A program made the position numbers and the translations under genes. 64,000 nt of DNA, taken from assembly GCF_014251755.1 (NCBI RefSeq), contig NZ_CP059200.1:164286-228285 (forward strand). The letters run 5' to 3'. Positions 1-64,000 of this stretch are shown here, piece after piece (within the stretch, counting starts at the first letter, position 1; each line of letters begins with the position of its first letter). This DNA is from Blattabacterium cuenoti (GTDB lineage Bacteria; Bacteroidota; Bacteroidia; Flavobacteriales; Blattabacteriaceae). Below the pieces are notes generated by a model. That model had not been told where the DNA came from and did not search any database. It saw only the letters and a program-made list of their open reading frames with translations.

Positions 1-1
1 A

Positions 2-1285
2 ATTCTTGATTTAAAAAATAATTTACATGACATTGACTGGAATAGAGTTTCTTTTTATGAAAAAAAATTTCGACATGATGTCATGGCTCATCTATATGCT
101 TTTGGAGAAAAAGCAACTATAGCTAGACCGATTATTCATTTGGGTGCTACAAGTGCGTTTTTAGGAGACAATACGGATATTATTTTAATTCGTGATGGAT
201 TGGAAATTTTATTAAAAAAATTAATTAATGTAATTTTTCGTCTTAGAAATTTTACTCTAGAATATCATAATATTCCTACTTTAGCTTTTACTCATTATCA
301 ACCAGCTCAACTAACCACTGTAGGAAAACGTTCTGCTTTATGGTTACAAAGTCTTCTTTTAGATTTAGAAGAACTAGAATTTCGATTGAAAAATATTCGT
401 TTTAGAGGAGTAAAAGGAACTGTAGGTTCAGCAGATAGTTTCAAAGAATTATTTAATGGAGATTTACAAAAATTAAAAGATTTAGAAAAAAAATTATCTA
501 ATAAATTCAAATTTCAAAATGTATTTCCTGTAACAGGACAAACTTACGATAGAAAAGTAGATGCTCAGATATTAAATTTGCTATCCAATATCTCTATATC
601 TTCTCATAAATTTAGTAACGATTTGCGTTTATTACAAAATTTAAAAGAAATGGAAGAACCTTTTGAAAAAGAACAAATTGGATCTAGTGCTATGGCTTAT
701 AAACGGAATCCAATACGTAGTGAACGTATGGCCGCTTTAGCTAAATATGTTGTTTCTTTATCTAATAGTTCATCCTTAGTTGCAGCAACTCAATGGCTGG
801 AACGTACTTTAGACGATTCTGCAAATAGAAGATTGGTTATAGGACAATCATTTTTATCTGTAGATTCTATTTTAATGATTTGGAATCACATATTAGAAAA
901 TATTGTCGTATATCCCAAGATGATTGATAAACATATAAAAGAAGAACTTCCTTTTTTAGTTACTGAATATATTATTATAGAATGTGTAAAAAAAGGAGCA
1001 GACAGACAGGATATTCATGAAAGAATACGAATTCATTCTATGGAAGCAAATGATAAAATTAAACTAGAAGGAATAGAAAATGATTTTATTCAACGTATTT
1101 TACATGATAAAAAAATACCAATTCATGAAAAAAAAATAAATCAAATTTTAAATCCTAAAAATTTGACAGGATTTTCTTCAGATCAAACTTTAGAATTTAT
1201 TGATACAAAAGTTAATCCCATATTGAATCGTTTTCATTATTTAATTGATTTTGATCTATCTACTAATATAGAAAAACAAATTTAA
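2..1285 (+). CDS. purB: adenylosuccinate lyase, 5' end outside window
   Basis: Cleaves SAICAR to AICAR and adenylosuccinate to AMP in cytosolic purine synthesis. The frame is open from base 2, so the N-terminus (about 20 residues by comparison with the usual 445-455) lies outside the window; 427 residues are visible. The fumarase/aspartase superfamily signature GSSAMAYKRNP is at nt 680-712, the HLGATS substrate motif near nt 137, and the RHDVMAH segment, typical of PurB, near nt 72. It is first in a same-strand purine cluster, with purL starting 17 bases after its stop. Identity is secure from the signature and from context. Confidence 0.96.
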   Translation: MLDLKNNLHDIDWNRVSFYEKKFRHDVMAHLYAFGEKATIARPIIHLGATSAFLGDNTDIILIRDGLEILLKKLINVIFRLRNFTLEYHNIPTLAFTHYQPAQLTTVGKRSALWLQSLLLDLEELEFRLKNIRFRGVKGTVGSADSFKELFNGDLQKLKDLEKKLSNKFKFQNVFPVTGQTYDRKVDAQILNLLSNISISSHKFSNDLRLLQNLKEMEEPFEKEQIGSSAMAYKRNPIRSERMAALAKYVVSLSNSSSLVAATQWLERTLDDSANRRLVIGQSFLSVDSILMIWNHILENIVVYPKMIDKHIKEELPFLVTEYIIIECVKKGADRQDIHERIRIHSMEANDKIKLEGIENDFIQRILHDKKIPIHEKKINQILNPKNLTGFSSDQTLEFIDTKVNPILNRFHYLIDFDLSTNIEKQI

Positions 1286-1302
1286 ATACATGGATAAATA
1301 TA

Positions 1303-4300
1303 ATGAATTTCAGAATTTATATACAAAAAAGAAGCCCTTTTGATATTGATTCTAGAAAATTACACAATGAATTAAAGAATATGAATATTTCATTGTATAA
1401 TGATCTCATTATTTATTATATATATGATATATATAATATCAATGAAAAACTTTTTTTAGAAAGTTTATCAAAAGTTTTTGTAGATCCTGTAACAGATATT
1501 TTTCATAAAAAAATACATTTAAATACTTCTTCATATCTAATAGAAGATTTCCCAGAAAAATATGATGATCGAGCCCATGCAGCCATGCAATGTATAAAAG
1601 TAATCGATCCAAAATCAAACACCGTTTCTGTAAAAACTGGACGATTAATCGAATTCATTGGGATAAAAAAAAAACAGGATTTTTACAAAATTAAAAAATT
1701 TTATATCAAGTCATATTTGAATGCAGAAAACAAAAAAAATGATACAACAATTATAGATAATTTCATTAATTTTTCTGTTGAAAAAATAAAAAGTGTCCGT
1801 AATAAGTGGAATCTTTCTATGGACGTTAATGATTTATTCTTTATACAAAAACATTTTTTGTATAAAGAAAAACGAAATCCTACACCAGAAGAATTACGTA
1901 TATTCGATGTTTATTGGTCTGATCACTGTCGTCATACAACATTTTTTACCACATTAAAAGATATATCTTTTGATGGATCATTAAAAGAAACATATCAAAG
2001 TATTTTTTTTAAATATTTAAAAGATAGAGATTTAATAGGAAGATCAAAATATCCTATAAATCTTATGGATTTATCCAATCTTCCTTCTAAAATTCTTTAT
2101 AAAAAGGGAAAATTGACGAATTATGTTTCGTCAAATAATGAACATAATGCGTGTATGATAATGGTTAATGTAGATTTTCAAAAAAATAAAAAAAAAGAAA
2201 AATGGTATTTATTATTTAAAAATGAAACTCATAACCATCCTACTGAAATAGATCCTTTTGTAGGAGCTTCTACTTGTGTAGGGGGTGCTATTCGTGACCC
2301 TTTATCGGGTAGAGCTTTTGTTTATCAAGGAATCAGGTTAAGTGGAGCAGCTGATCCTACCAATTCTAAAACTATTGATGGAAAATTAACACAACATCAA
2401 ATTTGTATCGAATCGGCTCGTGGTTATAGTTCTTATGGAAATCAAGTAGGATTAGCCACAACTCATGTACACGAGATTTATCATGAAGGATATAGGGCAA
2501 AAAGAATGGAAATAGGCATGGTTGTTGGTGCGGTTCCTGTTGATTTTGTAAAACAAAATCAACCAAAAAAAGGAGATATCATTTTGTTAATTGGTGGTAT
2601 GACGAAAAAAGAAGGAATTGGAGGAGCTACAGATTCTTCTAAAAAACAAGATTCTGATTTTAGAAATTCTGTCCAACAAAAAGGAGATCCAATAATGGAA
2701 AGAAAGATTCAGAGATTTTTTAGAAAAAAAAAAGTTGTTTCTTTGATCAAAAAATGCAATGATTTTGGAGCAGGAGGAGCTGCTGTAGCTATAGGTGAAT
2801 TAAGTGATAGTTTAGTGCTTTATTTAGACAAAATTCCAGTAAAAAATGGAAAAAATATAGAACCTATAGACATTGCACTTTCAGAATCTCAAGAAAGAAT
2901 GGCCGTTATATTAGATCCCATAAATGTAGAAAAATTTATTCATTTTTCTCGTGAAGAAAATATTATGTCTGTACCTATTGGTAAAGTTACTGGTAATAAA
3001 CGTATTATTTTTTATTATAAAAAAAAAGAAATTTTTAATGTAAAAAGTTCTTTTTTGAATACAAGAGGATCTCATAAAGAAAAATCGGTTCTTGTAAATT
3101 CTCCTATTTCGATTTCTCCTTTTAATCAATCAAAAAAAATTATTTTCAGTAAAAAAACATTCTTAAATACTCTTTCTCAATTAAATATAGCTTCTCAAAA
3201 AAGTTTAGTGGAAATGTTTGATAGTACGGTGGGTTCTACTACCGTTTTAATGCCTTTTGGAGGAAAATATCAAATGACTCCATCTGAAGGAAGTGTTCAA
3301 AAAATTCCTGTTTTTAGAGGAAATACAAATACAGTTAGTTTAGTTTCTTGGGGTTTTCATCCTGAAGTTTCTGTTTGGAGTCCTTTTCATGGAGGATCTT
3401 ATGCAATTGTAGAATGTATTTCTAAAATAGTTTCTATGGGAGGAAATTATAGAAATATTTATTTTAGTTTTCAAGAATACTATCAGAAATTAGGAGATGA
3501 TCCAAAAAATTGGGGAAAACCTTTTTCTGCTTTATTAGGAGCTTATCACGCTCAAATGTCGTTTGAATTAGCTTCTATAGGAGGAAAAGATTCTATGTCT
3601 GGTACATATAAAAATTTTCATGTTCCACCAACATTGATCTCTTTTGGTGTAGCTACAGGTTTATGTTATAATATTATATCTCCTGAATTTAAAAAAGTAG
3701 GAAATAAAATTTATTTGTATTATCACCATCCATTAAAAAATGAAATGCCAGATTATGACTCCATCAAAAATGCCTATGACCATATTTATGAAGGAATTTG
3801 TTCCGGAAAAATTGTTTCAGTCAAAACAATAAAAGATGGAGGAATTTCCGTTGCTATTGCTAAAATGTCTTTTGGAAATTGTTTAGGAGCAGTCATTGAC
3901 TATAAAGATCATTTGCTTGAGACAAACATAGGATCCTTAATTATAGAATCTTCCTCTTCTATTTCAAATAATAATTTTATTCCAATAGGAGAAATTGTTT
4001 CTCAAAAATATTTAAATTTTAATGGAATATCTATTGATATAGATGAATCTATGAAAAACTGGTTAAAAACTTTTTCTTCTATTTTTTCTTATAACGAATT
4101 TAATAAAAATGAAGAAAAAACTGAAAAAATAAAAATAACAAGATCTAATTCTATCATATGGAAATGTAAAAATAAAAAATGGAAAAAAAAAGGAAAACCT
4201 CGTGTATTTATTCCTATATTTCCGGGAACAAATAGTGAATTGGAATCTATTCGTGCATTTGAAAAAGAGGGATCCATAGTAAAAACTTTAATCTTTAAAA

Positions 4301-4986
4301 ATAGAAATGATAAAGATATTATGGAATCCATATTTTATTTTAAAAAACATATAGAATCTGCACAAATATTTATGATATGTGGAGGATTTAGTGCAGGAGA
4401 TGAACCAGATGGAGCTGCTAAATTTATTGTATCTATATTACATAACCCATATATTCGAGAAGCCATTCGATCTTTTCTTGATCTAGATGGATTGATTTTA
4501 GGAATTTGCAATGGGTTTCAAGGATTAATCAAATCTGGATTATTACCTTATGGTAAAATTTGTTTGAGAAATCATAATTCTCCTACATTGACTTACAATA
4601 AAATAGAAAAACATATATCCCAATGTGTTCATATTAAAGTGATTTCTGATCATTCTCCCTGGTTAAATGGAATGAAAAATAAAATATATACTCTTCCTAT
4701 TTCTCATAGTGAAGGAAGATTTTATGCAAACAAAGAAACAATAAATACTTTATTGAATAAAAACCAAATAGCCACACAATATGTAGATTTAGAAGGAAAA
4801 CCTAGTTCAGATAGATTATATAATCCCAATGGATCTATTGGTTCCGTTGAGGGTTTATTAAGTGAAAATGGTAAAATATATGGAAGAATGACTCATCCAG
4901 AACGTTATGAGTATGGATTACTAAAAAATATTCCTAATATTCATAAGCATTCAATTTTTAAAAATGCAGTACAATATTTTTTATAA
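1303..4986 (+). CDS. purL: phosphoribosylformylglycinamidine synthase, single-chain
   Basis: Converts FGAR, ATP and glutamine to FGAM, step 4 of purine synthesis. At 1227 residues it is the large fused form (E. coli type), so PurS and PurQ are not needed. The synthase half shows WSDHCRHTTF near residue 205 and NETHNHPTEIDPF near 308. The C-terminal glutaminase has its nucleophile Cys in GICNGFQG near residue 1069, with His in SHSEGRF and the terminal THPER. It lies between purB and purE on the same strand. The coding sequence contains inverted repeats at 1837-1869 (15 bp), 2539-2563 (11 bp) and an AT-only one at 1414-1438. Confidence 0.97.
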   Translation: MNFRIYIQKRSPFDIDSRKLHNELKNMNISLYNDLIIYYIYDIYNINEKLFLESLSKVFVDPVTDIFHKKIHLNTSSYLIEDFPEKYDDRAHAAMQCIKVIDPKSNTVSVKTGRLIEFIGIKKKQDFYKIKKFYIKSYLNAENKKNDTTIIDNFINFSVEKIKSVRNKWNLSMDVNDLFFIQKHFLYKEKRNPTPEELRIFDVYWSDHCRHTTFFTTLKDISFDGSLKETYQSIFFKYLKDRDLIGRSKYPINLMDLSNLPSKILYKKGKLTNYVSSNNEHNACMIMVNVDFQKNKKKEKWYLLFKNETHNHPTEIDPFVGASTCVGGAIRDPLSGRAFVYQGIRLSGAADPTNSKTIDGKLTQHQICIESARGYSSYGNQVGLATTHVHEIYHEGYRAKRMEIGMVVGAVPVDFVKQNQPKKGDIILLIGGMTKKEGIGGATDSSKKQDSDFRNSVQQKGDPIMERKIQRFFRKKKVVSLIKKCNDFGAGGAAVAIGELSDSLVLYLDKIPVKNGKNIEPIDIALSESQERMAVILDPINVEKFIHFSREENIMSVPIGKVTGNKRIIFYYKKKEIFNVKSSFLNTRGSHKEKSVLVNSPISISPFNQSKKIIFSKKTFLNTLSQLNIASQKSLVEMFDSTVGSTTVLMPFGGKYQMTPSEGSVQKIPVFRGNTNTVSLVSWGFHPEVSVWSPFHGGSYAIVECISKIVSMGGNYRNIYFSFQEYYQKLGDDPKNWGKPFSALLGAYHAQMSFELASIGGKDSMSGTYKNFHVPPTLISFGVATGLCYNIISPEFKKVGNKIYLYYHHPLKNEMPDYDSIKNAYDHIYEGICSGKIVSVKTIKDGGISVAIAKMSFGNCLGAVIDYKDHLLETNIGSLIIESSSSISNNNFIPIGEIVSQKYLNFNGISIDIDESMKNWLKTFSSIFSYNEFNKNEEKTEKIKITRSNSIIWKCKNKKWKKKGKPRVFIPIFPGTNSELESIRAFEKEGSIVKTLIFKNRNDKDIMESIFYFKKHIESAQIFMICGGFSAGDEPDGAAKFIVSILHNPYIREAIRSFLDLDGLILGICNGFQGLIKSGLLPYGKICLRNHNSPTLTYNKIEKHISQCVHIKVISDHSPWLNGMKNKIYTLPISHSEGRFYANKETINTLLNKNQIATQYVDLEGKPSSDRLYNPNGSIGSVEGLLSENGKIYGRMTHPERYEYGLLKNIPNIHKHSIFKNAVQYFL
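1837..1869. repeat. 15-bp perfect inverted repeat, 3-base loop, inside purL
   Basis: Arms 1837-1851 and 1855-1869 (ttctttatacaaaaa and complement) flank cat; they encode FFIQKHFLYKE. Two lesser ones occur in the same gene: 1414-1438 (12 bp, AT only) and 2539-2563 (11 bp, loop 3). Confidence 0.95.
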
Positions 4987-5004
4987 TAAAAATTTCAATA
5001 AATT

Positions 5005-5499
5005 ATGAAAGTGGCTATATTTTTTGGAAGTATTTCTGATAAATCAATTATGAAAATAACAGCGGAAGTACTCCATAAATTTAACATAAGTTATAAATCT
5101 TATGTGATTTCCGCACACAGATTACCAGATATTTTATCAAATACTATAAAAAAAATAGAATCTGAAGGGACAGAGGTAATTATTGCAGGAGCTGGATTAT
5201 CTGCTCATTTACCTGGATTTATTTCCTCTAAAACGATCCTACCTGTTATAGGGATTCCAATTCATTGCAATAATAATTATGGATCCTTAGGAGGGATAGA
5301 CGCTCTTCTTTCTATAGTACAAATGCCAAAAGATGTCCCCGTTGCTACAGTAGGAATAAATAATTCTTATAATGCAGCTTTGTTTGCCATTCATATTTTA
5401 GCTATAAAATATAAAAATATAAGAAAATTATTGCTAGAATTCAAAATGAAAAAAAAGGAGAAATTTATAACTGAAATCAAGCAACATTTATTATCATGA
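5005..5499 (+). CDS. purE: AIR carboxylase / N5-CAIR mutase
   Basis: Makes CAIR, step 6 of purine synthesis. The 164 residues include GSISD (8-12), SAHR (36-39), GAGLSAHLPG (62-71) and GGIDALLSIVQMP (96-108). SAHR marks the class I fold that normally works on N5-CAIR made by PurK. No purK lies beside it, unlike in many bacteria where purK and purE are paired. Its AHLPG loop reads GLSAHLPG rather than GGAAHLPG, and the VATVGIN segment resembles PurE of Bacteroidales. It overlaps purC by four bases (ATGA), indicating translational coupling. Whether it can carboxylate AIR directly is not decidable here. Confidence 0.95.
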   Translation: MKVAIFFGSISDKSIMKITAEVLHKFNISYKSYVISAHRLPDILSNTIKKIESEGTEVIIAGAGLSAHLPGFISSKTILPVIGIPIHCNNNYGSLGGIDALLSIVQMPKDVPVATVGINNSYNAALFAIHILAIKYKNIRKLLLEFKMKKKEKFITEIKQHLLS

Positions 5500-6227
5500 T
5501 TGGTATCATTAAAAAAAATCTTTTATCAGAAGGAAAAACAAAAAAAATATATATAACTAATAATCCATTTGAAGTATTAATTCATCATAAAGATAATATA
5601 ACGGCTTTGAATGGATTAAAAAAAATTTTTTTACAAGACAAAGGAATTTTAAATAATGAAATCACTACATTAATTTTTCAATTTTTAAATTCTTTTGAAA
5701 TTAAAACTCATTTTATACGAAAAATAAATAACAGAGAGCAATTATGTCATAAAGTAAATCCAATTCCTTTAGAATTTGTTGTTCGTAATATTGTTTCAGG
5801 AAGTATGTCTAAACGTTTGGGAATCAAAGAAGGAATTTCTATATCAAATCCTATTTTTGAAATATTTTATAAAAATGATCAATTAAAAGATCCCTTAATT
5901 AATGATCATCATGCAGTATTTCTAAAAATTCTTTCTTATGAAGAATTAAATATCATTTATAGTATGACATTAAAAATTAACCATGTTTTAAAACAATATT
6001 TTTTAGATAAAAATATTCTATTGGTAGATTTTAAAATAGAATTTGGTAAAAATCATAAAAACGATATAATGCTTTCCGATGAAATCAGTCCAGATACTTG
6101 TCGTTTTTGGGATAAAAAAACAATGAAAAAATTAGATAAAGATTCATTTAGAATGGGATTCAAAGAAGAAGTATTTGACATTTATATGGAAATCTTAAAA
6201 AGATTGAATATAAATTCATCCATTTAA
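5496..6227 (+). CDS. purC: SAICAR synthetase
   Basis: Joins aspartate to CAIR with ATP, step 7 of purine synthesis. The 243 residues match the usual length. The ATP loop SEGKTK is at residues 11-16, RNIVSGSMSKR at 97-107, and the family signature SPDTCRFWD lies near the C-terminus. The start codon overlaps the purE stop, so the two are probably translated together. Only the ordinary low-GC codon use is seen; no domain is missing. Confidence 0.96.
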   Translation: MIGIIKKNLLSEGKTKKIYITNNPFEVLIHHKDNITALNGLKKIFLQDKGILNNEITTLIFQFLNSFEIKTHFIRKINNREQLCHKVNPIPLEFVVRNIVSGSMSKRLGIKEGISISNPIFEIFYKNDQLKDPLINDHHAVFLKILSYEELNIIYSMTLKINHVLKQYFLDKNILLVDFKIEFGKNHKNDIMLSDEISPDTCRFWDKKTMKKLDKDSFRMGFKEEVFDIYMEILKRLNINSSI

Positions 6228-6275
6228 ATAAATAATGGTACAAAGATTTTCTTTTTTCAAAAATTTTTCAAAAAG

Positions 6276-7712
6276 ATGATATATCAATTATATCCTTATA
6301 TTTTGAATAATAATGATTTTGATAAGTTTCATGATGAATGTGGTATTTTTGGGATTTATTCTCCTTATAAAGTAGATACCTTTTCTTTAATTCAATTTGG
6401 GTTATTTGCATTACAACATAGAGGACAAGAAGCTTGTGGTTTTTCGGTTTTACGAGATGGATTTATTATATCACATAAAAGCGAAGGACTTGTTTTAGAT
6501 TTTTTTAGAAAAATTTCAAATTCTGAATGTTATCATGGAAATGCTGTGATTGGACATACTCGTTATTCTACAGAAGGAGGACAAAGTAAAAAAAATATTC
6601 AACCTTTTTTTGGAGAAGATCCTTATGGAAAAAGTATTATATCTATAGTCCATAATGGAAATTTAGTCAATGCTACAAATATTCGTAACAAATTGGAATC
6701 CAAAGGAATAAATTTTATATCCGAATACTCAGATTCAGAAGTCATTTTACGTTTAATACAAAAATATTTATCAGAATCTGATAACAGTTTAGAAAAAGCG
6801 ATTCAAAAAACAACTATTGATATTAAAGGAGCTTATTCTGTGATTGTACTTATGGATAATAAAATGGCTGCATTTAGAGATCCAAACGGAATACGTCCTT
6901 TATGTTATGGAATGTTGAATGAATACACTTATATATTTAGTTCTGAAACTTGTGGAATAGATTCTGTTGGAGGGTTTTACGTGAGAGATTTATTACCAGG
7001 AGAAATGATCATTGTAGATCAAAAAAAATCAATTCAATTCTCTCTATTTACAGAAAAAAAAAATACAAAAAAAAGAATATGTTCTTTTGAATATATTTAT
7101 TTTTCTCGTCCTGATTCTTTAATTGAAAATATAAATGTTTATGAAATTCGTGAAAAAAGTGGAGAAAAACTTTATGAACAACATCCAGTAGAAGCAGATG
7201 TTGTTATTGGAGTTCCAGATTCTGGAGTTCCAGCTTCTATTGGATATTCTAAAGCTTCTGGAATCCCTTTCAAACCAATTTTAGTAAAAAATAAATATAT
7301 TGGAAGATCTTTTATTCTCCCTAAACAGGAAATGCGTGAAAAAATGGTAAACTTAAAATTAAATCCTATATTAGATGAAATAAAAGGAAAACGGATTGTG
7401 ATTATTGATGATTCTATAGTTCGTGGAACTACTAGTCGTAGATTAGTTTACATATTAAGAAAAGCAGGAGCTAAAGAAATTCATTTTAGAAGCGCTTCTC
7501 CTCCTATTATAGGACCATGTTATTTAGGAGTAAATACTCCTAGTAAAAAAGATCTCATCTCATACAATTATATTAATAAAAAAAATATAGAAAAAATTTT
7601 AAATGTAGATAGTTTAGAATTTTTAAGCATGAATAACTTGATAGATATTCTTGGAAGTATTCATTATTGTTTTGGTTGTTTTACCGGAAATTATCCAGTT
7701 CAAAAAAACTAA
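6276..7712 (+). CDS. purF: amidophosphoribosyltransferase
   Basis: First committed step: PRPP plus glutamine to phosphoribosylamine. At 478 residues it has an N-terminal Ntn-type glutaminase whose nucleophile is Cys22 (FHDECGIFGIY), so the first 21 residues look like a cleaved propeptide, as in the Bacillus subtilis enzyme. The PRPP-binding loop VIIDDSIVRGTTSRR is in the C-terminal half. Four cysteines at the positions that hold the 4Fe-4S cluster in the B. subtilis type are present (ICSFEYIYF, GPCYLGV, YCFGCFTG). The Fe-S assignment is inference from those positions. In-frame with the following purM but separated by a stop. Confidence 0.95.
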   Translation: MIYQLYPYILNNNDFDKFHDECGIFGIYSPYKVDTFSLIQFGLFALQHRGQEACGFSVLRDGFIISHKSEGLVLDFFRKISNSECYHGNAVIGHTRYSTEGGQSKKNIQPFFGEDPYGKSIISIVHNGNLVNATNIRNKLESKGINFISEYSDSEVILRLIQKYLSESDNSLEKAIQKTTIDIKGAYSVIVLMDNKMAAFRDPNGIRPLCYGMLNEYTYIFSSETCGIDSVGGFYVRDLLPGEMIIVDQKKSIQFSLFTEKKNTKKRICSFEYIYFSRPDSLIENINVYEIREKSGEKLYEQHPVEADVVIGVPDSGVPASIGYSKASGIPFKPILVKNKYIGRSFILPKQEMREKMVNLKLNPILDEIKGKRIVIIDDSIVRGTTSRRLVYILRKAGAKEIHFRSASPPIIGPCYLGVNTPSKKDLISYNYINKKNIEKILNVDSLEFLSMNNLIDILGSIHYCFGCFTGNYPVQKN

Positions 7713-7724
7713 TTTTATATAAAC

Positions 7725-8708
7725 GTGAAAAAAAGCAACAAAACTATATGCAACATTAATAAGATTATAGAAAATACTTATAACAATAGGGTAATGAGTA
7801 CGCTAGATCATTTTTCTAGTTTTTATAGAATATATGAATGTGGATATCAGGAACCTATTTTAGTATCTGGAGTTGATGGAGTAGGAACGAAATTACGTTT
7901 GGCAATTGACTGCAAAAAATATAGTGTGATTGGAGAAGATTGTTTTGCGATGTGTGCAAATGATGTTTTATGTCATGGAGCTCGTCCTTTATTTTTTTTA
8001 GATTATTTAGCTTGTGGAAAACTAGATTTTTTTATTGTAGAAAAAATTTTACAAGGAATAGCTATTTCTTGTAAAAAAACCAACACCTGTTTGATTGGAG
8101 GGGAGACTGCAGAAATGCCTGGAATTTATAAAAAATATGATTATGATATAGCTGGTTTTTGTGTTGGAATTGTAGAAAAGAATCATATAGTAGATGGTAA
8201 AAAATTAATTCAAGAAAAAGATATTTTGATAGGACTTCCTTCATCAGGTGTCCATAGTAATGGTTTTTCTATAATTAGAAATATTTTTTCTACAGAAGAT
8301 TTTATGAATTTTTTTCAAGAGAAACCGTTTTATGAAACGCTTTTAATTCCAACTAGAATTTATCATTATCCTATTCATGCTTTATTAAAAGAATTTTTTA
8401 TCCATGGATTGGCTCATATTACTGGAGGAGGAATATCAGATAATCTATATAGAATTCTTCCAGAAAATTTATCAGCTGTAGTGGAAAAAAAAAAAATTCC
8501 GATTCAACCTGTTTTCAATTATATTCAAAAAAAAGGAAATCTATCAGAACATAAAATGTGGAATACTTTTAATATGGGAGTAGGAATGATTATTGTTTGT
8601 TCTTTTCAAGAACAAGATTTGATTTTAAATCGACTTCATTTGTTAGGAGAAAAACCCTTTATTATGGGTCATATTGTAAAAAAAAATAAAGAAGTATTTT
8701 TGAAATAA
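7725..8708 (+). CDS. purM: AIR synthetase (phosphoribosylformylglycinamidine cyclo-ligase)
   Basis: Closes FGAM to AIR, step 5. The 327-residue product begins at a GTG. No ATG lies between the in-frame purF stop and this GTG, and the next in-frame ATG is too far inside. Conserved blocks are VSGVDGVGTKLRLAID, MCANDVLCHGARPLFFLDY, GGETAEMPG and HITGGGISDN. The usual N-terminal YKDAGVDI segment seen in E. coli PurM is not recognisable, so the protein starts about 20 residues short. It carries a 12-A run (8485-8496) and a quasi-palindrome at 8047-8076. Order between purF and purN supports the call. Confidence 0.93.
   Translation: MKKSNKTICNINKIIENTYNNRVMSTLDHFSSFYRIYECGYQEPILVSGVDGVGTKLRLAIDCKKYSVIGEDCFAMCANDVLCHGARPLFFLDYLACGKLDFFIVEKILQGIAISCKKTNTCLIGGETAEMPGIYKKYDYDIAGFCVGIVEKNHIVDGKKLIQEKDILIGLPSSGVHSNGFSIIRNIFSTEDFMNFFQEKPFYETLLIPTRIYHYPIHALLKEFFIHGLAHITGGGISDNLYRILPENLSAVVEKKKIPIQPVFNYIQKKGNLSEHKMWNTFNMGVGMIIVCSFQEQDLILNRLHLLGEKPFIMGHIVKKNKEVFLK
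8047..8076. repeat. 30-base quasi-palindrome inside purM
   Basis: Fifteen base pairs with no loop, of which 14 match and one is G-T, so the RNA could pair throughout. Centre between 8061 and 8062. It encodes LQGIAISCK. Confidence 0.88.
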
Positions 8709-8718
8709 AAATATTTTC

Positions 8719-9285
8719 ATGAAAAAAATAGCGATTTTTGTTTCTGGAAAGGGAACCAATATGAAACATATTTTCCAAGCAATTAAAAACGGAAAAATTT
8801 ATCATTCAATGGTCAATTTAGTGATTTCTGATAGATGGTGTAAAGCAATTCAATCTGCATTGAAAGAAAATATTTCAGTATTTTCTTTAATAAAAACTAA
8901 AAAAAAATTTCTTTCTAAAGAAATAGATAATATACTTGTAAGATACATTCCGGATATTATAGTTCTTTCAGGTTTTCTTTCTATACTTGATGCAGAGTTT
9001 TGTGAAAAATGGTTTAATAAAGTTATCAATATTCATCCTTCTCTGTTACCTAAATATGGTGGAAAAGGAATGTATGGAATAAAAGTACATCAAAAAGTTA
9101 TAAAAAATAAAGAAAAAATATCAGGAGCTACCGTTCATTATGTCACAAAAGACGTGGATTTAGGAGAGATAATTTTGAAAAAAACATGTATAATTGATTC
9201 AGGGGATACTCCAATATCTTTATCAAAAAAAGTTTCTATAATAGAAAAAGAAATATTAATTCAATCTATTAACAAACTTTTGTAA
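8719..9285 (+). CDS. purN: glycinamide ribonucleotide formyltransferase
   Basis: Transfers a formyl group from 10-formyl-THF to GAR, step 3. The 188 residues contain the phosphate loop SGKGTN (9-14), the catalytic NIHPSLLP with Asn104 and His106, and the DVDLGEI segment with the third catalytic residue. The folate donor can be supplied by the folD gene in this window. The gene starts ten bases after purM. It is complete; the family usually has 185-210 residues. Confidence 0.95.
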   Translation: MKKIAIFVSGKGTNMKHIFQAIKNGKIYHSMVNLVISDRWCKAIQSALKENISVFSLIKTKKKFLSKEIDNILVRYIPDIIVLSGFLSILDAEFCEKWFNKVINIHPSLLPKYGGKGMYGIKVHQKVIKNKEKISGATVHYVTKDVDLGEIILKKTCIIDSGDTPISLSKKVSIIEKEILIQSINKLL

Positions 9286-9347
9286 TTATTTATTAGGAAT
9301 AAATCATTCTATTATTATATATATACTTAAAAAGTAACGATGTATTT

Positions 9348-10874
9348 ATGAAAAGAGCTTTGATTAGTGTTTATGAGAAAAATGAAAAATTATTTGACTT
9401 TGTCAGTTTTTTAGATAAAAAAGGATATCAAATCGTTTCTACTGGAGGGACCTATCAATATTTTTTAAAAAAAGGAGTATCAAACCTCATAAAAGTATAT
9501 GATTTGACTTTTTTTCCTGAAATTTTAGATGGAAGAGTCAAAACCATTCATCCTAATATATATGCAGGAATTTTAGCCAATCGTTCCGTTGAACAACATA
9601 TGAAATCCATTCATTCTCAAAATATTCATCTTATTGATATGGTGTTAGTGAATTTTTATCCATTTTTTCAAAAAATGGATAAAAATTCTATAGATGTTAA
9701 TTCCATAATAGAATTTATTGATATTGGGGGACCATCTATGCTTCGAGCAGCTGCTAAAAATTTTTTACATGTCACCGCTATTATAGATCATAATGATTAT
9801 GAATTTGTTCAATCTGAAATTGAACGTTATGGATTTCCTTCATTAAAATTGAGAAAAAAATTAGCAGGAAAAGTATTTAATTTTACTTCTGCTTATGATT
9901 CTGCTATTTCTCAATATCTTTTAGATGATCAATTTCCCATGTATTTACATTCTTCTTATAAAAAAATAATGAATCTCCGTTATGGAGAAAATCCTCATCA
10001 AAAAGCAGCCTATTATGTTAATACTATTCATAAAGGATCAATGCGAAATTTTTTCCAATTGCATGGTAGAAGCCTGTCATTTAATAATTTAAGAGATATG
10101 GATATAGCATGGAAGGTGGTTTCTCAATTTTCTGAACCTGCTTGTTGTACCGTCAAACATTCCACCCCTTGTGGAGTTGCGTTAGGAAAAAATATTATTG
10201 AAGCATTTCAAAAAACTTATTATGCAGACACTATTTCTTCTTTTGGAGGAATAATGGCGGTTAATGTTCCAATCACAAAAGAATTAGCAAAAGAAATTAA
10301 TCATATTTTTTTAGAAGTCGTTCTTTCTCCAAGTTACGAAACAGATGTATTGAACATTTTAAAAATCAAAAAAAATATTAGAATTATTAGTATCAGTGAA
10401 CCTATTTCAGATCAACTAGAATATGTAAAAATAGACGGAGGTGTTTTAGTACAAGAATCAGATACTTTTTTTCCTTATGAAAGGAATTACAAAATAGTTA
10501 CTAAAAAAAAATTTAGTTATCAAGAACTTCAATCTTTATTTTTTGCTCAAAAAGTGGTAAAATACGTCAAGTCTAATGCAATTGTCGTGGCTAAAGGGAC
10601 ACAAACTTTAGGTATTTCTGGAGGTCAAACTAATAGGATTTGGGCTGCTCGTCAAGCTATAGAAAGAGCTTTAGAAAAAAGTAAGGAGGGATTAGTTCTC
10701 GTATCCGATGCTTTTTTTCCTTTTCGAGATGTTGTAGACGAATCGGCTCGTTCTGGTGGAATCCGTGCAATTTTTCAACCAGGAGGATCCATCCGTGATG
10801 AAGAATCTGTGAAAGCTTGTGATGATCATGGAATTGCAATGGCTTTTACTGGAAAAAGACATTTTAAACATTAA
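9348..10874 (+). CDS. purH: bifunctional AICAR transformylase / IMP cyclohydrolase
   Basis: Last two steps to IMP. The 508 residues hold an N-terminal methylglyoxal-synthase-like cyclohydrolase domain (to about residue 190; STGGTYQYF, NIDIGG-type core at IDIGGPSMLRAAAK) and the AICAR transformylase domain with KHSTPCGVALG around residue 269. A 19-bp perfect inverted repeat with a one-base centre sits at 9650-9688, covering the conserved NFYPF segment and the variable residues after it. The 62-base gap before it contains no clear promoter, so it may still be read from the upstream operon. Confidence 0.96.
   Translation: MKRALISVYEKNEKLFDFVSFLDKKGYQIVSTGGTYQYFLKKGVSNLIKVYDLTFFPEILDGRVKTIHPNIYAGILANRSVEQHMKSIHSQNIHLIDMVLVNFYPFFQKMDKNSIDVNSIIEFIDIGGPSMLRAAAKNFLHVTAIIDHNDYEFVQSEIERYGFPSLKLRKKLAGKVFNFTSAYDSAISQYLLDDQFPMYLHSSYKKIMNLRYGENPHQKAAYYVNTIHKGSMRNFFQLHGRSLSFNNLRDMDIAWKVVSQFSEPACCTVKHSTPCGVALGKNIIEAFQKTYYADTISSFGGIMAVNVPITKELAKEINHIFLEVVLSPSYETDVLNILKIKKNIRIISISEPISDQLEYVKIDGGVLVQESDTFFPYERNYKIVTKKKFSYQELQSLFFAQKVVKYVKSNAIVVAKGTQTLGISGGQTNRIWAARQAIERALEKSKEGLVLVSDAFFPFRDVVDESARSGGIRAIFQPGGSIRDEESVKACDDHGIAMAFTGKRHFKH
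9650..9688. repeat. 19-bp perfect inverted repeat, 1-base centre, inside purH
   Basis: Arms 9650-9668 and 9670-9688 are exact complements around one C. It is the longest near-loop-free palindrome seen in the window and encodes VNFYPFFQKMDKN. Confidence 0.96.
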
Positions 10875-10878
10875 AAAA

Positions 10879-12114
10879 ATGAAAATTTTAATTCTTGGAG
10901 GCGGAGGACGTGAACATGCTATGGGAAAAAAATTATTGGAAGATGATCATTCCATTCATCTTTATTTTTATCCTGGAAATGGAGGAACAAGTACAATAGG
11001 AAAAAATATTGAAAATCAATATACGGTATTGGATTTAGGTTTTTTTGCTAAAAAAAATGCAATAGATATAACTATTGTAGGATCCGAATTTTTTTTATTA
11101 GAAGGAATTGTAGACATTTTTCAAAATTTGGGATTAAAAATAGTTGGACCACACTATTTAGCTGCTAAACTTGAGGGAAATAGAATTTTTGCTAAATCCT
11201 TTATGAAAAAATATGGAATTCGTACTCCTAAGTATAATATATTTTCTTGCTATGAAAAAGCTATAAATTTTTTGAAAAAGAATACAAATTCTATAGCTAT
11301 TAAAACTAATGGAATAGCTGCAGGAAAAGGAGTCATTTTATCTCATAATCAAAATGATGCGATAAAAGCTTTAAAAAATATTATGATAAAAAAAAAATTT
11401 GGAAAATCTGGAAATCAAATTATCATAGAAGAATTTTTGCAAGGAAAAGAATCTTCTATCATATCTCTTTTCAATGGAAAAAACATTATTCCTTTCTTAT
11501 CGGCTAAAGATTATAAAAAAATAGTAGAAAATGAAACAGGATTGAATACAGGAGGAATGGGATGCATTGTTCCCAATCCATATATGACAAATTCTATTTG
11601 GATCGATTTTAAAAAAAATATTTTAGTACCTACTTTAGAAGGATTAATAATGGAAAAATTAACTTTTTTTGGATTTCTCTATTTTGGATTGATGATTTCT
11701 GATAATAAAGTTTATTTATTAGAATACAATACTCGGATCGGAGATCCGGAAGCTCAAACTTTATTCCCATTAATGAAAAGTAATTTTTTAAATATCATTC
11801 AATCTTCTTTTCAACATAAAGAAATATCTATAGATTGGAAAAAATTATGTTCTTGTTGTGTCGTTTTATCATCTAGAGGATATCCTGAAAAATATGAAAG
11901 TGGAAAAATTATAGAAGGAGTAAATTCTTTAAAAGAACCTTTTTATATTGCTGGAGCAGAAGTAAAACAAAAAAAATGGATAACATCAAGTGGACGAGTT
12001 CTCAATATAGTAGGAATAGGAAATACTATTCAGGAAGCCAGAATAAAAGCTTATGAAAAGGTACAAAAAATTAAATTTGAAAATTTATATTTTAGAAAAG
12101 ATATTGGTTTATAA
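10879..12114 (+). CDS. purD: phosphoribosylamine-glycine ligase
   Basis: Joins glycine to phosphoribosylamine, step 2. The start is placed at ATG 10879, giving MKILILGGGGREHA, the canonical N-terminus; an upstream in-frame ATG at 10819 lies inside purH and is rejected. The 411 residues form an ATP-grasp enzyme with the IKTNGIAAGKGV phosphate loop and the metal-binding EYNTRIGDPEAQ near residue 290. It begins five bases after the purH stop. Confidence 0.96.
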   Translation: MKILILGGGGREHAMGKKLLEDDHSIHLYFYPGNGGTSTIGKNIENQYTVLDLGFFAKKNAIDITIVGSEFFLLEGIVDIFQNLGLKIVGPHYLAAKLEGNRIFAKSFMKKYGIRTPKYNIFSCYEKAINFLKKNTNSIAIKTNGIAAGKGVILSHNQNDAIKALKNIMIKKKFGKSGNQIIIEEFLQGKESSIISLFNGKNIIPFLSAKDYKKIVENETGLNTGGMGCIVPNPYMTNSIWIDFKKNILVPTLEGLIMEKLTFFGFLYFGLMISDNKVYLLEYNTRIGDPEAQTLFPLMKSNFLNIIQSSFQHKEISIDWKKLCSCCVVLSSRGYPEKYESGKIIEGVNSLKEPFYIAGAEVKQKKWITSSGRVLNIVGIGNTIQEARIKAYEKVQKIKFENLYFRKDIGL

Positions 12115-12128
12115 TTCAGTAAACAAAC

Positions 12129-13679
12129 ATGAAAAAAGATTTTATACTCATATTAGATTTTGGATCTCAATATAGTCATATCATTGCTAGAAAAATTCGA
12201 GACATAGGAGTCTATACTTTATTATATCATTATAAAGATATTTCTATATTTCATGTAATTTCTAAACAAAAACCTAAAGGGATTATTCTGTCAGGAGGTC
12301 CTTTTTCTGTTTATGAAAAAGGTTCTCCATTAATATCCAAAAATATTTTTTATCTAAATATTCCCATATTCGGAATTTGTTATGGAATGCAACTTATTTC
12401 TTTTCTTTTTGGAGGAAAAATAAAAAAATCAAAATCCAAAGAATATGGAAAATCCTATTTGATCATAAATCATCCTAATAATAATCTATTTTATGGAGTT
12501 CCCAATAAATCTGTTGTTTGGATGAGTCATTTTGATGAAGTCAAAAATATTCCAAAAGAGTTTCAAGTCATTGGATCTACATCATCTTGTGAGATTGCCG
12601 CTTTTAGTCATCTTAACAAAGATATTTACGCCGTTCAATTTCATCCAGAAGTAAAAAATACAGAATATGGAATATCTATATTGAAAAATTTTGTTTCTCA
12701 CATTTGTAAATGTAATTTGAATTGGAAATTCAATAATTTTGTGAAAAATACGATAGAGAATATTAAAAAACGTGTAAATAAAAAAAAAGTTATACTAGGT
12801 TTTTCTGGAGGAGTCGATTCTTTTGTTACTGCTTACATTATTCATAAAGCGATTGGTAATTCTTTGAATTGTATTTTCGTAGATACAGGATTATTGCTAG
12901 AAACTGAAAAAGAAAAAATATTTTTTTTATGCAAAAAAATGCATTTTTCTATAAAAATAATAGATGCTAAAAATCAGTTTTTGTCTAAACTAATTGGAGT
13001 TATAGATCCTGAAGTAAAAAGGAAAGTGATAGGAAGGGAATTCCTTTCTATTTTTCAACAAGAATCAAAAAACATTAAAAATGTTGAATTTTTAGCACAA
13101 GGCACTATTTATTCCGATGTTATTGAATCTTCTGTTTTTTCGAAATACTCAAGTGAGTCTATCAAATCCCATCATAATGTAGGAGGATTACCAAAAACAT
13201 TCATGAAATTAAAACTCATTGAACCATTAAAAGAATTATTTAAAGATGAAGTCAGGAAAATAGGAGAAAAATTGGGCCTTCCAAAAGAAATTCTATATCG
13301 TCATCCATTTCCTGGTCCTGGATTAGGAATTCGTATTATTGGAGAAATCAATGAAAAAAAAATTTCTATTTTAAAACAAGCAGAAAATATTCTTTTACAA
13401 GAATTAAAAAATTTTAATATATACGATTCTGTAAGTCAGGCTTTTATTATTTTATTACCTGTAAAATCTGTAGGAATCAAAGGGGATAAACGAACATATG
13501 AATATGCAGCGATATTGCGTGTCACGAACACCGAAGATTTTATGACTGCTACTTTTTCACATTTATCTTACGATTTTTTAGAAAAAGTTTCAAATAGAAT
13601 TACTAATGAAGTTGATGGAATTAATAGAATCGCATACGATATAACCTCTAAACCTCCATCTACTATTGAATGGGAATGA
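12129..13679 (+). CDS. guaA: GMP synthase (glutamine-hydrolysing)
   Basis: Converts XMP to GMP. The 516 residues show a class I glutaminase domain (Cys84 in GICYGMQ, His and Glu in FHPEVKN), an ATP pyrophosphatase PP-loop SGGVDSF near residue 228, and the C-terminal dimerisation domain ending TIEWE, the usual terminus. It closes the + strand purine cluster, linking IMP synthesis to guanine nucleotides; guaB would be needed from elsewhere. It converges on accD with an 11-base gap. Confidence 0.97.
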   Translation: MKKDFILILDFGSQYSHIIARKIRDIGVYTLLYHYKDISIFHVISKQKPKGIILSGGPFSVYEKGSPLISKNIFYLNIPIFGICYGMQLISFLFGGKIKKSKSKEYGKSYLIINHPNNNLFYGVPNKSVVWMSHFDEVKNIPKEFQVIGSTSSCEIAAFSHLNKDIYAVQFHPEVKNTEYGISILKNFVSHICKCNLNWKFNNFVKNTIENIKKRVNKKKVILGFSGGVDSFVTAYIIHKAIGNSLNCIFVDTGLLLETEKEKIFFLCKKMHFSIKIIDAKNQFLSKLIGVIDPEVKRKVIGREFLSIFQQESKNIKNVEFLAQGTIYSDVIESSVFSKYSSESIKSHHNVGGLPKTFMKLKLIEPLKELFKDEVRKIGEKLGLPKEILYRHPFPGPGLGIRIIGEINEKKISILKQAENILLQELKNFNIYDSVSQAFIILLPVKSVGIKGDKRTYEYAAILRVTNTEDFMTATFSHLSYDFLEKVSNRITNEVDGINRIAYDITSKPPSTIEWE

Positions 13680-13690
13680 TTTTTTCATTA

Positions 13691-14530
13691 TCATATCATC
13701 ATAGAAACTAGATTATATATATTTTTTTTTAATTCTGTTCTAGGAGAAATTAAATCTATAAAACCATGATCCATTAAAAATTCTGCGGTTTGAAATCCTT
13801 TTGGAAGATCTTTTCCGATTATTTCTCTAATTACTCTAGGTCCAGCAAATCCAATCATAGCTCCTGGTTCAGCTATATTTATATCTCCAAGTAAAGAATA
13901 AGAAGCCGTAACACCTCCCGTTGTTGGATCAGTCAAAACAGAAATATAAGGAATTTTAGCATCACGTAATTGAGTGAGTCTAGCTATAGTTTTAGCCATT
14001 TGCATTAATGAAAAAGAGGACTCCATTATTCTTGCTCCTCCCGATTTAGAAATTAAAATATATGGATATTTTTTGTCAATACAATATTTGATAGCTCTAG
14101 ATATTTTTTCTCCTACTACGGATCCCATGGATCCTCCTATAAATGAAAAATCCATACAAGATATCACTACATTTATAGTTTGAATTTTTCCAACCCCTGT
14201 TCTAATAGCATCATATAAATTTGTTTTTTTTCGTGTTTCTTGAATTCTATCTGTGTATTTTTTATAATCTTTCCATTTCATAGGATCTTTACTTATCATT
14301 TTTACATTCATTTCTAAAAATTCACCATGATCAAAAAGAATTTCAAAATATTCTTTACTATGAATTCTTACATGATATCCATCTTCTGTACTAACATAAT
14401 CATTTTTTTTTAACTCTTCTGTATCTATAATTTTTCCGCTAGAAGTTCTATACCAAATACCTTTTGGTAAATCCTTCCTATCGTTTATAGATGTTATAAT
14501 ATTCTTTTTTTTTCTTAAAAACCAAGCCAT
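13691..14530 (-). CDS. accD: acetyl-CoA carboxylase carboxyltransferase beta subunit, zinc-ribbon cysteines lost
   Basis: Transfers carboxyl from biotin to acetyl-CoA, starting fatty acid synthesis; partner AccA is not in the window. The 279 residues keep the crotonase-fold core ([41 protein letters not shown]). The N-terminal zinc ribbon, which in E. coli has two CxxC pairs, here reads WYRTSSGK and [12 protein letters not shown] with no cysteine, so it cannot bind zinc that way. I recall the same loss in flavobacterial AccD, which would make it ancestral rather than decay. Confidence 0.94.
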
Positions 14531-14537
14531 GGTTGTT

Positions 14538-15611
14538 TTATAAAGTATTAATATTATTCATAAATTCAAAATATTTTTTTAAAATCATTTTAAAATATTT
14601 TTCTCCTTCTCTTAACCATATTCTAGGATCATAATATTTTTTATTAGGAATATGTTTTCCTTTTGGATTTCCTATTTGTTTTTTTAAGTATTCTTTATTT
14701 TGATTCATATAATCTCGAACTCCACAAGTAAAAGCATATTGCAAATCAGTATCAACATTCATTTTCACAACTCCGTAATTAATAGCTTTTTGTATCTCAT
14801 TTTTAGTAGACCCTGATCCTCCATGAAAAACTAAAGACACTGGTTTTTTTGTTTTAGTATGAAATTTATTTTGTATATATTCTTGTGTATTTTTCAAAAT
14901 TTCGGGACGAAGCATAACATTTCCAGGTTTATAAACTCCATGTACGTTTCCAAAAGAAGCCGCTATAATGAAATTATCACTGATTTTCATTAATCTTTCA
15001 TAGGCATAAGCAACCTCTTTGGGTTGAGTATAAAGTTTATTATTTTCAATATTGGAATTGTCTATTCCATCCTCTTCTCCTCCCGTTACACCAAGTTCTA
15101 TTTCAAGAGTCATTTTACTTTTATTCATCCTATCAAAATACTGTTCACAAATGTGAATATTTTCTTTTAAAGATTCTTGAGAAAGATCTAACATATGTGA
15201 GCTAAACAACGTTTTTCCAAAACGTTTATAATATTTTTCATTGACTTCTATCAATCCATCTATCCATGGAAGAATAGATTTAGAACAATGATCTGTATGA
15301 AGAATAACCGTTGTTTGATAATATGAGGCTAATTCATGAATATGCATAGCACAAACAATAGAACCTTGAATTGCGGATTTTTGTTTTTCACTATTTTTTA
15401 ATCCTTTTCCAGCATTAAAAATAGCCCCTCCATTAGATAATTGAATAATAACAGGAGAATTTACTTCTGCAGCTGTTTCCATAACTGCATTCATAGTATT
15501 GGATCCAATAACGTTTACAGCAGGTATAGAAAAAACGTTCTCCTTAGCGTATTCGAATATTTCTTTAACAAGATTACCAGTAGCTACTCCAGAAGGAAAT
15601 TTTTTAGACAT
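14538..15611 (-). CDS. fbaA: class II fructose-bisphosphate aldolase
   Basis: Reversible cleavage of fructose 1,6-bisphosphate in glycolysis and gluconeogenesis. The ATG at 15611 ([12 protein letters not shown]) is preferred to an upstream TTG at 15620; it gives 357 residues, the E. coli FbaA length. The catalytic Asp and zinc-ligand His are in LHTDHC (residues 104-109); later zinc ligands lie in [11 protein letters not shown] and the VFHGGSGS phosphate loop. A TACATTTG element lies 31-38 bases upstream. With glpK/glpD in the window it suggests sugar or glycerol carbon flow. Confidence 0.95.
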
Positions 15612-15641
15612 ATGTTTCAAATTTATTTTAACAAGGATTCA

Positions 15642-15649
15642 CAAATGTA
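15642..15649 (-). promoter_or_regulatory. candidate -7 element TACATTTG upstream of fbaA
   Basis: On the minus strand the octamer matches the Bacteroidetes -7 consensus TAnnTTTG and lies in the divergent gap between fbaA and the helicase gene. No good TTTG element is seen 19 bases further upstream, so the match is partial. A start site a few bases downstream would leave a leader of about 25 bases. Confidence 0.4.
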
Positions 15650-15727
15650 AAAAAAGTATTTTTTTTAGATATAAAATTTCTTTTTAAAAGATATGAAAAA
15701 ATTTTTATTAAATTAATAAAATTCAAT

Positions 15728-18325
15728 ATGCTAGTTTTACCGTCTACATTAAAAATATACAATGCTTCAGCTGGTTCTGGAAAAACTACTCTTTTAGTTA
15801 TCAATTATCTTTATATTTTATTAAAAAGTCCTTATCCTGACGAATATAAAAGAATTTTAGCCTTAACTTTTACTAAAAAAGCTTCTGAAGAAATGAAAAA
15901 TCGCATTTTACAATGCATAAAAGAATTTTCAAACAAAAAAGTTAAAAAAGAATATTGTTATTTGTTTAATTATATCACAAAAAATTTAAGTTTAACAAAA
16001 CATCAATTGTATCAACGTTCTGAAAAAATATTATTTTCTATATTACACGATTTTCATTCTTTTTCTAGAAATATAAGTACAATAGATAAGTTTACTTATA
16101 ATATTATAAGATCTTTTTTTTCAGAAAAAGAAATCCATTTAGAAATGGATACAGATCGATTTTTATTTAAAATTGTAGAAAATATATTATATAAATTAAA
16201 AAATACTGAAAAATGGTCAAATGTTTTAATTCAATCTTCTTTAGATAAACTAAAAAGAGGAAAAAATTGGAATTTGAGAAAAGAATTATTTAAAATAGCT
16301 CATGTAATGGTTGAAGAAAATAATTTTTTTCCTATAAAAAAAATGAAAAATTTTTCTTTAGAAAATTTTTTGCAGTTAAAAAGTACTCTAATTAAAAGAA
16401 CTAAAGAATTTGAAAAAAAATGTAAAAAAAAAGGAGAAAAATTTTTCCAACTTTTAGAAAATACTGTTATTCAAGAACATTCATTTATTCATTTAGATTT
16501 ACCAAGATTCTTTCGAAAGTTTAAAAATGGAAATATATTTTTTAATCCTTTTCATGAACGTATTGAAAAAAATATTCAAAAAGGAATATTCTATTCTAAA
16601 TTTTTTTCTGATATGAATCAGAAAATACTAATAGAAAAAAATCAAAAAAAAATATTCCTATTATATGAAAAGACAAAATCTATATATAAACAAAATATAT
16701 TCAATTATCTTTTGGATAAACTTTTTTTAAAAAACATAAGCTTATTATCAATAATACATGAAATCGAAAAAGAGATTCATTCTATAAAAAATGAAAAAAA
16801 AATTATTTTAAATGCAGAATTAAATAAAATTCTTTATGAAAAAATTGTTGAAGGAACATTTCCAAATATATATGAAAAAATAGGCATACAATATAAACAT
16901 TATTTCATAGATGAATTTCAAGATATTTCATTTTTACAATGGAAAAATATTAAAATTTTAGTTGAAAATGCATTATCTGAAAACGGATCCGCTATGATAG
17001 TAGGAGATCCCAAACAATCTATATATAGATGGAGAGGCGGTGATTCTAAACAATTTATAGAATTAATCTACTCTAAATCAAATTATTATAAAAAAGACAT
17101 AAAAACTATAGAAAGAAATTTTCGTAGTTATGAAGAAATTGTAAAATTTAATAATTTACTTTATCAATCTATATCTAAAATATTTCATTCTACCATTTAC
17201 CAAGATATATATACAAATTACAAACAAAAAATAGACAAAAAATATGGTGGATATGTAGAAATAAATTTTCTTAATGATTCTAAAAATTACAAGGAACATA
17301 TTTATTCAAACATAAAAAAGAAAATAGAAAAATTATTGAAACAAAAATATATATTATCAGATATTGCGATTTTAGTCAGAAACAATGAAGAAGGTCATTT
17401 TTTGTCTGAAAAATTAGTGAAAGATGGTATTATTGTAAATACTTCTGTTTCTTTACTAATAAAAAATCATTTGGAAATCCAAATTATCATAAATTTTTTT
17501 TACATTATTGCTTATCCTCATTGTTACCAAAAAAGAGTTCTTTTAATTTTTTTATTGTTAAAAAATAAATTCATTCGTACTAAAAGGAATGATCATGATT
17601 TCATTATAAAAATACTTTTTCTACCTTTGGATCTATTCTTAAAACAGATTCTGTTTAAAAAAAATTCATTAACATTAAAAAAGTTATATAATCAATCTAT
17701 ATACAACATATCAGAAAAAATTATTGAATCTTTTGGATTATTAAATAAACGAAATTCTACATATATCTATTCTTTTTTAGATTTTGTTTATAGATCTATA
17801 AAAAGGGTAGGAAATTCTGTTATAGATTTTTTAGATTATTGGGAATTTCAAAAAGAAAAGGAAAGTATTGTGATTTCGGATCACATTAATGCTATTCGTA
17901 TTATGACTATTCATAAATCTAAAGGATTGCAATTTCCTGTAGTCCTTATTCCTTTCACTAATTGGAGTCTTTTTTCTAATAAAGAAAAAGAAAAAGTATG
18001 GATCAATGTGAATCCTCATTTATATAATGGATTAAACCCTATTTTTTTAGAAAAAATAGAACCATATTTTAAATATATAAAACATGATAATAATATCCGA
18101 AATTTTTATGAAGATTATTTATCAAACATTAAATTTGACAACATTAATTTATTATATGTAGCTACTACTCGTTCTATTGAACAACTCATTTTATTTTCAA
18201 AACTTGGAAATGATAAATCCGTATCATTTTACATCAAAAATTTTTTGTGTGAAAAAAAAATGTGGAATGAAAAAAAATTTCAGTATTGTTTTGGAAAAGA
18301 AAAAAAAATTATTAAAAATTCTTAA
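15728..18325 (+). CDS. RecB/AddA-type UvrD-family helicase lacking the C-terminal nuclease domain
   Basis: A superfamily 1 helicase of the RecB/AddA group, expected to unwind DNA ends for recombination. The 865 residues show Walker A ASAGSGKT (13-20), Walker B FIDEFQD near 393, VGDPKQSIYRWRGGD, RNFRSYEEI, motif V IMTIHKSKGLQFPVV and motif VI LLYVATTRSIEQL near 809. The protein ends about 50 residues after motif VI. Relatives with a nuclease are usually around 1000-1200 residues, with a PD-(D/E)XK domain after this point. The next gene follows at once on the other strand, so no remnant nuclease is present, and no AddB/RecC-like partner is adjacent. Confidence 0.85.
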   Translation: MLVLPSTLKIYNASAGSGKTTLLVINYLYILLKSPYPDEYKRILALTFTKKASEEMKNRILQCIKEFSNKKVKKEYCYLFNYITKNLSLTKHQLYQRSEKILFSILHDFHSFSRNISTIDKFTYNIIRSFFSEKEIHLEMDTDRFLFKIVENILYKLKNTEKWSNVLIQSSLDKLKRGKNWNLRKELFKIAHVMVEENNFFPIKKMKNFSLENFLQLKSTLIKRTKEFEKKCKKKGEKFFQLLENTVIQEHSFIHLDLPRFFRKFKNGNIFFNPFHERIEKNIQKGIFYSKFFSDMNQKILIEKNQKKIFLLYEKTKSIYKQNIFNYLLDKLFLKNISLLSIIHEIEKEIHSIKNEKKIILNAELNKILYEKIVEGTFPNIYEKIGIQYKHYFIDEFQDISFLQWKNIKILVENALSENGSAMIVGDPKQSIYRWRGGDSKQFIELIYSKSNYYKKDIKTIERNFRSYEEIVKFNNLLYQSISKIFHSTIYQDIYTNYKQKIDKKYGGYVEINFLNDSKNYKEHIYSNIKKKIEKLLKQKYILSDIAILVRNNEEGHFLSEKLVKDGIIVNTSVSLLIKNHLEIQIIINFFYIIAYPHCYQKRVLLIFLLLKNKFIRTKRNDHDFIIKILFLPLDLFLKQILFKKNSLTLKKLYNQSIYNISEKIIESFGLLNKRNSTYIYSFLDFVYRSIKRVGNSVIDFLDYWEFQKEKESIVISDHINAIRIMTIHKSKGLQFPVVLIPFTNWSLFSNKEKEKVWINVNPHLYNGLNPIFLEKIEPYFKYIKHDNNIRNFYEDYLSNIKFDNINLLYVATTRSIEQLILFSKLGNDKSVSFYIKNFLCEKKMWNEKKFQYCFGKEKKIIKNS

Positions 18326-18326
18326 T

Positions 18327-19181
18327 TTATTTTATATGCTTTTCTGCATGATAAGAAGATCTAACTAATGGTCCACTTTCTACATATTTAAATCCCATTT
18401 TTAATCCGATTTTTTTCAATTTTTGAAATTGTTCTGGAAAAACAAAAAAACGAACAGGATAATGTTTTAAGGAAGGTTGTAAATATTGTCCCATTGTCAG
18501 AATATCTACTTTAGATTTTATAATGTCTTTCATGGTTTCTATTATTTCTTCTTCTTTTTCTCCTAATCCTAACATGATTCCTGTTTTTGTACGTATATTT
18601 CGATTTCTTTCTTTTATATATTGTAAAACTTCAAGACTACGATTATATTTAGCTTGAATACGAACTTTTTTTGTTAATCTGGAAACTGTTTCTACATTAT
18701 GTGAAATCACTTCTGGCTTAATATCAATTATTTTATCTATTATTTTTTTTTCTCCTTTAAAATCTGGAATTAAAGCTTCTATTGTAATATTCGGATTAAA
18801 ATATCGTATTTTTTGTATAGTATGAATCCATATAGAACAACCCATATCCCGTAAATCATCTCGATTAACAGAAGTTAATACAGCATGTTTTATTTTTAGT
18901 ATTTTTATAGATTTTGCTACTTTTTCTGGTTCTTTCCAATCTATTTTATTAGGACGTCCTGTTTTCACTCCACAAAATCTACAAGATCTTGTACAAATAT
19001 TTCCTAATATCATGAAAGTAGCCACTCCTTTATCCCAGCATTCTCCTATATTGGGACAACTTCCACTTTGACAAATTGTATTCAGTTTATGCAAAGAAAC
19101 TAATTTTTGCAATTCATGATAATTTTTACTCATTGGTAATTTTACTTTTATCCACTTTGGTTTTTTTTGAAAAACATTCAT
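18327..19181 (-). CDS. lipA: lipoyl synthase
   Basis: Radical-SAM enzyme that inserts two sulfurs into octanoyl-protein to make lipoate for 2-oxoacid dehydrogenases. The 284 residues have the auxiliary cluster cysteines C37, C42 and C48 (CQSGSCPNIGEC), the radical-SAM C63-x3-C67-x2-C70 and the C-terminal RSSYHA serine motif that ligates the auxiliary cluster. The cofactor would serve the pyruvate and branched-chain dehydrogenases whose E1 genes are in this window. It ends one base after the helicase stop, tail to tail. Confidence 0.97.
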   Translation of the reverse strand: MNVFQKKPKWIKVKLPMSKNYHELQKLVSLHKLNTICQSGSCPNIGECWDKGVATFMILGNICTRSCRFCGVKTGRPNKIDWKEPEKVAKSIKILKIKHAVLTSVNRDDLRDMGCSIWIHTIQKIRYFNPNITIEALIPDFKGEKKIIDKIIDIKPEVISHNVETVSRLTKKVRIQAKYNRSLEVLQYIKERNRNIRTKTGIMLGLGEKEEEIIETMKDIIKSKVDILTMGQYLQPSLKHYPVRFFVFPEQFQKLKKIGLKMGFKYVESGPLVRSSYHAEKHIK

Positions 19182-19247
19182 ATTTTTTTTAAAATTTTTA
19201 TTATATATAACACTTTATATAAAAATAAAAAAATCAATTTTTTTTGA

Positions 19248-19255
19248 TAAATTTG
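19248..19255 (+). promoter_or_regulatory. candidate -7 element TAAATTTG upstream of the Nif3-like gene
   Basis: Matches TAnnTTTG in the divergent lipA/Nif3 gap. A start site just downstream would fall at or after the upstream ATG at 19263, which supports using the ATG at 19284 for the protein. The -33 element is not evident. Confidence 0.4.
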
Positions 19256-19283
19256 TCAAAATGTGTGTTTTTTTATTATTTAT

Positions 19284-20387
19284 ATGAAAGTGTTTGTTAG
19301 AGACATCGCTTATATATTGGAAAATCTAGCTCCTCTAGAATATGCAGAGTCTTATGATAACGTTGGATTAATAGTAGGATCATTTCATAAAGAAGTAAAA
19401 AAGGTATTGATCACTTTAGATCTCACTGAAGAGGTTTTTTATGAATCTATAAAAAAGAAATGCGATTTGATAATTTCTTTTCATCCTATCATTTTTAAAT
19501 CTATTAAGAATATAACTGGAAAAACATTTTCAGAAAGAGTCATAATTCATGCGTTAAAAAATGATATATCTATTTATGTCATTCACACAAATTTAGATGT
19601 AGTATGGAAAGGTACTTCTTCTTATATATCCAAATTATTACAAATTAACAGAGAAAAAGTTCTTATTTCAAAAAAAAAAACTATAAAAAAATTAATAACT
19701 TATGTTCCAATTAATTATGCTGAAAAAGTAAGAAATGCTTTATTTGAAGCAGGAGCTGGAAATATTTCTAATTACAGTCATTGTAGTTATAATTTTGACG
19801 GATATGGAAGTTATATGGGGAATAAAAAAACCAAACCTTTTATTGGAAAAAAAGAAATTTTTCATATAGAAAAGGAAACTTGTATTGGTGTTATTTTTCC
19901 TAATTATAAATTAGATATCATAAAAAAGACGCTATTTCAAAATCATCCTTATGAAGAAATAGCTTACGAAATTTACAACCTTGAAAATATTAATCCTTAT
20001 ATAGGAATAGGTTTTATAGGAACCCTTATAAAAAACATGAATGAACATGATTTTCTTTCTTTTCTAAAAGAAAAAATGAATCTTTCTTGTATTCGACATT
20101 CTAATTTTATAGAAAAAAAAATTCAAAAAGTTGCTATGATTCCAGGTTCAGGACGTTTCGGAATCGAATCTGCTGTAAAAGAAAAAGCGGATGTTTTTAT
20201 TTCCTCTGATTTTAAATATCATGATTTTTTGAAATGTGAAAAAAAAATATTAATTGTGGATATAGGACATTATGAATCTGAAAAATTTATTAAAAATTTA
20301 CTGAAATCTTTTTTATATCAAAATTTTACTTCTATTTCTGTTTTTGAATCAGAAGTTCATACTAATCCAGTTAAATATTTTTATTAA
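19284..20387 (+). CDS. Nif3/YqfO-like dinuclear metal protein with PII-like insert
   Basis: A Nif3-family hexameric metal protein of uncertain biochemical role, sometimes annotated GTP cyclohydrolase I type 2. The start is set at ATG 19284 (MKVFVRDIAYILENLAP). The 367 residues have metal ligands in FHPIIF, HTNLD and the C-terminal DIGHYESE, and a central CutA1/PII-like insertion ending NHPYEEIAYE, typical of the long YqfO form. It is followed two bases later by a coiled-coil gene, a pairing I associate with Bacteroidetes. An 11-A run lies at 19670-19680. Confidence 0.9.
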   Translation: MKVFVRDIAYILENLAPLEYAESYDNVGLIVGSFHKEVKKVLITLDLTEEVFYESIKKKCDLIISFHPIIFKSIKNITGKTFSERVIIHALKNDISIYVIHTNLDVVWKGTSSYISKLLQINREKVLISKKKTIKKLITYVPINYAEKVRNALFEAGAGNISNYSHCSYNFDGYGSYMGNKKTKPFIGKKEIFHIEKETCIGVIFPNYKLDIIKKTLFQNHPYEEIAYEIYNLENINPYIGIGFIGTLIKNMNEHDFLSFLKEKMNLSCIRHSNFIEKKIQKVAMIPGSGRFGIESAVKEKADVFISSDFKYHDFLKCEKKILIVDIGHYESEKFIKNLLKSFLYQNFTSISVFESEVHTNPVKYFY

Positions 20388-20389
20388 TT

Positions 20390-21184
20390 ATGAGATATAA
20401 TAAAAAACAAGAAGCCGTCACTGTAGTAGATAAATTGAGAGTATTGTATAATCTTCAATTAATAGATTCTCGTATGGATGAAATACGAAAGTTCCGTATA
20501 AATATTCCTATGGAGATAAAAAGTTTAGAAGAAGAACTAGACGAAATGAAAAAAAAATTAAAATATTTTGATGAAGATATTTTTTCTATAAAAGAAAATA
20601 TAAATAAACAAAATAAAAATATTAAATCATCAGATATGTTGATCAGTAAATATGAAAAACAAAAAGATCATATCAAAAATCATAAAGAATTATATTCTAT
20701 AGATAAAGAAATTGATTATCAAAAATTAGAAATCCAATTATCTAAAAAAAAAATTAAGGAATTGAATATTCAAATTCATAAAAAAAAGGAAATTTTAAAA
20801 GAAAAAGAAGAAATGTTAGAAAATAAAAAAAAACATCTTTTTCACAAAAAAAAAGAATTGAATAATATTCTTATAGAAAATGAGAAAGAAGAACAAATTC
20901 TATTAGAAAAATTTTCATGTTTTTCTAAAAAGGTAGATAATGATTTATTGAAAACTTATCAAAAAATCAGAAACAGAGTAAAAAATGGGATAGCTATTGC
21001 TCCAGTACAAAGAGGTGCTCCTTTGGGTTCTTATCTTGCAATAACACCTCAAAAATATTCTGAACTAATACAACGTAATAAACTCTTAATAGATGAACAT
21101 AGTGGAAGAATATTAATAGATGCGGAATTGGCTGAGGAAGAAAAGAAAAAATTTTTTGTTTTTTGTTATAAAAAAAAATCATAG
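20390..21184 (+). CDS. coiled-coil protein of the zinc-ribbon (zf-RING_7) family, cysteines lost
   Basis: 264 residues. Residues 35-185 are almost continuously Lys/Glu-rich heptads, predicted to form a long coiled coil; the C-terminal part contains GIAIAPVQRGAPLGSY and DEHSGRILIDAEL. In relatives the latter two stretches carry CGGC and CxxCGR zinc ligands; here both are cysteine-free. Function is unknown in the family. It is coupled to the Nif3 gene (two-base gap) and to the thioredoxin-like gene (three-base gap). Confidence 0.8.
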   Translation: MRYNKKQEAVTVVDKLRVLYNLQLIDSRMDEIRKFRINIPMEIKSLEEELDEMKKKLKYFDEDIFSIKENINKQNKNIKSSDMLISKYEKQKDHIKNHKELYSIDKEIDYQKLEIQLSKKKIKELNIQIHKKKEILKEKEEMLENKKKHLFHKKKELNNILIENEKEEQILLEKFSCFSKKVDNDLLKTYQKIRNRVKNGIAIAPVQRGAPLGSYLAITPQKYSELIQRNKLLIDEHSGRILIDAELAEEEKKKFFVFCYKKKS

Positions 21185-21187
21185 ATC

Positions 21188-21745
21188 ATGGTACAAACTT
21201 ATTCTTCTAGTGAAATTAAAATTCAAATTAAAGATTTTGAATTATTAGAAGTTTCTTCAGGAAAAAAGAAGTTTTTGAAATCTTTTTTTTCGAATCAAGC
21301 AACTGTAATCATGTTTATTTGTAACCACTGTCCGTATGTTAAACATATTAATGCGGAATTAATTCGTTTAGCTAATGATTTTATTCCAAAAATGATTTCA
21401 TTTTTAGCTATAAATTCTAATGATGCAAAAAAGTATCCAGAAGATTCTCCAGAAAATATGAAAAAAGTATGTTATAAATTAGGTTATCCTTTTCCTTATT
21501 TTTTTGATGAAACACAGGAAGTAGCAAAATATTATTTTGCAAAATGTACTCCTGAATTTTTTATATTTTCCGGAAATGGGATTTTATGTTATCACGGACA
21601 ATTAGATGATTCTAGACCTGGAAATAATGTTCCTGTTACAGGTAATGATGTAAGAAATGTATTGAAAAATATTTTAAAAGGAAAAAAAATACTATATCCA
21701 ATAGTAAAATTGAGTTACGGATGTAATATTAAATGGAAAGTATAA
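21188..21745 (+). CDS. thioredoxin-like redoxin (AhpC/TSA fold)
   Basis: 185 residues with a thioredoxin fold. An active-site CxxC lies at Cys45 and Cys48 (CNHCPYV), the DETQEVAKYY and TPEFFIF cis-Pro region follows, and another cysteine is near the C-terminus (Cys181). This matches the flavobacterial thioredoxin family protein group annotated as peroxiredoxin-like; substrate unknown. No signal peptide, so cytosolic. Its 3' end overlaps nrnA by 17 bases, tail to tail. Confidence 0.85.
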   Translation: MVQTYSSSEIKIQIKDFELLEVSSGKKKFLKSFFSNQATVIMFICNHCPYVKHINAELIRLANDFIPKMISFLAINSNDAKKYPEDSPENMKKVCYKLGYPFPYFFDETQEVAKYYFAKCTPEFFIFSGNGILCYHGQLDDSRPGNNVPVTGNDVRNVLKNILKGKKILYPIVKLSYGCNIKWKV

Positions 21746-22736
21746 GAGGTTTATAATAATAGGGAATAATATTTAAAAAATATTTGATAGATTCAGACAA
21801 ACTTTTTTCCGATATTCCTCCTGCTGCATTTCTGTGTCCTCCTCCTCTAAAATGTTTTCTTGCAAACATATTTACATCAAAATTTCCTTTCGAACGAAAG
21901 GAAATTTTGATAGGGAATTTTTCTTTTTCTTCAAAAAAGAAGACGGAAAAAACAATGTTTTTAATACCTAATCCATAGGTAATAATTCCTTCTGTATCTC
22001 CTTGTTTATATGAATCAGAATTGATATCCGAAGCTCTTATGCTGGTATAAGCTGTTCTATATTTATTAATAATTTTCAATTTTTTTAAGGCTTTAGATAA
22101 TAATTTTAATCTATTTTCATTGTATTTTTCTTGTAAATGATTATAAATGGAATTGATATCAATTCCATTCTCTATTAATTTTCCTGCAATAAAATGAGTT
22201 TCTGAAGTAATAGAAGGAAAACGAAAAAAACCTGTATCAGTCATTAATCCTGCATATAAACACGTAGCTATTTCTTTGTCTATTTTATCTAAATTATTCA
22301 TGTCTGATATAAATCGAAAAACTAAAATACTGGTAGCTGCTACTGTAGGGTCTGAAAACATAAAATCAAAACAAAATGGAAAAGGATGATGATCAATTAG
22401 TATTGTTTTTGCTTTCGAACACGAAAAAAGATTTTTAATCTTATTAATTCTTGAAAAATTATTAAAATCTATAAAAAAAATGTAATCAGAATTTACAATC
22501 TTTTTTTTTACTAAAGATTGTGTATGTTTTGAATATACAAGAATGTCCTCAGTTCCAGGAAGCCATTGAAAAGATTCAGGATATTCTGTTGGAGAGATTA
22601 AATCTACATCATGCTTTAATTTTCTAAAATAAAATAAAAGAGCTAAAGAAGATCCTAAAGCATCTCCATCTGGATTATTGTGAGGAATTAATATAATTTT
22701 TTTTTTATTGATTCCATTTATGTTAGAAAACAACAT
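21729..22736 (-). CDS. nrnA: DHH-family oligoribonuclease / pAp phosphatase
   Basis: Degrades nanoRNA and converts pAp to AMP. The 335 residues have the DHH-domain motifs HNNPDGDALGSS (19-30), FIDFNNFSR, LIDHHPF and a DHHA1 domain ending in GGGHRNAAGG. Length and motif order match NrnA. Two coding-sequence palindromes are notable: 17-bp arms at 21876-21911 and a 24-base perfect palindrome at 22146-22169. First downstream partner of the cca-tsaC-dapD run on this strand. Confidence 0.92.
   Translation of the reverse strand: MLFSNINGINKKKIILIPHNNPDGDALGSSLALLFYFRKLKHDVDLISPTEYPESFQWLPGTEDILVYSKHTQSLVKKKIVNSDYIFFIDFNNFSRINKIKNLFSCSKAKTILIDHHPFPFCFDFMFSDPTVAATSILVFRFISDMNNLDKIDKEIATCLYAGLMTDTGFFRFPSITSETHFIAGKLIENGIDINSIYNHLQEKYNENRLKLLSKALKKLKIINKYRTAYTSIRASDINSDSYKQGDTEGIITYGLGIKNIVFSVFFFEEKEKFPIKISFRSKGNFDVNMFARKHFRGGGHRNAAGGISEKSLSESIKYFLNIIPYYYKPLILSI
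21876..21911. repeat. 17-bp perfect inverted repeat, 2-base loop, inside nrnA
   Basis: Arms 21876-21892 and 21895-21911 are exact reverse complements around the bases aa. The repeat encodes the SFRSKGNF stretch of NrnA. It has no T-tract beyond it and lies far from the gene end, so it does not look like a terminator. Confidence 0.95.
22146..22169. repeat. 24-base perfect palindrome inside nrnA
   Basis: The 12-base half aatggaattgat is followed directly by its reverse complement. It encodes NGIDINSI in NrnA. Second long palindrome within the same gene. Confidence 0.95.
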
Positions 22737-22741
22737 ACATA

Positions 22742-24160
22742 TTATTTTTTTTTTAAACCCAATTCTTTTCCTTTTTTTAACATAATAAAATAAGCAGAAT
22801 GAAAATTATTAGATATTTTTCCTTCCAAAATAGAATCTTTAACAAAATTTTTTATAATTCCTATTTCCTTACATGGATCAATTTTAAAAGCCTTCATTAT
22901 ATCATTTCCTGATATAGGAGATTTCCAATTTTGAATCCTATCTTTTTCTTCTAATCTTCTAATTCTTTCCATTAGAATATCAATATTTTTTTGATATTGA
23001 TTTTTTTTTTCTATATTATTCGTAGTAATATCAGCGATACATAACTTCATTAAATCTTCTAAATCGTTTCCTATCTCAAATAATAATCTACGTATAGCAG
23101 AATCACTAGTATTATTTCCTATTAACGAAATAGGTCTATAACTATGCTGAATGATTTTTTGAACATATTTCATAGAAGAACCTTTTGGTAGCTTTAAACG
23201 TTGGAATATATTTGGAACCATCTTAGATCCTACAAATTCGTGAGCATGGAAAGACCATCCTATTTTAGGAAAAAATTTTTTGGTATAAGTCTTTCCTATA
23301 TCATGAAGTAATGCAACCCATCTTAACCAAATAGAATTATTTTTTTCTTTACTAATATTATCTACTACTTGCAAAGTATGATAAAAATTATCTTTGTGTT
23401 TATATCCATTTTTTTCTTCTATTCCTTTCAACGAAACTAATTCCGGTAATATAATTGATAATAATCCAGATTTATATAATAAAAGCAATCCTATAGAAGG
23501 CTTTTTAGATAGTAAAATTTTGTGAAATTCTTCTACAATTCTTTCTGTAGAAACAATATTGATTCTATTTTTATTTTTTTGAATTGATTGAAATGAATTT
23601 TTTTCAATTTTAAACTGTAATTGAGTAGAAAATCGTATAGCTCGCATCATTCGCAGTGGATCATCCGAATAAGTAATATTGGCATCTGATGGAGTTTTTA
23701 ATATTTTTTTTTTTAAATCTGATAATCCTCCAAATGGATCTATCAATTTTCCATAATTATTACGGTTTAAACTAATAGCTAAAGTATTAATTGTAAAATC
23801 TCTTCTATTTTGATCATCTTGTAAGGATCCCAACTGAATAATTGGTTTTCTACTAGAAAAAAAATAAGATTCTTTTCTTGATCCTACAAATTCTATTTTT
23901 TGATTATCATATTCTAACATAGCTGTCCCAAAACGTTTAAATATTCTGATTATCGGAGAAGGAATAAGATATTTAGAAACTTCTTCAGCTAATTTTACTC
24001 CTTCTCCGATAGTTAAAATATCTAAATCCTTTGATTCTATTTTTCCTATCAAAACATCTCGAACATAACCTCCTATTACATAACTTTTTTGTTTTATTCT
24101 TTGAGAAGAAATACTTATAATGCGAAATATTTGTTGATGAACAACAGATGATAAATTCAT
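22742..24160 (-). CDS. cca: CCA-adding tRNA nucleotidyltransferase with HD domain
   Basis: Adds CCA to tRNA 3' ends. The 472 residues show the class II nucleotidyltransferase GGYVRDVLIG with the catalytic DLDI a little later, then RRDFTINTLA, DPLRMMRAIRF and an HD phosphohydrolase segment ALLHDIGKT. The tRNA-Lys gene in this window lacks an encoded CCA, so this function is needed. A 13-bp inverted repeat with a 35-base spacer lies at 23951-24011. It ends two bases before tsaC begins upstream of it in reading order. Confidence 0.93.
   Translation of the reverse strand: MNLSSVVHQQIFRIISISSQRIKQKSYVIGGYVRDVLIGKIESKDLDILTIGEGVKLAEEVSKYLIPSPIIRIFKRFGTAMLEYDNQKIEFVGSRKESYFFSSRKPIIQLGSLQDDQNRRDFTINTLAISLNRNNYGKLIDPFGGLSDLKKKILKTPSDANITYSDDPLRMMRAIRFSTQLQFKIEKNSFQSIQKNKNRINIVSTERIVEEFHKILLSKKPSIGLLLLYKSGLLSIILPELVSLKGIEEKNGYKHKDNFYHTLQVVDNISKEKNNSIWLRWVALLHDIGKTYTKKFFPKIGWSFHAHEFVGSKMVPNIFQRLKLPKGSSMKYVQKIIQHSYRPISLIGNNTSDSAIRRLLFEIGNDLEDLMKLCIADITTNNIEKKNQYQKNIDILMERIRRLEEKDRIQNWKSPISGNDIMKAFKIDPCKEIGIIKNFVKDSILEGKISNNFHSAYFIMLKKGKELGLKKK
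23951..24011. repeat. 13-bp inverted repeat with 35-base spacer inside cca
   Basis: Arms 23951-23963 and 23999-24011 match perfectly (tatcggagaagga and its complement) and are GC-richer than their surroundings. They encode IGEG and PSPI in the nucleotidyltransferase. Confidence 0.9.
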
Positions 24161-24161
24161 A

Positions 24162-24752
24162 TCAGTCTCGTAATATTTTGACCTGATCAGATACTATTTT
24201 TATAATAGAAGAACTCCTATACCTATAGGGCCCTTTTTCTTCTCTACGGAAATTTACAACATAATCTGTTTTATTTAAAATAAAAGGATTAATTTCAGAA
24301 AAAGATTTGGGAGTAACAAATCCAGACAAATTAGCAGAAGTAGAAATTATGGGTCTATCCAAATTTTGGATTAAACAAATACAAAATGGGTCATGTGTTA
24401 AACGAACAGCTAAAGTATTATCTTTTCTAAAAAAATTAGATGCTATTTTTTTAGTATTTTCATATACTATAGTGATAGGTTTTTCTTTTTTAAGAAAATT
24501 GTCTAAAATTATTTTTTTAGTAAAATGAGGAATTTCTCCTACTAATTGATGCAAACGATCCATACTTTCTACTAAAACAATCATAGATTTGTAAAGATTT
24601 CTATTCTTGATTTCACATATTTTTTTTATAGCTTGTAAGTTAAATGCATCACATCCCAATCCCCATACAGTATCTGTAGGATACAACAAATTTTTTCCTT
24701 TTTTTAATATATCTACACTTCTTTCTATTTCTTCTACTACGTAAAAAGACAT
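24162..24752 (-). CDS. tsaC: threonylcarbamoyl-AMP synthase
   Basis: Makes threonylcarbamoyl-AMP from threonine, bicarbonate and ATP for the t6A37 modification of ANN-decoding tRNAs. The 196 residues carry YPTDTVWGLG (20-29), KxR-type residues (IKNRNLYKSMIVL), and STSANLSG near residue 140, all standard for the YrdC/Sua5 fold. It is the single-domain form. Directly follows dapD with no gap on the same strand. TsaB, TsaD and TsaE would be needed from elsewhere. Confidence 0.94.
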   Translation of the reverse strand: MSFYVVEEIERSVDILKKGKNLLYPTDTVWGLGCDAFNLQAIKKICEIKNRNLYKSMIVLVESMDRLHQLVGEIPHFTKKIILDNFLKKEKPITIVYENTKKIASNFFRKDNTLAVRLTHDPFCICLIQNLDRPIISTSANLSGFVTPKSFSEINPFILNKTDYVVNFRREEKGPYRYRSSSIIKIVSDQVKILRD

Positions 24753-25574
24753 TTAAATTGATAAATTATGAGTTCTCAATGCATCATTTAAAGATATTTT
24801 TTTGTCTGTGCTTTCTTTCCTTTTTCCTATAATCATAGCACATGGAACATGATATATTCCTGAAGGGAATTTTTTTGGATAAGTTCCTGGTATGACAACA
24901 GAATATTTTGGAACTATACCCTTAATTTCAATAGGTTTTTCATTAGTTACATCAAAAATTTTAGTAGAGGCTGTAATAACGACATTTGCTCCTAAAACAG
25001 AACCTTCTTTTATTAAAACTCCTTCTACTAAAATACATCTAGATCCAATAAAAACATTATCCTCAATAATAACTGGATGAGACTGTAAAGGTTCTAAAAC
25101 GCCTCCTATTCCTACTCCTCCACTTACATGAACACGTTCTCCTATTTGAGCGCAACTTCCCACTGTTGCCCATGTATCTATCATAGTATTTTTTCCTATA
25201 TATGCTCCTATATTTATATAAGAAGGCATAAGAATGACTCCAGGTGATATATATGAACCATAACGTGTTATAGCATGAGGGACCACACGAACTCCTTTTT
25301 CTTTAAATTTATTTTTAATAGGAATTTTATCATAAAACTCTAATGGACCTAATTTTATTGTATTCATTTTTTGAACAGAAAAATACATAATAATAGATTT
25401 TTTAATCCATTCATTAACTATCCATTTTCCATTTAAATAATTTGATACTCTAATTGAACCTGTTTCTAAATATTCAATAACCTGAAAAATTACATTTTTT
25501 ATATGTTCATCAGTGGACCATACACTATTTTTCTTATTCCAAGCTTTTTCTATTTCTAATTTTAGTCTATTCAT
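24753..25574 (-). CDS. dapD: tetrahydrodipicolinate N-succinyltransferase
   Basis: Succinylates tetrahydrodipicolinate in the lysine/diaminopimelate pathway. The 273 residues match the E. coli length. They include the left-handed beta-helix with hexapeptide repeats (GAYIGKNTMIDTWATVGSCAQIG, shown in part by MIDTWATVG and GGVGIGGVLEPLQ), typical of DapD. Peptidoglycan and lysine synthesis both use the product. Its start abuts the divergent gap with ruvX, where a TACTTTTG element is seen. Confidence 0.96.
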   Translation of the reverse strand: MNRLKLEIEKAWNKKNSVWSTDEHIKNVIFQVIEYLETGSIRVSNYLNGKWIVNEWIKKSIIMYFSVQKMNTIKLGPLEFYDKIPIKNKFKEKGVRVVPHAITRYGSYISPGVILMPSYINIGAYIGKNTMIDTWATVGSCAQIGERVHVSGGVGIGGVLEPLQSHPVIIEDNVFIGSRCILVEGVLIKEGSVLGANVVITASTKIFDVTNEKPIEIKGIVPKYSVVIPGTYPKKFPSGIYHVPCAMIIGKRKESTDKKISLNDALRTHNLSI

Positions 25575-25607
25575 TTTTTATTTTATATTGTTGGATAACA
25601 AATAAAA

Positions 25608-25615
25608 CAAAAGTA
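25608..25615 (-). promoter_or_regulatory. candidate -7 element TACTTTTG upstream of dapD
   Basis: Minus-strand match to TAnnTTTG in the dapD/ruvX divergent gap, about 35 bases before the dapD start. Nineteen bases further upstream is TTGT, a near match to TTTG. It could drive dapD-tsaC-cca-nrnA as one unit. Confidence 0.4.
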
Positions 25616-25649
25616 GCAAAAATAAAATAAGATCACAAGTATTTTGATA

Positions 25650-26075
25650 ATGTCAAAAATATTAGGAATAGATTATGGAAAAATTATGACGGGATTGTCT
25701 ATAACAGATGCAAAAAAAATATTTGCATTTGGACTAGATTCTGTTCCTACCAAAAATCTAATGAATTTTTTAGAATCTTTTTTAGTTTGTGAAAAAATAG
25801 AAAAAATCGTTGTAGGATTGCCAAAAAAATTGAATAATCAAAAAGAGGTTTTAATAGAAACAGAAATTCAAAAATTTATCAAAAAATTTCACATAAAATA
25901 TCCTAAGATCATTATAAAAAGATTAGATGAACGTTTTACATCTAAAATAGCTTTTGCTACTATGATAAAATTGGGTTTGAAAAAAAAAAAAAGGAGAAAA
26001 AAAGGAATTTTAAATCAAATTAGTGCCACTATAATTTTACAGTCTTATCTTACAAAAAAAGATAAAAATTCATGA
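25650..26075 (+). CDS. ruvX: RuvX/YqgF-family Holliday junction resolvase-like protein
   Basis: RNase H-fold protein linked to 16S rRNA 5'-end processing and junction resolution. The start is ATG 25650 rather than TTG 25644, giving 141 residues that begin MSKILGIDYG. The first acidic residue (Asp8) and the Glu of DERFTS are present. The third usual Asp, just before the ISATIILQSYL helix, reads Asn in this copy (ILNQISA). The codons before it include a 13-A run (25980-25992) coding for Lys residues. Probably real but perhaps weakened. Confidence 0.85.
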   Translation: MSKILGIDYGKIMTGLSITDAKKIFAFGLDSVPTKNLMNFLESFLVCEKIEKIVVGLPKKLNNQKEVLIETEIQKFIKKFHIKYPKIIIKRLDERFTSKIAFATMIKLGLKKKKRRKKGILNQISATIILQSYLTKKDKNS

Positions 26076-26085
26076 ATTAATTCAT

Positions 26086-26619
26086 ATGATATTACCTATA
26101 GTTTTTTATGGAAATCCTATTTTAAGAAAAAAATGTTTGGACATAGATTTTTCTTCTTGTGACAGAAAAGAAAAAATCAATCAATTGATTCAAGATATGT
26201 TTGAAACAATACACAAAGCAAAAGGAATAGGATTGGCGGCACCCCAAGTAGGAAAAGATATTCGACTTTTTATAGTCAAGACACCTTGTTTAAATGGAGA
26301 AAATATAAGCAATTATAAGGAAGTTTTTATTAATGCAAAAATATTAAAAATTCATGGAAAAGAATGTAAATTTAATGAAGGATGCCTGAGTATTCCTGGA
26401 ATTATGGGGTACATTAAAAGAAAAACTCATGTTAAAATTGAATATTATGATCAAAATTGGAAAAAACAAAAAAAAACATTAACAGGCATATGTGCAAGAG
26501 TGATTTTACACGAATATGATCACATTGAAGGAAAACTTTTTATAGATTATTTTTCTTATAAAAAAAAGAAAATAATAGAAAAAAAATTGAGTCAATTATC
26601 CGAAAATAATTTATTTTGA
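26086..26619 (+). CDS. def: peptide deformylase
   Basis: Removes the formyl group from nascent proteins. All three motifs are present: GIGLAAPQVG (47-56), EGCLSIPG with metal-ligand Cys100, and HEYDH (142-146). The 177 residues end shortly after HEGKLF-type sequence; flavobacterial enzymes are usually near 190-200, so the C-terminal tail is short. The last residues SQLSENNLF are encoded by DNA that is the inverted copy of part of rplT, and the gene overlaps rplT by nine bases tail to tail. Confidence 0.95.
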   Translation: MILPIVFYGNPILRKKCLDIDFSSCDRKEKINQLIQDMFETIHKAKGIGLAAPQVGKDIRLFIVKTPCLNGENISNYKEVFINAKILKIHGKECKFNEGCLSIPGIMGYIKRKTHVKIEYYDQNWKKQKKTLTGICARVILHEYDHIEGKLFIDYFSYKKKKIIEKKLSQLSENNLF

Positions 26620-26723
26620 ATAAACATCATCTACCATTTTTTTGAAAACATCAGGATTATTCATAGATATATATGAAAGAATTTTTCTATTGATTTTAAT
26701 TTTTTTTTCGGATAATTGACTCA
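26588..26723. repeat. 19-bp perfect inverted repeat joining the 3' ends of def and rplT
   Basis: Arm 26588-26606 in def and arm 26705-26723 in rplT are exact reverse complements separated by 98 bases. Because the genes face each other, both arms encode the peptide SQLSE in their own protein. The stem could also form in read-through RNA of either strand. Confidence 0.93.
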
Positions 26724-26961
26724 CAAACTCAGAATAAGATTTTCCATACTGACGTATACTTGCATTGATACGTTGAATCCAAAGAGATCTAAAATTTCTT
26801 TTTTTGATTTTTCTTCCTGAAAAAGCATAAACAAAAGACTTTTCTACAGCATTTTTAGCAACTGTATAAACTTTACTTCTGGAACCATAAAAACCTCTGG
26901 ATGATTTCAGTATTTTTTTACGTTTTCTTCTAGAAGAAACCGCATTTGTAGATCTAGGCAT
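26611..26961 (-). CDS. rplT: 50S ribosomal protein L20
   Basis: Assembly protein of the large subunit. The 116 residues begin MPRSTNAVSSRRKRKKILKS and contain the conserved RSLWIQRINAS and NRKILSYIS segments. It is last in the classic thrS-infC-rpmI-rplT order. In E. coli, L20 represses its own operon by binding mRNA; whether that happens here cannot be seen. Confidence 0.98.
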   Translation of the reverse strand: MPRSTNAVSSRRKRKKILKSSRGFYGSRSKVYTVAKNAVEKSFVYAFSGRKIKKRNFRSLWIQRINASIRQYGKSYSEFVSQLSEKKIKINRKILSYISMNNPDVFKKMVDDVYSK

Positions 26962-26967
26962 AATTTT

Positions 26968-27156
26968 CTAAATTTGTGTTTTAATGTTTTTTTGATCGGA
27001 TTTTTTCAATAAAGTAAATAAAGAAAGATGACGTTTCCTTCTTTTAGATTTTTTAGTTAATAAATGATTCTTGAATGCACGTCTTCTTTTAAGATATCCA
27101 TTCGCTGTTTTTTTAAATCTTTTTTTTGATCCTGATTTTGTTTTTAATTTAGGCAT
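26968..27156 (-). CDS. rpmI: 50S ribosomal protein L35
   Basis: Small basic large-subunit protein of 62 residues, beginning [17 protein letters not shown] and rich in Lys and Arg; [11 protein letters not shown] is the family signature. It lies six bases before rplT and ten after infC in the usual order. Confidence 0.98.
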
Positions 27157-27165
27157 AATAATACG

Positions 27166-27699
27166 TTAAAATTTTTTGGGAGCTAATATCATGTACATTC
27201 TCTTTCCTTCCATTATCGGCATTTGCTCTACTTTTCCATATTCCTCAATTTCTTCCGCAAATTTTAATAATTTGATTTTACCTTGATCTTTGTATACTAT
27301 AGAACGTCCTTTAAAAAAAACAAAAACTTTCACTTTATCTCCGCGCATTAAAAATTTCTCTGCACTTTTAATCTTAACTTTTCCATCATGATCTCCAATC
27401 TGGGGGCCGAATCTAATTTCTTTAGTATTGACTTTAATTTGTTTCGCTTTAAATTGTTTTTTTCTTTTTTTTTGTTCATATAGAAATTTTTTGTAATCCA
27501 GTATTTTACATACGGGTGGATTTAATTTAGGATTAATTTCAACCAAATCTAACTCTCTATTTCTAGAAAATTGAATCGCTTCTTGTATAGAGTAAATCCC
27601 ATTTTCTATGGAAGAATCCCCGACTAAACGAATTTTTTGTGCATCAATATTTTCATTGACTCGATGTTTCTCTTTTTTTTGCGATAATGGTCGGTACAT
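27166..27699 (-). CDS. infC: translation initiation factor IF-3
   Basis: Binds the 30S subunit and proofreads start codon selection. The 177 residues have the N-domain VNENIDAQKIRLVG, DLVEINPKLNPPVCKI and the C-domain KEIRFGPQIGDHD. The start is an ordinary ATG (27699), not the AUU used for autoregulation in E. coli, though the exact start is uncertain. Part of thrS-infC-rpmI-rplT. Confidence 0.97.
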   Translation of the reverse strand: MYRPLSQKKEKHRVNENIDAQKIRLVGDSSIENGIYSIQEAIQFSRNRELDLVEINPKLNPPVCKILDYKKFLYEQKKRKKQFKAKQIKVNTKEIRFGPQIGDHDGKVKIKSAEKFLMRGDKVKVFVFFKGRSIVYKDQGKIKLLKFAEEIEEYGKVEQMPIMEGKRMYMILAPKKF

Positions 27700-27734
27700 T
27701 CTATTTTTTTTATGACCTCTCGAAAATTTTTTTT

Positions 27735-29009
27735 TTATAATAGTTTTATAGTTTTAGTTTTTAAATTTGTTTCATTCAAAATAGATTCTATTCCATTGGA
27801 TAGAGAAAATATTCCTATATGTCCTAACCCATGACGTCGTAATGACATCATTTCATTTTTTTCCTCTTTATTTCCCAAAATTATCATATAAGGAATCTTT
27901 TTTTCTTCAGAATCCCTAATTTTTTTATTAATTTTCTCATTTCTGTTATCAAGAAATACACGAATATTGTAACTTGACATTAAATTTAAAATTTTTTTTG
28001 CATAAACGACATATTTATCACTTATAGGAAGTATAACGGCTTGATTCGGAACTAACCACAATGGTAGATTTCCTTCTGTATGTTCTATCATAATAGCAAT
28101 AATCCGTTCTAACGAACCAAAAGGTGCTCTATGTATCATTACTGGACGACACTTTTCATTATTTTTTCCTTTATAATATAAATCGAATCTTTCGGGTAAA
28201 TTATAATCTACTTGAATCGTTCCAAGTTGCCAATTTCTTCCTAAAGAATCTTGAATAAGAAAATCTAATTTCGGACCATAAAAAGCCGCATCTCCATAAT
28301 TAATAGATGCTTCTATATTTTCCTTTTTTACCACTTTTAATATAGCTTTTTCAGCTTTTTCCCAATTTGTTTTTGATCCTATATAATCATCTATTTTTTT
28401 AGGATCTCTAAGAGAGATTCTAACTGTATATGTCAGAAAACCTAGAGTACGAAAAACATAAAAAACTAAGTTAATGACTTTCTTCAATTCTTCCAACAAT
28501 TGATCGTCAGTACAAAAAATATGTGCATCATCTTGAGTAAAACATCTAACTCTAGTTAATCCATGAAGTTCTCCACTTTGTTCATAACGATACACTGTTC
28601 CAAACTCTGCAAATCGTTTAGGAAGATCACGATAAGACCATTCTTGAGAACGATAAATTTCACAATGGTGAGGACAATTCATAGGTTTTAAAAGAAACTC
28701 CTCTTCTTTACGAGGTGTGTAAATGGGATTAAAATTATTTTTTCCATATTTATCCCAATGCCCACTCCTAACATACAATTTTTTATGTCCAATATGTGGT
28801 GTTACAACCATTTCATATCCATATTTTTTTTGAACATCAGTTAAAAATTCTTCTAAATTTTTTCTAAAAATTGTTCCTCTAGGTAACCATAAAGGTAATC
28901 CAGTTCCTACTCGATCAGAAAAAACAAAGAATTTTAGTTTTTTTCCTATCTTCCTATGATCTCTATTAAAATCTTTTTTTGAAAAAGAAACTAACTTATT
29001 TTTTTCCAT
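27735..29009 (-). CDS. thrS: threonyl-tRNA synthetase lacking TGS and editing domains
   Basis: Charges tRNA-Thr. Only 424 residues, against about 640 in E. coli. The protein starts just before the catalytic domain (DHRKIGKKLKFF), so the N-terminal TGS and the Ser-tRNA(Thr) editing domain are absent. The catalytic core is intact: zinc ligands Cys112 (MNCPHHC), His163 (DDAHIF) and His293 (MIHRAPFGS), with motif 2 near 140-160. The anticodon-binding domain follows. The 27 bases before the start abut glpF, so no remnant of the lost part is present. The start codon lies in the loop of an 11-bp hairpin. Confidence 0.93.
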   Translation of the reverse strand: MEKNKLVSFSKKDFNRDHRKIGKKLKFFVFSDRVGTGLPLWLPRGTIFRKNLEEFLTDVQKKYGYEMVVTPHIGHKKLYVRSGHWDKYGKNNFNPIYTPRKEEEFLLKPMNCPHHCEIYRSQEWSYRDLPKRFAEFGTVYRYEQSGELHGLTRVRCFTQDDAHIFCTDDQLLEELKKVINLVFYVFRTLGFLTYTVRISLRDPKKIDDYIGSKTNWEKAEKAILKVVKKENIEASINYGDAAFYGPKLDFLIQDSLGRNWQLGTIQVDYNLPERFDLYYKGKNNEKCRPVMIHRAPFGSLERIIAIMIEHTEGNLPLWLVPNQAVILPISDKYVVYAKKILNLMSSYNIRVFLDNRNEKINKKIRDSEEKKIPYMIILGNKEEKNEMMSLRRHGLGHIGIFSLSNGIESILNETNLKTKTIKLL

Positions 29010-29021
29010 GAAAATAAGTTA
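28992..29021 (-). promoter_or_regulatory. hairpin enclosing the thrS start codon
   Basis: Arms 28992-29002 and 29011-29021 form an 11-bp perfect stem with an 8-base loop that contains the thrS ATG (29007-29009 on the minus strand). A folded mRNA would present or hide the initiation region. In E. coli, thrS is controlled by hairpins around its start that ThrRS binds; a similar role here is only inference. Confidence 0.45.
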
Positions 29022-29036
29022 CAAGTTTTTTTATTT

Positions 29037-29783
29037 TTATAATGATAAACATAAATAGAATACTGATGCTATGACACATCCAACTATAGGTCCAAGTATT
29101 GGAATCAAAGCATAATTCCAATGATTTTTTTCTTTTCCCGGAATAGGAATGATAGAATATATAATTCTTGGTCCTAAATCACGAGCAGGATTTAGGGCTG
29201 CACCTGTAGCTCCTCCTAAGGATAAAACAACTCCTAACACAACTAAAGCAGAAGGAATGGCTCCTAATGATCCCAAACCTATAGGATATTTTTCTTCTTT
29301 AAAAAAAAGAGTTCCTTCTGTAGAAAGATATAAAAAAATCAATATGAAAACAAAAGTAGATAATACTTCACTTAAAAAATTTGAAAATAAATTTTTTATA
29401 GAAGGAAAAGTCACGAAAACAGATAATTTTTCTTGTTTTTCTTGAGTTTCAAAAAAATGATCTTTGTATAAAAACCATACCAATAGAGATCCTAACATAG
29501 CTCCAATGAGTTGAGAAAAAATATAAAAGGGGACCATTTTCCAACTAAATTTTCCAATAATAGCAAAACTTATTGTCACACATGGATTTAAATGGGCTCC
29601 ACTATAAGGAGCAGAAACTATTATTCCCATAAAAACAGCCAATGCCCACCCTATAGTAATAGTTAACCATTCTCCATTTTTGCTATGACCTTTAGTTTTT
29701 GATAAAATAACGTTTGCTATTACACCATTTCCTAGAAATATTAGAATCATTGTTCCTATGATTTCTGCATATATTTTTGTCAT
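29037..29783 (-). CDS. glpF: glycerol uptake facilitator (aquaglyceroporin)
   Basis: Channel letting glycerol cross the inner membrane. The 248 residues hold about six membrane spans and two half-helices. The second box is NPARD (198-202), the glycerol-channel form, while the first reads NPC (66-68) instead of NPA. It follows glpK by one base, in the order glpD-glpK-glpF, so uptake, phosphorylation and oxidation of glycerol are together. An 8-bp stem lies at 29173-29196. Confidence 0.93.
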   Translation of the reverse strand: MTKIYAEIIGTMILIFLGNGVIANVILSKTKGHSKNGEWLTITIGWALAVFMGIIVSAPYSGAHLNPCVTISFAIIGKFSWKMVPFYIFSQLIGAMLGSLLVWFLYKDHFFETQEKQEKLSVFVTFPSIKNLFSNFLSEVLSTFVFILIFLYLSTEGTLFFKEEKYPIGLGSLGAIPSALVVLGVVLSLGGATGAALNPARDLGPRIIYSIIPIPGKEKNHWNYALIPILGPIVGCVIASVFYLCLSL

Positions 29784-29784
29784 T

Positions 29785-31293
29785 TTATTTATATTTTATT
29801 TGACTAGACCAAGAACGAGTTGTTTTGATCGCTCTTTTCCAACCTTGAATTCTTTCCAATCTACTAGACATTTCTTTTGGTTCAAAAATTTGTTCCAATT
29901 TCCATTTATCTTGAATCTCTTCAAGACTACTCCAATAATTTACAGCTAATCCCGCTAAATAAGCAGCTCCAGCTGCTGTAAGCTCAGAAATTTTAGATTT
30001 AACAACTTTTACATTTAAAATATCAGATTGAAATTGCATTAATAATTTATTTACGGTAGCACCTCCATCTACACGAAGTTCTTTTATAGAAATACCAGAA
30101 TCCGCTTCCATAGCTTTCAATACGTCCATATTCTGAAAAGCAATACTTTCTAATGCAGCTCGAACAAAATGAGCGGAAGAAGTTCCTCTTGTTATTCCTA
30201 CAATGGTTCCTCTTGCTTTTTGATCCCAATAAGGAGCCCCTAAACCAGAAAAAGCTGGAACCATATACAAACCTTCCGTATTCTCCACAGAAGAAGCTAA
30301 TATTTCCGCTTCATTAGAAGACAACAGTAGTCCTAATCCATCTCTAAGCCATTGAACAACAGCTCCTGCAATAAAAACACTTCCTTCCAATGCATATTGA
30401 ACTTGATTTTGGATTTTCCAAGCTACAGTAGTAATTAAATTGTTTTGAGAAAAAACTGGATTATCCCCTACATTCATTAACATAAAACATCCCGTTCCAT
30501 AAGTATTTTTTACCATACCAATTTTTGTACACATTTGACCAAAAAGAGCGGCTTGTTGATCTCCCGCAATTCCAGATATAGGAATTTTATGTGATAAAAT
30601 ATGTCCTGTTGTATAACCAAAAATTTCACTAGATGATTTTACTTCTGGAAGCATGGTGACTGGAATATTAAATAAATCCACCAATTCTTTATCCCAATTT
30701 AGAGTATGAATATTAAATAACATAGTACGAGAAGCATTCGTTACATCTGTAACATGAATTCTTTTCCCGGTTAAGTTCCATATTAACCATGAATCTATCG
30801 TTCCAAATGCTAAAGATCCAGAATAAGCTTTTTTTTTCGCACCAGGAACATTTTCCAATATCCACTTAATTTTTGTAGCAGAAAAATAAGGATCGATAAT
30901 CAAACCAGTTTTTTTTCGAATCATTTCGGTTAATCCCTCTTTTTTAATTTGATCACAATATTTAAATGTTCGTCTATCTTGCCATACTATAGCATTAAAA
31001 ATAGGCTCTCCCGTTTTCTTATCCCATATAACAGTTGTTTCTCTTTGATTAGTAATTCCGATCGATACTATATTACCCCCTTCTAAATTTGCCTTTAAAA
31101 TAGCTTCTAAAGCTACTGAAGCTTGTGTTGACCATATTTCTTCTGCATTGTGTTCCACCCATCCAGGATGAGGATATATTTGTGTAAATTCTCTTTGAGC
31201 TACAGAAATAATATTTCCAACTTGATCAAAAATAATAGCTCTGGAACTGGTTGTTCCTTGATCTAATGATAGTACATATTTTTTCATAAACAT
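29785..31293 (-). CDS. glpK: glycerol kinase
   Basis: Phosphorylates glycerol with ATP. The 502 residues have the FGGY-kinase start [20 protein letters not shown] near residue 97, [11 protein letters not shown], and [13 protein letters not shown]. Two in-frame ATGs (31293 and 31287) are both plausible starts. It lies between glpD (18-base gap) and glpF in a three-gene operon. Confidence 0.96.
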
Positions 31294-31311
31294 ATAATAA
31301 CTTTTCTACTA

Positions 31312-32913
31312 TCAAACTGATGGATAATAGTATTGCATAGCTATCTTCTTGAAAGCATCTACTTGTGATTTTTCCCATTCTTCATCTCTAGAAAGTTCTT
31401 TAGCCATTAATGATGCTACTTTGGGTGCTATATCTATTGCTTTTTTAGCATTTAAAAATAATAAACGGAACCTTCTTGCTAAAACATCTTCAATGGTTCT
31501 CGCCATTTCATTACGAACCATCCAAATGACTTCTGCTTCGGTATAAAAAAAAGAATCTTTGGAAATTAAGAAACTCCCCAATAATGGATTTTGATCAATT
31601 AATTTTTTTATATGATATTCATCTTCTCCATATTTATTCCAATGATGATTTTGACTTTTATATGAAGAAACAGATCCATAAATTTTAAGATTTTTTGTAA
31701 CAGAAGGCTTTTTATTTAATTTTCCTATTTCAATAGCTTTATTAACAGTATCCTCTGCCATTTTTCTATATGTAGTCCATTTTCCTCCTATAATACTAAT
31801 TAGTCCAGAAGAGCTTATCATAAGTTTATGAGATCTAGAAATATCCTTAGTTTTAGTAATAGAAAAATAAGAATTATTAGAAACAAAAAGAGGACGTAAT
31901 CCAGAAAATGCACTCAATATATCACTTTTTTTTGTATGAAATACAAAATATTTGTTAAAAGTTTGTAATATAAAATCAATTTCTTTTTCTAAAGGAATCG
32001 GTTCAAGAACACTCTTTTTTAAAAAAGTATCTGTAGTTCCTACTAAAACATGATCATGCCATGGAACACAAAATAAAATTCTTCCATCCTGAGTTTTTGG
32101 AATAACTATAGCATTTGAACTACTGAAGAAAGATTTATCTAATACAATATGTGTGCCTTGACTTGGTTTGATAAAAATCGGACGTGAAGATTCATCCATT
32201 TTTGAAATAGAATCAGAAAAGACTCCAGTAGCGTTGATAACTATTTTTGAAAAAATAGAATATTTTTTTTGAGTTTCAAGATCACAGGCTACAACTCCAT
32301 AAATTTTATTTCCTACTTTTTTTAGTAAATTTTTGACTTGAAAATAATTTAATAATATTCCACCCTTTTGAACACAAGTTTGAGCTAAATTAATAGCTAA
32401 ACGTGCGTCATCAAACTGACCATCATAATATAAAATACCTCCTTTTAACTTTTTACTTTTAATTTCTGGAAAATTTCTAACGATTTCATCCTTGGATAAA
32501 AATCTGGATTTTCCAAAACTTAAAGAACCAGAAAGCCATTCATACAATTTTAAACCAGTCCAATACAAGATTCCCATTCTCCAATTGAAAACTGGAATGA
32601 TAAATTTTTGTTTTTTTACTAAATGAGGAGCATTCTTTAATAAGAGGCCTCTTTCTTGCAATGCCTCATAAACTAATCTTATATTTCCTTGAGCTAAATA
32701 TCGCACTCCTCCATGAACTAGTTTTGTACTTCGACTAGAAGTCGCTTTAGAAAAATCAGATTGTTCTAATAAAAGAGTTTTATATCCTCTGGAAGAAGAA
32801 TCTAAAGCGATTCCTAATCCCGTCGCCCCTCCTCCAATTATGATAACATCCCAAAGATTTACATTTTCTAAAATGGTCAAAAACCTATCTCTATTTAAAA
32901 AACTTTTCATCAT
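31312..32913 (-). CDS. glpD: FAD-dependent glycerol-3-phosphate dehydrogenase
   Basis: Oxidises glycerol-3-phosphate to dihydroxyacetone phosphate at the membrane, feeding electrons to quinone. The 533 residues have the FAD-binding IIGGGATGLGIALDSSSRG at 22-40, RSTKLVHGGVRYL near residue 63, and IIGGKWTTYRKMAED. First gene of the glycerol operon; a TAATTTTG element lies about 70 bases upstream. With FbaA and the triose pathway it would let the cell use host glycerol. Confidence 0.95.
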   Translation of the reverse strand: MMKSFLNRDRFLTILENVNLWDVIIIGGGATGLGIALDSSSRGYKTLLLEQSDFSKATSSRSTKLVHGGVRYLAQGNIRLVYEALQERGLLLKNAPHLVKKQKFIIPVFNWRMGILYWTGLKLYEWLSGSLSFGKSRFLSKDEIVRNFPEIKSKKLKGGILYYDGQFDDARLAINLAQTCVQKGGILLNYFQVKNLLKKVGNKIYGVVACDLETQKKYSIFSKIVINATGVFSDSISKMDESSRPIFIKPSQGTHIVLDKSFFSSSNAIVIPKTQDGRILFCVPWHDHVLVGTTDTFLKKSVLEPIPLEKEIDFILQTFNKYFVFHTKKSDILSAFSGLRPLFVSNNSYFSITKTKDISRSHKLMISSSGLISIIGGKWTTYRKMAEDTVNKAIEIGKLNKKPSVTKNLKIYGSVSSYKSQNHHWNKYGEDEYHIKKLIDQNPLLGSFLISKDSFFYTEAEVIWMVRNEMARTIEDVLARRFRLLFLNAKKAIDIAPKVASLMAKELSRDEEWEKSQVDAFKKIAMQYYYPSV

Positions 32914-32982
32914 TTTTTACTCATATAAAATTTCCAACGAAATATCCTAATTATTGGGGTTTTTTTTTAAAAATTAAATGAA

Positions 32983-32990
32983 CAAAATTA
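32983..32990 (-). promoter_or_regulatory. candidate -7 element TAATTTTG upstream of the glp operon
   Basis: Minus-strand match to TAnnTTTG in the 112-base gap between ffh and glpD. TTTC, one mismatch from the -33 TTTG, lies at about the right distance. It suggests glpDKF has its own start site rather than being read only from ffh. Confidence 0.4.
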
Positions 32991-33025
32991 AAAATATTTT
33001 CAATAAAAGAAAATTATAATTAGAA

Positions 33026-34375
33026 TTATACATTATTTTCTTTTTTAATCATTTGATAGATAAAATTTTTTATAGTCTCTTTTCCTGAATGATCATGAAT
33101 TTTTTTCATAATTTGATTCATGTCATAAAATTGTTTCATAAAAAGATCTATATGATTCAATGTGATACCAGATCCTTTAGAAATTCTTTTTTTTCTTTTT
33201 ACATCAGTAAGAATTTTAGGATTATTTCTTTCATAAGGAGTCATAGAATGAATAATGGTTTCTATTTTTTTAAAAGAATTTTTCTGATTTCCATCAAAAG
33301 AAAAATACTTATCGATTCCAGGAATCATTGAAATAATATTTTTTATATTTCCTATTTTTTTAATTTTTTGAATTTGATCTAGTAAATCATTAAAATTAAA
33401 ACGATTTTTTGAAATTTTTTGATAAATTTTTTGAGTTCTTTTTTCATCAAATTGTTCTTGTACTTTTTCAACTAAAGAAACTATATCACCCATACCTAAT
33501 ATTCTATTAGCTATTCTATCTGGATGAAAAACTTCCAAATCTTCTATTTCTTCTCCATTACTAATAAATTTTATGGGTTTTTTTACTACACTAGATATGG
33601 TTATAGCAACCCCACCTCGACTATCTCCATCTAATTTTGTTATAACAATACCATCAAAATTCAATACTTTTGAAAAAGATTGAGCTGTATTTATAGCATC
33701 TTGTCCTGTCATGGCATCGACAACAAATAAAACTTCATCTGGTTTAGAATATTGATTTATTTTTTGAATTTCTTTCATCATGATTCGATCGATTGCTAAT
33801 CGACCCGCTGTATCAATAATAATTACATCTTTCTTTTTTTTCAAAGCATAAAGAATAGATTGATCCAAAATTTCTATAACATTTTTACTTTTTTTTAAGG
33901 AAAAAACAGGAATATTTACTTTTTTTGCAATCCATTTCAGTTGATCTATAGCTGCAGGACGATGAATGTCTGCAGAAACCAGCAAAGGAAATTTATTCTT
34001 TTTTTTTAAAGAAAAAGCAAGTTTAGAAGAAAAAGAAGTTTTTCCACTTCCTTGCAATCCACAGATTAAAATAATAGAAGGATTCTTAGATAGATTTATT
34101 TCTATATTTTTTTCTCCCATAAGAAAAACTAATTCATCATATACTATTTTTGTAATTAATTGCTTTGGATTTAAAGAAGTCAACACTTTTTTTCCAATAG
34201 ATTTTTCTTGAACTTTTTGAATAAAGTTCCTAACTATTTTATGATTTACATCTGCATCAATTAATGCTCGTCCAATTTTTTTTAGAGAAGATGCTATATT
34301 GATTTCTGTAATGGTATTGTGTCCCTTCAAAATATGAAGAGCTTTAGAAAATTTATTTTTTAAATGTTCAAACAT
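33026..34375 (-). CDS. ffh: signal recognition particle protein Ffh (SRP54)
   Basis: GTPase that brings membrane-protein ribosomes to FtsY. The 449 residues have an N domain, G domain motifs GLQGSGKTS, DTAGRL and TKLDGDSRGG, and a methionine-bearing M domain ending FIYQMIKK. No SRP RNA gene is recognised in this window. It follows argS by 20 bases on the same strand. Confidence 0.97.
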   Translation of the reverse strand: MFEHLKNKFSKALHILKGHNTITEINIASSLKKIGRALIDADVNHKIVRNFIQKVQEKSIGKKVLTSLNPKQLITKIVYDELVFLMGEKNIEINLSKNPSIILICGLQGSGKTSFSSKLAFSLKKKNKFPLLVSADIHRPAAIDQLKWIAKKVNIPVFSLKKSKNVIEILDQSILYALKKKKDVIIIDTAGRLAIDRIMMKEIQKINQYSKPDEVLFVVDAMTGQDAINTAQSFSKVLNFDGIVITKLDGDSRGGVAITISSVVKKPIKFISNGEEIEDLEVFHPDRIANRILGMGDIVSLVEKVQEQFDEKRTQKIYQKISKNRFNFNDLLDQIQKIKKIGNIKNIISMIPGIDKYFSFDGNQKNSFKKIETIIHSMTPYERNNPKILTDVKRKKRISKGSGITLNHIDLFMKQFYDMNQIMKKIHDHSGKETIKNFIYQMIKKENNV

Positions 34376-34395
34376 AAGTTAAGTATACATTTTTT

Positions 34396-36150
34396 TTACA
34401 TACGATCAAGCATTTTAATGCCCAATAAATTCATACCAGATTTTAAAACATTTCCTGTGACATGAATAATATTCATGCAAATATTACTATGAATGATGTT
34501 TAAAGGATCTATTAATTTTTTATTTTGATAAAGGTGATTAAAAATTTTAGATACTTCATACATATAATTAGCTATTAAAGAAGGATTTAAATATTTTGCT
34601 GATTTTTTTAAAATCAATGGATATTTTTGAAGAATTTTGATCATATTTTTTTCATGTGTATCAAATTTTATATTTGACCAATAATAATTAAGTAATGAAC
34701 ATAACTTAAAAAAGTTTCGTTCCAAAGAACGAATTCTGGAATAAGTATATTGAATATATGTTCCTGTTTTTCCTTTAAAATCTATAGATTTTTCAGGAAA
34801 AAAAATAATTTTTTTTTTGGGATCTATTTTCAGAAAATAATATTTCAATGCTCCTAATCCTATTATTTCAGAAGATTGTTTTTGTTCTTCTTTTTTTAGA
34901 AATTTTTTTTTTGCAATAGATGACATTTTTAAAATGATACTATCAGCGTCTATAACATTTCCTTCTCTAGATTTCATCCTACCACTTGGTAAATATACCA
35001 TTTCATAAGATAAATGTGATAATTTATTTACCCATAAATATCCTAAACGTTTTAATACATTAAAAAGAACTTGAAAATGATAATCTTGTTCTTTTCCGAC
35101 AATGTATATGATTTGATCTATATTGTATTTTTTAAAACGTTCTACGGCTGTTCCAATATCTTGAGTAATATATACGGAAGTTTGATCCGATCGTAATAAA
35201 AGTTTTTGATCAAAACCTTCTTTGATTAAATCAATCCAAATGGATCCATCTTTTTTTTGAAAAAAAATACCTTTTTTAAGACCTTTTTTTACAATTTCTT
35301 TTCCAATTTCATAAATATCACTCTCATACTCTATTTGATCAAAAGTAATTCCCAATTTTTTATAAGTTTCTTCAAATCCATTATAAACCCATTGATTCAT
35401 TTTCTTCCAAGTATTTCGAATAACAGGATCTCCTATTTCCCATTTTTTCAATAACTCTCTAGCTTGATTCAGAATTGAATTTCGAATAGATTTATCATTT
35501 TTTTCAGATAATTTTTGAGTTTCTTTTCTATAAATCTTATCAAATAAACTATAATATTTTCCTACAAAATGATCTCCTTTTATTTTAACTCTATCAGGAG
35601 TTTCTCCTTTTCCAAACTTTTTCCAAGCTATCATAGATTTGCATATATGTATTCCTCTATCATTAATCATTTGAATTCTTATTATTTCATGACCAATCAT
35701 TTTTAATATTTCAGCTATAGATGCTCCAATAAGACTATTTCTAATATGTCCTAAATGGAGAGGTTTATTGGTGTTAGGAGAGGAATATTCAATCATAATT
35801 TTTTTAGAAGGATATTTCAAATCATAAAAATTCGTATTTAACATTTTTTTCAGAAGATGAATATAATAATCATCTTTAAAAATAAAGTTTAAAAAACCTC
35901 TAATAATAGAAAACTGAATTAGTCCTTTTAATTGATATTGCACATAATCTCCTATGTCTTTTCCTATTTTTTCTACAGGTTTTTTGAATTTTTTAGATAA
36001 AGGAAATAAAATTAAAGTCATATCCCCTGGATATTCTTTTTTAGTATATTGAAAATCCAATTCAGGACAAGATTCTAGTTTATATAAAACAGATATGGAC
36101 TTTTTTACTATTTCTTCTATAGATTGAAAATGATTATTCATAGATGACAT
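34396..36150 (-). CDS. argS: arginyl-tRNA synthetase
   Basis: Charges tRNA-Arg. The 584 residues contain the class I signature SPNTNKPLHLGHIRNS (HIGH box), the GRMKSREGN loop in place of KMSKS as usual for ArgRS, an N-terminal Add-1 domain and the C-terminal DALR anticodon domain. A 17-base near-palindrome (34461-34477) lies near its 3' end. Confidence 0.96.
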   Translation of the reverse strand: MSSMNNHFQSIEEIVKKSISVLYKLESCPELDFQYTKKEYPGDMTLILFPLSKKFKKPVEKIGKDIGDYVQYQLKGLIQFSIIRGFLNFIFKDDYYIHLLKKMLNTNFYDLKYPSKKIMIEYSSPNTNKPLHLGHIRNSLIGASIAEILKMIGHEIIRIQMINDRGIHICKSMIAWKKFGKGETPDRVKIKGDHFVGKYYSLFDKIYRKETQKLSEKNDKSIRNSILNQARELLKKWEIGDPVIRNTWKKMNQWVYNGFEETYKKLGITFDQIEYESDIYEIGKEIVKKGLKKGIFFQKKDGSIWIDLIKEGFDQKLLLRSDQTSVYITQDIGTAVERFKKYNIDQIIYIVGKEQDYHFQVLFNVLKRLGYLWVNKLSHLSYEMVYLPSGRMKSREGNVIDADSIILKMSSIAKKKFLKKEEQKQSSEIIGLGALKYYFLKIDPKKKIIFFPEKSIDFKGKTGTYIQYTYSRIRSLERNFFKLCSLLNYYWSNIKFDTHEKNMIKILQKYPLILKKSAKYLNPSLIANYMYEVSKIFNHLYQNKKLIDPLNIIHSNICMNIIHVTGNVLKSGMNLLGIKMLDRM

Positions 36151-36165
36151 ATATAGAATAATTTT

Positions 36166-37227
36166 CTAAAAATATCTTTTTAATGGAACTCTCCATCCAA
36201 AAGGATCTTCGGATCGATTGTGTTGTATATCTAATAATATTTTCTTGAAATAAAGAGATATTCTTTTTTCTTCTGCAAGATTTGGTAAATCAAAATCACT
36301 TCCTTTATAGCTAATTGTTTGAAAATAATTTATAACGGCTGCTGTACCACAACCAAAAGCTTCTTTCAATTTTCCGGTTTGTAATCCTTCTATAATTTCA
36401 GAAACGCTTACATTTCGTTTTTCTACAAAAAAACCTTTTTTTTCAGCTAAAGAAAGGATACTTTTGCAAGTAATTCCACTTAATATATTTTCATTAAATT
36501 TTGGAGTAATAAGTCTATTTTTTAAATAGAAAAAGACATTCATAGTTCCAGATTCTTCTATCATGGTATGAGTAGAAGAATCTGTCCACAATATTTGATC
36601 AAATCCTTTTTCATTAGCTAATCGAGTAGGATAAAAAGAAGAAGCATAATTTCCAGCAGCTTTAGTAAATCCAACTCCTCCTGATGCAGAACGGCTATAT
36701 TTTTCTTCTATTTTAATTTTTAATGGATGTTTATAATAAGTATCTGCAGGAGCAGATATAATCATAAACATATAATTTTTAGAAGGTTTTGCAGACAAAA
36801 CTCCATTAGTTGCAATTAGAAAAGGACGAATATACAAAGATTGTCCATAATTTTTTGGAATCCAATCTCTATCAATATTTATTAATTGTTTTAATCCATT
36901 CATAAAAATATTTTCTGGTATAGTCGGCATTTCCAAACGTACAGCCGATCTATTTATTCTCTTAAAGTTTTCTTCCGGACGAAATAAAAAAACTTCTTCG
37001 TTTTTATCTTTGTAAGCTTTCATCCCTTCAAAAACAGCTTGACCATAATGAAAAACAAGAGATATAGGAGAAAACATTATATTTCCAAAAGGTTTAATAA
37101 TAGAATTTTTCCATTTTCCATCCTTAAATTCAGAACAAAACATATGATCTGAATATTGATTTCCAAAATCAATATTGTTGAAATCCATTTTTTTAATTCT
37201 AGAATGTAAGGTTTTTTTTATTTTCAT
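36166..37227 (-). CDS. ilvE: branched-chain amino acid aminotransferase
   Basis: PLP-dependent fold-type IV transaminase making or degrading Leu, Ile and Val. The 353 residues show FHYGQAVFEGMKAY, NRSAVRLEMP, and the C-terminal EAFGCGTAAVI cofactor loop. It lies next to the branched-chain-type E1 gene, so the two may act in the same route from branched-chain amino acids to acyl-CoA. Two inverted repeats, 36549-36584 (12 bp) and 37152-37176 (11 bp), fall in the coding region. Confidence 0.94.
   Translation of the reverse strand: MKIKKTLHSRIKKMDFNNIDFGNQYSDHMFCSEFKDGKWKNSIIKPFGNIMFSPISLVFHYGQAVFEGMKAYKDKNEEVFLFRPEENFKRINRSAVRLEMPTIPENIFMNGLKQLINIDRDWIPKNYGQSLYIRPFLIATNGVLSAKPSKNYMFMIISAPADTYYKHPLKIKIEEKYSRSASGGVGFTKAAGNYASSFYPTRLANEKGFDQILWTDSSTHTMIEESGTMNVFFYLKNRLITPKFNENILSGITCKSILSLAEKKGFFVEKRNVSVSEIIEGLQTGKLKEAFGCGTAAVINYFQTISYKGSDFDLPNLAEEKRISLYFKKILLDIQHNRSEDPFGWRVPLKRYF
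36549..36584. repeat. 12-bp inverted repeat, 12-base loop, inside ilvE
   Basis: Arms 36549-36560 and 36573-36584 (cagattcttcta and complement) match perfectly. They encode the DSS and EES parts of one short segment of the transaminase. Confidence 0.9.
37152..37176. repeat. 11-bp inverted repeat, 3-base loop, near the 5' end of ilvE
   Basis: Arms 37152-37162 and 37166-37176 are exact complements around cca. The stem would form about 50 bases into the ilvE message, encoding NNIDFGNQY. Confidence 0.9.
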
Positions 37228-37291
37228 AAAATGAAAAAAATATTTAGTAAATATAATAATAAATAATTTTTTTAATAAAACCCTTTATTTT

Positions 37292-39730
37292 TTAACTATC
37301 ATTCATAATTGTTAATACTTTTTCTACAATATTTTCAACTGAAGGTTTTGAAAAATAATCTCCATCAGATCCATAAGGAGGACGATGTTCTTGAGCTGTA
37401 ATCGTAACAGGTGGACTATCTAAATAATAATATCCATTTTGTTCTTCTAATATTTTCTGTAGAATATAAGCAGAAGCACCTCCTGGAACATCTTCATCTA
37501 TAATCAATAATCTATTGGTTTTTTGTAAACTTTTAACAATGTCTTTTTGTAAATCAAAGGGAAGTAAAGATTGAATATCAATGATTTCAGAATCTATATT
37601 CATCTTAGATAACTCTTCTGCTGCTTCACTGACAATTCTCCATGTAGATCCGTAAGTAATCATAGTAATATCTTCTCCTGTTCTTGTTTTTTCTACTATT
37701 CCAATAGGCGTTCTGAATAATCCTAAATTTTTAGGTAATTTTTCTTTGATTCTATATCCATTAAGACATTCTACAACCAAAGCAGGATCATCTCCATATA
37801 ATAAAGTATTATAAAATCCAGCAGCTTTTACCATATTCCTTGGAACAAGAACTAAAATTCCTCTTAAATAATTAATAATTCCTCCCATTGGAGAACCAGA
37901 ATGCCATATTCCTTCCAAACGATGTCCTCTAGTTCTAATAATAACAGGAGCTTTTTGTCCTCCTTTTGTTCTGTATTGCAAACAAGCTAGGTCATCACTC
38001 ATGATTTGTAAAGCATAGAGAATATAGTCTATGTATTGAATTTCAACTATAGGACGAAGTCCTCGCATTGCAAGACCGATTCCTTGACCAAGAATCGTAG
38101 ATTCACGTATCCCTGTATCAAAAACACGAATTTTTCCATATTTTTTTTGCAAACCTTCTAATCCTTGATTCACATCTCCTATTTTTCCTACATCTTCTCC
38201 AAAAATTAAAAGATCAGGATGTAACTCCAATAGTTTATCAAAATTTTCTCTTAGGACAATTCTACCATCTACTTTATAGTCATCATTATATACAGGAAAA
38301 ACTTCTGTTATTTTTACGGAAGCTTTTTCAGAAATACTATACAAATGTGAAGAATAATTTTCTTGTTCTTCATGATATTTTTTTCTCACCCATTCTATCA
38401 AACAATTTTTTGGATCAGATTTATCTTCTGATAAAAGATATAATACTTTTCTTGCAATGCAAAATACTGATTTTTTTGTAGGATAATTTTTAGTTGTATT
38501 ATATAATTCTTTTATATATTTTTTGATCCATTTTTTTTCTGCATGATTATTTTGAATTTGATCTAAAATGCTTAGAACCTCATTTTTAATTTTAAAAATA
38601 GGTTTTTGAAATGCTTCCCAAGCTTTTTCTTTTTCATTTTTAACATATTCTTTAGCTTCTATATCTATTTGATCTAAAAAACCAACATTAGCTATTTTAC
38701 AATAATTTTTTTGATTAATTTCAAACCTAAAATTCAAAATCCAATCTCTAAATTTTTTGATTCCGTCATTATTCATTTCCCATTCTAAACGTTCTTTTGA
38801 TTTGTATCTTTCATGTGAAGAAGAAGTGGAATGTCCTTGAGGTTGGGTTAAATTTGTAACATGTATGATTACGGGAACATGTTCATTACGAGCAATTTTA
38901 TCTGCTTTAAGATATGTTTTTGTGAGATCTATATAATTATATCCATGAACACGAATAATTTCTATACCCTTTTCTTTTTTACTTCTGTGAAACCCATATA
39001 AAATATCGCTAATATTTTGTTTTGAAAATTGGTATTTATTGGGAACAGATATTCCATATTCATCATCCCAAATGGAAAGTATAATCGGAATCTGTAATAC
39101 TGAAGCGGCATTCAATGTTTCCCAAAATAATCCTTCCGAAATACTAGCATTTCCTATCGTTCCAAATGCAACTTCATTTCCATTATGAGAAAACATTTTA
39201 TGTGTTTTCTTTAAATTTTTTAATTCTTTATAAATTTTAGAAGCCTGAGCTAATCCTAATAATCTAGGCATTTGAGCCGCAGTGGAAGATATGTCTGCAC
39301 TAGAATTTTTTTGTTGAATAAGATTTTTCCAATTTCCATCTTTATTCAAAAAACGTGTTCCAAAATGAGACGTCATCATTCTACCAGACGAAACAGGCTC
39401 TGCTTCTATATCTGAATGAGCGTATAATTGCGAAAAAAAATTTTTTACCGTTAAAACTCCAATAGCCATCATAAACGTTTGATCCCGATAATATCCAGAT
39501 CTATAATCTCCATTCTTAAAAACTTTTGCCATGGCTAATTGAGGAATTTCTTTTCCATCTCCAAATATTCCAAATTTAGCTCTTCCATTTAAAACTTCTT
39601 TACGACCTAAAATGCTAGTTTCACGACTAATTCTTGCTAATTTATAATCATTTATAACCATTTTTTTTAATGAATCAAAATCAAAATAGGGTTCATCATC
39701 ATCAATCCATGTTTTATTGTTGTAATTCAT
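37292..39730 (-). CDS. fused alpha-beta E1 of a branched-chain-type 2-oxoacid dehydrogenase
   Basis: Thiamine-dependent E1. The 812 residues combine an alpha part (about 1-480; GIFGDGKE, SGYYRDQTFM, TIGNASISEGLFWET, HSTSSSHERYKSKERL) and a beta part (about 485-812; FGEDVGKIGDVNQGLEGLQ, IDYILYALQI, EDVPGGASAYILQ). The fusion and length match a flavobacterial family annotated as alpha-ketoacid dehydrogenase subunit alpha/beta. The neighbouring ilvE suggests branched-chain 2-oxoacids as substrate; 2-oxoglutarate or pyruvate cannot be excluded. An 8-bp stem lies at 39188-39210. Confidence 0.88.
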   Translation of the reverse strand: MNYNNKTWIDDDEPYFDFDSLKKMVINDYKLARISRETSILGRKEVLNGRAKFGIFGDGKEIPQLAMAKVFKNGDYRSGYYRDQTFMMAIGVLTVKNFFSQLYAHSDIEAEPVSSGRMMTSHFGTRFLNKDGNWKNLIQQKNSSADISSTAAQMPRLLGLAQASKIYKELKNLKKTHKMFSHNGNEVAFGTIGNASISEGLFWETLNAASVLQIPIILSIWDDEYGISVPNKYQFSKQNISDILYGFHRSKKEKGIEIIRVHGYNYIDLTKTYLKADKIARNEHVPVIIHVTNLTQPQGHSTSSSHERYKSKERLEWEMNNDGIKKFRDWILNFRFEINQKNYCKIANVGFLDQIDIEAKEYVKNEKEKAWEAFQKPIFKIKNEVLSILDQIQNNHAEKKWIKKYIKELYNTTKNYPTKKSVFCIARKVLYLLSEDKSDPKNCLIEWVRKKYHEEQENYSSHLYSISEKASVKITEVFPVYNDDYKVDGRIVLRENFDKLLELHPDLLIFGEDVGKIGDVNQGLEGLQKKYGKIRVFDTGIRESTILGQGIGLAMRGLRPIVEIQYIDYILYALQIMSDDLACLQYRTKGGQKAPVIIRTRGHRLEGIWHSGSPMGGIINYLRGILVLVPRNMVKAAGFYNTLLYGDDPALVVECLNGYRIKEKLPKNLGLFRTPIGIVEKTRTGEDITMITYGSTWRIVSEAAEELSKMNIDSEIIDIQSLLPFDLQKDIVKSLQKTNRLLIIDEDVPGGASAYILQKILEEQNGYYYLDSPPVTITAQEHRPPYGSDGDYFSKPSVENIVEKVLTIMNDS

Positions 39731-39835
39731 AAACTATCATTTTTTTATATGAAAATACAGGAATTTCCATTTCTGAATTTCTTTATTTAATTTTAATAAA
39801 TATTTTTCAATGAAATAGAAACTATGATTGATCAT

Positions 39836-40258
39836 ATGTTCGGAAACATCACTCTTTCTATTATAAAGCCAGACGCGGTACAAAAAGGATATATCTTTCC
39901 TATTTTATATAAAATAGTACACGCAGGATTTCACATTATAGCGCTAAAAATGACAGAACTTTCCAAAAAATCAGCTACAAAATTTTATGCAGAACATAAA
40001 GAAAAATTATTTTTCGAATCTTTAGTAAAATTTATGTCTTCTGGTCCAATTGTATCTGTAATATTAGAAAAAGAAAATGCCGTAAAAGATTTTAGAATTT
40101 TAATAGGAAAAACGAATCCAGTATACGCAAAAAAAGGTACTATACGAAATTTATATGCAACCTCTTTAGAAAAAAATGCGATACATGGATCTGATAGTAA
40201 TCAAAATGCTATAAAAGAATGTTTGTTTTATTTTTCTAATAGAGAAATTTTTTTCTAA
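39836..40258 (+). CDS. ndk: nucleoside diphosphate kinase
   Basis: Balances NTP pools by phosphotransfer. The ATG at 39836 gives the usual spacing MFGNITLSIIKPDAV and 140 residues; an ATG four codons upstream (39824) is the alternative. The catalytic His lies in NAIHGSDS. It opens a + strand run with lemA and a TPM gene. Confidence 0.95.
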   Translation: MFGNITLSIIKPDAVQKGYIFPILYKIVHAGFHIIALKMTELSKKSATKFYAEHKEKLFFESLVKFMSSGPIVSVILEKENAVKDFRILIGKTNPVYAKKGTIRNLYATSLEKNAIHGSDSNQNAIKECLFYFSNREIFF

Positions 40259-40269
40259 ATTATGAAAAT

Positions 40270-40875
40270 ATGAAAAAAAGCTTTTTGATAGTTTTTTCTA
40301 TCATTTTTATTTTGATATCTGTAATAATATTGTGGATAGCTAACACATATAATCATCTAATTAAACTGAACGAAAATATTAAAACACAATGGGGTCAAGT
40401 AGAAAATGTTTATCAACGTAGAGTAGATTTAATACCAAATTTGGTGAATATAGTAAAAGGATCTTCCAATTTTGAAAAAGAAACATTAAATCAAATTATG
40501 GAAGCTAGAGCAAAAGCGACTTCTCTTTCTACTATAAATACAAATGATTTAAATCAAAACCAAATCAATAAATATCAAAAAGTACAAGATAACCTCAATC
40601 ATTCTGTCAGTCGATTCCTATTAATTGTAGAAAATTATCCTAACCTTAGGTCTACACAAAATTTTTATGAATTACAAAATCAATTAGAAGGAACAGAAAA
40701 TAGAATCAATGTAGAAAGAAATCGTTTCAATGAGAAAGTAAATAATTTCAATATTTATAGAAATCAATTTCCAAAAATTATAATTGCAAATTTGTTTTCT
40801 CAATTTCAAGAAAAAGGATATTTTCAATCTCAAATAGGATCCAAAAAGTCTCCAATTATAGATTTTTCAAAATGA
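40270..40875 (+). CDS. lemA: LemA family membrane protein
   Basis: Function uncertain in the family. The 201 residues start with a membrane segment (about 4-24) followed by the hallmark YNHLIKLNENIKTQWGQVENVYQRR stretch (its core NENIKTQWGQVE is unmistakable), DLIPNLVNIVKG, and a coiled coil predicted outside. It is followed by a TPM-domain gene, a common pairing. It ends 59 bases before that gene. Confidence 0.9.
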   Translation: MKKSFLIVFSIIFILISVIILWIANTYNHLIKLNENIKTQWGQVENVYQRRVDLIPNLVNIVKGSSNFEKETLNQIMEARAKATSLSTINTNDLNQNQINKYQKVQDNLNHSVSRFLLIVENYPNLRSTQNFYELQNQLEGTENRINVERNRFNEKVNNFNIYRNQFPKIIIANLFSQFQEKGYFQSQIGSKKSPIIDFSK

Positions 40876-40933
40876 GAATTTCATTCATGTTAGATCACAA
40901 TATGGAATTGAAAAAGAATCAATTCAAAAAATT

Positions 40934-41677
40934 ATGAACATGAAAAAAATTATTCGATTTATTTTAATTATTTTAATTTGTTTTTTTTCAAATTTATTAA
41001 AAGGACAATTTTATATCCCTGAAGCTCCAAAAAAAATATATCCTGTACAGGATTATGCAGGAGTTTTATCCAAAAAACAAATAGAAAAGTTAAATCAAAA
41101 ACTAATTTCATATTCTAAAATTACATCAACAGAGATTTTAGTTCCCATTATTCAGAATCTTAAGGGAGAAGATCCGAATTTATTAGCTTCTCAATGGGGA
41201 GAAAAATGGAAAATTGGAAAGATTCATAAAAACAATGGTATAATTATATTATTATCCATTCATGATAGAAAAATATCTATTCAAAACGGATATGGAATAG
41301 AACCTTATATTACCGATTTTTTAACTATGAAAATTATAAACAAAATAAAACCTATATTAAAAAATCATTTTTATTATAAAGCTATAGATTCTGGAACTCA
41401 AGAAATATTTCAAATTTTAAAAAAAAAATATAAAAAAAAACAGAATAACAAAATTTTTTCCATATGGAATTTATTCACTCACATTAGTAGTATTTTTTTG
41501 ATTTTTTTATTATTTTATCTTTTTTTAATAAAAAAAACAACAGACGTTTCATTGTTTAATACATTATTAATCACAAATTTTTTATTTAAAAATAAAAAAT
41601 ATGATCATGATGAAAATTTTGATGGATTTGGAGGGGGAGGAAATTTTGGAGGAGGAGGGGGAAGTGGTAATTGGTAA
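40934..41677 (+). CDS. TPM-domain (YgcG-like) membrane protein
   Basis: 247 residues with an N-terminal signal/anchor (about 4-26), a TPM domain (VQDYAGVLSKKQIEKLNQKL, PIIQNLKG, KNNGIIILLSIHDRKISIQ in short pieces, GYGIEPYI), a second membrane segment near 185-205 and a glycine-rich tail GGGGNFGGGGGSGNW. This is the usual partner of LemA; flavobacteria often have two TPM genes here, only one remains. Role unknown; envelope located. Confidence 0.87.
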   Translation: MNMKKIIRFILIILICFFSNLLKGQFYIPEAPKKIYPVQDYAGVLSKKQIEKLNQKLISYSKITSTEILVPIIQNLKGEDPNLLASQWGEKWKIGKIHKNNGIIILLSIHDRKISIQNGYGIEPYITDFLTMKIINKIKPILKNHFYYKAIDSGTQEIFQILKKKYKKKQNNKIFSIWNLFTHISSIFLIFLLFYLFLIKKTTDVSLFNTLLITNFLFKNKKYDHDENFDGFGGGGNFGGGGGSGNW

Positions 41678-44329
41678 TTAATTATTTTTTTTTAAATGAT
41701 CTAAATACTCCTTGAGTCTAGTAATTTTATTTAATGTATCATTTTCTTTTTTTTTTTCTTTCAAAAGAATTTGTTTTGGAACAGAAGTCACATATTTATT
41801 GTTATATAAGTTTTTTCTAATAATAGACAATAAATTATAAAAATATTGAATTTTATTTTCAATTTTAACAATATCCATGTGAAAAAAATCCTTTTGATCT
41901 AAGGATAAAAAAAATTGATCTGTTTCTAATAAAAAAGAAAAAAACGGAATGTTTTCTGGTTTTTTTGAAACAGGAACTATTTTATCTAACTTGGCAAGTT
42001 TTAATATAATGGAATCATATTCTTTTTCTATTTTTTCTTTTTTTCTGATAGAAAATAAAACAAGACTTTTTTGATGAGAAATATGATTCTGATTTCGAAT
42101 ATATCGTATTTTAGATATAATTTTAGTCGCTTTCTCGAAAGAAACTAAAACATCATAGTCATAAAATTTTTTTTTAGGCCAAGAAGAAATAATTAGAGCT
42201 TCTTGAGGTTCTCTTTTTCTAAGAAGATTCCAAATTTCTTCTGAAATGAAAGGCATATATGGATGTAATAATTTCAATATATTTTCAAACAACTTTACAG
42301 CATTGAAGTGTACCATTTCTGGAACACATTTACTTCCATAAATAGGTTTAATAATTTCTAAAAAATATGAACAAAAATCATTCCAAATAAATTTATATAA
42401 AATCATTAATGATTCATCCAATCTATATTCTATAAAATATTTTTCAAAAATATCCAATACATAATAAAAACGATTTTTTAACCACTTAATAGCAAGTAAA
42501 GAAGTATCAGGAATATATTGATTTTTTGTTACTTTCCAACTTTGAATCAAACGAAATGCATTCCATATTTTATGAGAAAAATTCCTTCCTTGGAAACATA
42601 TTTTTTCTTCAAAATGAAAATCTTTTCCTGCACCATTTTTAAGCATAAGACCCATACGAACAGCATCCGCTCCATATTTATTAATTAAATCTATAGGATT
42701 TGGAGAATTATTTAATGATTTTGATATTTTTTTATTTTTATAATCTCTAATAATTCCAGTAAAATAAACCCTTTTGAAGGGTTTATGATTTTGAAGTAAA
42801 AAACCAGACATAATCATACGTGCAACCCAAAAAAATAATATATCTGAACCTGTCACAATCTCTTCAGTAGGATAATAATAAAAAATTTCATGATTATCAG
42901 GATGATAAATTCCATCAAACACAGATATAGGTAATAACCAAGAAGAAAACCAGGTGTCTAAAACATCCGAATCCTGCCATATTTCATTATGATTTAAATA
43001 TGGATTTTTACTTTTATATCTTGCTTTTTCTAATGCTTGTTCTAAATTTTCTGCAACTACAAAATCATTAAGTTTTTTACCATAATAATAGACAGGAATA
43101 CGATGTCCCCACCATAATTGTCTAGATATATTCCAATCACGAATTTGATTCATCCATTTAAAATAGATTTTATGAAATTTTTTTGGATAAAATTGAATAT
43201 TTCCATTTTTTACAGCTTCTATAGCAGGAATCGACATTTTCTTCATTTTTAAAAACCATTGAAGAGATAGTCGTTGTTCAACGACTGATAAAGTTCGTTC
43301 CGAAAAACCTATTTTATGATTGAATTTTTCTATATTTTTTACCATTTTTAATTTATGGAGTTCTTCTATTATTTTTTTTCTTACTTGAAAACGATCCATT
43401 CCTTGATAATGAATTCCTTTTTCATTGAGAGTGGCATTTTTATTGAAAATATTGATGATCTCTAATTTATGTTTATCTGCTATATTTTTATCATGTATAT
43501 CATGAGCCGGAGTAATCTTTAAACATCCAGTTCCGAAATTTGGATCTACATATGAATCTTGTATAATTGGAATATCTCTATTTATAATTGGAATTATAGC
43601 ATATTTTCCTTTCAAATGATAATACCGACTATCGTCTGGATGAAAACAAATTGCTGTATCACCAAATATAGTTTCAGGACGAGTTGTAGCTATAGTCACA
43701 TAATTTTCTTCTCCTTTAATTTTATATTTCAAATAATATAGTTCTCCAATATGTTCTTTATAAAGAACTTCCTCATCAGAAAGAGTAGTTTGAGCTTCCG
43801 GATCCCAATTAACAACATGATGTCCTCTATATATGTACCCCTTATCATACAAATCAATGAAAACTTTCGTTACAGATTGAGACAATTTAGGACTCATCGT
43901 AAATTGAGTACGATTCCAATCACATGAACATCCCAATTTTTTAAGTTGATCAAAAATAATATTTTTATGCTTTTTGACCCATTTCGTTACATGATACAAA
44001 AATTTTTTTCTTCCTAAAAAAATCTTAGATAATCCTTTCTTTTTTAACTGATGAACTACTTTAGCCTCTGTAGCAATAGATGCATGATCTGTTCCCGGAA
44101 TCCAACAAGCATTATATCCTTTCATTCTTGCATATCTAATCAAAACATCCTGTATAGTATTATTAAGCATATGTCCTATATGAAGAACTCCAGTCACATT
44201 TGGAGGAGGCATTACTATAGCATAAGGAATTCTATCATCTGGATATGAGGAAAAGTAATTTCCTTTCATCCAATAATGATATCTTTTTTTCTCCACATGT
44301 TTGGGATCATATTTAATTGGAATATTCAT
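41678..44329 (-). CDS. valS: valyl-tRNA synthetase
   Basis: Charges tRNA-Val. The 883 residues have PPPNVTGVLHIGHMLNN (HIGH), the CP1 editing insertion (ATTRPETIFGDTAIC), KISKSLNN in place of KMSKS, and a short C-terminal coiled coil. It ends one base from the TPM gene. An 11-T run (41747-41757) codes for Lys residues near the C-terminus, and stems lie at 42764-42786 (10 bp) and 42121-42150 (imperfect). Confidence 0.97.
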   Translation of the reverse strand: MNIPIKYDPKHVEKKRYHYWMKGNYFSSYPDDRIPYAIVMPPPNVTGVLHIGHMLNNTIQDVLIRYARMKGYNACWIPGTDHASIATEAKVVHQLKKKGLSKIFLGRKKFLYHVTKWVKKHKNIIFDQLKKLGCSCDWNRTQFTMSPKLSQSVTKVFIDLYDKGYIYRGHHVVNWDPEAQTTLSDEEVLYKEHIGELYYLKYKIKGEENYVTIATTRPETIFGDTAICFHPDDSRYYHLKGKYAIIPIINRDIPIIQDSYVDPNFGTGCLKITPAHDIHDKNIADKHKLEIINIFNKNATLNEKGIHYQGMDRFQVRKKIIEELHKLKMVKNIEKFNHKIGFSERTLSVVEQRLSLQWFLKMKKMSIPAIEAVKNGNIQFYPKKFHKIYFKWMNQIRDWNISRQLWWGHRIPVYYYGKKLNDFVVAENLEQALEKARYKSKNPYLNHNEIWQDSDVLDTWFSSWLLPISVFDGIYHPDNHEIFYYYPTEEIVTGSDILFFWVARMIMSGFLLQNHKPFKRVYFTGIIRDYKNKKISKSLNNSPNPIDLINKYGADAVRMGLMLKNGAGKDFHFEEKICFQGRNFSHKIWNAFRLIQSWKVTKNQYIPDTSLLAIKWLKNRFYYVLDIFEKYFIEYRLDESLMILYKFIWNDFCSYFLEIIKPIYGSKCVPEMVHFNAVKLFENILKLLHPYMPFISEEIWNLLRKREPQEALIISSWPKKKFYDYDVLVSFEKATKIISKIRYIRNQNHISHQKSLVLFSIRKKEKIEKEYDSIILKLAKLDKIVPVSKKPENIPFFSFLLETDQFFLSLDQKDFFHMDIVKIENKIQYFYNLLSIIRKNLYNNKYVTSVPKQILLKEKKKENDTLNKITRLKEYLDHLKKNN
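42764..42786. repeat. 10-bp inverted repeat, 3-base loop, inside valS
   Basis: Arms ataaaccctt and aagggtttat flank ttg. It encodes HKPFKRVY in ValRS; the next base pair outward does not match. A weaker imperfect one (12 of 14 pairs) lies at 42121-42150. Confidence 0.9.
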
Positions 44330-44362
44330 AAATTTAAAAATATAAAAAAAATTGAAATAATC

Positions 44363-44860
44363 ATGAAAATTATTTTGATTGCTGCTGTTTCAAAAAATGG
44401 ATTTATAGGAAAAAATAACCAATTAATGTGGCATTTACCTAATGATTTAAAACGTTTTAAATATTTAACTGTGGGAAAAACAGTTTTAATGGGAAGAAAA
44501 ACTTTCGAATCTATTGGGAAAATCCTTCCAGAAAGAAGGAATATTATCCTTACAAAAAATAAAGAAAACTTTTTATACTTAAAAAAAAATCAAAAAAATA
44601 TTAGAATCGTTTCTTCTATCAGAGAAATAGAAAAAATATACAAAAAAATATTTGTTATAGGAGGAGAAAGAACATATGCGTACACAATTGAAAAAGCACA
44701 TACTATAGAATTAACACTAGTTCATAAAAAATTTCATGGAGATGCGAAATTTCCAAAAATAGATCAAAAAAAGTGGAAAAAAATATATGAACTTTTTTGT
44801 GAAAAAGATAACAATCATTTATTCGACTACAGTTTTATTAGATTTGAAAGAAAAAAATAA
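44363..44860 (+). CDS. folA: dihydrofolate reductase
   Basis: Reduces dihydrofolate, keeping one-carbon carriers available for purine and thymidylate synthesis. The start at ATG 44363 (MKIILIAAVSKNGFIG) gives 165 residues, the standard length; an upstream ATG at 44276 would run into valS and is rejected. The catalytic Asp lies in LPNDLKRFK, and the NADPH sites are VLMGRKTFES and VIGGERTYA. Confidence 0.95.
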   Translation: MKIILIAAVSKNGFIGKNNQLMWHLPNDLKRFKYLTVGKTVLMGRKTFESIGKILPERRNIILTKNKENFLYLKKNQKNIRIVSSIREIEKIYKKIFVIGGERTYAYTIEKAHTIELTLVHKKFHGDAKFPKIDQKKWKKIYELFCEKDNNHLFDYSFIRFERKK

Positions 44861-44861
44861 T

Positions 44862-45512
44862 TTATTCTCTTCTATCTAATTCCTTTTTTATTCGTGCCGC
44901 TAGCTCATAACATTCATTAACGACCGCATGATTTAATAAGGTATTCAAATCTTTTTCTGTCATATTTTCTAAATCTTGTTTACTTTTTTCTTTAAAAAAA
45001 AGAAGATTATTCTTTTCTATTCCTGTATCAGAAGTTTCATTTTCTTTATCAATAGGAAACCCATTTTCAAAATAAATACCAGCCTTATCAAAAATTTCTC
45101 TTGTTGTATAAATAGGAGCCTGAAAACGGACTGCCAAAGCAATAGCATCCGATGTTTTAGAATCTATTTTGTGTTCTTTTTTCTCTATTTTTTTTCCTTT
45201 TTCTTCTATATCGCCTCCTTCTTCTACTAATAAAATAGAAGAAAAAAATATTCCATTTACTAGTTTATATATAATTACAGCTTTTAATCTAATATGAAAT
45301 TTTTTTGCAAAAGAAAAAAATAAATCATGCGTAAAAGATCTGGATAGATCTTTTTTTCCTAAAGCAGAAGCAATAGATTGAGCTTGCAAACTTTCTATAA
45401 TAATCGGAAGTTTTATTTTTCCATATTCTTCTTCAAGCAATAAAACATATATACCAGATTGTATTTGACTTAAGGATATTCCCCGTATAGTTAATCTAAT
45501 GAGTTGATCCAT
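44862..45512 (-). CDS. bifunctional nuclease family protein with UVR motif
   Basis: 216 residues: an N-terminal DUF151 (bifunctional nuclease) domain with LEEEYGKIKLPI and TSDAIALAVRFQAPIYT, and a C-terminal UvrB/C-type segment NHAVVNECYELAARIKKELDRRE that resembles the UVR motif. Nucleic-acid-binding role likely; enzyme activity not certain. A 9-bp stem with a 4-base loop is at 45333-45354. Confidence 0.87.
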   Translation of the reverse strand: MDQLIRLTIRGISLSQIQSGIYVLLLEEEYGKIKLPIIIESLQAQSIASALGKKDLSRSFTHDLFFSFAKKFHIRLKAVIIYKLVNGIFFSSILLVEEGGDIEEKGKKIEKKEHKIDSKTSDAIALAVRFQAPIYTTREIFDKAGIYFENGFPIDKENETSDTGIEKNNLLFFKEKSKQDLENMTEKDLNTLLNHAVVNECYELAARIKKELDRRE

Positions 45513-45540
45513 AGGAATATATTTATTATAATCAATCTAA

Positions 45541-45582
45541 CCACTCTCTCCAAATATCCTAAATCCGGGAGGATGTTTTTTT
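45541..45582. other. GC-richer intergenic island of unknown role
   Basis: In the 162-base gap between the bifunctional nuclease gene and the lipoprotein gene, these bases contain the only GC-rich stretch (for example cactctctcc and aatccgggagg). A 5-bp stem atcct/aggat with a 9-base loop is followed on the + strand by a T run. Too weak to call a terminator, riboswitch or RNA gene. The remainder of the gap is AT-rich with nothing recognisable. Confidence 0.25.
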
Positions 45583-45674
45583 GATTTATTATTCTACCAA
45601 TAATATAATAAAATTCTTAGTTACATGTAATAATTTTTTTTATATATTTAATAATAATATTAAAAATTTTTATT

Positions 45675-46265
45675 ATGAATACTTCTTTTAGATTCTTGAT
45701 TTTTACAATTTTCATAGCATTAGGATTCATTACTTCTTGTAATGATGATATAAACTCTACAGAGGAAGACAACAATAACCAGAAAACCAACATCGCTTCA
45801 ACGGAAGAATCGACTTCCATTGAAGATGAGGATGAAGATGAAATCCTACCTCCTCCTTATGATGCTGATGAAATTGATAAGATAAATCCAAAAGATTTAT
45901 CTAAACAAATCAAAGAAATAGGAGAAAAAATAGAAATATTAGAAAAGGAAAGTTCACGACACTATGATGAATACAGTAAGATGTCAGAAATCCAAAAGGC
46001 AATTTTGGAAAATGTTAGAATAAAAAGAATAATTATGAAATCTAAAACTGTAGGTTCGGAAGAAGAAAAAATAGCTAAGATAGATTTTGAAAATGAAAAA
46101 AAATATGGAAGAGAAAAATTAGAAATACTCAAAGAAAAAAATCACCTTTTGTATAATTTAACAAAATCCATAGCACAAGCGAAAGAAGAAAAAGAAAAAT
46201 TACAAGAAAAAGAAAAATATTTATTGAAAAGAAAAAAGAAAAAAGAAAAAGCTAAATTAAATTAG
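45675..46265 (+). CDS. hypothetical lipoprotein with coiled coil
   Basis: Not recognised by family. The 196 residues begin with a lipoprotein signal peptide, membrane segment 5-19 and lipobox ITSC, with Cys22 as the likely acylation site. An acidic, Glu/Asp-rich linker (about 26-70; EDEDEDEILPPP) follows, then a Lys/Glu coiled coil (about 75-195). No enzyme motif. It ends at a strong terminator, so it has its own transcript end before pdhB. Probably envelope attached; may be lineage specific. Confidence 0.75.
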   Translation: MNTSFRFLIFTIFIALGFITSCNDDINSTEEDNNNQKTNIASTEESTSIEDEDEDEILPPPYDADEIDKINPKDLSKQIKEIGEKIEILEKESSRHYDEYSKMSEIQKAILENVRIKRIIMKSKTVGSEEEKIAKIDFENEKKYGREKLEILKEKNHLLYNLTKSIAQAKEEKEKLQEKEKYLLKRKKKKEKAKLN

Positions 46266-46285
46266 ATGATTCGATATTGTTTTTT

Positions 46286-46326
46286 CCACGTAAAAGAAAA
46301 TCTTTCTTTTACGTGGATTTTTTTTT
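46286..46326 (+). terminator. rho-independent terminator after the lipoprotein gene
   Basis: A 14-bp perfect stem, ccacgtaaaagaaa (46286-46299) and its complement (46303-46316), with loop atc is followed by a run of nine T. It lies 21 bases after the lipoprotein stop and 34 before pdhB, separating the two. Confidence 0.88.
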
Positions 46327-46359
46327 ATATTTTATGAAAAACTGATACATCCTATTCTT

Positions 46360-47343
46360 ATGAAAAAAAAGAGTTTTCGTGAAGTTATAGCAGAAGCTAT
46401 GAGTGAAGAAATGAGAAGAGATGATACTGTTTATCTTATGGGCGAAGAAGTAGCTCAATATAATGGAGCCTACAAAGCTTCTAAAGGAATGCTAAAGGAA
46501 TTTGGTCCAAAAAGAGTTATTGATACTCCTATATCAGAATTAGGTTTTTCTGGAATCGGAGTCGGATCTGCCATGAATGGATGTAGACCTATTATTGAGT
46601 TCATGACTTTCAATTTTTCTTTAGTTGCCATGGATCAAATTATTAATAATGCAGCAAAAATACGTTATATGAGTGGAGGACAATGGAATATTCCCATTGT
46701 TTTCAGAGGGCCCACTGGTTCTGCTGGACAATTAGGAGCCACACATTCTCAATCTTTTGAAAGTTGGTATGCAAGTTGTCCTGGATTAAAACTCGTAATT
46801 CCATGTAATCCTTACGATGCAAAAGGTCTTTTAAAATCGGCGATTAGAGATAACAATCCCGTAATTTTTATGGAATCTGAACAAATGTATGGAGATACAA
46901 TGATGATTCCAGATGAAGAATATATTCTACCTATTGGAAAAGCAGATATAAAAAAAGAAGGAACTGATATTAGTTTAGTCTCCTTTGGAAAAATTATGAA
47001 AATAGCTTTAAATGTGGCATTTAAACTAGATAAAGAAAATATTAGTGTAGAGGTCATAGATATTCGCACTATACGTCCATTAGATTATGAATCTATCCTA
47101 TTTTCTGTAAAAAAAACTAATCGTTTAGTAATTTTAGAAGAATCATGGCCTTTTTCATCTATTGCTTCTGAAGTTTCATTTTTTATACAAAAAAAAGCAT
47201 TTGACTATCTTGATGCTCCTATTAATAGAATTACTTTATTAGATACACCTGCTCCTTATGCTTCTAATTTAGTAAAAAATTGGTTTCCTGATGAAAATAA
47301 AATAATCAATGCTATAAAAAGAACTCTTTATTTAAAAATTTAA
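46360..47343 (+). CDS. pdhB: pyruvate dehydrogenase E1 beta subunit
   Basis: Part of the pyruvate dehydrogenase complex. The 327 residues show FREVIAEAMSEEMRRD, MGEEVAQYNGAYKASKG, GPTGSAGQLGATHSQ and the C-terminal LEESWPFSSIASE. It stands alone, without pdhA or E2 next to it; I recall this separation in flavobacteria. The lipoate of the complex could come from lipA in this window. Confidence 0.94.
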   Translation: MKKKSFREVIAEAMSEEMRRDDTVYLMGEEVAQYNGAYKASKGMLKEFGPKRVIDTPISELGFSGIGVGSAMNGCRPIIEFMTFNFSLVAMDQIINNAAKIRYMSGGQWNIPIVFRGPTGSAGQLGATHSQSFESWYASCPGLKLVIPCNPYDAKGLLKSAIRDNNPVIFMESEQMYGDTMMIPDEEYILPIGKADIKKEGTDISLVSFGKIMKIALNVAFKLDKENISVEVIDIRTIRPLDYESILFSVKKTNRLVILEESWPFSSIASEVSFFIQKKAFDYLDAPINRITLLDTPAPYASNLVKNWFPDENKIINAIKRTLYLKI

Positions 47344-47350
47344 AAAAATA

Positions 47351-48313
47351 TCAATAAATAGCTTGAACAATTTTGTAAATATTTTCTGGTCTATCCATGG
47401 TATAATAATGAATCACTTCTGTTCCAGAATTTTTTAATTCTTTCGATTGATGAATGGCCCATTCAATTCCAATATGGGATACATTTTTTTTATTTTTTGC
47501 TTTTTCTACTTCTTTTACTAATTCATTCGGAATATTTAAATAAAAACGAGATGGAAGACTGTTTAATTGCTTTTTAGAAGAAATAGGTTTTATTCCAGGT
47601 ATGATAGGAACAGAAATTCCTTCTGATCTACATTTTTCTACAAAAGAAAAAAATTTTTTATTATCAAAAAACATTTGAGTTACAATATAATTCGCTCCTG
47701 CTTCTATTTTTTTTTTCAAAAAAAATAAATCACTTTCCATATTTGGAGCTTCTAAATGTTTTTCTGGATATCCTGCTACTCCAATACAAAAATCAAATAA
47801 TGGAAATTCTTTTTTATCCAAAAAAGTTGTATCAAGATATTTTCCTAGGTTTAAATTTTTAACTTGTTTTACGAGTTCTACGGCATATGTGTGTCCATTT
47901 TTTGGCGCAATAAAACTTTTTTCAGATTTTATAGGATCGCCTCTCAAAACCAAAACGTTATCTATACCCAAAAAATTGAGATCTATCAAAGCATTTTCCG
48001 TCATTTGTTTACTAAATCCTCCACAAATTAGATGAGGAACGGCATCAACTCCATATTTATTCATAATAGCAGCACAAATACCTACGGTTCCTGGACGTCT
48101 TGAAATTTTTTTTCTCTGTAAAAGCCCATTTTTTTTTTCTACATAAAGAAATTCTTCACGATGATAAGTCACATCAATAAAAGGAGGACAAAATTCCATT
48201 AATGGATCTAAAGTAGAAAAAATATCTTGAATATCACGTCCTCTCAAAGGAGGGAGTATTTCAAAAGAAAATAAACTTTTCTTTGCTTTAGCTATATGCT
48301 CTATCACTTTCAT
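47351..48313 (-). CDS. metF: methylenetetrahydrofolate reductase
   Basis: FAD enzyme making 5-methyl-THF for methionine. The 320 residues have SFEILPPLRGR at the start of the barrel, LVLRGDP, IGVAGYPEKH with the catalytic region, and ANYIVTQMFFD. A separate gene, not fused. It follows serS by 14 bases on the same strand, and converges on pdhB. Confidence 0.95.
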   Translation of the reverse strand: MKVIEHIAKAKKSLFSFEILPPLRGRDIQDIFSTLDPLMEFCPPFIDVTYHREEFLYVEKKNGLLQRKKISRRPGTVGICAAIMNKYGVDAVPHLICGGFSKQMTENALIDLNFLGIDNVLVLRGDPIKSEKSFIAPKNGHTYAVELVKQVKNLNLGKYLDTTFLDKKEFPLFDFCIGVAGYPEKHLEAPNMESDLFFLKKKIEAGANYIVTQMFFDNKKFFSFVEKCRSEGISVPIIPGIKPISSKKQLNSLPSRFYLNIPNELVKEVEKAKNKKNVSHIGIEWAIHQSKELKNSGTEVIHYYTMDRPENIYKIVQAIY

Positions 48314-48327
48314 AACATAAAAATTTT

Positions 48328-49596
48328 TTACTTGATATGATCAAATTCTGTGTAAGGAACCAAAACTTTGGGAATAGTAATTTTATTTTCAGTTTGATTA
48401 TTTTCTAGTATAGCAGCCATAATTCTTGGTAAAGCTAAAGCGCTACCATTCAGAGTATGACAAAATTCTATGTTACCTGTAATAGTTTTATATCTAAGAT
48501 GTAATCTATGAGATTGAAAATTAGTACAATTTGATATAGAACTGACTTCTAACCATTTTTTTTGTGCTATAGAATAAACTTCAAAATCATAAGTTATAGA
48601 AGAAGAAAATCCAAGATCTGGAGCACTTAAACGAACAAGACGAAAGGGTAAGTTTAAAGATTGTAAAATATTTTTTACATGTAAAATCATTTCTTTCAAA
48701 GAATAAGAAGAAGAATCTGGTGTAGTAATTTGAATAATTTCCACTTTTTCAAATTGATGCAATCTATTCAATCCTCTAACTTTTGAACCATAAGAACCTG
48801 CTTCTCTTCTAAAACAAGAAGTATAAGTTGTGGCTTTAATAGGAAGATCTAAATCGGTAAGGATTCTATCTCTATAACAATTCATAATAGGAATTTCTCC
48901 AGTTGGAATCAAATAAAAGTTATTTTTTTCTATGAAATACATTTGATTTTCTTTATCCGGAATTTGTCCTGTAGCATATCCAGATTTTTCATTAATAAGA
49001 TAAGGTAAACTATATTCTTTGTATGAAGCTCGTATATTTTGATCTAGAAAATATTGAATTAAACTTCTTTGTAATTTTGCTCCTTTTCCTATATAAACGG
49101 TAAAACCAGAACCACATATTTTTGTACCTAAATTTGAATCAAATAAACAAAATTTTTTTGATAATTCCCAATGAGGTAAAGGATTTATGATGGAACAAGA
49201 AAATTCCCCTTCCTGAAAAAGAATCTCATTTTTTTCATAATTTTTCTTGATTTTTTCATCAGGAACATTAGGAATCTGATTTAATTTATTTTCTAAAATT
49301 TTAGAAATTTTTTCTAATTGAATATTGATTCTTTTTCTTTCTTTTTTTAGAAAAAAAGATTTTTCTTTTAAAGATTTGATTTGATAGTCATCATTATATG
49401 AACTGAAAATTTCACCTATTTTTTTGGATATCAAATTTTCTTTTTCCAATATTTTGTTGAGAACGTTTTGAGCTATTTTTTTTTTTTCGTCTAAAGTTAA
49501 TACTTCATTTATTAGATGTAGTTTTTTAAAGTTCCGTTTTTTTAATCCCAATAAAACTTTTTCTTGATTTTTTCGTATAAAAGAAATTTGAAGCAT
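48328..49596 (-). CDS. serS: seryl-tRNA synthetase
   Basis: Charges tRNA-Ser. The 422 residues show the N-terminal coiled-coil arm (about 30-105), motif 2 CFRREAGSYGSKVRGLNRLHQF split by the class II fold, and motif 3 GSALALPRIMAAILEN. Length is standard. An AT-rich 9-bp palindrome is at 49290-49307 within the arm. Confidence 0.96.
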   Translation of the reverse strand: MLQISFIRKNQEKVLLGLKKRNFKKLHLINEVLTLDEKKKIAQNVLNKILEKENLISKKIGEIFSSYNDDYQIKSLKEKSFFLKKERKRINIQLEKISKILENKLNQIPNVPDEKIKKNYEKNEILFQEGEFSCSIINPLPHWELSKKFCLFDSNLGTKICGSGFTVYIGKGAKLQRSLIQYFLDQNIRASYKEYSLPYLINEKSGYATGQIPDKENQMYFIEKNNFYLIPTGEIPIMNCYRDRILTDLDLPIKATTYTSCFRREAGSYGSKVRGLNRLHQFEKVEIIQITTPDSSSYSLKEMILHVKNILQSLNLPFRLVRLSAPDLGFSSSITYDFEVYSIAQKKWLEVSSISNCTNFQSHRLHLRYKTITGNIEFCHTLNGSALALPRIMAAILENNQTENKITIPKVLVPYTEFDHIK

Positions 49597-49661
49597 ATCA
49601 TATGAAAAACTAAAATCGTACTAATTTACTACTATGCACACAAGATACAAATAATATTTTC

Positions 49662-49669
49662 TATATTTG
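49662..49669 (+). promoter_or_regulatory. TATATTTG element abutting the rsmA start codon
   Basis: A perfect TAnnTTTG lies two bases before the rsmA ATG (49671). If functional, the transcript starts at or very near the ATG, giving a leaderless or almost leaderless mRNA. No TTTG at -33 spacing. Confidence 0.4.
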
Positions 49670-49670
49670 C

Positions 49671-50456
49671 ATGAGACAAATCATAAACTTTTTTTTGAAA
49701 AAAAAATTTGATCAATATTTTTTAAGAGACCAGAATATAGCAAAAAAAATTGTAAACTATCTTTCTTTTGAAAATTACAATACAGTTGTAGAGATCGGTC
49801 CAGGGTTAGGTGTTTTAACTCAATATTTATTGACTAATAATCCATATCATCATATTTTTTTAATAGAAATTGATGAAGAATTAGTTTCTTTTTTAAGAAA
49901 AAATTTTCTAATTTCTAAAAATAGAATTATTCACAGAGATTTTTTAAAATGGAATCCTGAGGAAATCAATTTACAAAATTTTGCAATTATTGGTAATTTT
50001 CCTTATAATATTTCTTCTCAAATCTTATTTCATATATTGAGATATAATCAATACATTCCAGAATGTATTGGAATGTTTCAAAAAGAAGTAGCAAAACGGA
50101 TCACGTCACATCAGGGTAAAAAAACTTATGGAATTTTATCAGTTTTAGTTCAGACATTTTATGATGTAAAATACCTTTTTACTATAAGAGAAAAAGTGTT
50201 TTTTCCCATTCCCAATGTACAATCTGCAGTGATTTCTTTAAAAAGAAAAAATGAAAATACCAATTTCAATAAAAATATGTTGTTTCAATGCGTTAAAATG
50301 GCTTTTAATCAAAGAAGAAAAAAATTAAAAAATTCTTTACAATTATTTAAACATATTCCAAATTTTCAAAAAATACCATTTTTAAACAAAAGAGCAGAAG
50401 AATTATCTGTAAAAGAATTTCTTCAATTAACAAAAGAAATAGAAATTAGGAAATGA
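49671..50456 (+). CDS. rsmA: 16S rRNA dimethyladenosine transferase (KsgA)
   Basis: Methylates two adjacent adenosines in the 3' hairpin of 16S rRNA. The 261 residues start MRQIINFFLKKKFDQYFL; KKFDQYFL matches the KsgA N-terminal motif. SAM site EIGPGLGVLTQYLL and NFPYNISSQI follow. The start is tied by this N-terminus even though a promoter-like octamer touches it. It overlaps folD by four bases. A 10-bp hairpin with a 2-base loop lies at 50049-50070. Confidence 0.95.
   Translation: MRQIINFFLKKKFDQYFLRDQNIAKKIVNYLSFENYNTVVEIGPGLGVLTQYLLTNNPYHHIFLIEIDEELVSFLRKNFLISKNRIIHRDFLKWNPEEINLQNFAIIGNFPYNISSQILFHILRYNQYIPECIGMFQKEVAKRITSHQGKKTYGILSVLVQTFYDVKYLFTIREKVFFPIPNVQSAVISLKRKNENTNFNKNMLFQCVKMAFNQRRKKLKNSLQLFKHIPNFQKIPFLNKRAEELSVKEFLQLTKEIEIRK
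50049..50070. repeat. 10-bp inverted repeat, 2-base loop, inside rsmA
   Basis: caatacattc and gaatgtattg flank ca; it encodes QYIPECIG in RsmA. Confidence 0.9.
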
Positions 50457-51316
50457 TTACTCAATTATTAGATGGAAATCTATTGGCTAAAGAAATAAAA
50501 AATGAAATATGCAAGATTATAGAGAAAAGAATATTAAACAAAAACAAACGTATTCCTCATCTTGGGATTATTTTAACGGGAAATAATAATTCTAGCATAA
50601 CATATGTTAATAACAAAATTAAAGAGTGCAAAAATATTGGAATCAAATCTTCTTTGATTCATTTACCTATAAATACTTCAGAAAAAGAATTATTAGAAAA
50701 AATAAAAGGAATGAATCAAAATCCATATATAGATGGTTTTATTGTGCAATTACCTTTAGAAAAACACTTGAATCAAGATAAAATAATTTTATCCATCAAC
50801 CCTAAAAAAGATGTAGATGGATTTCATCCTGAAAATTTTGGAAAAATGGCTTTAGATATGAAAGCTTTTTTTCCTGCTACTGCATTAGGAATATTAACTC
50901 TTTTGGAAAAATATAAAATACAGATATCTGGAAAATATACTGTGATAATTGGAAGAAGTAGGATAGTAGGAAGACCAATTAGTATACTCATGAGTAGAAA
51001 ACATAATCCTGGAAATAGTACAGTAACACTTACTCATAGTAAAACTCCCAACATAGAATTTTATACTAAACAAGCTGATATTATTATAGTAGCAGTAGGA
51101 ATTCCAAGATTTCTTAAAGGAAAAATGATTAAAAAAGGAGCCATAGTTATAGATGTAGGAATCCATAATCATGAAAAAAAAATATTAGGAGATGTTGATT
51201 TCTACAGTGTTTATGGAAAGGCTTCTTATCTGACTCCTGTTCCAGGGGGAATCGGCCCTATGACTCGTATTATGTTACTTAAAAATACTTTAATAGCAGC
51301 ATTAAATAACAGATAA
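50453..51316 (+). CDS. folD: methylenetetrahydrofolate dehydrogenase / cyclohydrolase
   Basis: Interconverts 5,10-methylene-THF and 10-formyl-THF, the donor for PurN and PurH. The 287 residues have the catalytic Lys in SITYVNNKIKECKNIGI, DGFIVQLPLEKHL, the Rossmann GRSRIVGRPISIL and the C-terminal TPVPGGIGPMTRIML. Coupled to rsmA by an ATGA overlap. Confidence 0.96.
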   Translation: MITQLLDGNLLAKEIKNEICKIIEKRILNKNKRIPHLGIILTGNNNSSITYVNNKIKECKNIGIKSSLIHLPINTSEKELLEKIKGMNQNPYIDGFIVQLPLEKHLNQDKIILSINPKKDVDGFHPENFGKMALDMKAFFPATALGILTLLEKYKIQISGKYTVIIGRSRIVGRPISILMSRKHNPGNSTVTLTHSKTPNIEFYTKQADIIIVAVGIPRFLKGKMIKKGAIVIDVGIHNHEKKILGDVDFYSVYGKASYLTPVPGGIGPMTRIMLLKNTLIAALNNR

Positions 51317-51320
51317 ATAA

Positions 51321-51941
51321 ATGAATGAACAAAATCAATATCCTATAACAGAATCATTTTATTCTATTCAAGGAGAAGGACATTATTATGGAATAGCTGC
51401 ATATTTCATTCGTTTCGGAGGATGTAATATAAAATGTGATTGGTGTGATACGAAAAAAAGTTGGAATATAAAACAAAAAGATTTCGTTCCAATTCATAAA
51501 ATTATTGCTAATGTTGTTAACAACATTCATAAAGTTAAAACTGTTATAATTACTGGAGGGGAACCTACAATGTGGAATTTGTATCCTTTAATTAAAGAAC
51601 TTAAAAAAAAAGGATATCGGATTCATATTGAAACTTCAGGATCTTATCCTATAAAAGAAAAATATGTGGATTGGATCACAATTTCTCCTAAAAAAATAAA
51701 ACTCCCTATACAAGAAAATTACAAAAAAATAAACGAATTAAAAATTGTGATTTCGGATGAAAACGACTTTTCCTTTGCGGAAGAACAAGCTACTTATATT
51801 GAATCTCCTAATTGTTTTTTGTTTTTGCAACCAGAATGGAATAACACTTTCAGGATTCTTCCTGAAATAATTTCTTACATTAAAAAAAATCCTAAATGGA
51901 GAATTTCTCTTCAAATTCATAAAATGTTAAATATTCCTTAA
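51321..51941 (+). CDS. queE: 7-carboxy-7-deazaguanine synthase
   Basis: Radical-SAM enzyme on the route to queuosine. The 206 residues begin with the QueE signature FYSIQGEGHYYGIAAYFIRFGGC (IQGEG is diagnostic), with cluster cysteines Cys35, Cys39 and Cys42 in a Cx3Cx2C pattern. TGGEPTMW follows. Other que genes are not in the window. Its end overlaps hisIE by four bases, tail to tail. Confidence 0.92.
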   Translation: MNEQNQYPITESFYSIQGEGHYYGIAAYFIRFGGCNIKCDWCDTKKSWNIKQKDFVPIHKIIANVVNNIHKVKTVIITGGEPTMWNLYPLIKELKKKGYRIHIETSGSYPIKEKYVDWITISPKKIKLPIQENYKKINELKIVISDENDFSFAEEQATYIESPNCFLFLQPEWNNTFRILPEIISYIKKNPKWRISLQIHKMLNIP

Positions 51942-52522
51942 GATTTTGAATGTCTATTCTCCAGAATATTAATAACGTCTTGTATTTCACATCCTTTTTT
52001 TTTCAAAAGAATAAGATAATGAAAAAGTAAATCTGCAGATTCATTTAAAAATAAATTTTTATTATTATCTTTAGATTCAATGATTAGTTCTACTGCTTCT
52101 TCTCCTAATTTTTGTGAGATTCTATTGACCCCTTTTTTTAATAATTGATATATATAAGAATTTTCTTGTTTTTTTTTAATTTTGTCCGATATTATATTTT
52201 CCAAATGAAATAAAAAATTTTTATTGTTTATTTCTTTCCAACACGTATCCGATCCTTTATGACAAATAGGTCCTGCTGGTTTTGCTTTAATTAATAATGT
52301 ATCTTTGTCGCAATCTACTAATATCTCTTTGATAAAAAGATAATTTTTACTAATTTCTCCTTTAGTCCACAATTTTTCTTTAGATCTACTATAAAAAGTA
52401 ACTTTTTTTTCATTAATGCTCTTTTTATAAGCTTCTTGATTCATATAACCCATCATTAATACTTTATCTGTATTTGAATCTTGAACAATCACGGGAATTA
52501 ACCCTTTTTTAAAATTTATCAT
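51938..52522 (-). CDS. hisI: bifunctional phosphoribosyl-AMP cyclohydrolase / phosphoribosyl-ATP pyrophosphatase
   Basis: Histidine steps 2 and 3 in one protein (often called hisIE). The 194 residues contain the cyclohydrolase part (SRSKEKLWTKGE, CDKDTLLIKAKP, HKGSDTCW metal site) and the pyrophosphatase part (RISQKLGEEAVELIIESK). Last in the his operon. Confidence 0.96.
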   Translation of the reverse strand: MINFKKGLIPVIVQDSNTDKVLMMGYMNQEAYKKSINEKKVTFYSRSKEKLWTKGEISKNYLFIKEILVDCDKDTLLIKAKPAGPICHKGSDTCWKEINNKNFLFHLENIISDKIKKKQENSYIYQLLKKGVNRISQKLGEEAVELIIESKDNNKNLFLNESADLLFHYLILLKKKGCEIQDVINILENRHSKS

Positions 52523-52528
52523 GTTTTT

Positions 52529-53305
52529 TTATCCGTTTGTATTTTTGACTGTAGTTCTTACAGGTATGTGAAGTTGATTTAAATAATATTTTAATTTTGG
52601 AATCTCTATTTCTTTATAATGGAATATACTGGCGGCTAAAGCAGCATCAGCTTTTCCTTTTTCAAAAATTTTATAAAAATCTTCTAATTTTCCAGCTCCA
52701 CCTGAAGCAATAACCGGTGTAGAAATATTTTTGGATATCTTTCTAGTGATATCTAATGCAAATCCATTTTTTGTTCCATCATGATTCATTGAAGTTAATA
52801 ATATTTCTCCTGCTCCTCTATTGGTTCCTTCCTTAGCCCAATCTAGGGTTTTAGTTTGAGTTGAAATTCTTCCTCCATTTAAATATACCCACCATTCATT
52901 TGATTCATATTTAGTATCAATAGCTAAAACAATACATTGACTTCCGAATCTTTTAGAAAATTTTTCTAAAAGATTCGGATTTTTAAAAGCAGCCGTATTG
53001 ATCGATATTTTATCTGCTCCCGCATTTAACAAAAGTTCAATATCTCTTTCCTCTCTAATTCCTCCACCAACCGTAAAAGGAATATTAATATGACGGGAAA
53101 TTTCCTTGACTAAGCTAATTAATGTTTTACGTTTTTCATTTGTTGCTGTAATATCCAAAAATACTAATTCATCTGCTCCTTGTTTTGTATACCAACAAAC
53201 TAATTGTATTGGATCTCCAGCATCTTTTAAATGTTTAAAATTTATTCCTTTTACGGTTCTTCCATTTTTTATATCTAAACAAGGTATGATACGTTTAGCT
53301 AACAT
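52529..53305 (-). CDS. hisF: imidazole glycerol phosphate synthase cyclase subunit
   Basis: TIM-barrel that with HisH forms imidazole glycerol phosphate and AICAR. The 258 residues begin MLAKRIIPCLDIKNGRTVKG and contain VGGGIREERDIE, the phosphate loops ASGGAGKLEDF and active-site Asp11 and Asp130-type residues. An 18-bp palindrome (52943-52979) lies over NPNLLEKFSKRFGS. AICAR released here can enter the purine route via purH. Confidence 0.96.
   Translation of the reverse strand: MLAKRIIPCLDIKNGRTVKGINFKHLKDAGDPIQLVCWYTKQGADELVFLDITATNEKRKTLISLVKEISRHINIPFTVGGGIREERDIELLLNAGADKISINTAAFKNPNLLEKFSKRFGSQCIVLAIDTKYESNEWWVYLNGGRISTQTKTLDWAKEGTNRGAGEILLTSMNHDGTKNGFALDITRKISKNISTPVIASGGAGKLEDFYKIFEKGKADAALAASIFHYKEIEIPKLKYYLNQLHIPVRTTVKNTNG
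52943..52979. repeat. 18-bp perfect inverted repeat, 1-base centre, inside hisF
   Basis: Arms 52943-52960 and 52962-52979 are exact complements around one T. It includes G+C bases in each arm (tccgaatc) so it is not mere AT simplicity. It encodes PNLLEKFSKRFG. Confidence 0.95.
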
Positions 53306-53308
53306 ATT

Positions 53309-54052
53309 TTAATTTTTATTATTTCTTTTTTTTTTCCAATTTCTAAGATTGGATAATGATATTTTATTTTCATATATAGCTTTTCCAATAATGACTCCAC
53401 CGCAACCTAAATCAAATAATTTGTATACATCATCCATATTCCTAATTCCTCCACTTGCTATAAATTCAATATTTGGAAACTTTTCAAGAATTTTTTCATA
53501 TAAAAGAAAAGAAGGACCTGATAAAACTCCATCTTTAGATATATCTGTACAAAAAATTTTTTTAACTCCATGATTACTTTTTTCTTGTAAAAAATCAAAA
53601 AATGGAAAATCACTAAATTTAGTCCATCCATTGGATGCTATTTTATTGTTCTTAACGTCTACTCCTAATAAGATCTTATCTCCTCCATAAGTATCAATCC
53701 ATTTTTTGAAAAGAAAAGGTTTTTGAAGAGCAATACTTCCCACAGTCACCATATGACCTCCGTTTTCAAACACAGTACGAATATCTTCTTCAGAATGAAT
53801 TCCCCCTCCAAAATCTATAATTAGACGTGTATTTTTGGCTATTTTTTCTAAAATTTTCCAATGAACTACTTTTCTTTTTCTTGCTCCATCTAGATCCACT
53901 AAATGTAATCTAGATATTCCATGATTTTCCAATAAAAAAGCGACTTCTAATGGATCTTTATTATAAATTTTTTTTCTTTTAAAATCACCTTGTATTAATC
54001 GGACACATTTACCGTCAATTAAATCTATAGCTACTATAATATCCATTGTCAT
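53309..54052 (-). CDS. hisA: ProFAR isomerase
   Basis: Opens the ribose ring of ProFAR to PRFAR. The 247 residues start MTMDIIVAIDLIDGKCVRLIQG (an ATG two codons later is possible) and contain DFGGGIHSEEDI and IASGGIRNMDDV phosphate loops. TIM barrel like HisF, and the two genes are adjacent. Confidence 0.95.
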   Translation of the reverse strand: MTMDIIVAIDLIDGKCVRLIQGDFKRKKIYNKDPLEVAFLLENHGISRLHLVDLDGARKRKVVHWKILEKIAKNTRLIIDFGGGIHSEEDIRTVFENGGHMVTVGSIALQKPFLFKKWIDTYGGDKILLGVDVKNNKIASNGWTKFSDFPFFDFLQEKSNHGVKKIFCTDISKDGVLSGPSFLLYEKILEKFPNIEFIASGGIRNMDDVYKLFDLGCGGVIIGKAIYENKISLSNLRNWKKKRNNKN

Positions 54053-54057
54053 AAATT

Positions 54058-54648
54058 TTATAATCGGATAAAATTTTCTAATATTTTATGTCCTACATAA
54101 GAAGATTTTTCGGGATGAAATTGTACAGCATAAAAATTATTTTTTTGCAGTGCAGCACTGTAAGTGATTATATATTCCGTTTTTGCTGTTGTGTATTTTC
54201 CTAAAGGAACATAATAACTATGAACAAAATATTGATAACTCCCATTTGGAATATTTTCAAATAAAGGCCCTTTCAGTTTTTGTATTGTATTCCAACCTAT
54301 TTGAGGAATTTTTTCATTTTTATCTATAGATTGAAATTTTTTTACAAATAAATCAAAAATTCCTATGCATGGAGTACTGCTTTCTTCTGAAAACTTGCAA
54401 AGTAATTGCATGCCTAAGCATATTCCTAATACAGGTTGTTTTAATTCATATAAAAGTAAATCCAATTTTTTTTCTTTTAAATATTTCATAGCAAAATTTG
54501 CTTCTCCAACACCAGGCAAAATAATTTTTTCTGCATTTTGAATCAACTCTTTGGAATCTGTTACCTTCGCTTGTATTCCTATTCTATCTAAAGAAAAAAG
54601 AACCGATTGTACATTTCCTGCAGGATATTTTATGATAATCGTTTTCAT
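54058..54648 (-). CDS. hisH: imidazole glycerol phosphate synthase glutaminase subunit
   Basis: Supplies ammonia to HisF from glutamine. The 196 residues have the nucleophile Cys in GICLGMQLL and His/Glu in FHPEKSS near the C-terminus. It lies upstream of hisA, in the usual HAF order. Confidence 0.95.
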   Translation of the reverse strand: MKTIIIKYPAGNVQSVLFSLDRIGIQAKVTDSKELIQNAEKIILPGVGEANFAMKYLKEKKLDLLLYELKQPVLGICLGMQLLCKFSEESSTPCIGIFDLFVKKFQSIDKNEKIPQIGWNTIQKLKGPLFENIPNGSYQYFVHSYYVPLGKYTTAKTEYIITYSAALQKNNFYAVQFHPEKSSYVGHKILENFIRL

Positions 54649-54663
54649 AATATTTTAAAATTT

Positions 54664-55830
54664 TTACAATATACCTTTCGTGCTAGGTATTTTAGTAGAA
54701 AAGTTTTTTTGCATTGCCATTTTTATAGCTCTTCCAAAACATTTAAAAATAGATTCTATTTTGTGATGATCATTTTTTCCTATAGCATGAATATGTAAAT
54801 TACATTTAGCCGATAAAGAAAAGGATTTAAAAAAGTGAAAAAACATTTCAGTGGAAATTTTTCCTATTTTTTCTCTGAAAAATTTGACCTTCCATATCAA
54901 CTGACTTCTTCCTCCAAGATCTAATGAAATTGTAGCTAAACTCTCATCCATAGGAAGAGAATAAAATCCATAACGCTCTATTCCTATTTTATTTTCCAAA
55001 GCTTGATAAAAACTTTCACCTAAAGTAATTCCGATGTCTTCTATAGTATGATGATCATCTACATAAAGATCTCCTTTTGTTTGAATATTCAAATCTATAG
55101 AACTATGAAAAGCTATTTGTTGTAGAAGATGATCAAAAAAACCCAGTCCTGTTTGAATATGAGATTTACCCTTTCCATAAATAGAAATAGTAATTTTAAC
55201 ATTTGTTTCTAATGTTGTTCGTTGATGACTAAATTTTTTAGTTGTGATAGATGATAAATATTCATAAATTTTTTTCCAACTATCTGTTTTTAAGGATATT
55301 ATTTTTTTAAGATATTTTTTATCTATACTAGAATAGTAATCTTTTTCTTCTTTTGTTAAATTTTGATAATGATGATTATTTTTTATCCATATAGACTTAC
55401 ATTCTAGATTTTTAGCTAACAAAACATCTGTTAATCTATCTCCAATTACAAAAGATTTTGAAATGTTGTAAAAATCAGATTTTAAATAATTTTTAAGCAT
55501 TCCGATACCCGGTTTTCTATTGGGTGATTTTTCTTCTGGAAAAGTCCTATCTATATGAACAGAAGTAAAATGAATTCCCTCAGTTTTTAAAATATTTAAT
55601 ATATGATTATGTATAGGCCAAAAAATTTTATCAGGAAATTGATCTGTCCCCAAACCATCTTGATTAGTTATCATAACTAAATCGTAATTCAATTCTTGCA
55701 CGATTTTTGACAAAAAAAATATTACTTTGGGATAAAAATGAATTTTATCAATAGAATCAATTTGATAAGTGGGAGGATTTTCTTGTATTAAAGTTCCATC
55801 TCTATCAATAAACAATATTTTTTTCATCAT
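54664..55830 (-). CDS. hisB: bifunctional histidinol phosphatase / imidazoleglycerol-phosphate dehydratase
   Basis: HisB of the fused enterobacterial/Bacteroidetes form. The 388 residues contain an N-terminal HAD phosphatase (FIDRDGTLIQENP) and a C-terminal IGP dehydratase (HHTIEDIGITLGE, DDHH-type and HHKIES metal sites). It overlaps hisC by four bases. A 17-base near-palindrome (55664-55680) is within it. Confidence 0.95.
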   Translation of the reverse strand: MMKKILFIDRDGTLIQENPPTYQIDSIDKIHFYPKVIFFLSKIVQELNYDLVMITNQDGLGTDQFPDKIFWPIHNHILNILKTEGIHFTSVHIDRTFPEEKSPNRKPGIGMLKNYLKSDFYNISKSFVIGDRLTDVLLAKNLECKSIWIKNNHHYQNLTKEEKDYYSSIDKKYLKKIISLKTDSWKKIYEYLSSITTKKFSHQRTTLETNVKITISIYGKGKSHIQTGLGFFDHLLQQIAFHSSIDLNIQTKGDLYVDDHHTIEDIGITLGESFYQALENKIGIERYGFYSLPMDESLATISLDLGGRSQLIWKVKFFREKIGKISTEMFFHFFKSFSLSAKCNLHIHAIGKNDHHKIESIFKCFGRAIKMAMQKNFSTKIPSTKGIL

Positions 55831-56933
55831 ATTTCTATTTTTTGAATGGAATATTTTCGAATTTGATCTATTAAATACTCATTTTCTTCATGAGTTCCTA
55901 CTGTGATTCTTAAACAATTTTTACATAAAATGATTTTTGAACGATCTCTAACAAAAATTTTCTTTTTTATAAGATATTGATAAAGATTTTTTGAAGAGAA
56001 ATTGATTTTCGCTAATAAAAAATTAGCAGAACTAGGATATACTTTTTGTATGATAGGAATTTTTCTTAAGGACTTTTTCATATATTCTCTTTCTGCAAGA
56101 ATGTTTTTTAAATGAAAAAAAAATAAATCTCTATTTTCTAAAGCTTTTAAAGCTATTTCTTGAGAAAGAAGACTGATATTGTATGGATATTTTACTTTAT
56201 TCATCCACCGAATGATGGATTCAGAAGCAATGGCCATTCCTATTCTTAATCCTGCTAAACCCCAAGATTTAGAAAGCGTTTGTAGAATGATTAAATTGGG
56301 ATATTTATCAATTTCCATTGATAAAGATTTTTGATTTGAAAAATCTATATATGCCTCATCTAAAACAACAATTCCTGTAAATTTTTTTGTTATTTTTTCT
56401 ATATCTTCTCTTTTTATATCATTTCCAGTAGGATTATTGGGAGAACAAATAAAAATAATTTTGCTATTTGGATTCAAAACTTTTTTTATTTTATCTAAAT
56501 TTAATTGATAATATTTTTCTGTAAGAAAAATTTTTTTAACATCGACTCCATGAATTTTTCCACTTATTTCATACATACCGTAAGTAGGAGGAAAGATAAT
56601 GGCGTGATCTACTTTTGGACGAGAAAAAATACGATAGACCAAATCAATAATTTCGTCACTTCCATTTCCTAAAAATATCTGAGATGGAGAAACATTTTTA
56701 AAATCTGATATTTTTTCTTTCAATTCCTTTTGTAAAGGATCCGGATATCTGTTATAAGAATTTAAAAAAGATAAAGGAGAACCAAAAGAATTTTCATTAG
56801 CATCCAAAAAAATAGAATTTTTTTCTTTATGATGTTCTGTTCTAGCAGATATATAAGGATCCAGACTTAAAATATTCTCTCTGATTAGAGAATTCAAATT
56901 AAACTTATTCATGCATTGACATTTAAAACTCAT
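55827..56933 (-). CDS. hisC: histidinol-phosphate aminotransferase
   Basis: PLP enzyme transferring the amino group to imidazole-acetol phosphate. The 368 residues include YPDPLQKELKEKI, NGSDEIIDL, SPNNPTGN, and the cofactor Lys in TLSKSWGLAGLRIG. It overlaps hisD by 11 bases at its 5' end and hisB by four at its 3' end. A 9-bp stem with a 4-base loop is at 56304-56325. Confidence 0.94.
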   Translation of the reverse strand: MSFKCQCMNKFNLNSLIRENILSLDPYISARTEHHKEKNSIFLDANENSFGSPLSFLNSYNRYPDPLQKELKEKISDFKNVSPSQIFLGNGSDEIIDLVYRIFSRPKVDHAIIFPPTYGMYEISGKIHGVDVKKIFLTEKYYQLNLDKIKKVLNPNSKIIFICSPNNPTGNDIKREDIEKITKKFTGIVVLDEAYIDFSNQKSLSMEIDKYPNLIILQTLSKSWGLAGLRIGMAIASESIIRWMNKVKYPYNISLLSQEIALKALENRDLFFFHLKNILAEREYMKKSLRKIPIIQKVYPSSANFLLAKINFSSKNLYQYLIKKKIFVRDRSKIILCKNCLRITVGTHEENEYLIDQIRKYSIQKIEI

Positions 56934-58224
56934 TTTTTAATCGAATATTAATAGATTTTTTATGTGCCAATAATCCTTCTTCAGAAGATAAAATATTGAT
57001 GCATTCTGATAAATTTTTCAATCCTTTCTTAGATATTTTTTGAAAAGTGATTTTTTTTATAAAACTATCTATAGATACTCCACTATAAAATTTGGCATAA
57101 CCATAGGTAGGAAGAACATGATTGGTTCCGGAAGCATAATCTCCTGCACTAACTGGAGAATAATTTCCTAAAAAAACAGATCCAGCGTTAGTTACTTTTT
57201 CCCCCCAATAAGAAGCATTTTTACAATTTATGATTAAATGTTCTGGAGCAATTTGATTGATTAGAGTCAAGCATTCATCTAAAGATGTAAGAACAATTAT
57301 TTTGCTTTTTTTCAAAGATTTTTTAACAATATCTTGTTTTTTATCAATATCTAAAAATTGTTTTTTTAATTCTTTTTTCACTTTTTCTATCCAAAATTGA
57401 TTGTTTGGAGTGACCAATAGAATATAACTATCTGGATCATGTTCTGATTGGGACAATAAATCAGACGCAACAAATTCTGGATTTGCTGTCTCATCAGCCA
57501 TAATTGCTACTTCTGAAGGACCAGCAGGTATATCTATGGATACAATTCCTCTTTGGGATACAATTTGTTTCGCTATTGTAACATAAGAATTTCCTGGACC
57601 AAATATTTTATATACAGAAGAAATGCTTTCTGTTCCATAGGCCATAGCTGCAATAGCTTGAGCTCCTCCTACTTTATATATACGTGTAATTCCTACATAT
57701 CTAGCTGTATAGAGAATAGACGGATGAATTTCTCCATTTTTATTTGGAGGACTACATAATATAATGTTTTTACATCCTGATAAAATTCCAGGAATTCCTA
57801 ACATTAATACAGTGGAAAACAAAGGAGAAGAACCTCCTGGGATATAAAAACCGACTTTTTCTATGGGAATAATTTTTCTCCAACAAAAAACTCCTTTTGA
57901 AATTTCTATTGGAGTTTCTTCATGTATTTGTTTTTGATGAAAACATTGTATATTCTGATAGGCGATTTCAATAGATTTTTTGAAACAATTTGAAATTTGC
58001 ATATCAGCTTTATTGAAATCTTCTTCTGTTACTTGAATCTGTTTTATATCTGTATGATCATATTTTCTTGTATAAGTTTTTAAAGCGACATCTCCGTAAT
58101 TCTTAACATTATCAATAATAGGAGTAACTGAATTCTTTAAATGAGAAATATTTTGTAAGGTTCTATTTGAAATAGAATTCCATATTTCGCATGTGGGATG
58201 AATATATACTTGAATCATATCCAT
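56923..58224 (-). CDS. hisD: histidinol dehydrogenase
   Basis: Last two oxidations to histidine. The 433 residues contain [47 protein letters not shown] and SQSEHDPDS, all typical. Zn-binding residues Gln/His lie in SQSEHD. Starts at 58224, or two codons further. Confidence 0.96.
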
Positions 58225-58240
58225 ATTTCTATTTTATTAT

Positions 58241-59098
58241 TTATAGTATAATTTTTTCTATCGGGAGTACTAATATATCTTGAGCTCCAAGTGATTTTAA
58301 GTTTTCTATTATTCCCCAAAAATCATTTTCATTGACGACAGAATGCACGGAACTACATTTTGTATTTGCTAAAGGTAGAATAACTGGACTTTTAATTCCT
58401 GGAAGATAAGATATTATTTTTTCTAATTTTTCATTAGAAACGTTTAATAGAATATATTTATTATTTTTAGCTTTTTTTACAGCTCTAATTCGGAATAAAA
58501 ATTTTTCCATTATGATGTTTTGTGTAGAGTCTAAATGGAGATGTGAAGCCAATACTGCTTCAGATTGAAGAACCGTTTCTACTTCTTTTAATCCGTTCAT
58601 AAAAAGTGTGGAACCACTACTTACTAAATCACAAATACAATCGGCTAACCCTATTCCAGGAGCGATTTCGACTGCTCCAGATATTTCGTGAATTTCTGCA
58701 TTTATATATCTTTTTTTAAAAAATTCCCTAACCAAAAAAGGATAACTTGTAGCAATTCGTTTTCCATCCAAATCTTGGATATTATTATAAGATAAAGATT
58801 TAGGAACAGCTATAGAAAGTCTGCATTGTCCAAATCCCAAAGTTTCTTTGATTTTTATCCTTTTTCTTTTTTCTAAAAGAACATTTTTTCCTACAATTCC
58901 TATATCAGCTACTCCATCTTCTAAATATTGAGGAATATCATCATCTCTAAGAAAAAGGATTTCTAGTGGAAAATTAAGAGCCGTTGTTTTTAACTTATCT
59001 ATTCCAATATTAATTTCAATACTGCAATCTTTCAGTAATTTGATAGAATCGTCATAAAGACGACCTGATTTTTGAATTGCTATTTTAAGTTTATCCAT
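58241..59098 (-). CDS. hisG: ATP phosphoribosyltransferase, long form
   Basis: First, feedback-controlled step of histidine synthesis. The 285 residues are the long HisG with catalytic domains I-II (MDKLKIAIQKSGRLYDDS, DIGIVGKNVL, EVAPG-type EIAPGIGLADCI) and the C-terminal ACT-like regulatory domain. HisZ is not needed. First in the his operon, after the leader hairpin. Confidence 0.96.
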   Translation of the reverse strand: MDKLKIAIQKSGRLYDDSIKLLKDCSIEINIGIDKLKTTALNFPLEILFLRDDDIPQYLEDGVADIGIVGKNVLLEKRKRIKIKETLGFGQCRLSIAVPKSLSYNNIQDLDGKRIATSYPFLVREFFKKRYINAEIHEISGAVEIAPGIGLADCICDLVSSGSTLFMNGLKEVETVLQSEAVLASHLHLDSTQNIIMEKFLFRIRAVKKAKNNKYILLNVSNEKLEKIISYLPGIKSPVILPLANTKCSSVHSVVNENDFWGIIENLKSLGAQDILVLPIEKIIL

Positions 59099-59121
59099 AA
59101 TCCAATACAGGAAAAAATAAT

Positions 59122-59145
59122 AAAAGCTTACTCTTGTAAGCTTTT
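59122..59145 (-). terminator. terminator-like hairpin in the his operon leader
   Basis: A 10-bp perfect stem, aaaagcttac on the minus strand with its complement, closed by a 4-base loop. On the minus strand it is followed by attatttttt and ends 24 bases before hisG. Its position between a promoter-like element and hisG suggests attenuation of the operon. On the + strand no gene lies upstream to terminate. Confidence 0.6.
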
Positions 59146-59166
59146 GATTTTAGTAGATTCATGCAT
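59128..59166 (-). promoter_or_regulatory. possible 12-codon leader ORF in the his leader
   Basis: ATG-CAT-GAA then nine further codons reads MHESTKIKSLQE and stops inside the hairpin. Only one His codon is present, so classical stalling is not obvious. A three-codon ATG-CAT-TAA lies just before it (59168-59176). Low certainty that either is translated. Confidence 0.2.
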
Positions 59167-59181
59167 CTTAATGCATCACAA

Positions 59182-59189
59182 CAAATATA
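59182..59189 (-). promoter_or_regulatory. candidate -7 element TATATTTG of the his operon
   Basis: Perfect minus-strand TAnnTTTG, 93 bases before hisG and upstream of the hairpin. A start at about 59175-59178 would give a leader of about 80 bases. No good -33 match. Confidence 0.5.
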
Positions 59190-59275
59190 AAAACTATTTT
59201 GAATATTTTATAATTAATATAATTAACCTTGTTGAATTACTTAGTCTATTTTTTTAAATTAAAAATTAAAAAAAA

Positions 59276-60037
59276 ATGAAAATTATCAGTTATAATATAA
59301 ATGGAATTCGATCTGGAATTAATAAAGGATTATTAAATTGGATTGAAACAAATCAACCAGATGTTTTATGTTTACAGGAAATAAAAGCTTTTCCAGAACA
59401 AATAGATACAAATATTTTTGAAAAATTAGGCTATAATCATTATTGGTGTCCTTCAAAAAGGAAAGGATATAGTGGAGTAGGGATTTTATGCAAAAAAAAA
59501 CCTATTCATGTAGAATACGGAATAGGATTGAATTCTATAGATGAAGAAGGAAGAGTATTACGTATAGATCTAAAAAATCTATCAATAATTAGTCTTTATC
59601 TTCCTTCAGGAAATGATATGATGAAAAGACTGAATTTTAAATTTTTTTTTATGAAAAAATTTTTTTTACATATAAAAAAAATAAAAGATCAATTGAATAA
59701 TCTTATTATTTGTGGAGATTATAATATTTGTCATCATGAAATTGATATTTATGATCCTATTCGGAATCAAAACATTTCTGGTTTTTTACCAAAAGAAAGA
59801 AAGTGGATGACTCATTTTATGAATTTAGGATTTATAGATAGTTTTAGAAATTTTGTTCAAAAAGCGCATCATTACAGTTGGTGGAGTTATCGTTATAACG
59901 CTAGAAAAAATAATAAAGGGTGGAGAATTGATTATGCTATGGTTAGTAATTCCTTAAAAAAAAAAATGAGAAAAGCTTATCTCCTTCCGGAGGTTAAGTA
60001 TTCCGATCATTGTCCTGTTGTGCTAGATATTTGTTAA
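59276..60037 (+). CDS. xth: exodeoxyribonuclease III
   Basis: AP endonuclease and 3' exonuclease for base excision repair. The 253 residues start MKIISYNINGIRSGINKGLL and include QEIKAF, GVGILCK, GDYNICHHEIDI and the terminal YSDHCPVVLDI. The DNA repair set visible in this window is small, so retention is notable. The 177 bases before it also contain the his leader. Confidence 0.95.
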   Translation: MKIISYNINGIRSGINKGLLNWIETNQPDVLCLQEIKAFPEQIDTNIFEKLGYNHYWCPSKRKGYSGVGILCKKKPIHVEYGIGLNSIDEEGRVLRIDLKNLSIISLYLPSGNDMMKRLNFKFFFMKKFFLHIKKIKDQLNNLIICGDYNICHHEIDIYDPIRNQNISGFLPKERKWMTHFMNLGFIDSFRNFVQKAHHYSWWSYRYNARKNNKGWRIDYAMVSNSLKKKMRKAYLLPEVKYSDHCPVVLDIC

Positions 60038-60048
60038 TAATGAAATAA

Positions 60049-60121
60049 TGACCTGACTGGGATTCGAACCCAGGACCCTTACATTAAAAGTGTAATGCTC
60101 TACCAGCTGAGCTATCAGGTC
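60049..60121 (-). tRNA. trnK: tRNA-Lys (anticodon TTT)
   Basis: 73 bases on the minus strand folding into a full cloverleaf: acceptor GACCTGA/TCAGGTC, D arm GCTC, anticodon stem TTACA/TGTAA with loop CTTTTAA and anticodon TTT at 60086-60088, T arm CTGGG with TTCGAAT. No CCA is encoded after discriminator A, so it depends on the CCA-adding enzyme. A TATATTTG element lies 40 bases upstream. Confidence 0.97.
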
Positions 60122-60160
60122 TTGAATATTTATTTTTATCAAATAGTGATTAATTAAAAG

Positions 60161-60168
60161 CAAATATA
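60161..60168 (-). promoter_or_regulatory. candidate -7 element TATATTTG of tRNA-Lys
   Basis: Perfect minus-strand TAnnTTTG in the gap between tRNA-Lys and the divergent aroK, giving a 5' leader of about 30 bases that would be removed by RNase P. Confidence 0.45.
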
Positions 60169-60187
60169 CTATAATTTTTATGTTTTT

Positions 60188-60703
60188 ATGAAAATCACTT
60201 TAATTGGATATATGGGAAGTGGAAAAACTACTATAGGAAAAATGTTATCCCAAGAATTAAATTTGAATTTTTATGATTTGGATGCTATTCTTGTTGAAGA
60301 AAGTAAAAATGATTCTATTTTTAATCTTTTTAAAAAGAAAGGAGAACTTTTTTTTAGAAATAGAGAACATTCTCTGTTAAAAACAATTTTAAAACAAAAA
60401 AATAAATACGTTTTATCGGTTGGAGGAGGGACTCCTTGTTTTTATAACAATATTTATTTGTTAAACAAATATTCAAATACATTTTATTTGAAAACGGATA
60501 GTTATACTTTATTTAAAAGGTTATTCTTAGAAAAGGAGACAAGACCTTTAATTTCTCATTTATCTAAAAATGAATTATTTATATTTATTATCAAACATTT
60601 ATCGAAAAGATCATATTTTTATGAAAAATCTTTGGAAAAAATAAATGTATACGGAAAATCCAAATACGATATAGTTCAAGAAATTGTTAAATCTGTTAGT
60701 TGA
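60188..60703 (+). CDS. aroK: shikimate kinase
   Basis: Phosphorylates shikimate for aromatic amino acids. The 171 residues contain the P-loop GYMGSGKTT (7-15), DLDAILVEES, SVGGGTPC and the RPLISH lid region. It precedes tilS by seven bases. Confidence 0.95.
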   Translation: MKITLIGYMGSGKTTIGKMLSQELNLNFYDLDAILVEESKNDSIFNLFKKKGELFFRNREHSLLKTILKQKNKYVLSVGGGTPCFYNNIYLLNKYSNTFYLKTDSYTLFKRLFLEKETRPLISHLSKNELFIFIIKHLSKRSYFYEKSLEKINVYGKSKYDIVQEIVKSVS

Positions 60704-60710
60704 AATAGTC

Positions 60711-62060
60711 ATGAAAAAAATATCATATAATCATTTTTTTATAGATAAAATTAAAAAATATTTTTTTTCGAATTCTTTGAATAAAATGAAAAAGAAAGTC
60801 TGTGTGGCTGTTAGCGGAGGATTAGACAGCATGGTTCTTATAAATTTGTTACTTGATATTCCTGAAATCGAATCAGAAGTAGCACATTGTAATTTTTCGT
60901 TAAGAGATCAAGAATCTAATGAGGATGAATTTTTTATAAGAAATTTTTGTGATAAACAAAATATAATATGTCATGTAAAAAAATTTGATACTTTAAATTT
61001 TTCTAAAAAATATAAATTATCTATACAAATGGCCGCTAGAAAACTTAGATATGATTGGTTTTCAAAATTGTTAGAAACAAATTCATATGAATACATGGTA
61101 TTAGGACATCATTTTGATGATTCTATAGAAACTTTTTTTATAAACGCTTTTAGGGGAACTGGAATTAAAGGATTATTGGGTATTCCCAAAAAAAATAAAA
61201 AAATTATTCGTCCTCTTTCTGATTTCAATAAAAAAGAAATTTTACATTATGCAAAAATAAAAAATATAAAATGGAGATTAGATCGTAGTAATCAAAATTT
61301 TAAATATTTAAGAAATAAAATTCGTTCAGTTTTATCTAAATTTTCTTCTTTTTCTTTTCACAATGGATTAAAAAAAACTATAAATCATCTTTATGATGAA
61401 AACTTTTTCATCGAACAAAAAATAGAAGAAATTCGTAAAGAAATTACAATAGAAAAAAAAGATGATCCATTTTTTTGGAAAATAGAATGTAAAAAGATAA
61501 AAGAATTGAATCCTTTGTCTTTTTATTTGTTTAAATTATTTTCTCCATATGGATTTAATGATATTCATAGTATGAAACATATGATTCATGCACAATCTGG
61601 AAAACAACTTATATCCAAAATCTATCGAATTATTAAAAGCAGAAATAATTGGGTTGTAATTCCCCATAAATCCTTATTAGAAAATATAAATAAGACTTAT
61701 ATAATCCCAAATCTAAAAATTTCTAAAAAAATGTTTTTACCTATTGATATCGAATTTTTTTTGAATCCAAAAAAAGAAAGTAAAAAAAATATGTGTTTAA
61801 TAGATTTTAATAAAATTCAATTTCCATTATTATTAAGAACATGGAGAAAAGGAGATTTCTTTTATCCTTTAAAAATGAAAGGGAAAAAAAAATTAAGTAA
61901 ATATTATAAAGAAAAGAAATTTTCTATTTTGAAAAAAGAACACACATGGTTATTAATTAACGGAAATGGATCTATAATTTTAATTCTAGGAAATCGTTTA
62001 GATGATAGATTCAAGGTTACAGAAAACACAAACAAAATATTAGGTATAACAAAAATATAA
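60711..62060 (+). CDS. tilS: tRNA(Ile)-lysidine synthase
   Basis: Changes C34 of tRNA-Ile(CAU) to lysidine. The ATG at 60711 gives 449 residues, against an upstream ATG inside aroK. It has the PP-loop SGGLDSMVL, LGHHFDD and the RNKIR motif, and a C-terminal lysidine domain (LLRTWRKGD). Essential for reading AUA codons, frequent in AT-rich genomes. Confidence 0.95.
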   Translation: MKKISYNHFFIDKIKKYFFSNSLNKMKKKVCVAVSGGLDSMVLINLLLDIPEIESEVAHCNFSLRDQESNEDEFFIRNFCDKQNIICHVKKFDTLNFSKKYKLSIQMAARKLRYDWFSKLLETNSYEYMVLGHHFDDSIETFFINAFRGTGIKGLLGIPKKNKKIIRPLSDFNKKEILHYAKIKNIKWRLDRSNQNFKYLRNKIRSVLSKFSSFSFHNGLKKTINHLYDENFFIEQKIEEIRKEITIEKKDDPFFWKIECKKIKELNPLSFYLFKLFSPYGFNDIHSMKHMIHAQSGKQLISKIYRIIKSRNNWVVIPHKSLLENINKTYIIPNLKISKKMFLPIDIEFFLNPKKESKKNMCLIDFNKIQFPLLLRTWRKGDFFYPLKMKGKKKLSKYYKEKKFSILKKEHTWLLINGNGSIILILGNRLDDRFKVTENTNKILGITKI

Positions 62061-62120
62061 TTGAGTTATTGTCTATCCATTTTACAATTTCAATTAGTAT
62101 TTTTTTTAATTTTGATTTAT

Positions 62121-63185
62121 ATGAAAATACACAATTTCAATGCAGGACCTTCGGTTCTACCGAAAGAAGTTGTAAAAAAATCAGCTCAATCTATAATTAA
62201 TTTTAATGGTTCGGGATTATCTTTACTTGAGATTTCTCATAGAAGTATAGATTTTTTAGAAATCATAGAAAAAGCTACTTTTTTAATAAAACGTATTATG
62301 AATTTAAATGACGATTATGCTATTTTATTTCTTCAAGGAGGAGCTACATTACAATTTTCAATGATTCCATACAATTTAATGAATCAAAAAGCTGCTTATT
62401 TAGATACAGGATTTTGGGCTTATAACGCGATTAAAGAAGCAAAAAAATTTGGAAAAGTAAAAGTTTTATTTTCCGGTAAAAATAAAAACTATACATATAT
62501 ATCAACAAATTATCATATACCATGTGATATGGATTATTTTCATTGTACATCTAATAATACAATAGTTGGAACACAAATGAAAATATTCCCTAAAACATCT
62601 ATTCCAATAGTTTGTGATATGTCTTCCGATATTTTTAGTAGAAAATTAAATTTTTGTCAGTTCGGGTTAATCTACGCCTCGGCACAAAAAAATGTAAGTT
62701 CTGCAGGAATGACTATTGTAATTGTGAAAAAAAATATTTTAGGAACAATCAGGAAAAACATTCCTTCTTATATGGATTATAAAATTCATATACAAAATAA
62801 TAGCATTTTAAATACTCCAAATGTTTTTTCTATTTATACTTCTATGTTGACTTTGAAATGGATAGAAAATAAAGGTGGTCTTTCTATTTTGGAAAAACAC
62901 AATCAGAAAAAAGCTCAATTATTATATGATGAAATAGATCAAAATAATTTATTTGAAAATAAAATACATAAAAAAAATCGTTCTAATATGAATGTTACCT
63001 TTTTTTTAAAAGAAAAAAATTTAGAAAAAGAATTCAATAAAATGTGGAAAAAAGAAAATATTGTAGGATTAGATGGACATAGATATTTAGGGGGATATCG
63101 TGCTAGTATATATAATGCACTTCCATTAGAAAGTATTCAATTTCTCATTGAAATCATGAAAGAATTCGAAAGAAAATTTTCATAA
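62121..63185 (+). CDS. serC: phosphoserine aminotransferase
   Basis: Makes phosphoserine from 3-phosphohydroxypyruvate and also serves pyridoxal phosphate synthesis. Start ATG 62121 (MKIHNFNAGPSVLPKEV) gives 354 residues; a TTG at 62061 is rejected. It has FLQGGATLQF, the cofactor Lys in YASAQKNVSSAG and GYRASIYNA at the C-terminus. The stop and the next start share one base. Confidence 0.95.
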   Translation: MKIHNFNAGPSVLPKEVVKKSAQSIINFNGSGLSLLEISHRSIDFLEIIEKATFLIKRIMNLNDDYAILFLQGGATLQFSMIPYNLMNQKAAYLDTGFWAYNAIKEAKKFGKVKVLFSGKNKNYTYISTNYHIPCDMDYFHCTSNNTIVGTQMKIFPKTSIPIVCDMSSDIFSRKLNFCQFGLIYASAQKNVSSAGMTIVIVKKNILGTIRKNIPSYMDYKIHIQNNSILNTPNVFSIYTSMLTLKWIENKGGLSILEKHNQKKAQLLYDEIDQNNLFENKIHKKNRSNMNVTFFLKEKNLEKEFNKMWKKENIVGLDGHRYLGGYRASIYNALPLESIQFLIEIMKEFERKFS

Positions 63186-63847
63186 TGAATCACATAATAG
63201 AAAATAGATTTTTTGGCATAAAAAAAATAATTCCAAAAAATGTGAAAATTTTAGCCGTTTCTAAAAATCAAGATATTTCTTCCATAAAACAATTATATAG
63301 ACTAGGACATAGAGATTTTGGAGAAAATTATATTCAAGAAATAGTGAAAAAATATAAAAAATTACCCAAAGATATTCGATGGCATATGATTGGAAGAATC
63401 CAAAGTAATAAATTAAAATATATAATACCTTTTATTCATTTAATTCATAGCGTACAAAATATAAAACAAATTAATATAATAAATAAAATAGCATTAAAAC
63501 ATAAAAAAACGATCAATTGTCTTTTACAAATCAAAATTTGTAATGATAAAAAGAAATCAGGAATCACTTTTCAAGAAGCTTCAAAAATATTGGAAAACAA
63601 AACTTTTAAAGAGATGAAAAATATAAAAATAATAGGAATAATGGGGATAGCTTCTTTTCAAGAATTAAAAAAAGTACATAATGAATTTTCATATTTACGT
63701 AAATTATATAATGAATATCAAAATAAGTACGGACATAACATTCTTTCTATGGGAATGAGCAGAGATTATAATATAGCTATAAAATATGGAAGTACAATTA
63801 TTAGACTAGGTACTTTAATTTTTGGTAATCGAAAAAAAACTATCTAA
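63185..63847 (+). CDS. yggS: PLP homeostasis protein, YggS family
   Basis: Binds pyridoxal phosphate; alanine racemase N-domain fold, no racemase activity known. The 220 residues show the PLP-Lys in ILAVSKNQ, FGENYIQE, HMIGRIQSNK and SMGMSRDYNIAI. It lies after the PLP enzyme serC with a one-base overlap, and its 3' end overlaps trpA by eight bases. Confidence 0.93.
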   Translation: MNHIIENRFFGIKKIIPKNVKILAVSKNQDISSIKQLYRLGHRDFGENYIQEIVKKYKKLPKDIRWHMIGRIQSNKLKYIIPFIHLIHSVQNIKQINIINKIALKHKKTINCLLQIKICNDKKKSGITFQEASKILENKTFKEMKNIKIIGIMGIASFQELKKVHNEFSYLRKLYNEYQNKYGHNILSMGMSRDYNIAIKYGSTIIRLGTLIFGNRKKTI

Positions 63848-64000
63848 TAGATTTTATATATTTTTTTATACTTTCTTCCAATTTATTCTTATCCAATGAT
63901 TGAATAAAAGAACTTCCAATGATTCCTCCATTAGCATATTGACATGATAAATCAAAAGTCTTTTTATCTTTTATACCAAACCCTATCAATTTTGGAATGT
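63840..64000 (-). CDS. trpA: tryptophan synthase alpha subunit, 3' part only
   Basis: The frame on the minus strand is open from the window end to a TAG at 63840-63842. Its visible 52 residues include IPKLIGFGIKDKKTF and ANGGIIGSSFI, the C-terminal phosphate-loop region of TrpA. The rest lies beyond the window. A trp operon may continue there. Confidence 0.9.
   Translation of the reverse strand, partial: IPKLIGFGIKDKKTFDLSCQYANGGIIGSSFIQSLDKNKLEESIKKYIKSIR

Follow-up and report, generated by a model that had tools for sequence, protein, structure and literature searches.

The purH gene and its palindrome

The window analysed here is a stretch of 64,000 nucleotides, positions 164286-228285 of the 625,920-bp chromosome (C1) of the cockroach symbiont Blattabacterium, in the genome designated G000. 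The open reading frame at 9348-10874 encodes an intact PurH in which the Pfam domains AICARFT_IMPCHas and MGS were both matched. The initial annotation, made from the letters alone, had described this product as full length and had placed a 19-bp palindrome within the gene, and both descriptions proved exact. The inverted repeat at 9650-9688 is perfect, with two 19-nt arms that are 100% complementary and a single nucleotide between them:

9348..10874, plus strand: purH (AICAR transformylase / IMP cyclohydrolase), 508 amino acids, intact, by open reading frame and Pfam
9650..9668, plus strand: left arm GAATTTTTATCCATTTTTT, coding for the conserved NFYPFF and presumed to be the template
9669..9669, plus strand: spacer of 1 nt, C in G000, G in G035 and nearly all congeners
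9670..9688, plus strand: right arm AAAAAATGGATAAAAATTC, the derived arm, which codes for KMDKN and lies in a variable stretch

Since the sister genome G035 carries identical purH arms in its own, separate assembly, the palindrome is no assembly error. Two other identities of the repeat were rejected. As an intrinsic terminator it would be misplaced, lying 1186 nt before the end of the open reading frame and being followed by TATAGATG, with no T run. An inserted palindromic element of the dispersed kind known from Rickettsia has a negligible probability: the stretch is palindromic and adjoins a length-variable loop, but the alignment with near congeners contains no insertion, and beyond purH the search of the genus yielded short weak AT-rich matches only, with no further homologous copies. 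A plasmid search gave no match.

Comparison with related genomes

The purH gene was compared across 49 Blattabacterium genomes and four outgroups. The left arm (Asn-Phe-Tyr-Pro-Phe) is near-invariant across the genus. With the right arm begins a stretch that differs between congeners in sequence and in length, as the initial annotation had stated. Arms pairing at 19/19 are found only in G000 and G035; in the remaining 47 congeners they pair at 7-15/19, most of them at 11-15/19, including 14/19 in G005 and in G030. In the purH DNA tree of 37 Blattabacterium genomes the topology ((G000,G035),G005) has full support, and the purH of the 12 genomes outside the tree is less similar than that of G005. 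The right-arm codons read GAA AAA ATA CAT CAA AAA TCT in G030, GAA AAA ATG AAT CAA AAA CAC in G005 and GAA AAA ATG GAT AAA AAT TCT in G035. Ancestral states were taken from the outgroup bases in the alignment, with agreement of both outgroups required under the strict rule. Four positions of the right arm bear on the polarity:

9677..9677, plus strand: right-arm position 8 (G of ATG), complementary, of older origin and also present in G005
9678..9678, plus strand: right-arm position 9, G in G000 and G035 alone among the near relatives; G005 has A and most of the others have C
9681..9681, plus strand: right-arm position 12, C in G005 and G030, changed to A on the branch of G000 and G035
9686..9686, plus strand: right-arm position 17, A in G005 and G030, changed to T on the branch of G000 and G035

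Under the strict rule the branch leading to G000 and G035 thus has no change in the left arm and two in the right, both complementing. Judging from the aligned bases, the change of 9678 to G, from C or A, is very likely a third complementing change on the same branch. The left member of the outermost pair, 9650/9688, comes from a freely varying Val codon. As read from the alignment, then, two or three right-arm changes, all complementing, completed a repeat that was already well paired.

These results bear on the proposal of the initial annotation that the variable arm had been rewritten using the conserved arm as template. Its direction is upheld, as the derived right-arm bases all complement the left arm, but a wholesale rewriting is contradicted by the 11-15/19 pairing already present in most congeners, by the greater age of 9677 and by the small number of bases changed. 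In the aligned purH DNA, complementing changes on one branch were found at 9681 and 9686, and very likely at 9678, but not as a demonstrably single event: because none of the sampled genomes splits the G000+G035 branch, one three-base event and successive changes are indistinguishable at purH.

The central base

The centre of the purH palindrome is C (CAA, Gln) in G000 and G (GAA, Glu) in G035, a complement difference absent from the initial annotation. Since nearly all other congeners have G, the change lies in the G000 lineage. It is presumed to be a spacer inversion, and as a lone base it is also compatible with a point mutation; the baseline of C/G exchange between G000 and G035 is 0.31% per C/G site. 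An inverted spacer is regarded as the trace of an interstrand template switch across a palindrome (PMC8604942). Between the same two genomes, 1-nt spacers flipped to the complement in 4 of 16 cases with arms of at least 9 (arms with at least three different bases being required), compared with 18 of 1886 with arms of 3-5 (p=2e-5), a trend significant in this closest pair only, the other pairs having few long arms. Centre changes to a non-complementary base are not raised with arm length in this comparison. Among longer spacers with arms of at least 8, 17 were inverted and 1 was merely reversed, all pairs being pooled and not independent of one another.

Excess of palindromes in the chromosome

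Four Blattabacterium chromosomes were compared, those of G000, G035, G005 (with 5000 masked bases) and G030. That of G000 contains 22 perfect inverted repeats with arms of at least 15 and a spacer of at most 8, compared with about 0.2 expected for the whole chromosome under an order-3 Markov model; arms of at least 15 occur in 13, 16 and 18 perfect inverted repeats of G035, G005 and G030, respectively. In the coding sequence of G000 there are 18 such repeats, and synonymous shuffling gives 0.95 (maximum 3 in 20 shuffles). Thirteen palindromes with arms of at least 15 are present in G000 and absent from G035, compared with a mean of 0.67 and a maximum of 3 in 30 relocations, in which the same substitutions were moved by base and codon position; local relocation gives 0.7, and the same sites with redrawn bases give 4.15 (maximum 6). 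The latter null is conservative, because it retains the sites beside near-perfect arms. Relative to G005, the palindromes present only in G000 number 17, compared with 0.4 under local relocation or 2.3 (maximum 5) with random bases at the same sites, and for arms of at least 18 they number 8, compared with 0.05 or 0.5.

Perfection of one arm by several changes was found at G000 386533-386577, with no left and five right changes, and at G035 33079-33124, with three left and none right. Among gained palindromes with at least two changes, 9 of 14 are one-sided and about 5 would be expected, a moderate excess in a hand count. A cluster test of low power, requiring at least three derived bases and a template of at least 13 nt, detected three events with a reverse-complement template (386559, 168397 and 313291) and none in the ancestral-state control; the direct and reversed controls gave single hits.

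It is unlikely that the purH palindrome is a coincidence, point substitutions having arisen independently in a rapidly evolving, AT-rich loop and completed a quasi-palindrome nearly made by codon bias. The full 19-bp palindrome does arise in 9% of synonymous resamplings of N-F-Y-P-F-F-Q-K-M-D-K-N, so that the choice of codons calls for no explanation once the peptide is given; what does call for one is the replacement of amino acids in the right arm. The G005 chromosome has about 150 one-spacer sites with at least 14/19 pairs, the purH quasi-palindrome was already strong, and the complementary 9677 arose before the G000+G035 branch; two or three independent right-arm substitutions would not be rare in themselves, as the stretch is variable anyway. 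Against coincidence, the genome-wide gain of arms of at least 18 given above exceeds the chance expectation, and at purH the spacer base, too, changed to its complement.

Selection for a regulatory structure in purH, either an mRNA hairpin or a DNA cruciform, is very improbable. The RNA is predicted to form a stem of 18 bp closed by a 3-nt loop (-22.5 kcal/mol over an 81-nt stretch, z = -4.8), but the palindrome is confined to two sister genomes of the 49, it sits some 300 nt into the coding sequence, and the sibling palindromes, which are found in unrelated genes, come and go between sister genomes.

Other palindromes in the window and the chromosome

Four further perfect inverted repeats are present in the window:

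1837..1869, no strand assigned: arms 15, spacer 3, same class, within a purL-like FGAM synthase open reading frame
21876..21911, no strand assigned: arms 17, spacer 2, same class, within the open reading frame of a DHH/DHHA1 protein (minus strand)
46285..46317, no strand assigned: arms 15, spacer 3, same class or terminator-like, intergenic
52943..52979, no strand assigned: arms 18, spacer 1, same class, within a His_biosynth open reading frame (minus strand)

The centre of the last, T in G000, is A in the other three genomes compared (G035, G005 and G030), which makes it the second complement flip of the window. The 1-base-spacer sites of G000 number 75, 17, 6, 1, 2 and 1 at 14, 15, 16, 17, 18 and 19 pairs of 19, respectively; though small, these numbers may point to a preference for either the imperfect or the perfect state, as described for nematomorph mitochondria.

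Beyond the window, a perfect palindrome with 16-bp arms, AATATTCTACATATTGCAATATGTAGAATATT, lies at C1:284280-284311 within a 120-aa minus-strand open reading frame. All of its 32 bases are identical in the four genomes and its flanks differ by 3-11%; unlike the other palindromes it looks conserved, and on this sequence identity it may be a functional site. The repeat at C1:503339-503381, in a 720-aa open reading frame, has arms of 19-21 and is perfect in G000, G005 and G030, pairing at 18/19 in G035. One of its pairs, T-A in the other three genomes, is C-G in G030, both arms having changed, as expected if conversion keeps the arms alike; its spacer varies. An 18-bp-arm palindrome without a spacer is found at the 3' end of an open reading frame (C1:94735-94770), and within it the alignment has a gap of 30 bases in G000 relative to G035. 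The longest inverted repeat in an open reading frame of G000 (C1:42489-42550; arms 27, spacer 8, 126-aa open reading frame) is less perfect in G035, G005 and G030.

Proposed origin of the purH palindrome

The purH palindrome is probably best explained by a replication template switch at a quasi-palindrome (the Ripley mechanism), followed by spacer inversion. The ancestor would have had an imperfect inverted repeat in purH, because the AT-rich Phe-Phe-Glu-Lys codons (TTTTTTGAAAAAA) are self-complementary around the centre. The nascent strand would fold back, or move over to the sister strand, where 7-8 bp beside the centre were paired already; it would copy the conserved left arm outwards and then switch back, so that in the ancestor shared by G000 and G035 the bases at 9678, 9681 and 9686 came to complement the left arm. 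After G000 had separated from G035, a further switch, now spanning the completed palindrome, would have left the arms of G000 unchanged and inverted the 1-nt spacer from G to C (Glu to Gln). PurH would have stayed full length because the variable loop tolerated the replacements. What the data show directly are the structure of the arms, the direction of change at 9681 and 9686, the differing centres and the excess of palindromes across the genome; the simultaneity of the purH changes, the identity of the strand that folded and the inversion, rather than point mutation, of the centre are what we infer.

The repeat is imperfect in the other 47 congeners (7-15/19) and was perfected in one arm (0 left and 2 right changes, with 9678 consistent), and its centre, C compared with G, agrees with the spacer inversion at perfect repeats that is a frequent though not obligatory companion of template-switch mutation. 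Evidence for several bases per event comes from the genome-wide excess only. Templated rewriting is considered the likeliest origin because of that excess of new palindromes and the one-arm multi-base changes elsewhere in the genomes.

Relation to known systems

Quasi-palindrome-associated template-switch mutation was reportedly described by Ripley in 1982. Instances of the mechanism are known in phages, in E. coli and in yeast (PMC6357072, PMC8604942). In quasi-palindrome mutation of E. coli, at the thyA hotspot and in the lacZ QP reporters (PMC7202029, PMC6357072), an imperfect repeat is perfected from its other arm, as in purH; those cases are new mutations under genetic control, whereas the purH event is deduced from fixed differences between symbiont lineages. 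In coding genes of Saccharomyces cerevisiae template switching has two marks, arm homogenisation and spacer inversion, the latter only with arms over 9 bp (PMC8604942). As in Blattabacterium, both marks occur there inside protein genes and bring amino-acid replacements, but the yeast events were dated on a dense strain tree, whereas for Blattabacterium, whose tree is sparse, the evidence is a statistical excess. In the mitochondria of Nematomorpha, too, conserved protein genes contain perfect inverted repeats that appear and disappear from species to species, and template switching was suggested as their cause (PMC6649704); they reach 284 bp, whereas the longest coding arm in G000 is 27 bp and most are of 15-19 bp. 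A survey of bacterial inverted repeats lists a Blattabacterium as an outlier in frequency given its GC content (PMC10434271); the survey counts repeats, and their evolutionary origin is the subject of the present analysis. Among the open-access papers searched, none dealt with template switching in an insect endosymbiont. On the explanation proposed here, the purH palindrome represents a known mechanism at a new locus, and one that is frequent in the G000 genome.

Repair nucleases and implications for Blattabacterium

In E. coli, ExoVII and SbcCD limit such events. ExoI is likewise named as their limiter in the references of PMC6357072. Model searches found none of SbcD, SbcC, XseA and ExoI in 28 Blattabacterium genomes. 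The link to nuclease loss is suggestive only, because most of the order is also without hits above the cut-off and ExoI was matched only in the E. coli control. It is possible, though doubtful, that template switching at quasi-palindromes is a standing and quantitatively important source of amino-acid change in Blattabacterium, little checked because the hairpin and 3' exonucleases that act against it in E. coli are missing. If so, perfect palindromes inside essential genes would be in constant turnover, arising, having their centres inverted and decaying. The findings suggest that neighbouring amino-acid changes in a symbiont gene may stem from one copying error, with neither positive selection nor relaxed constraint required. 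With 49 Blattabacterium genomes, the rate of the process could be measured and tested against the loss of repair nucleases.
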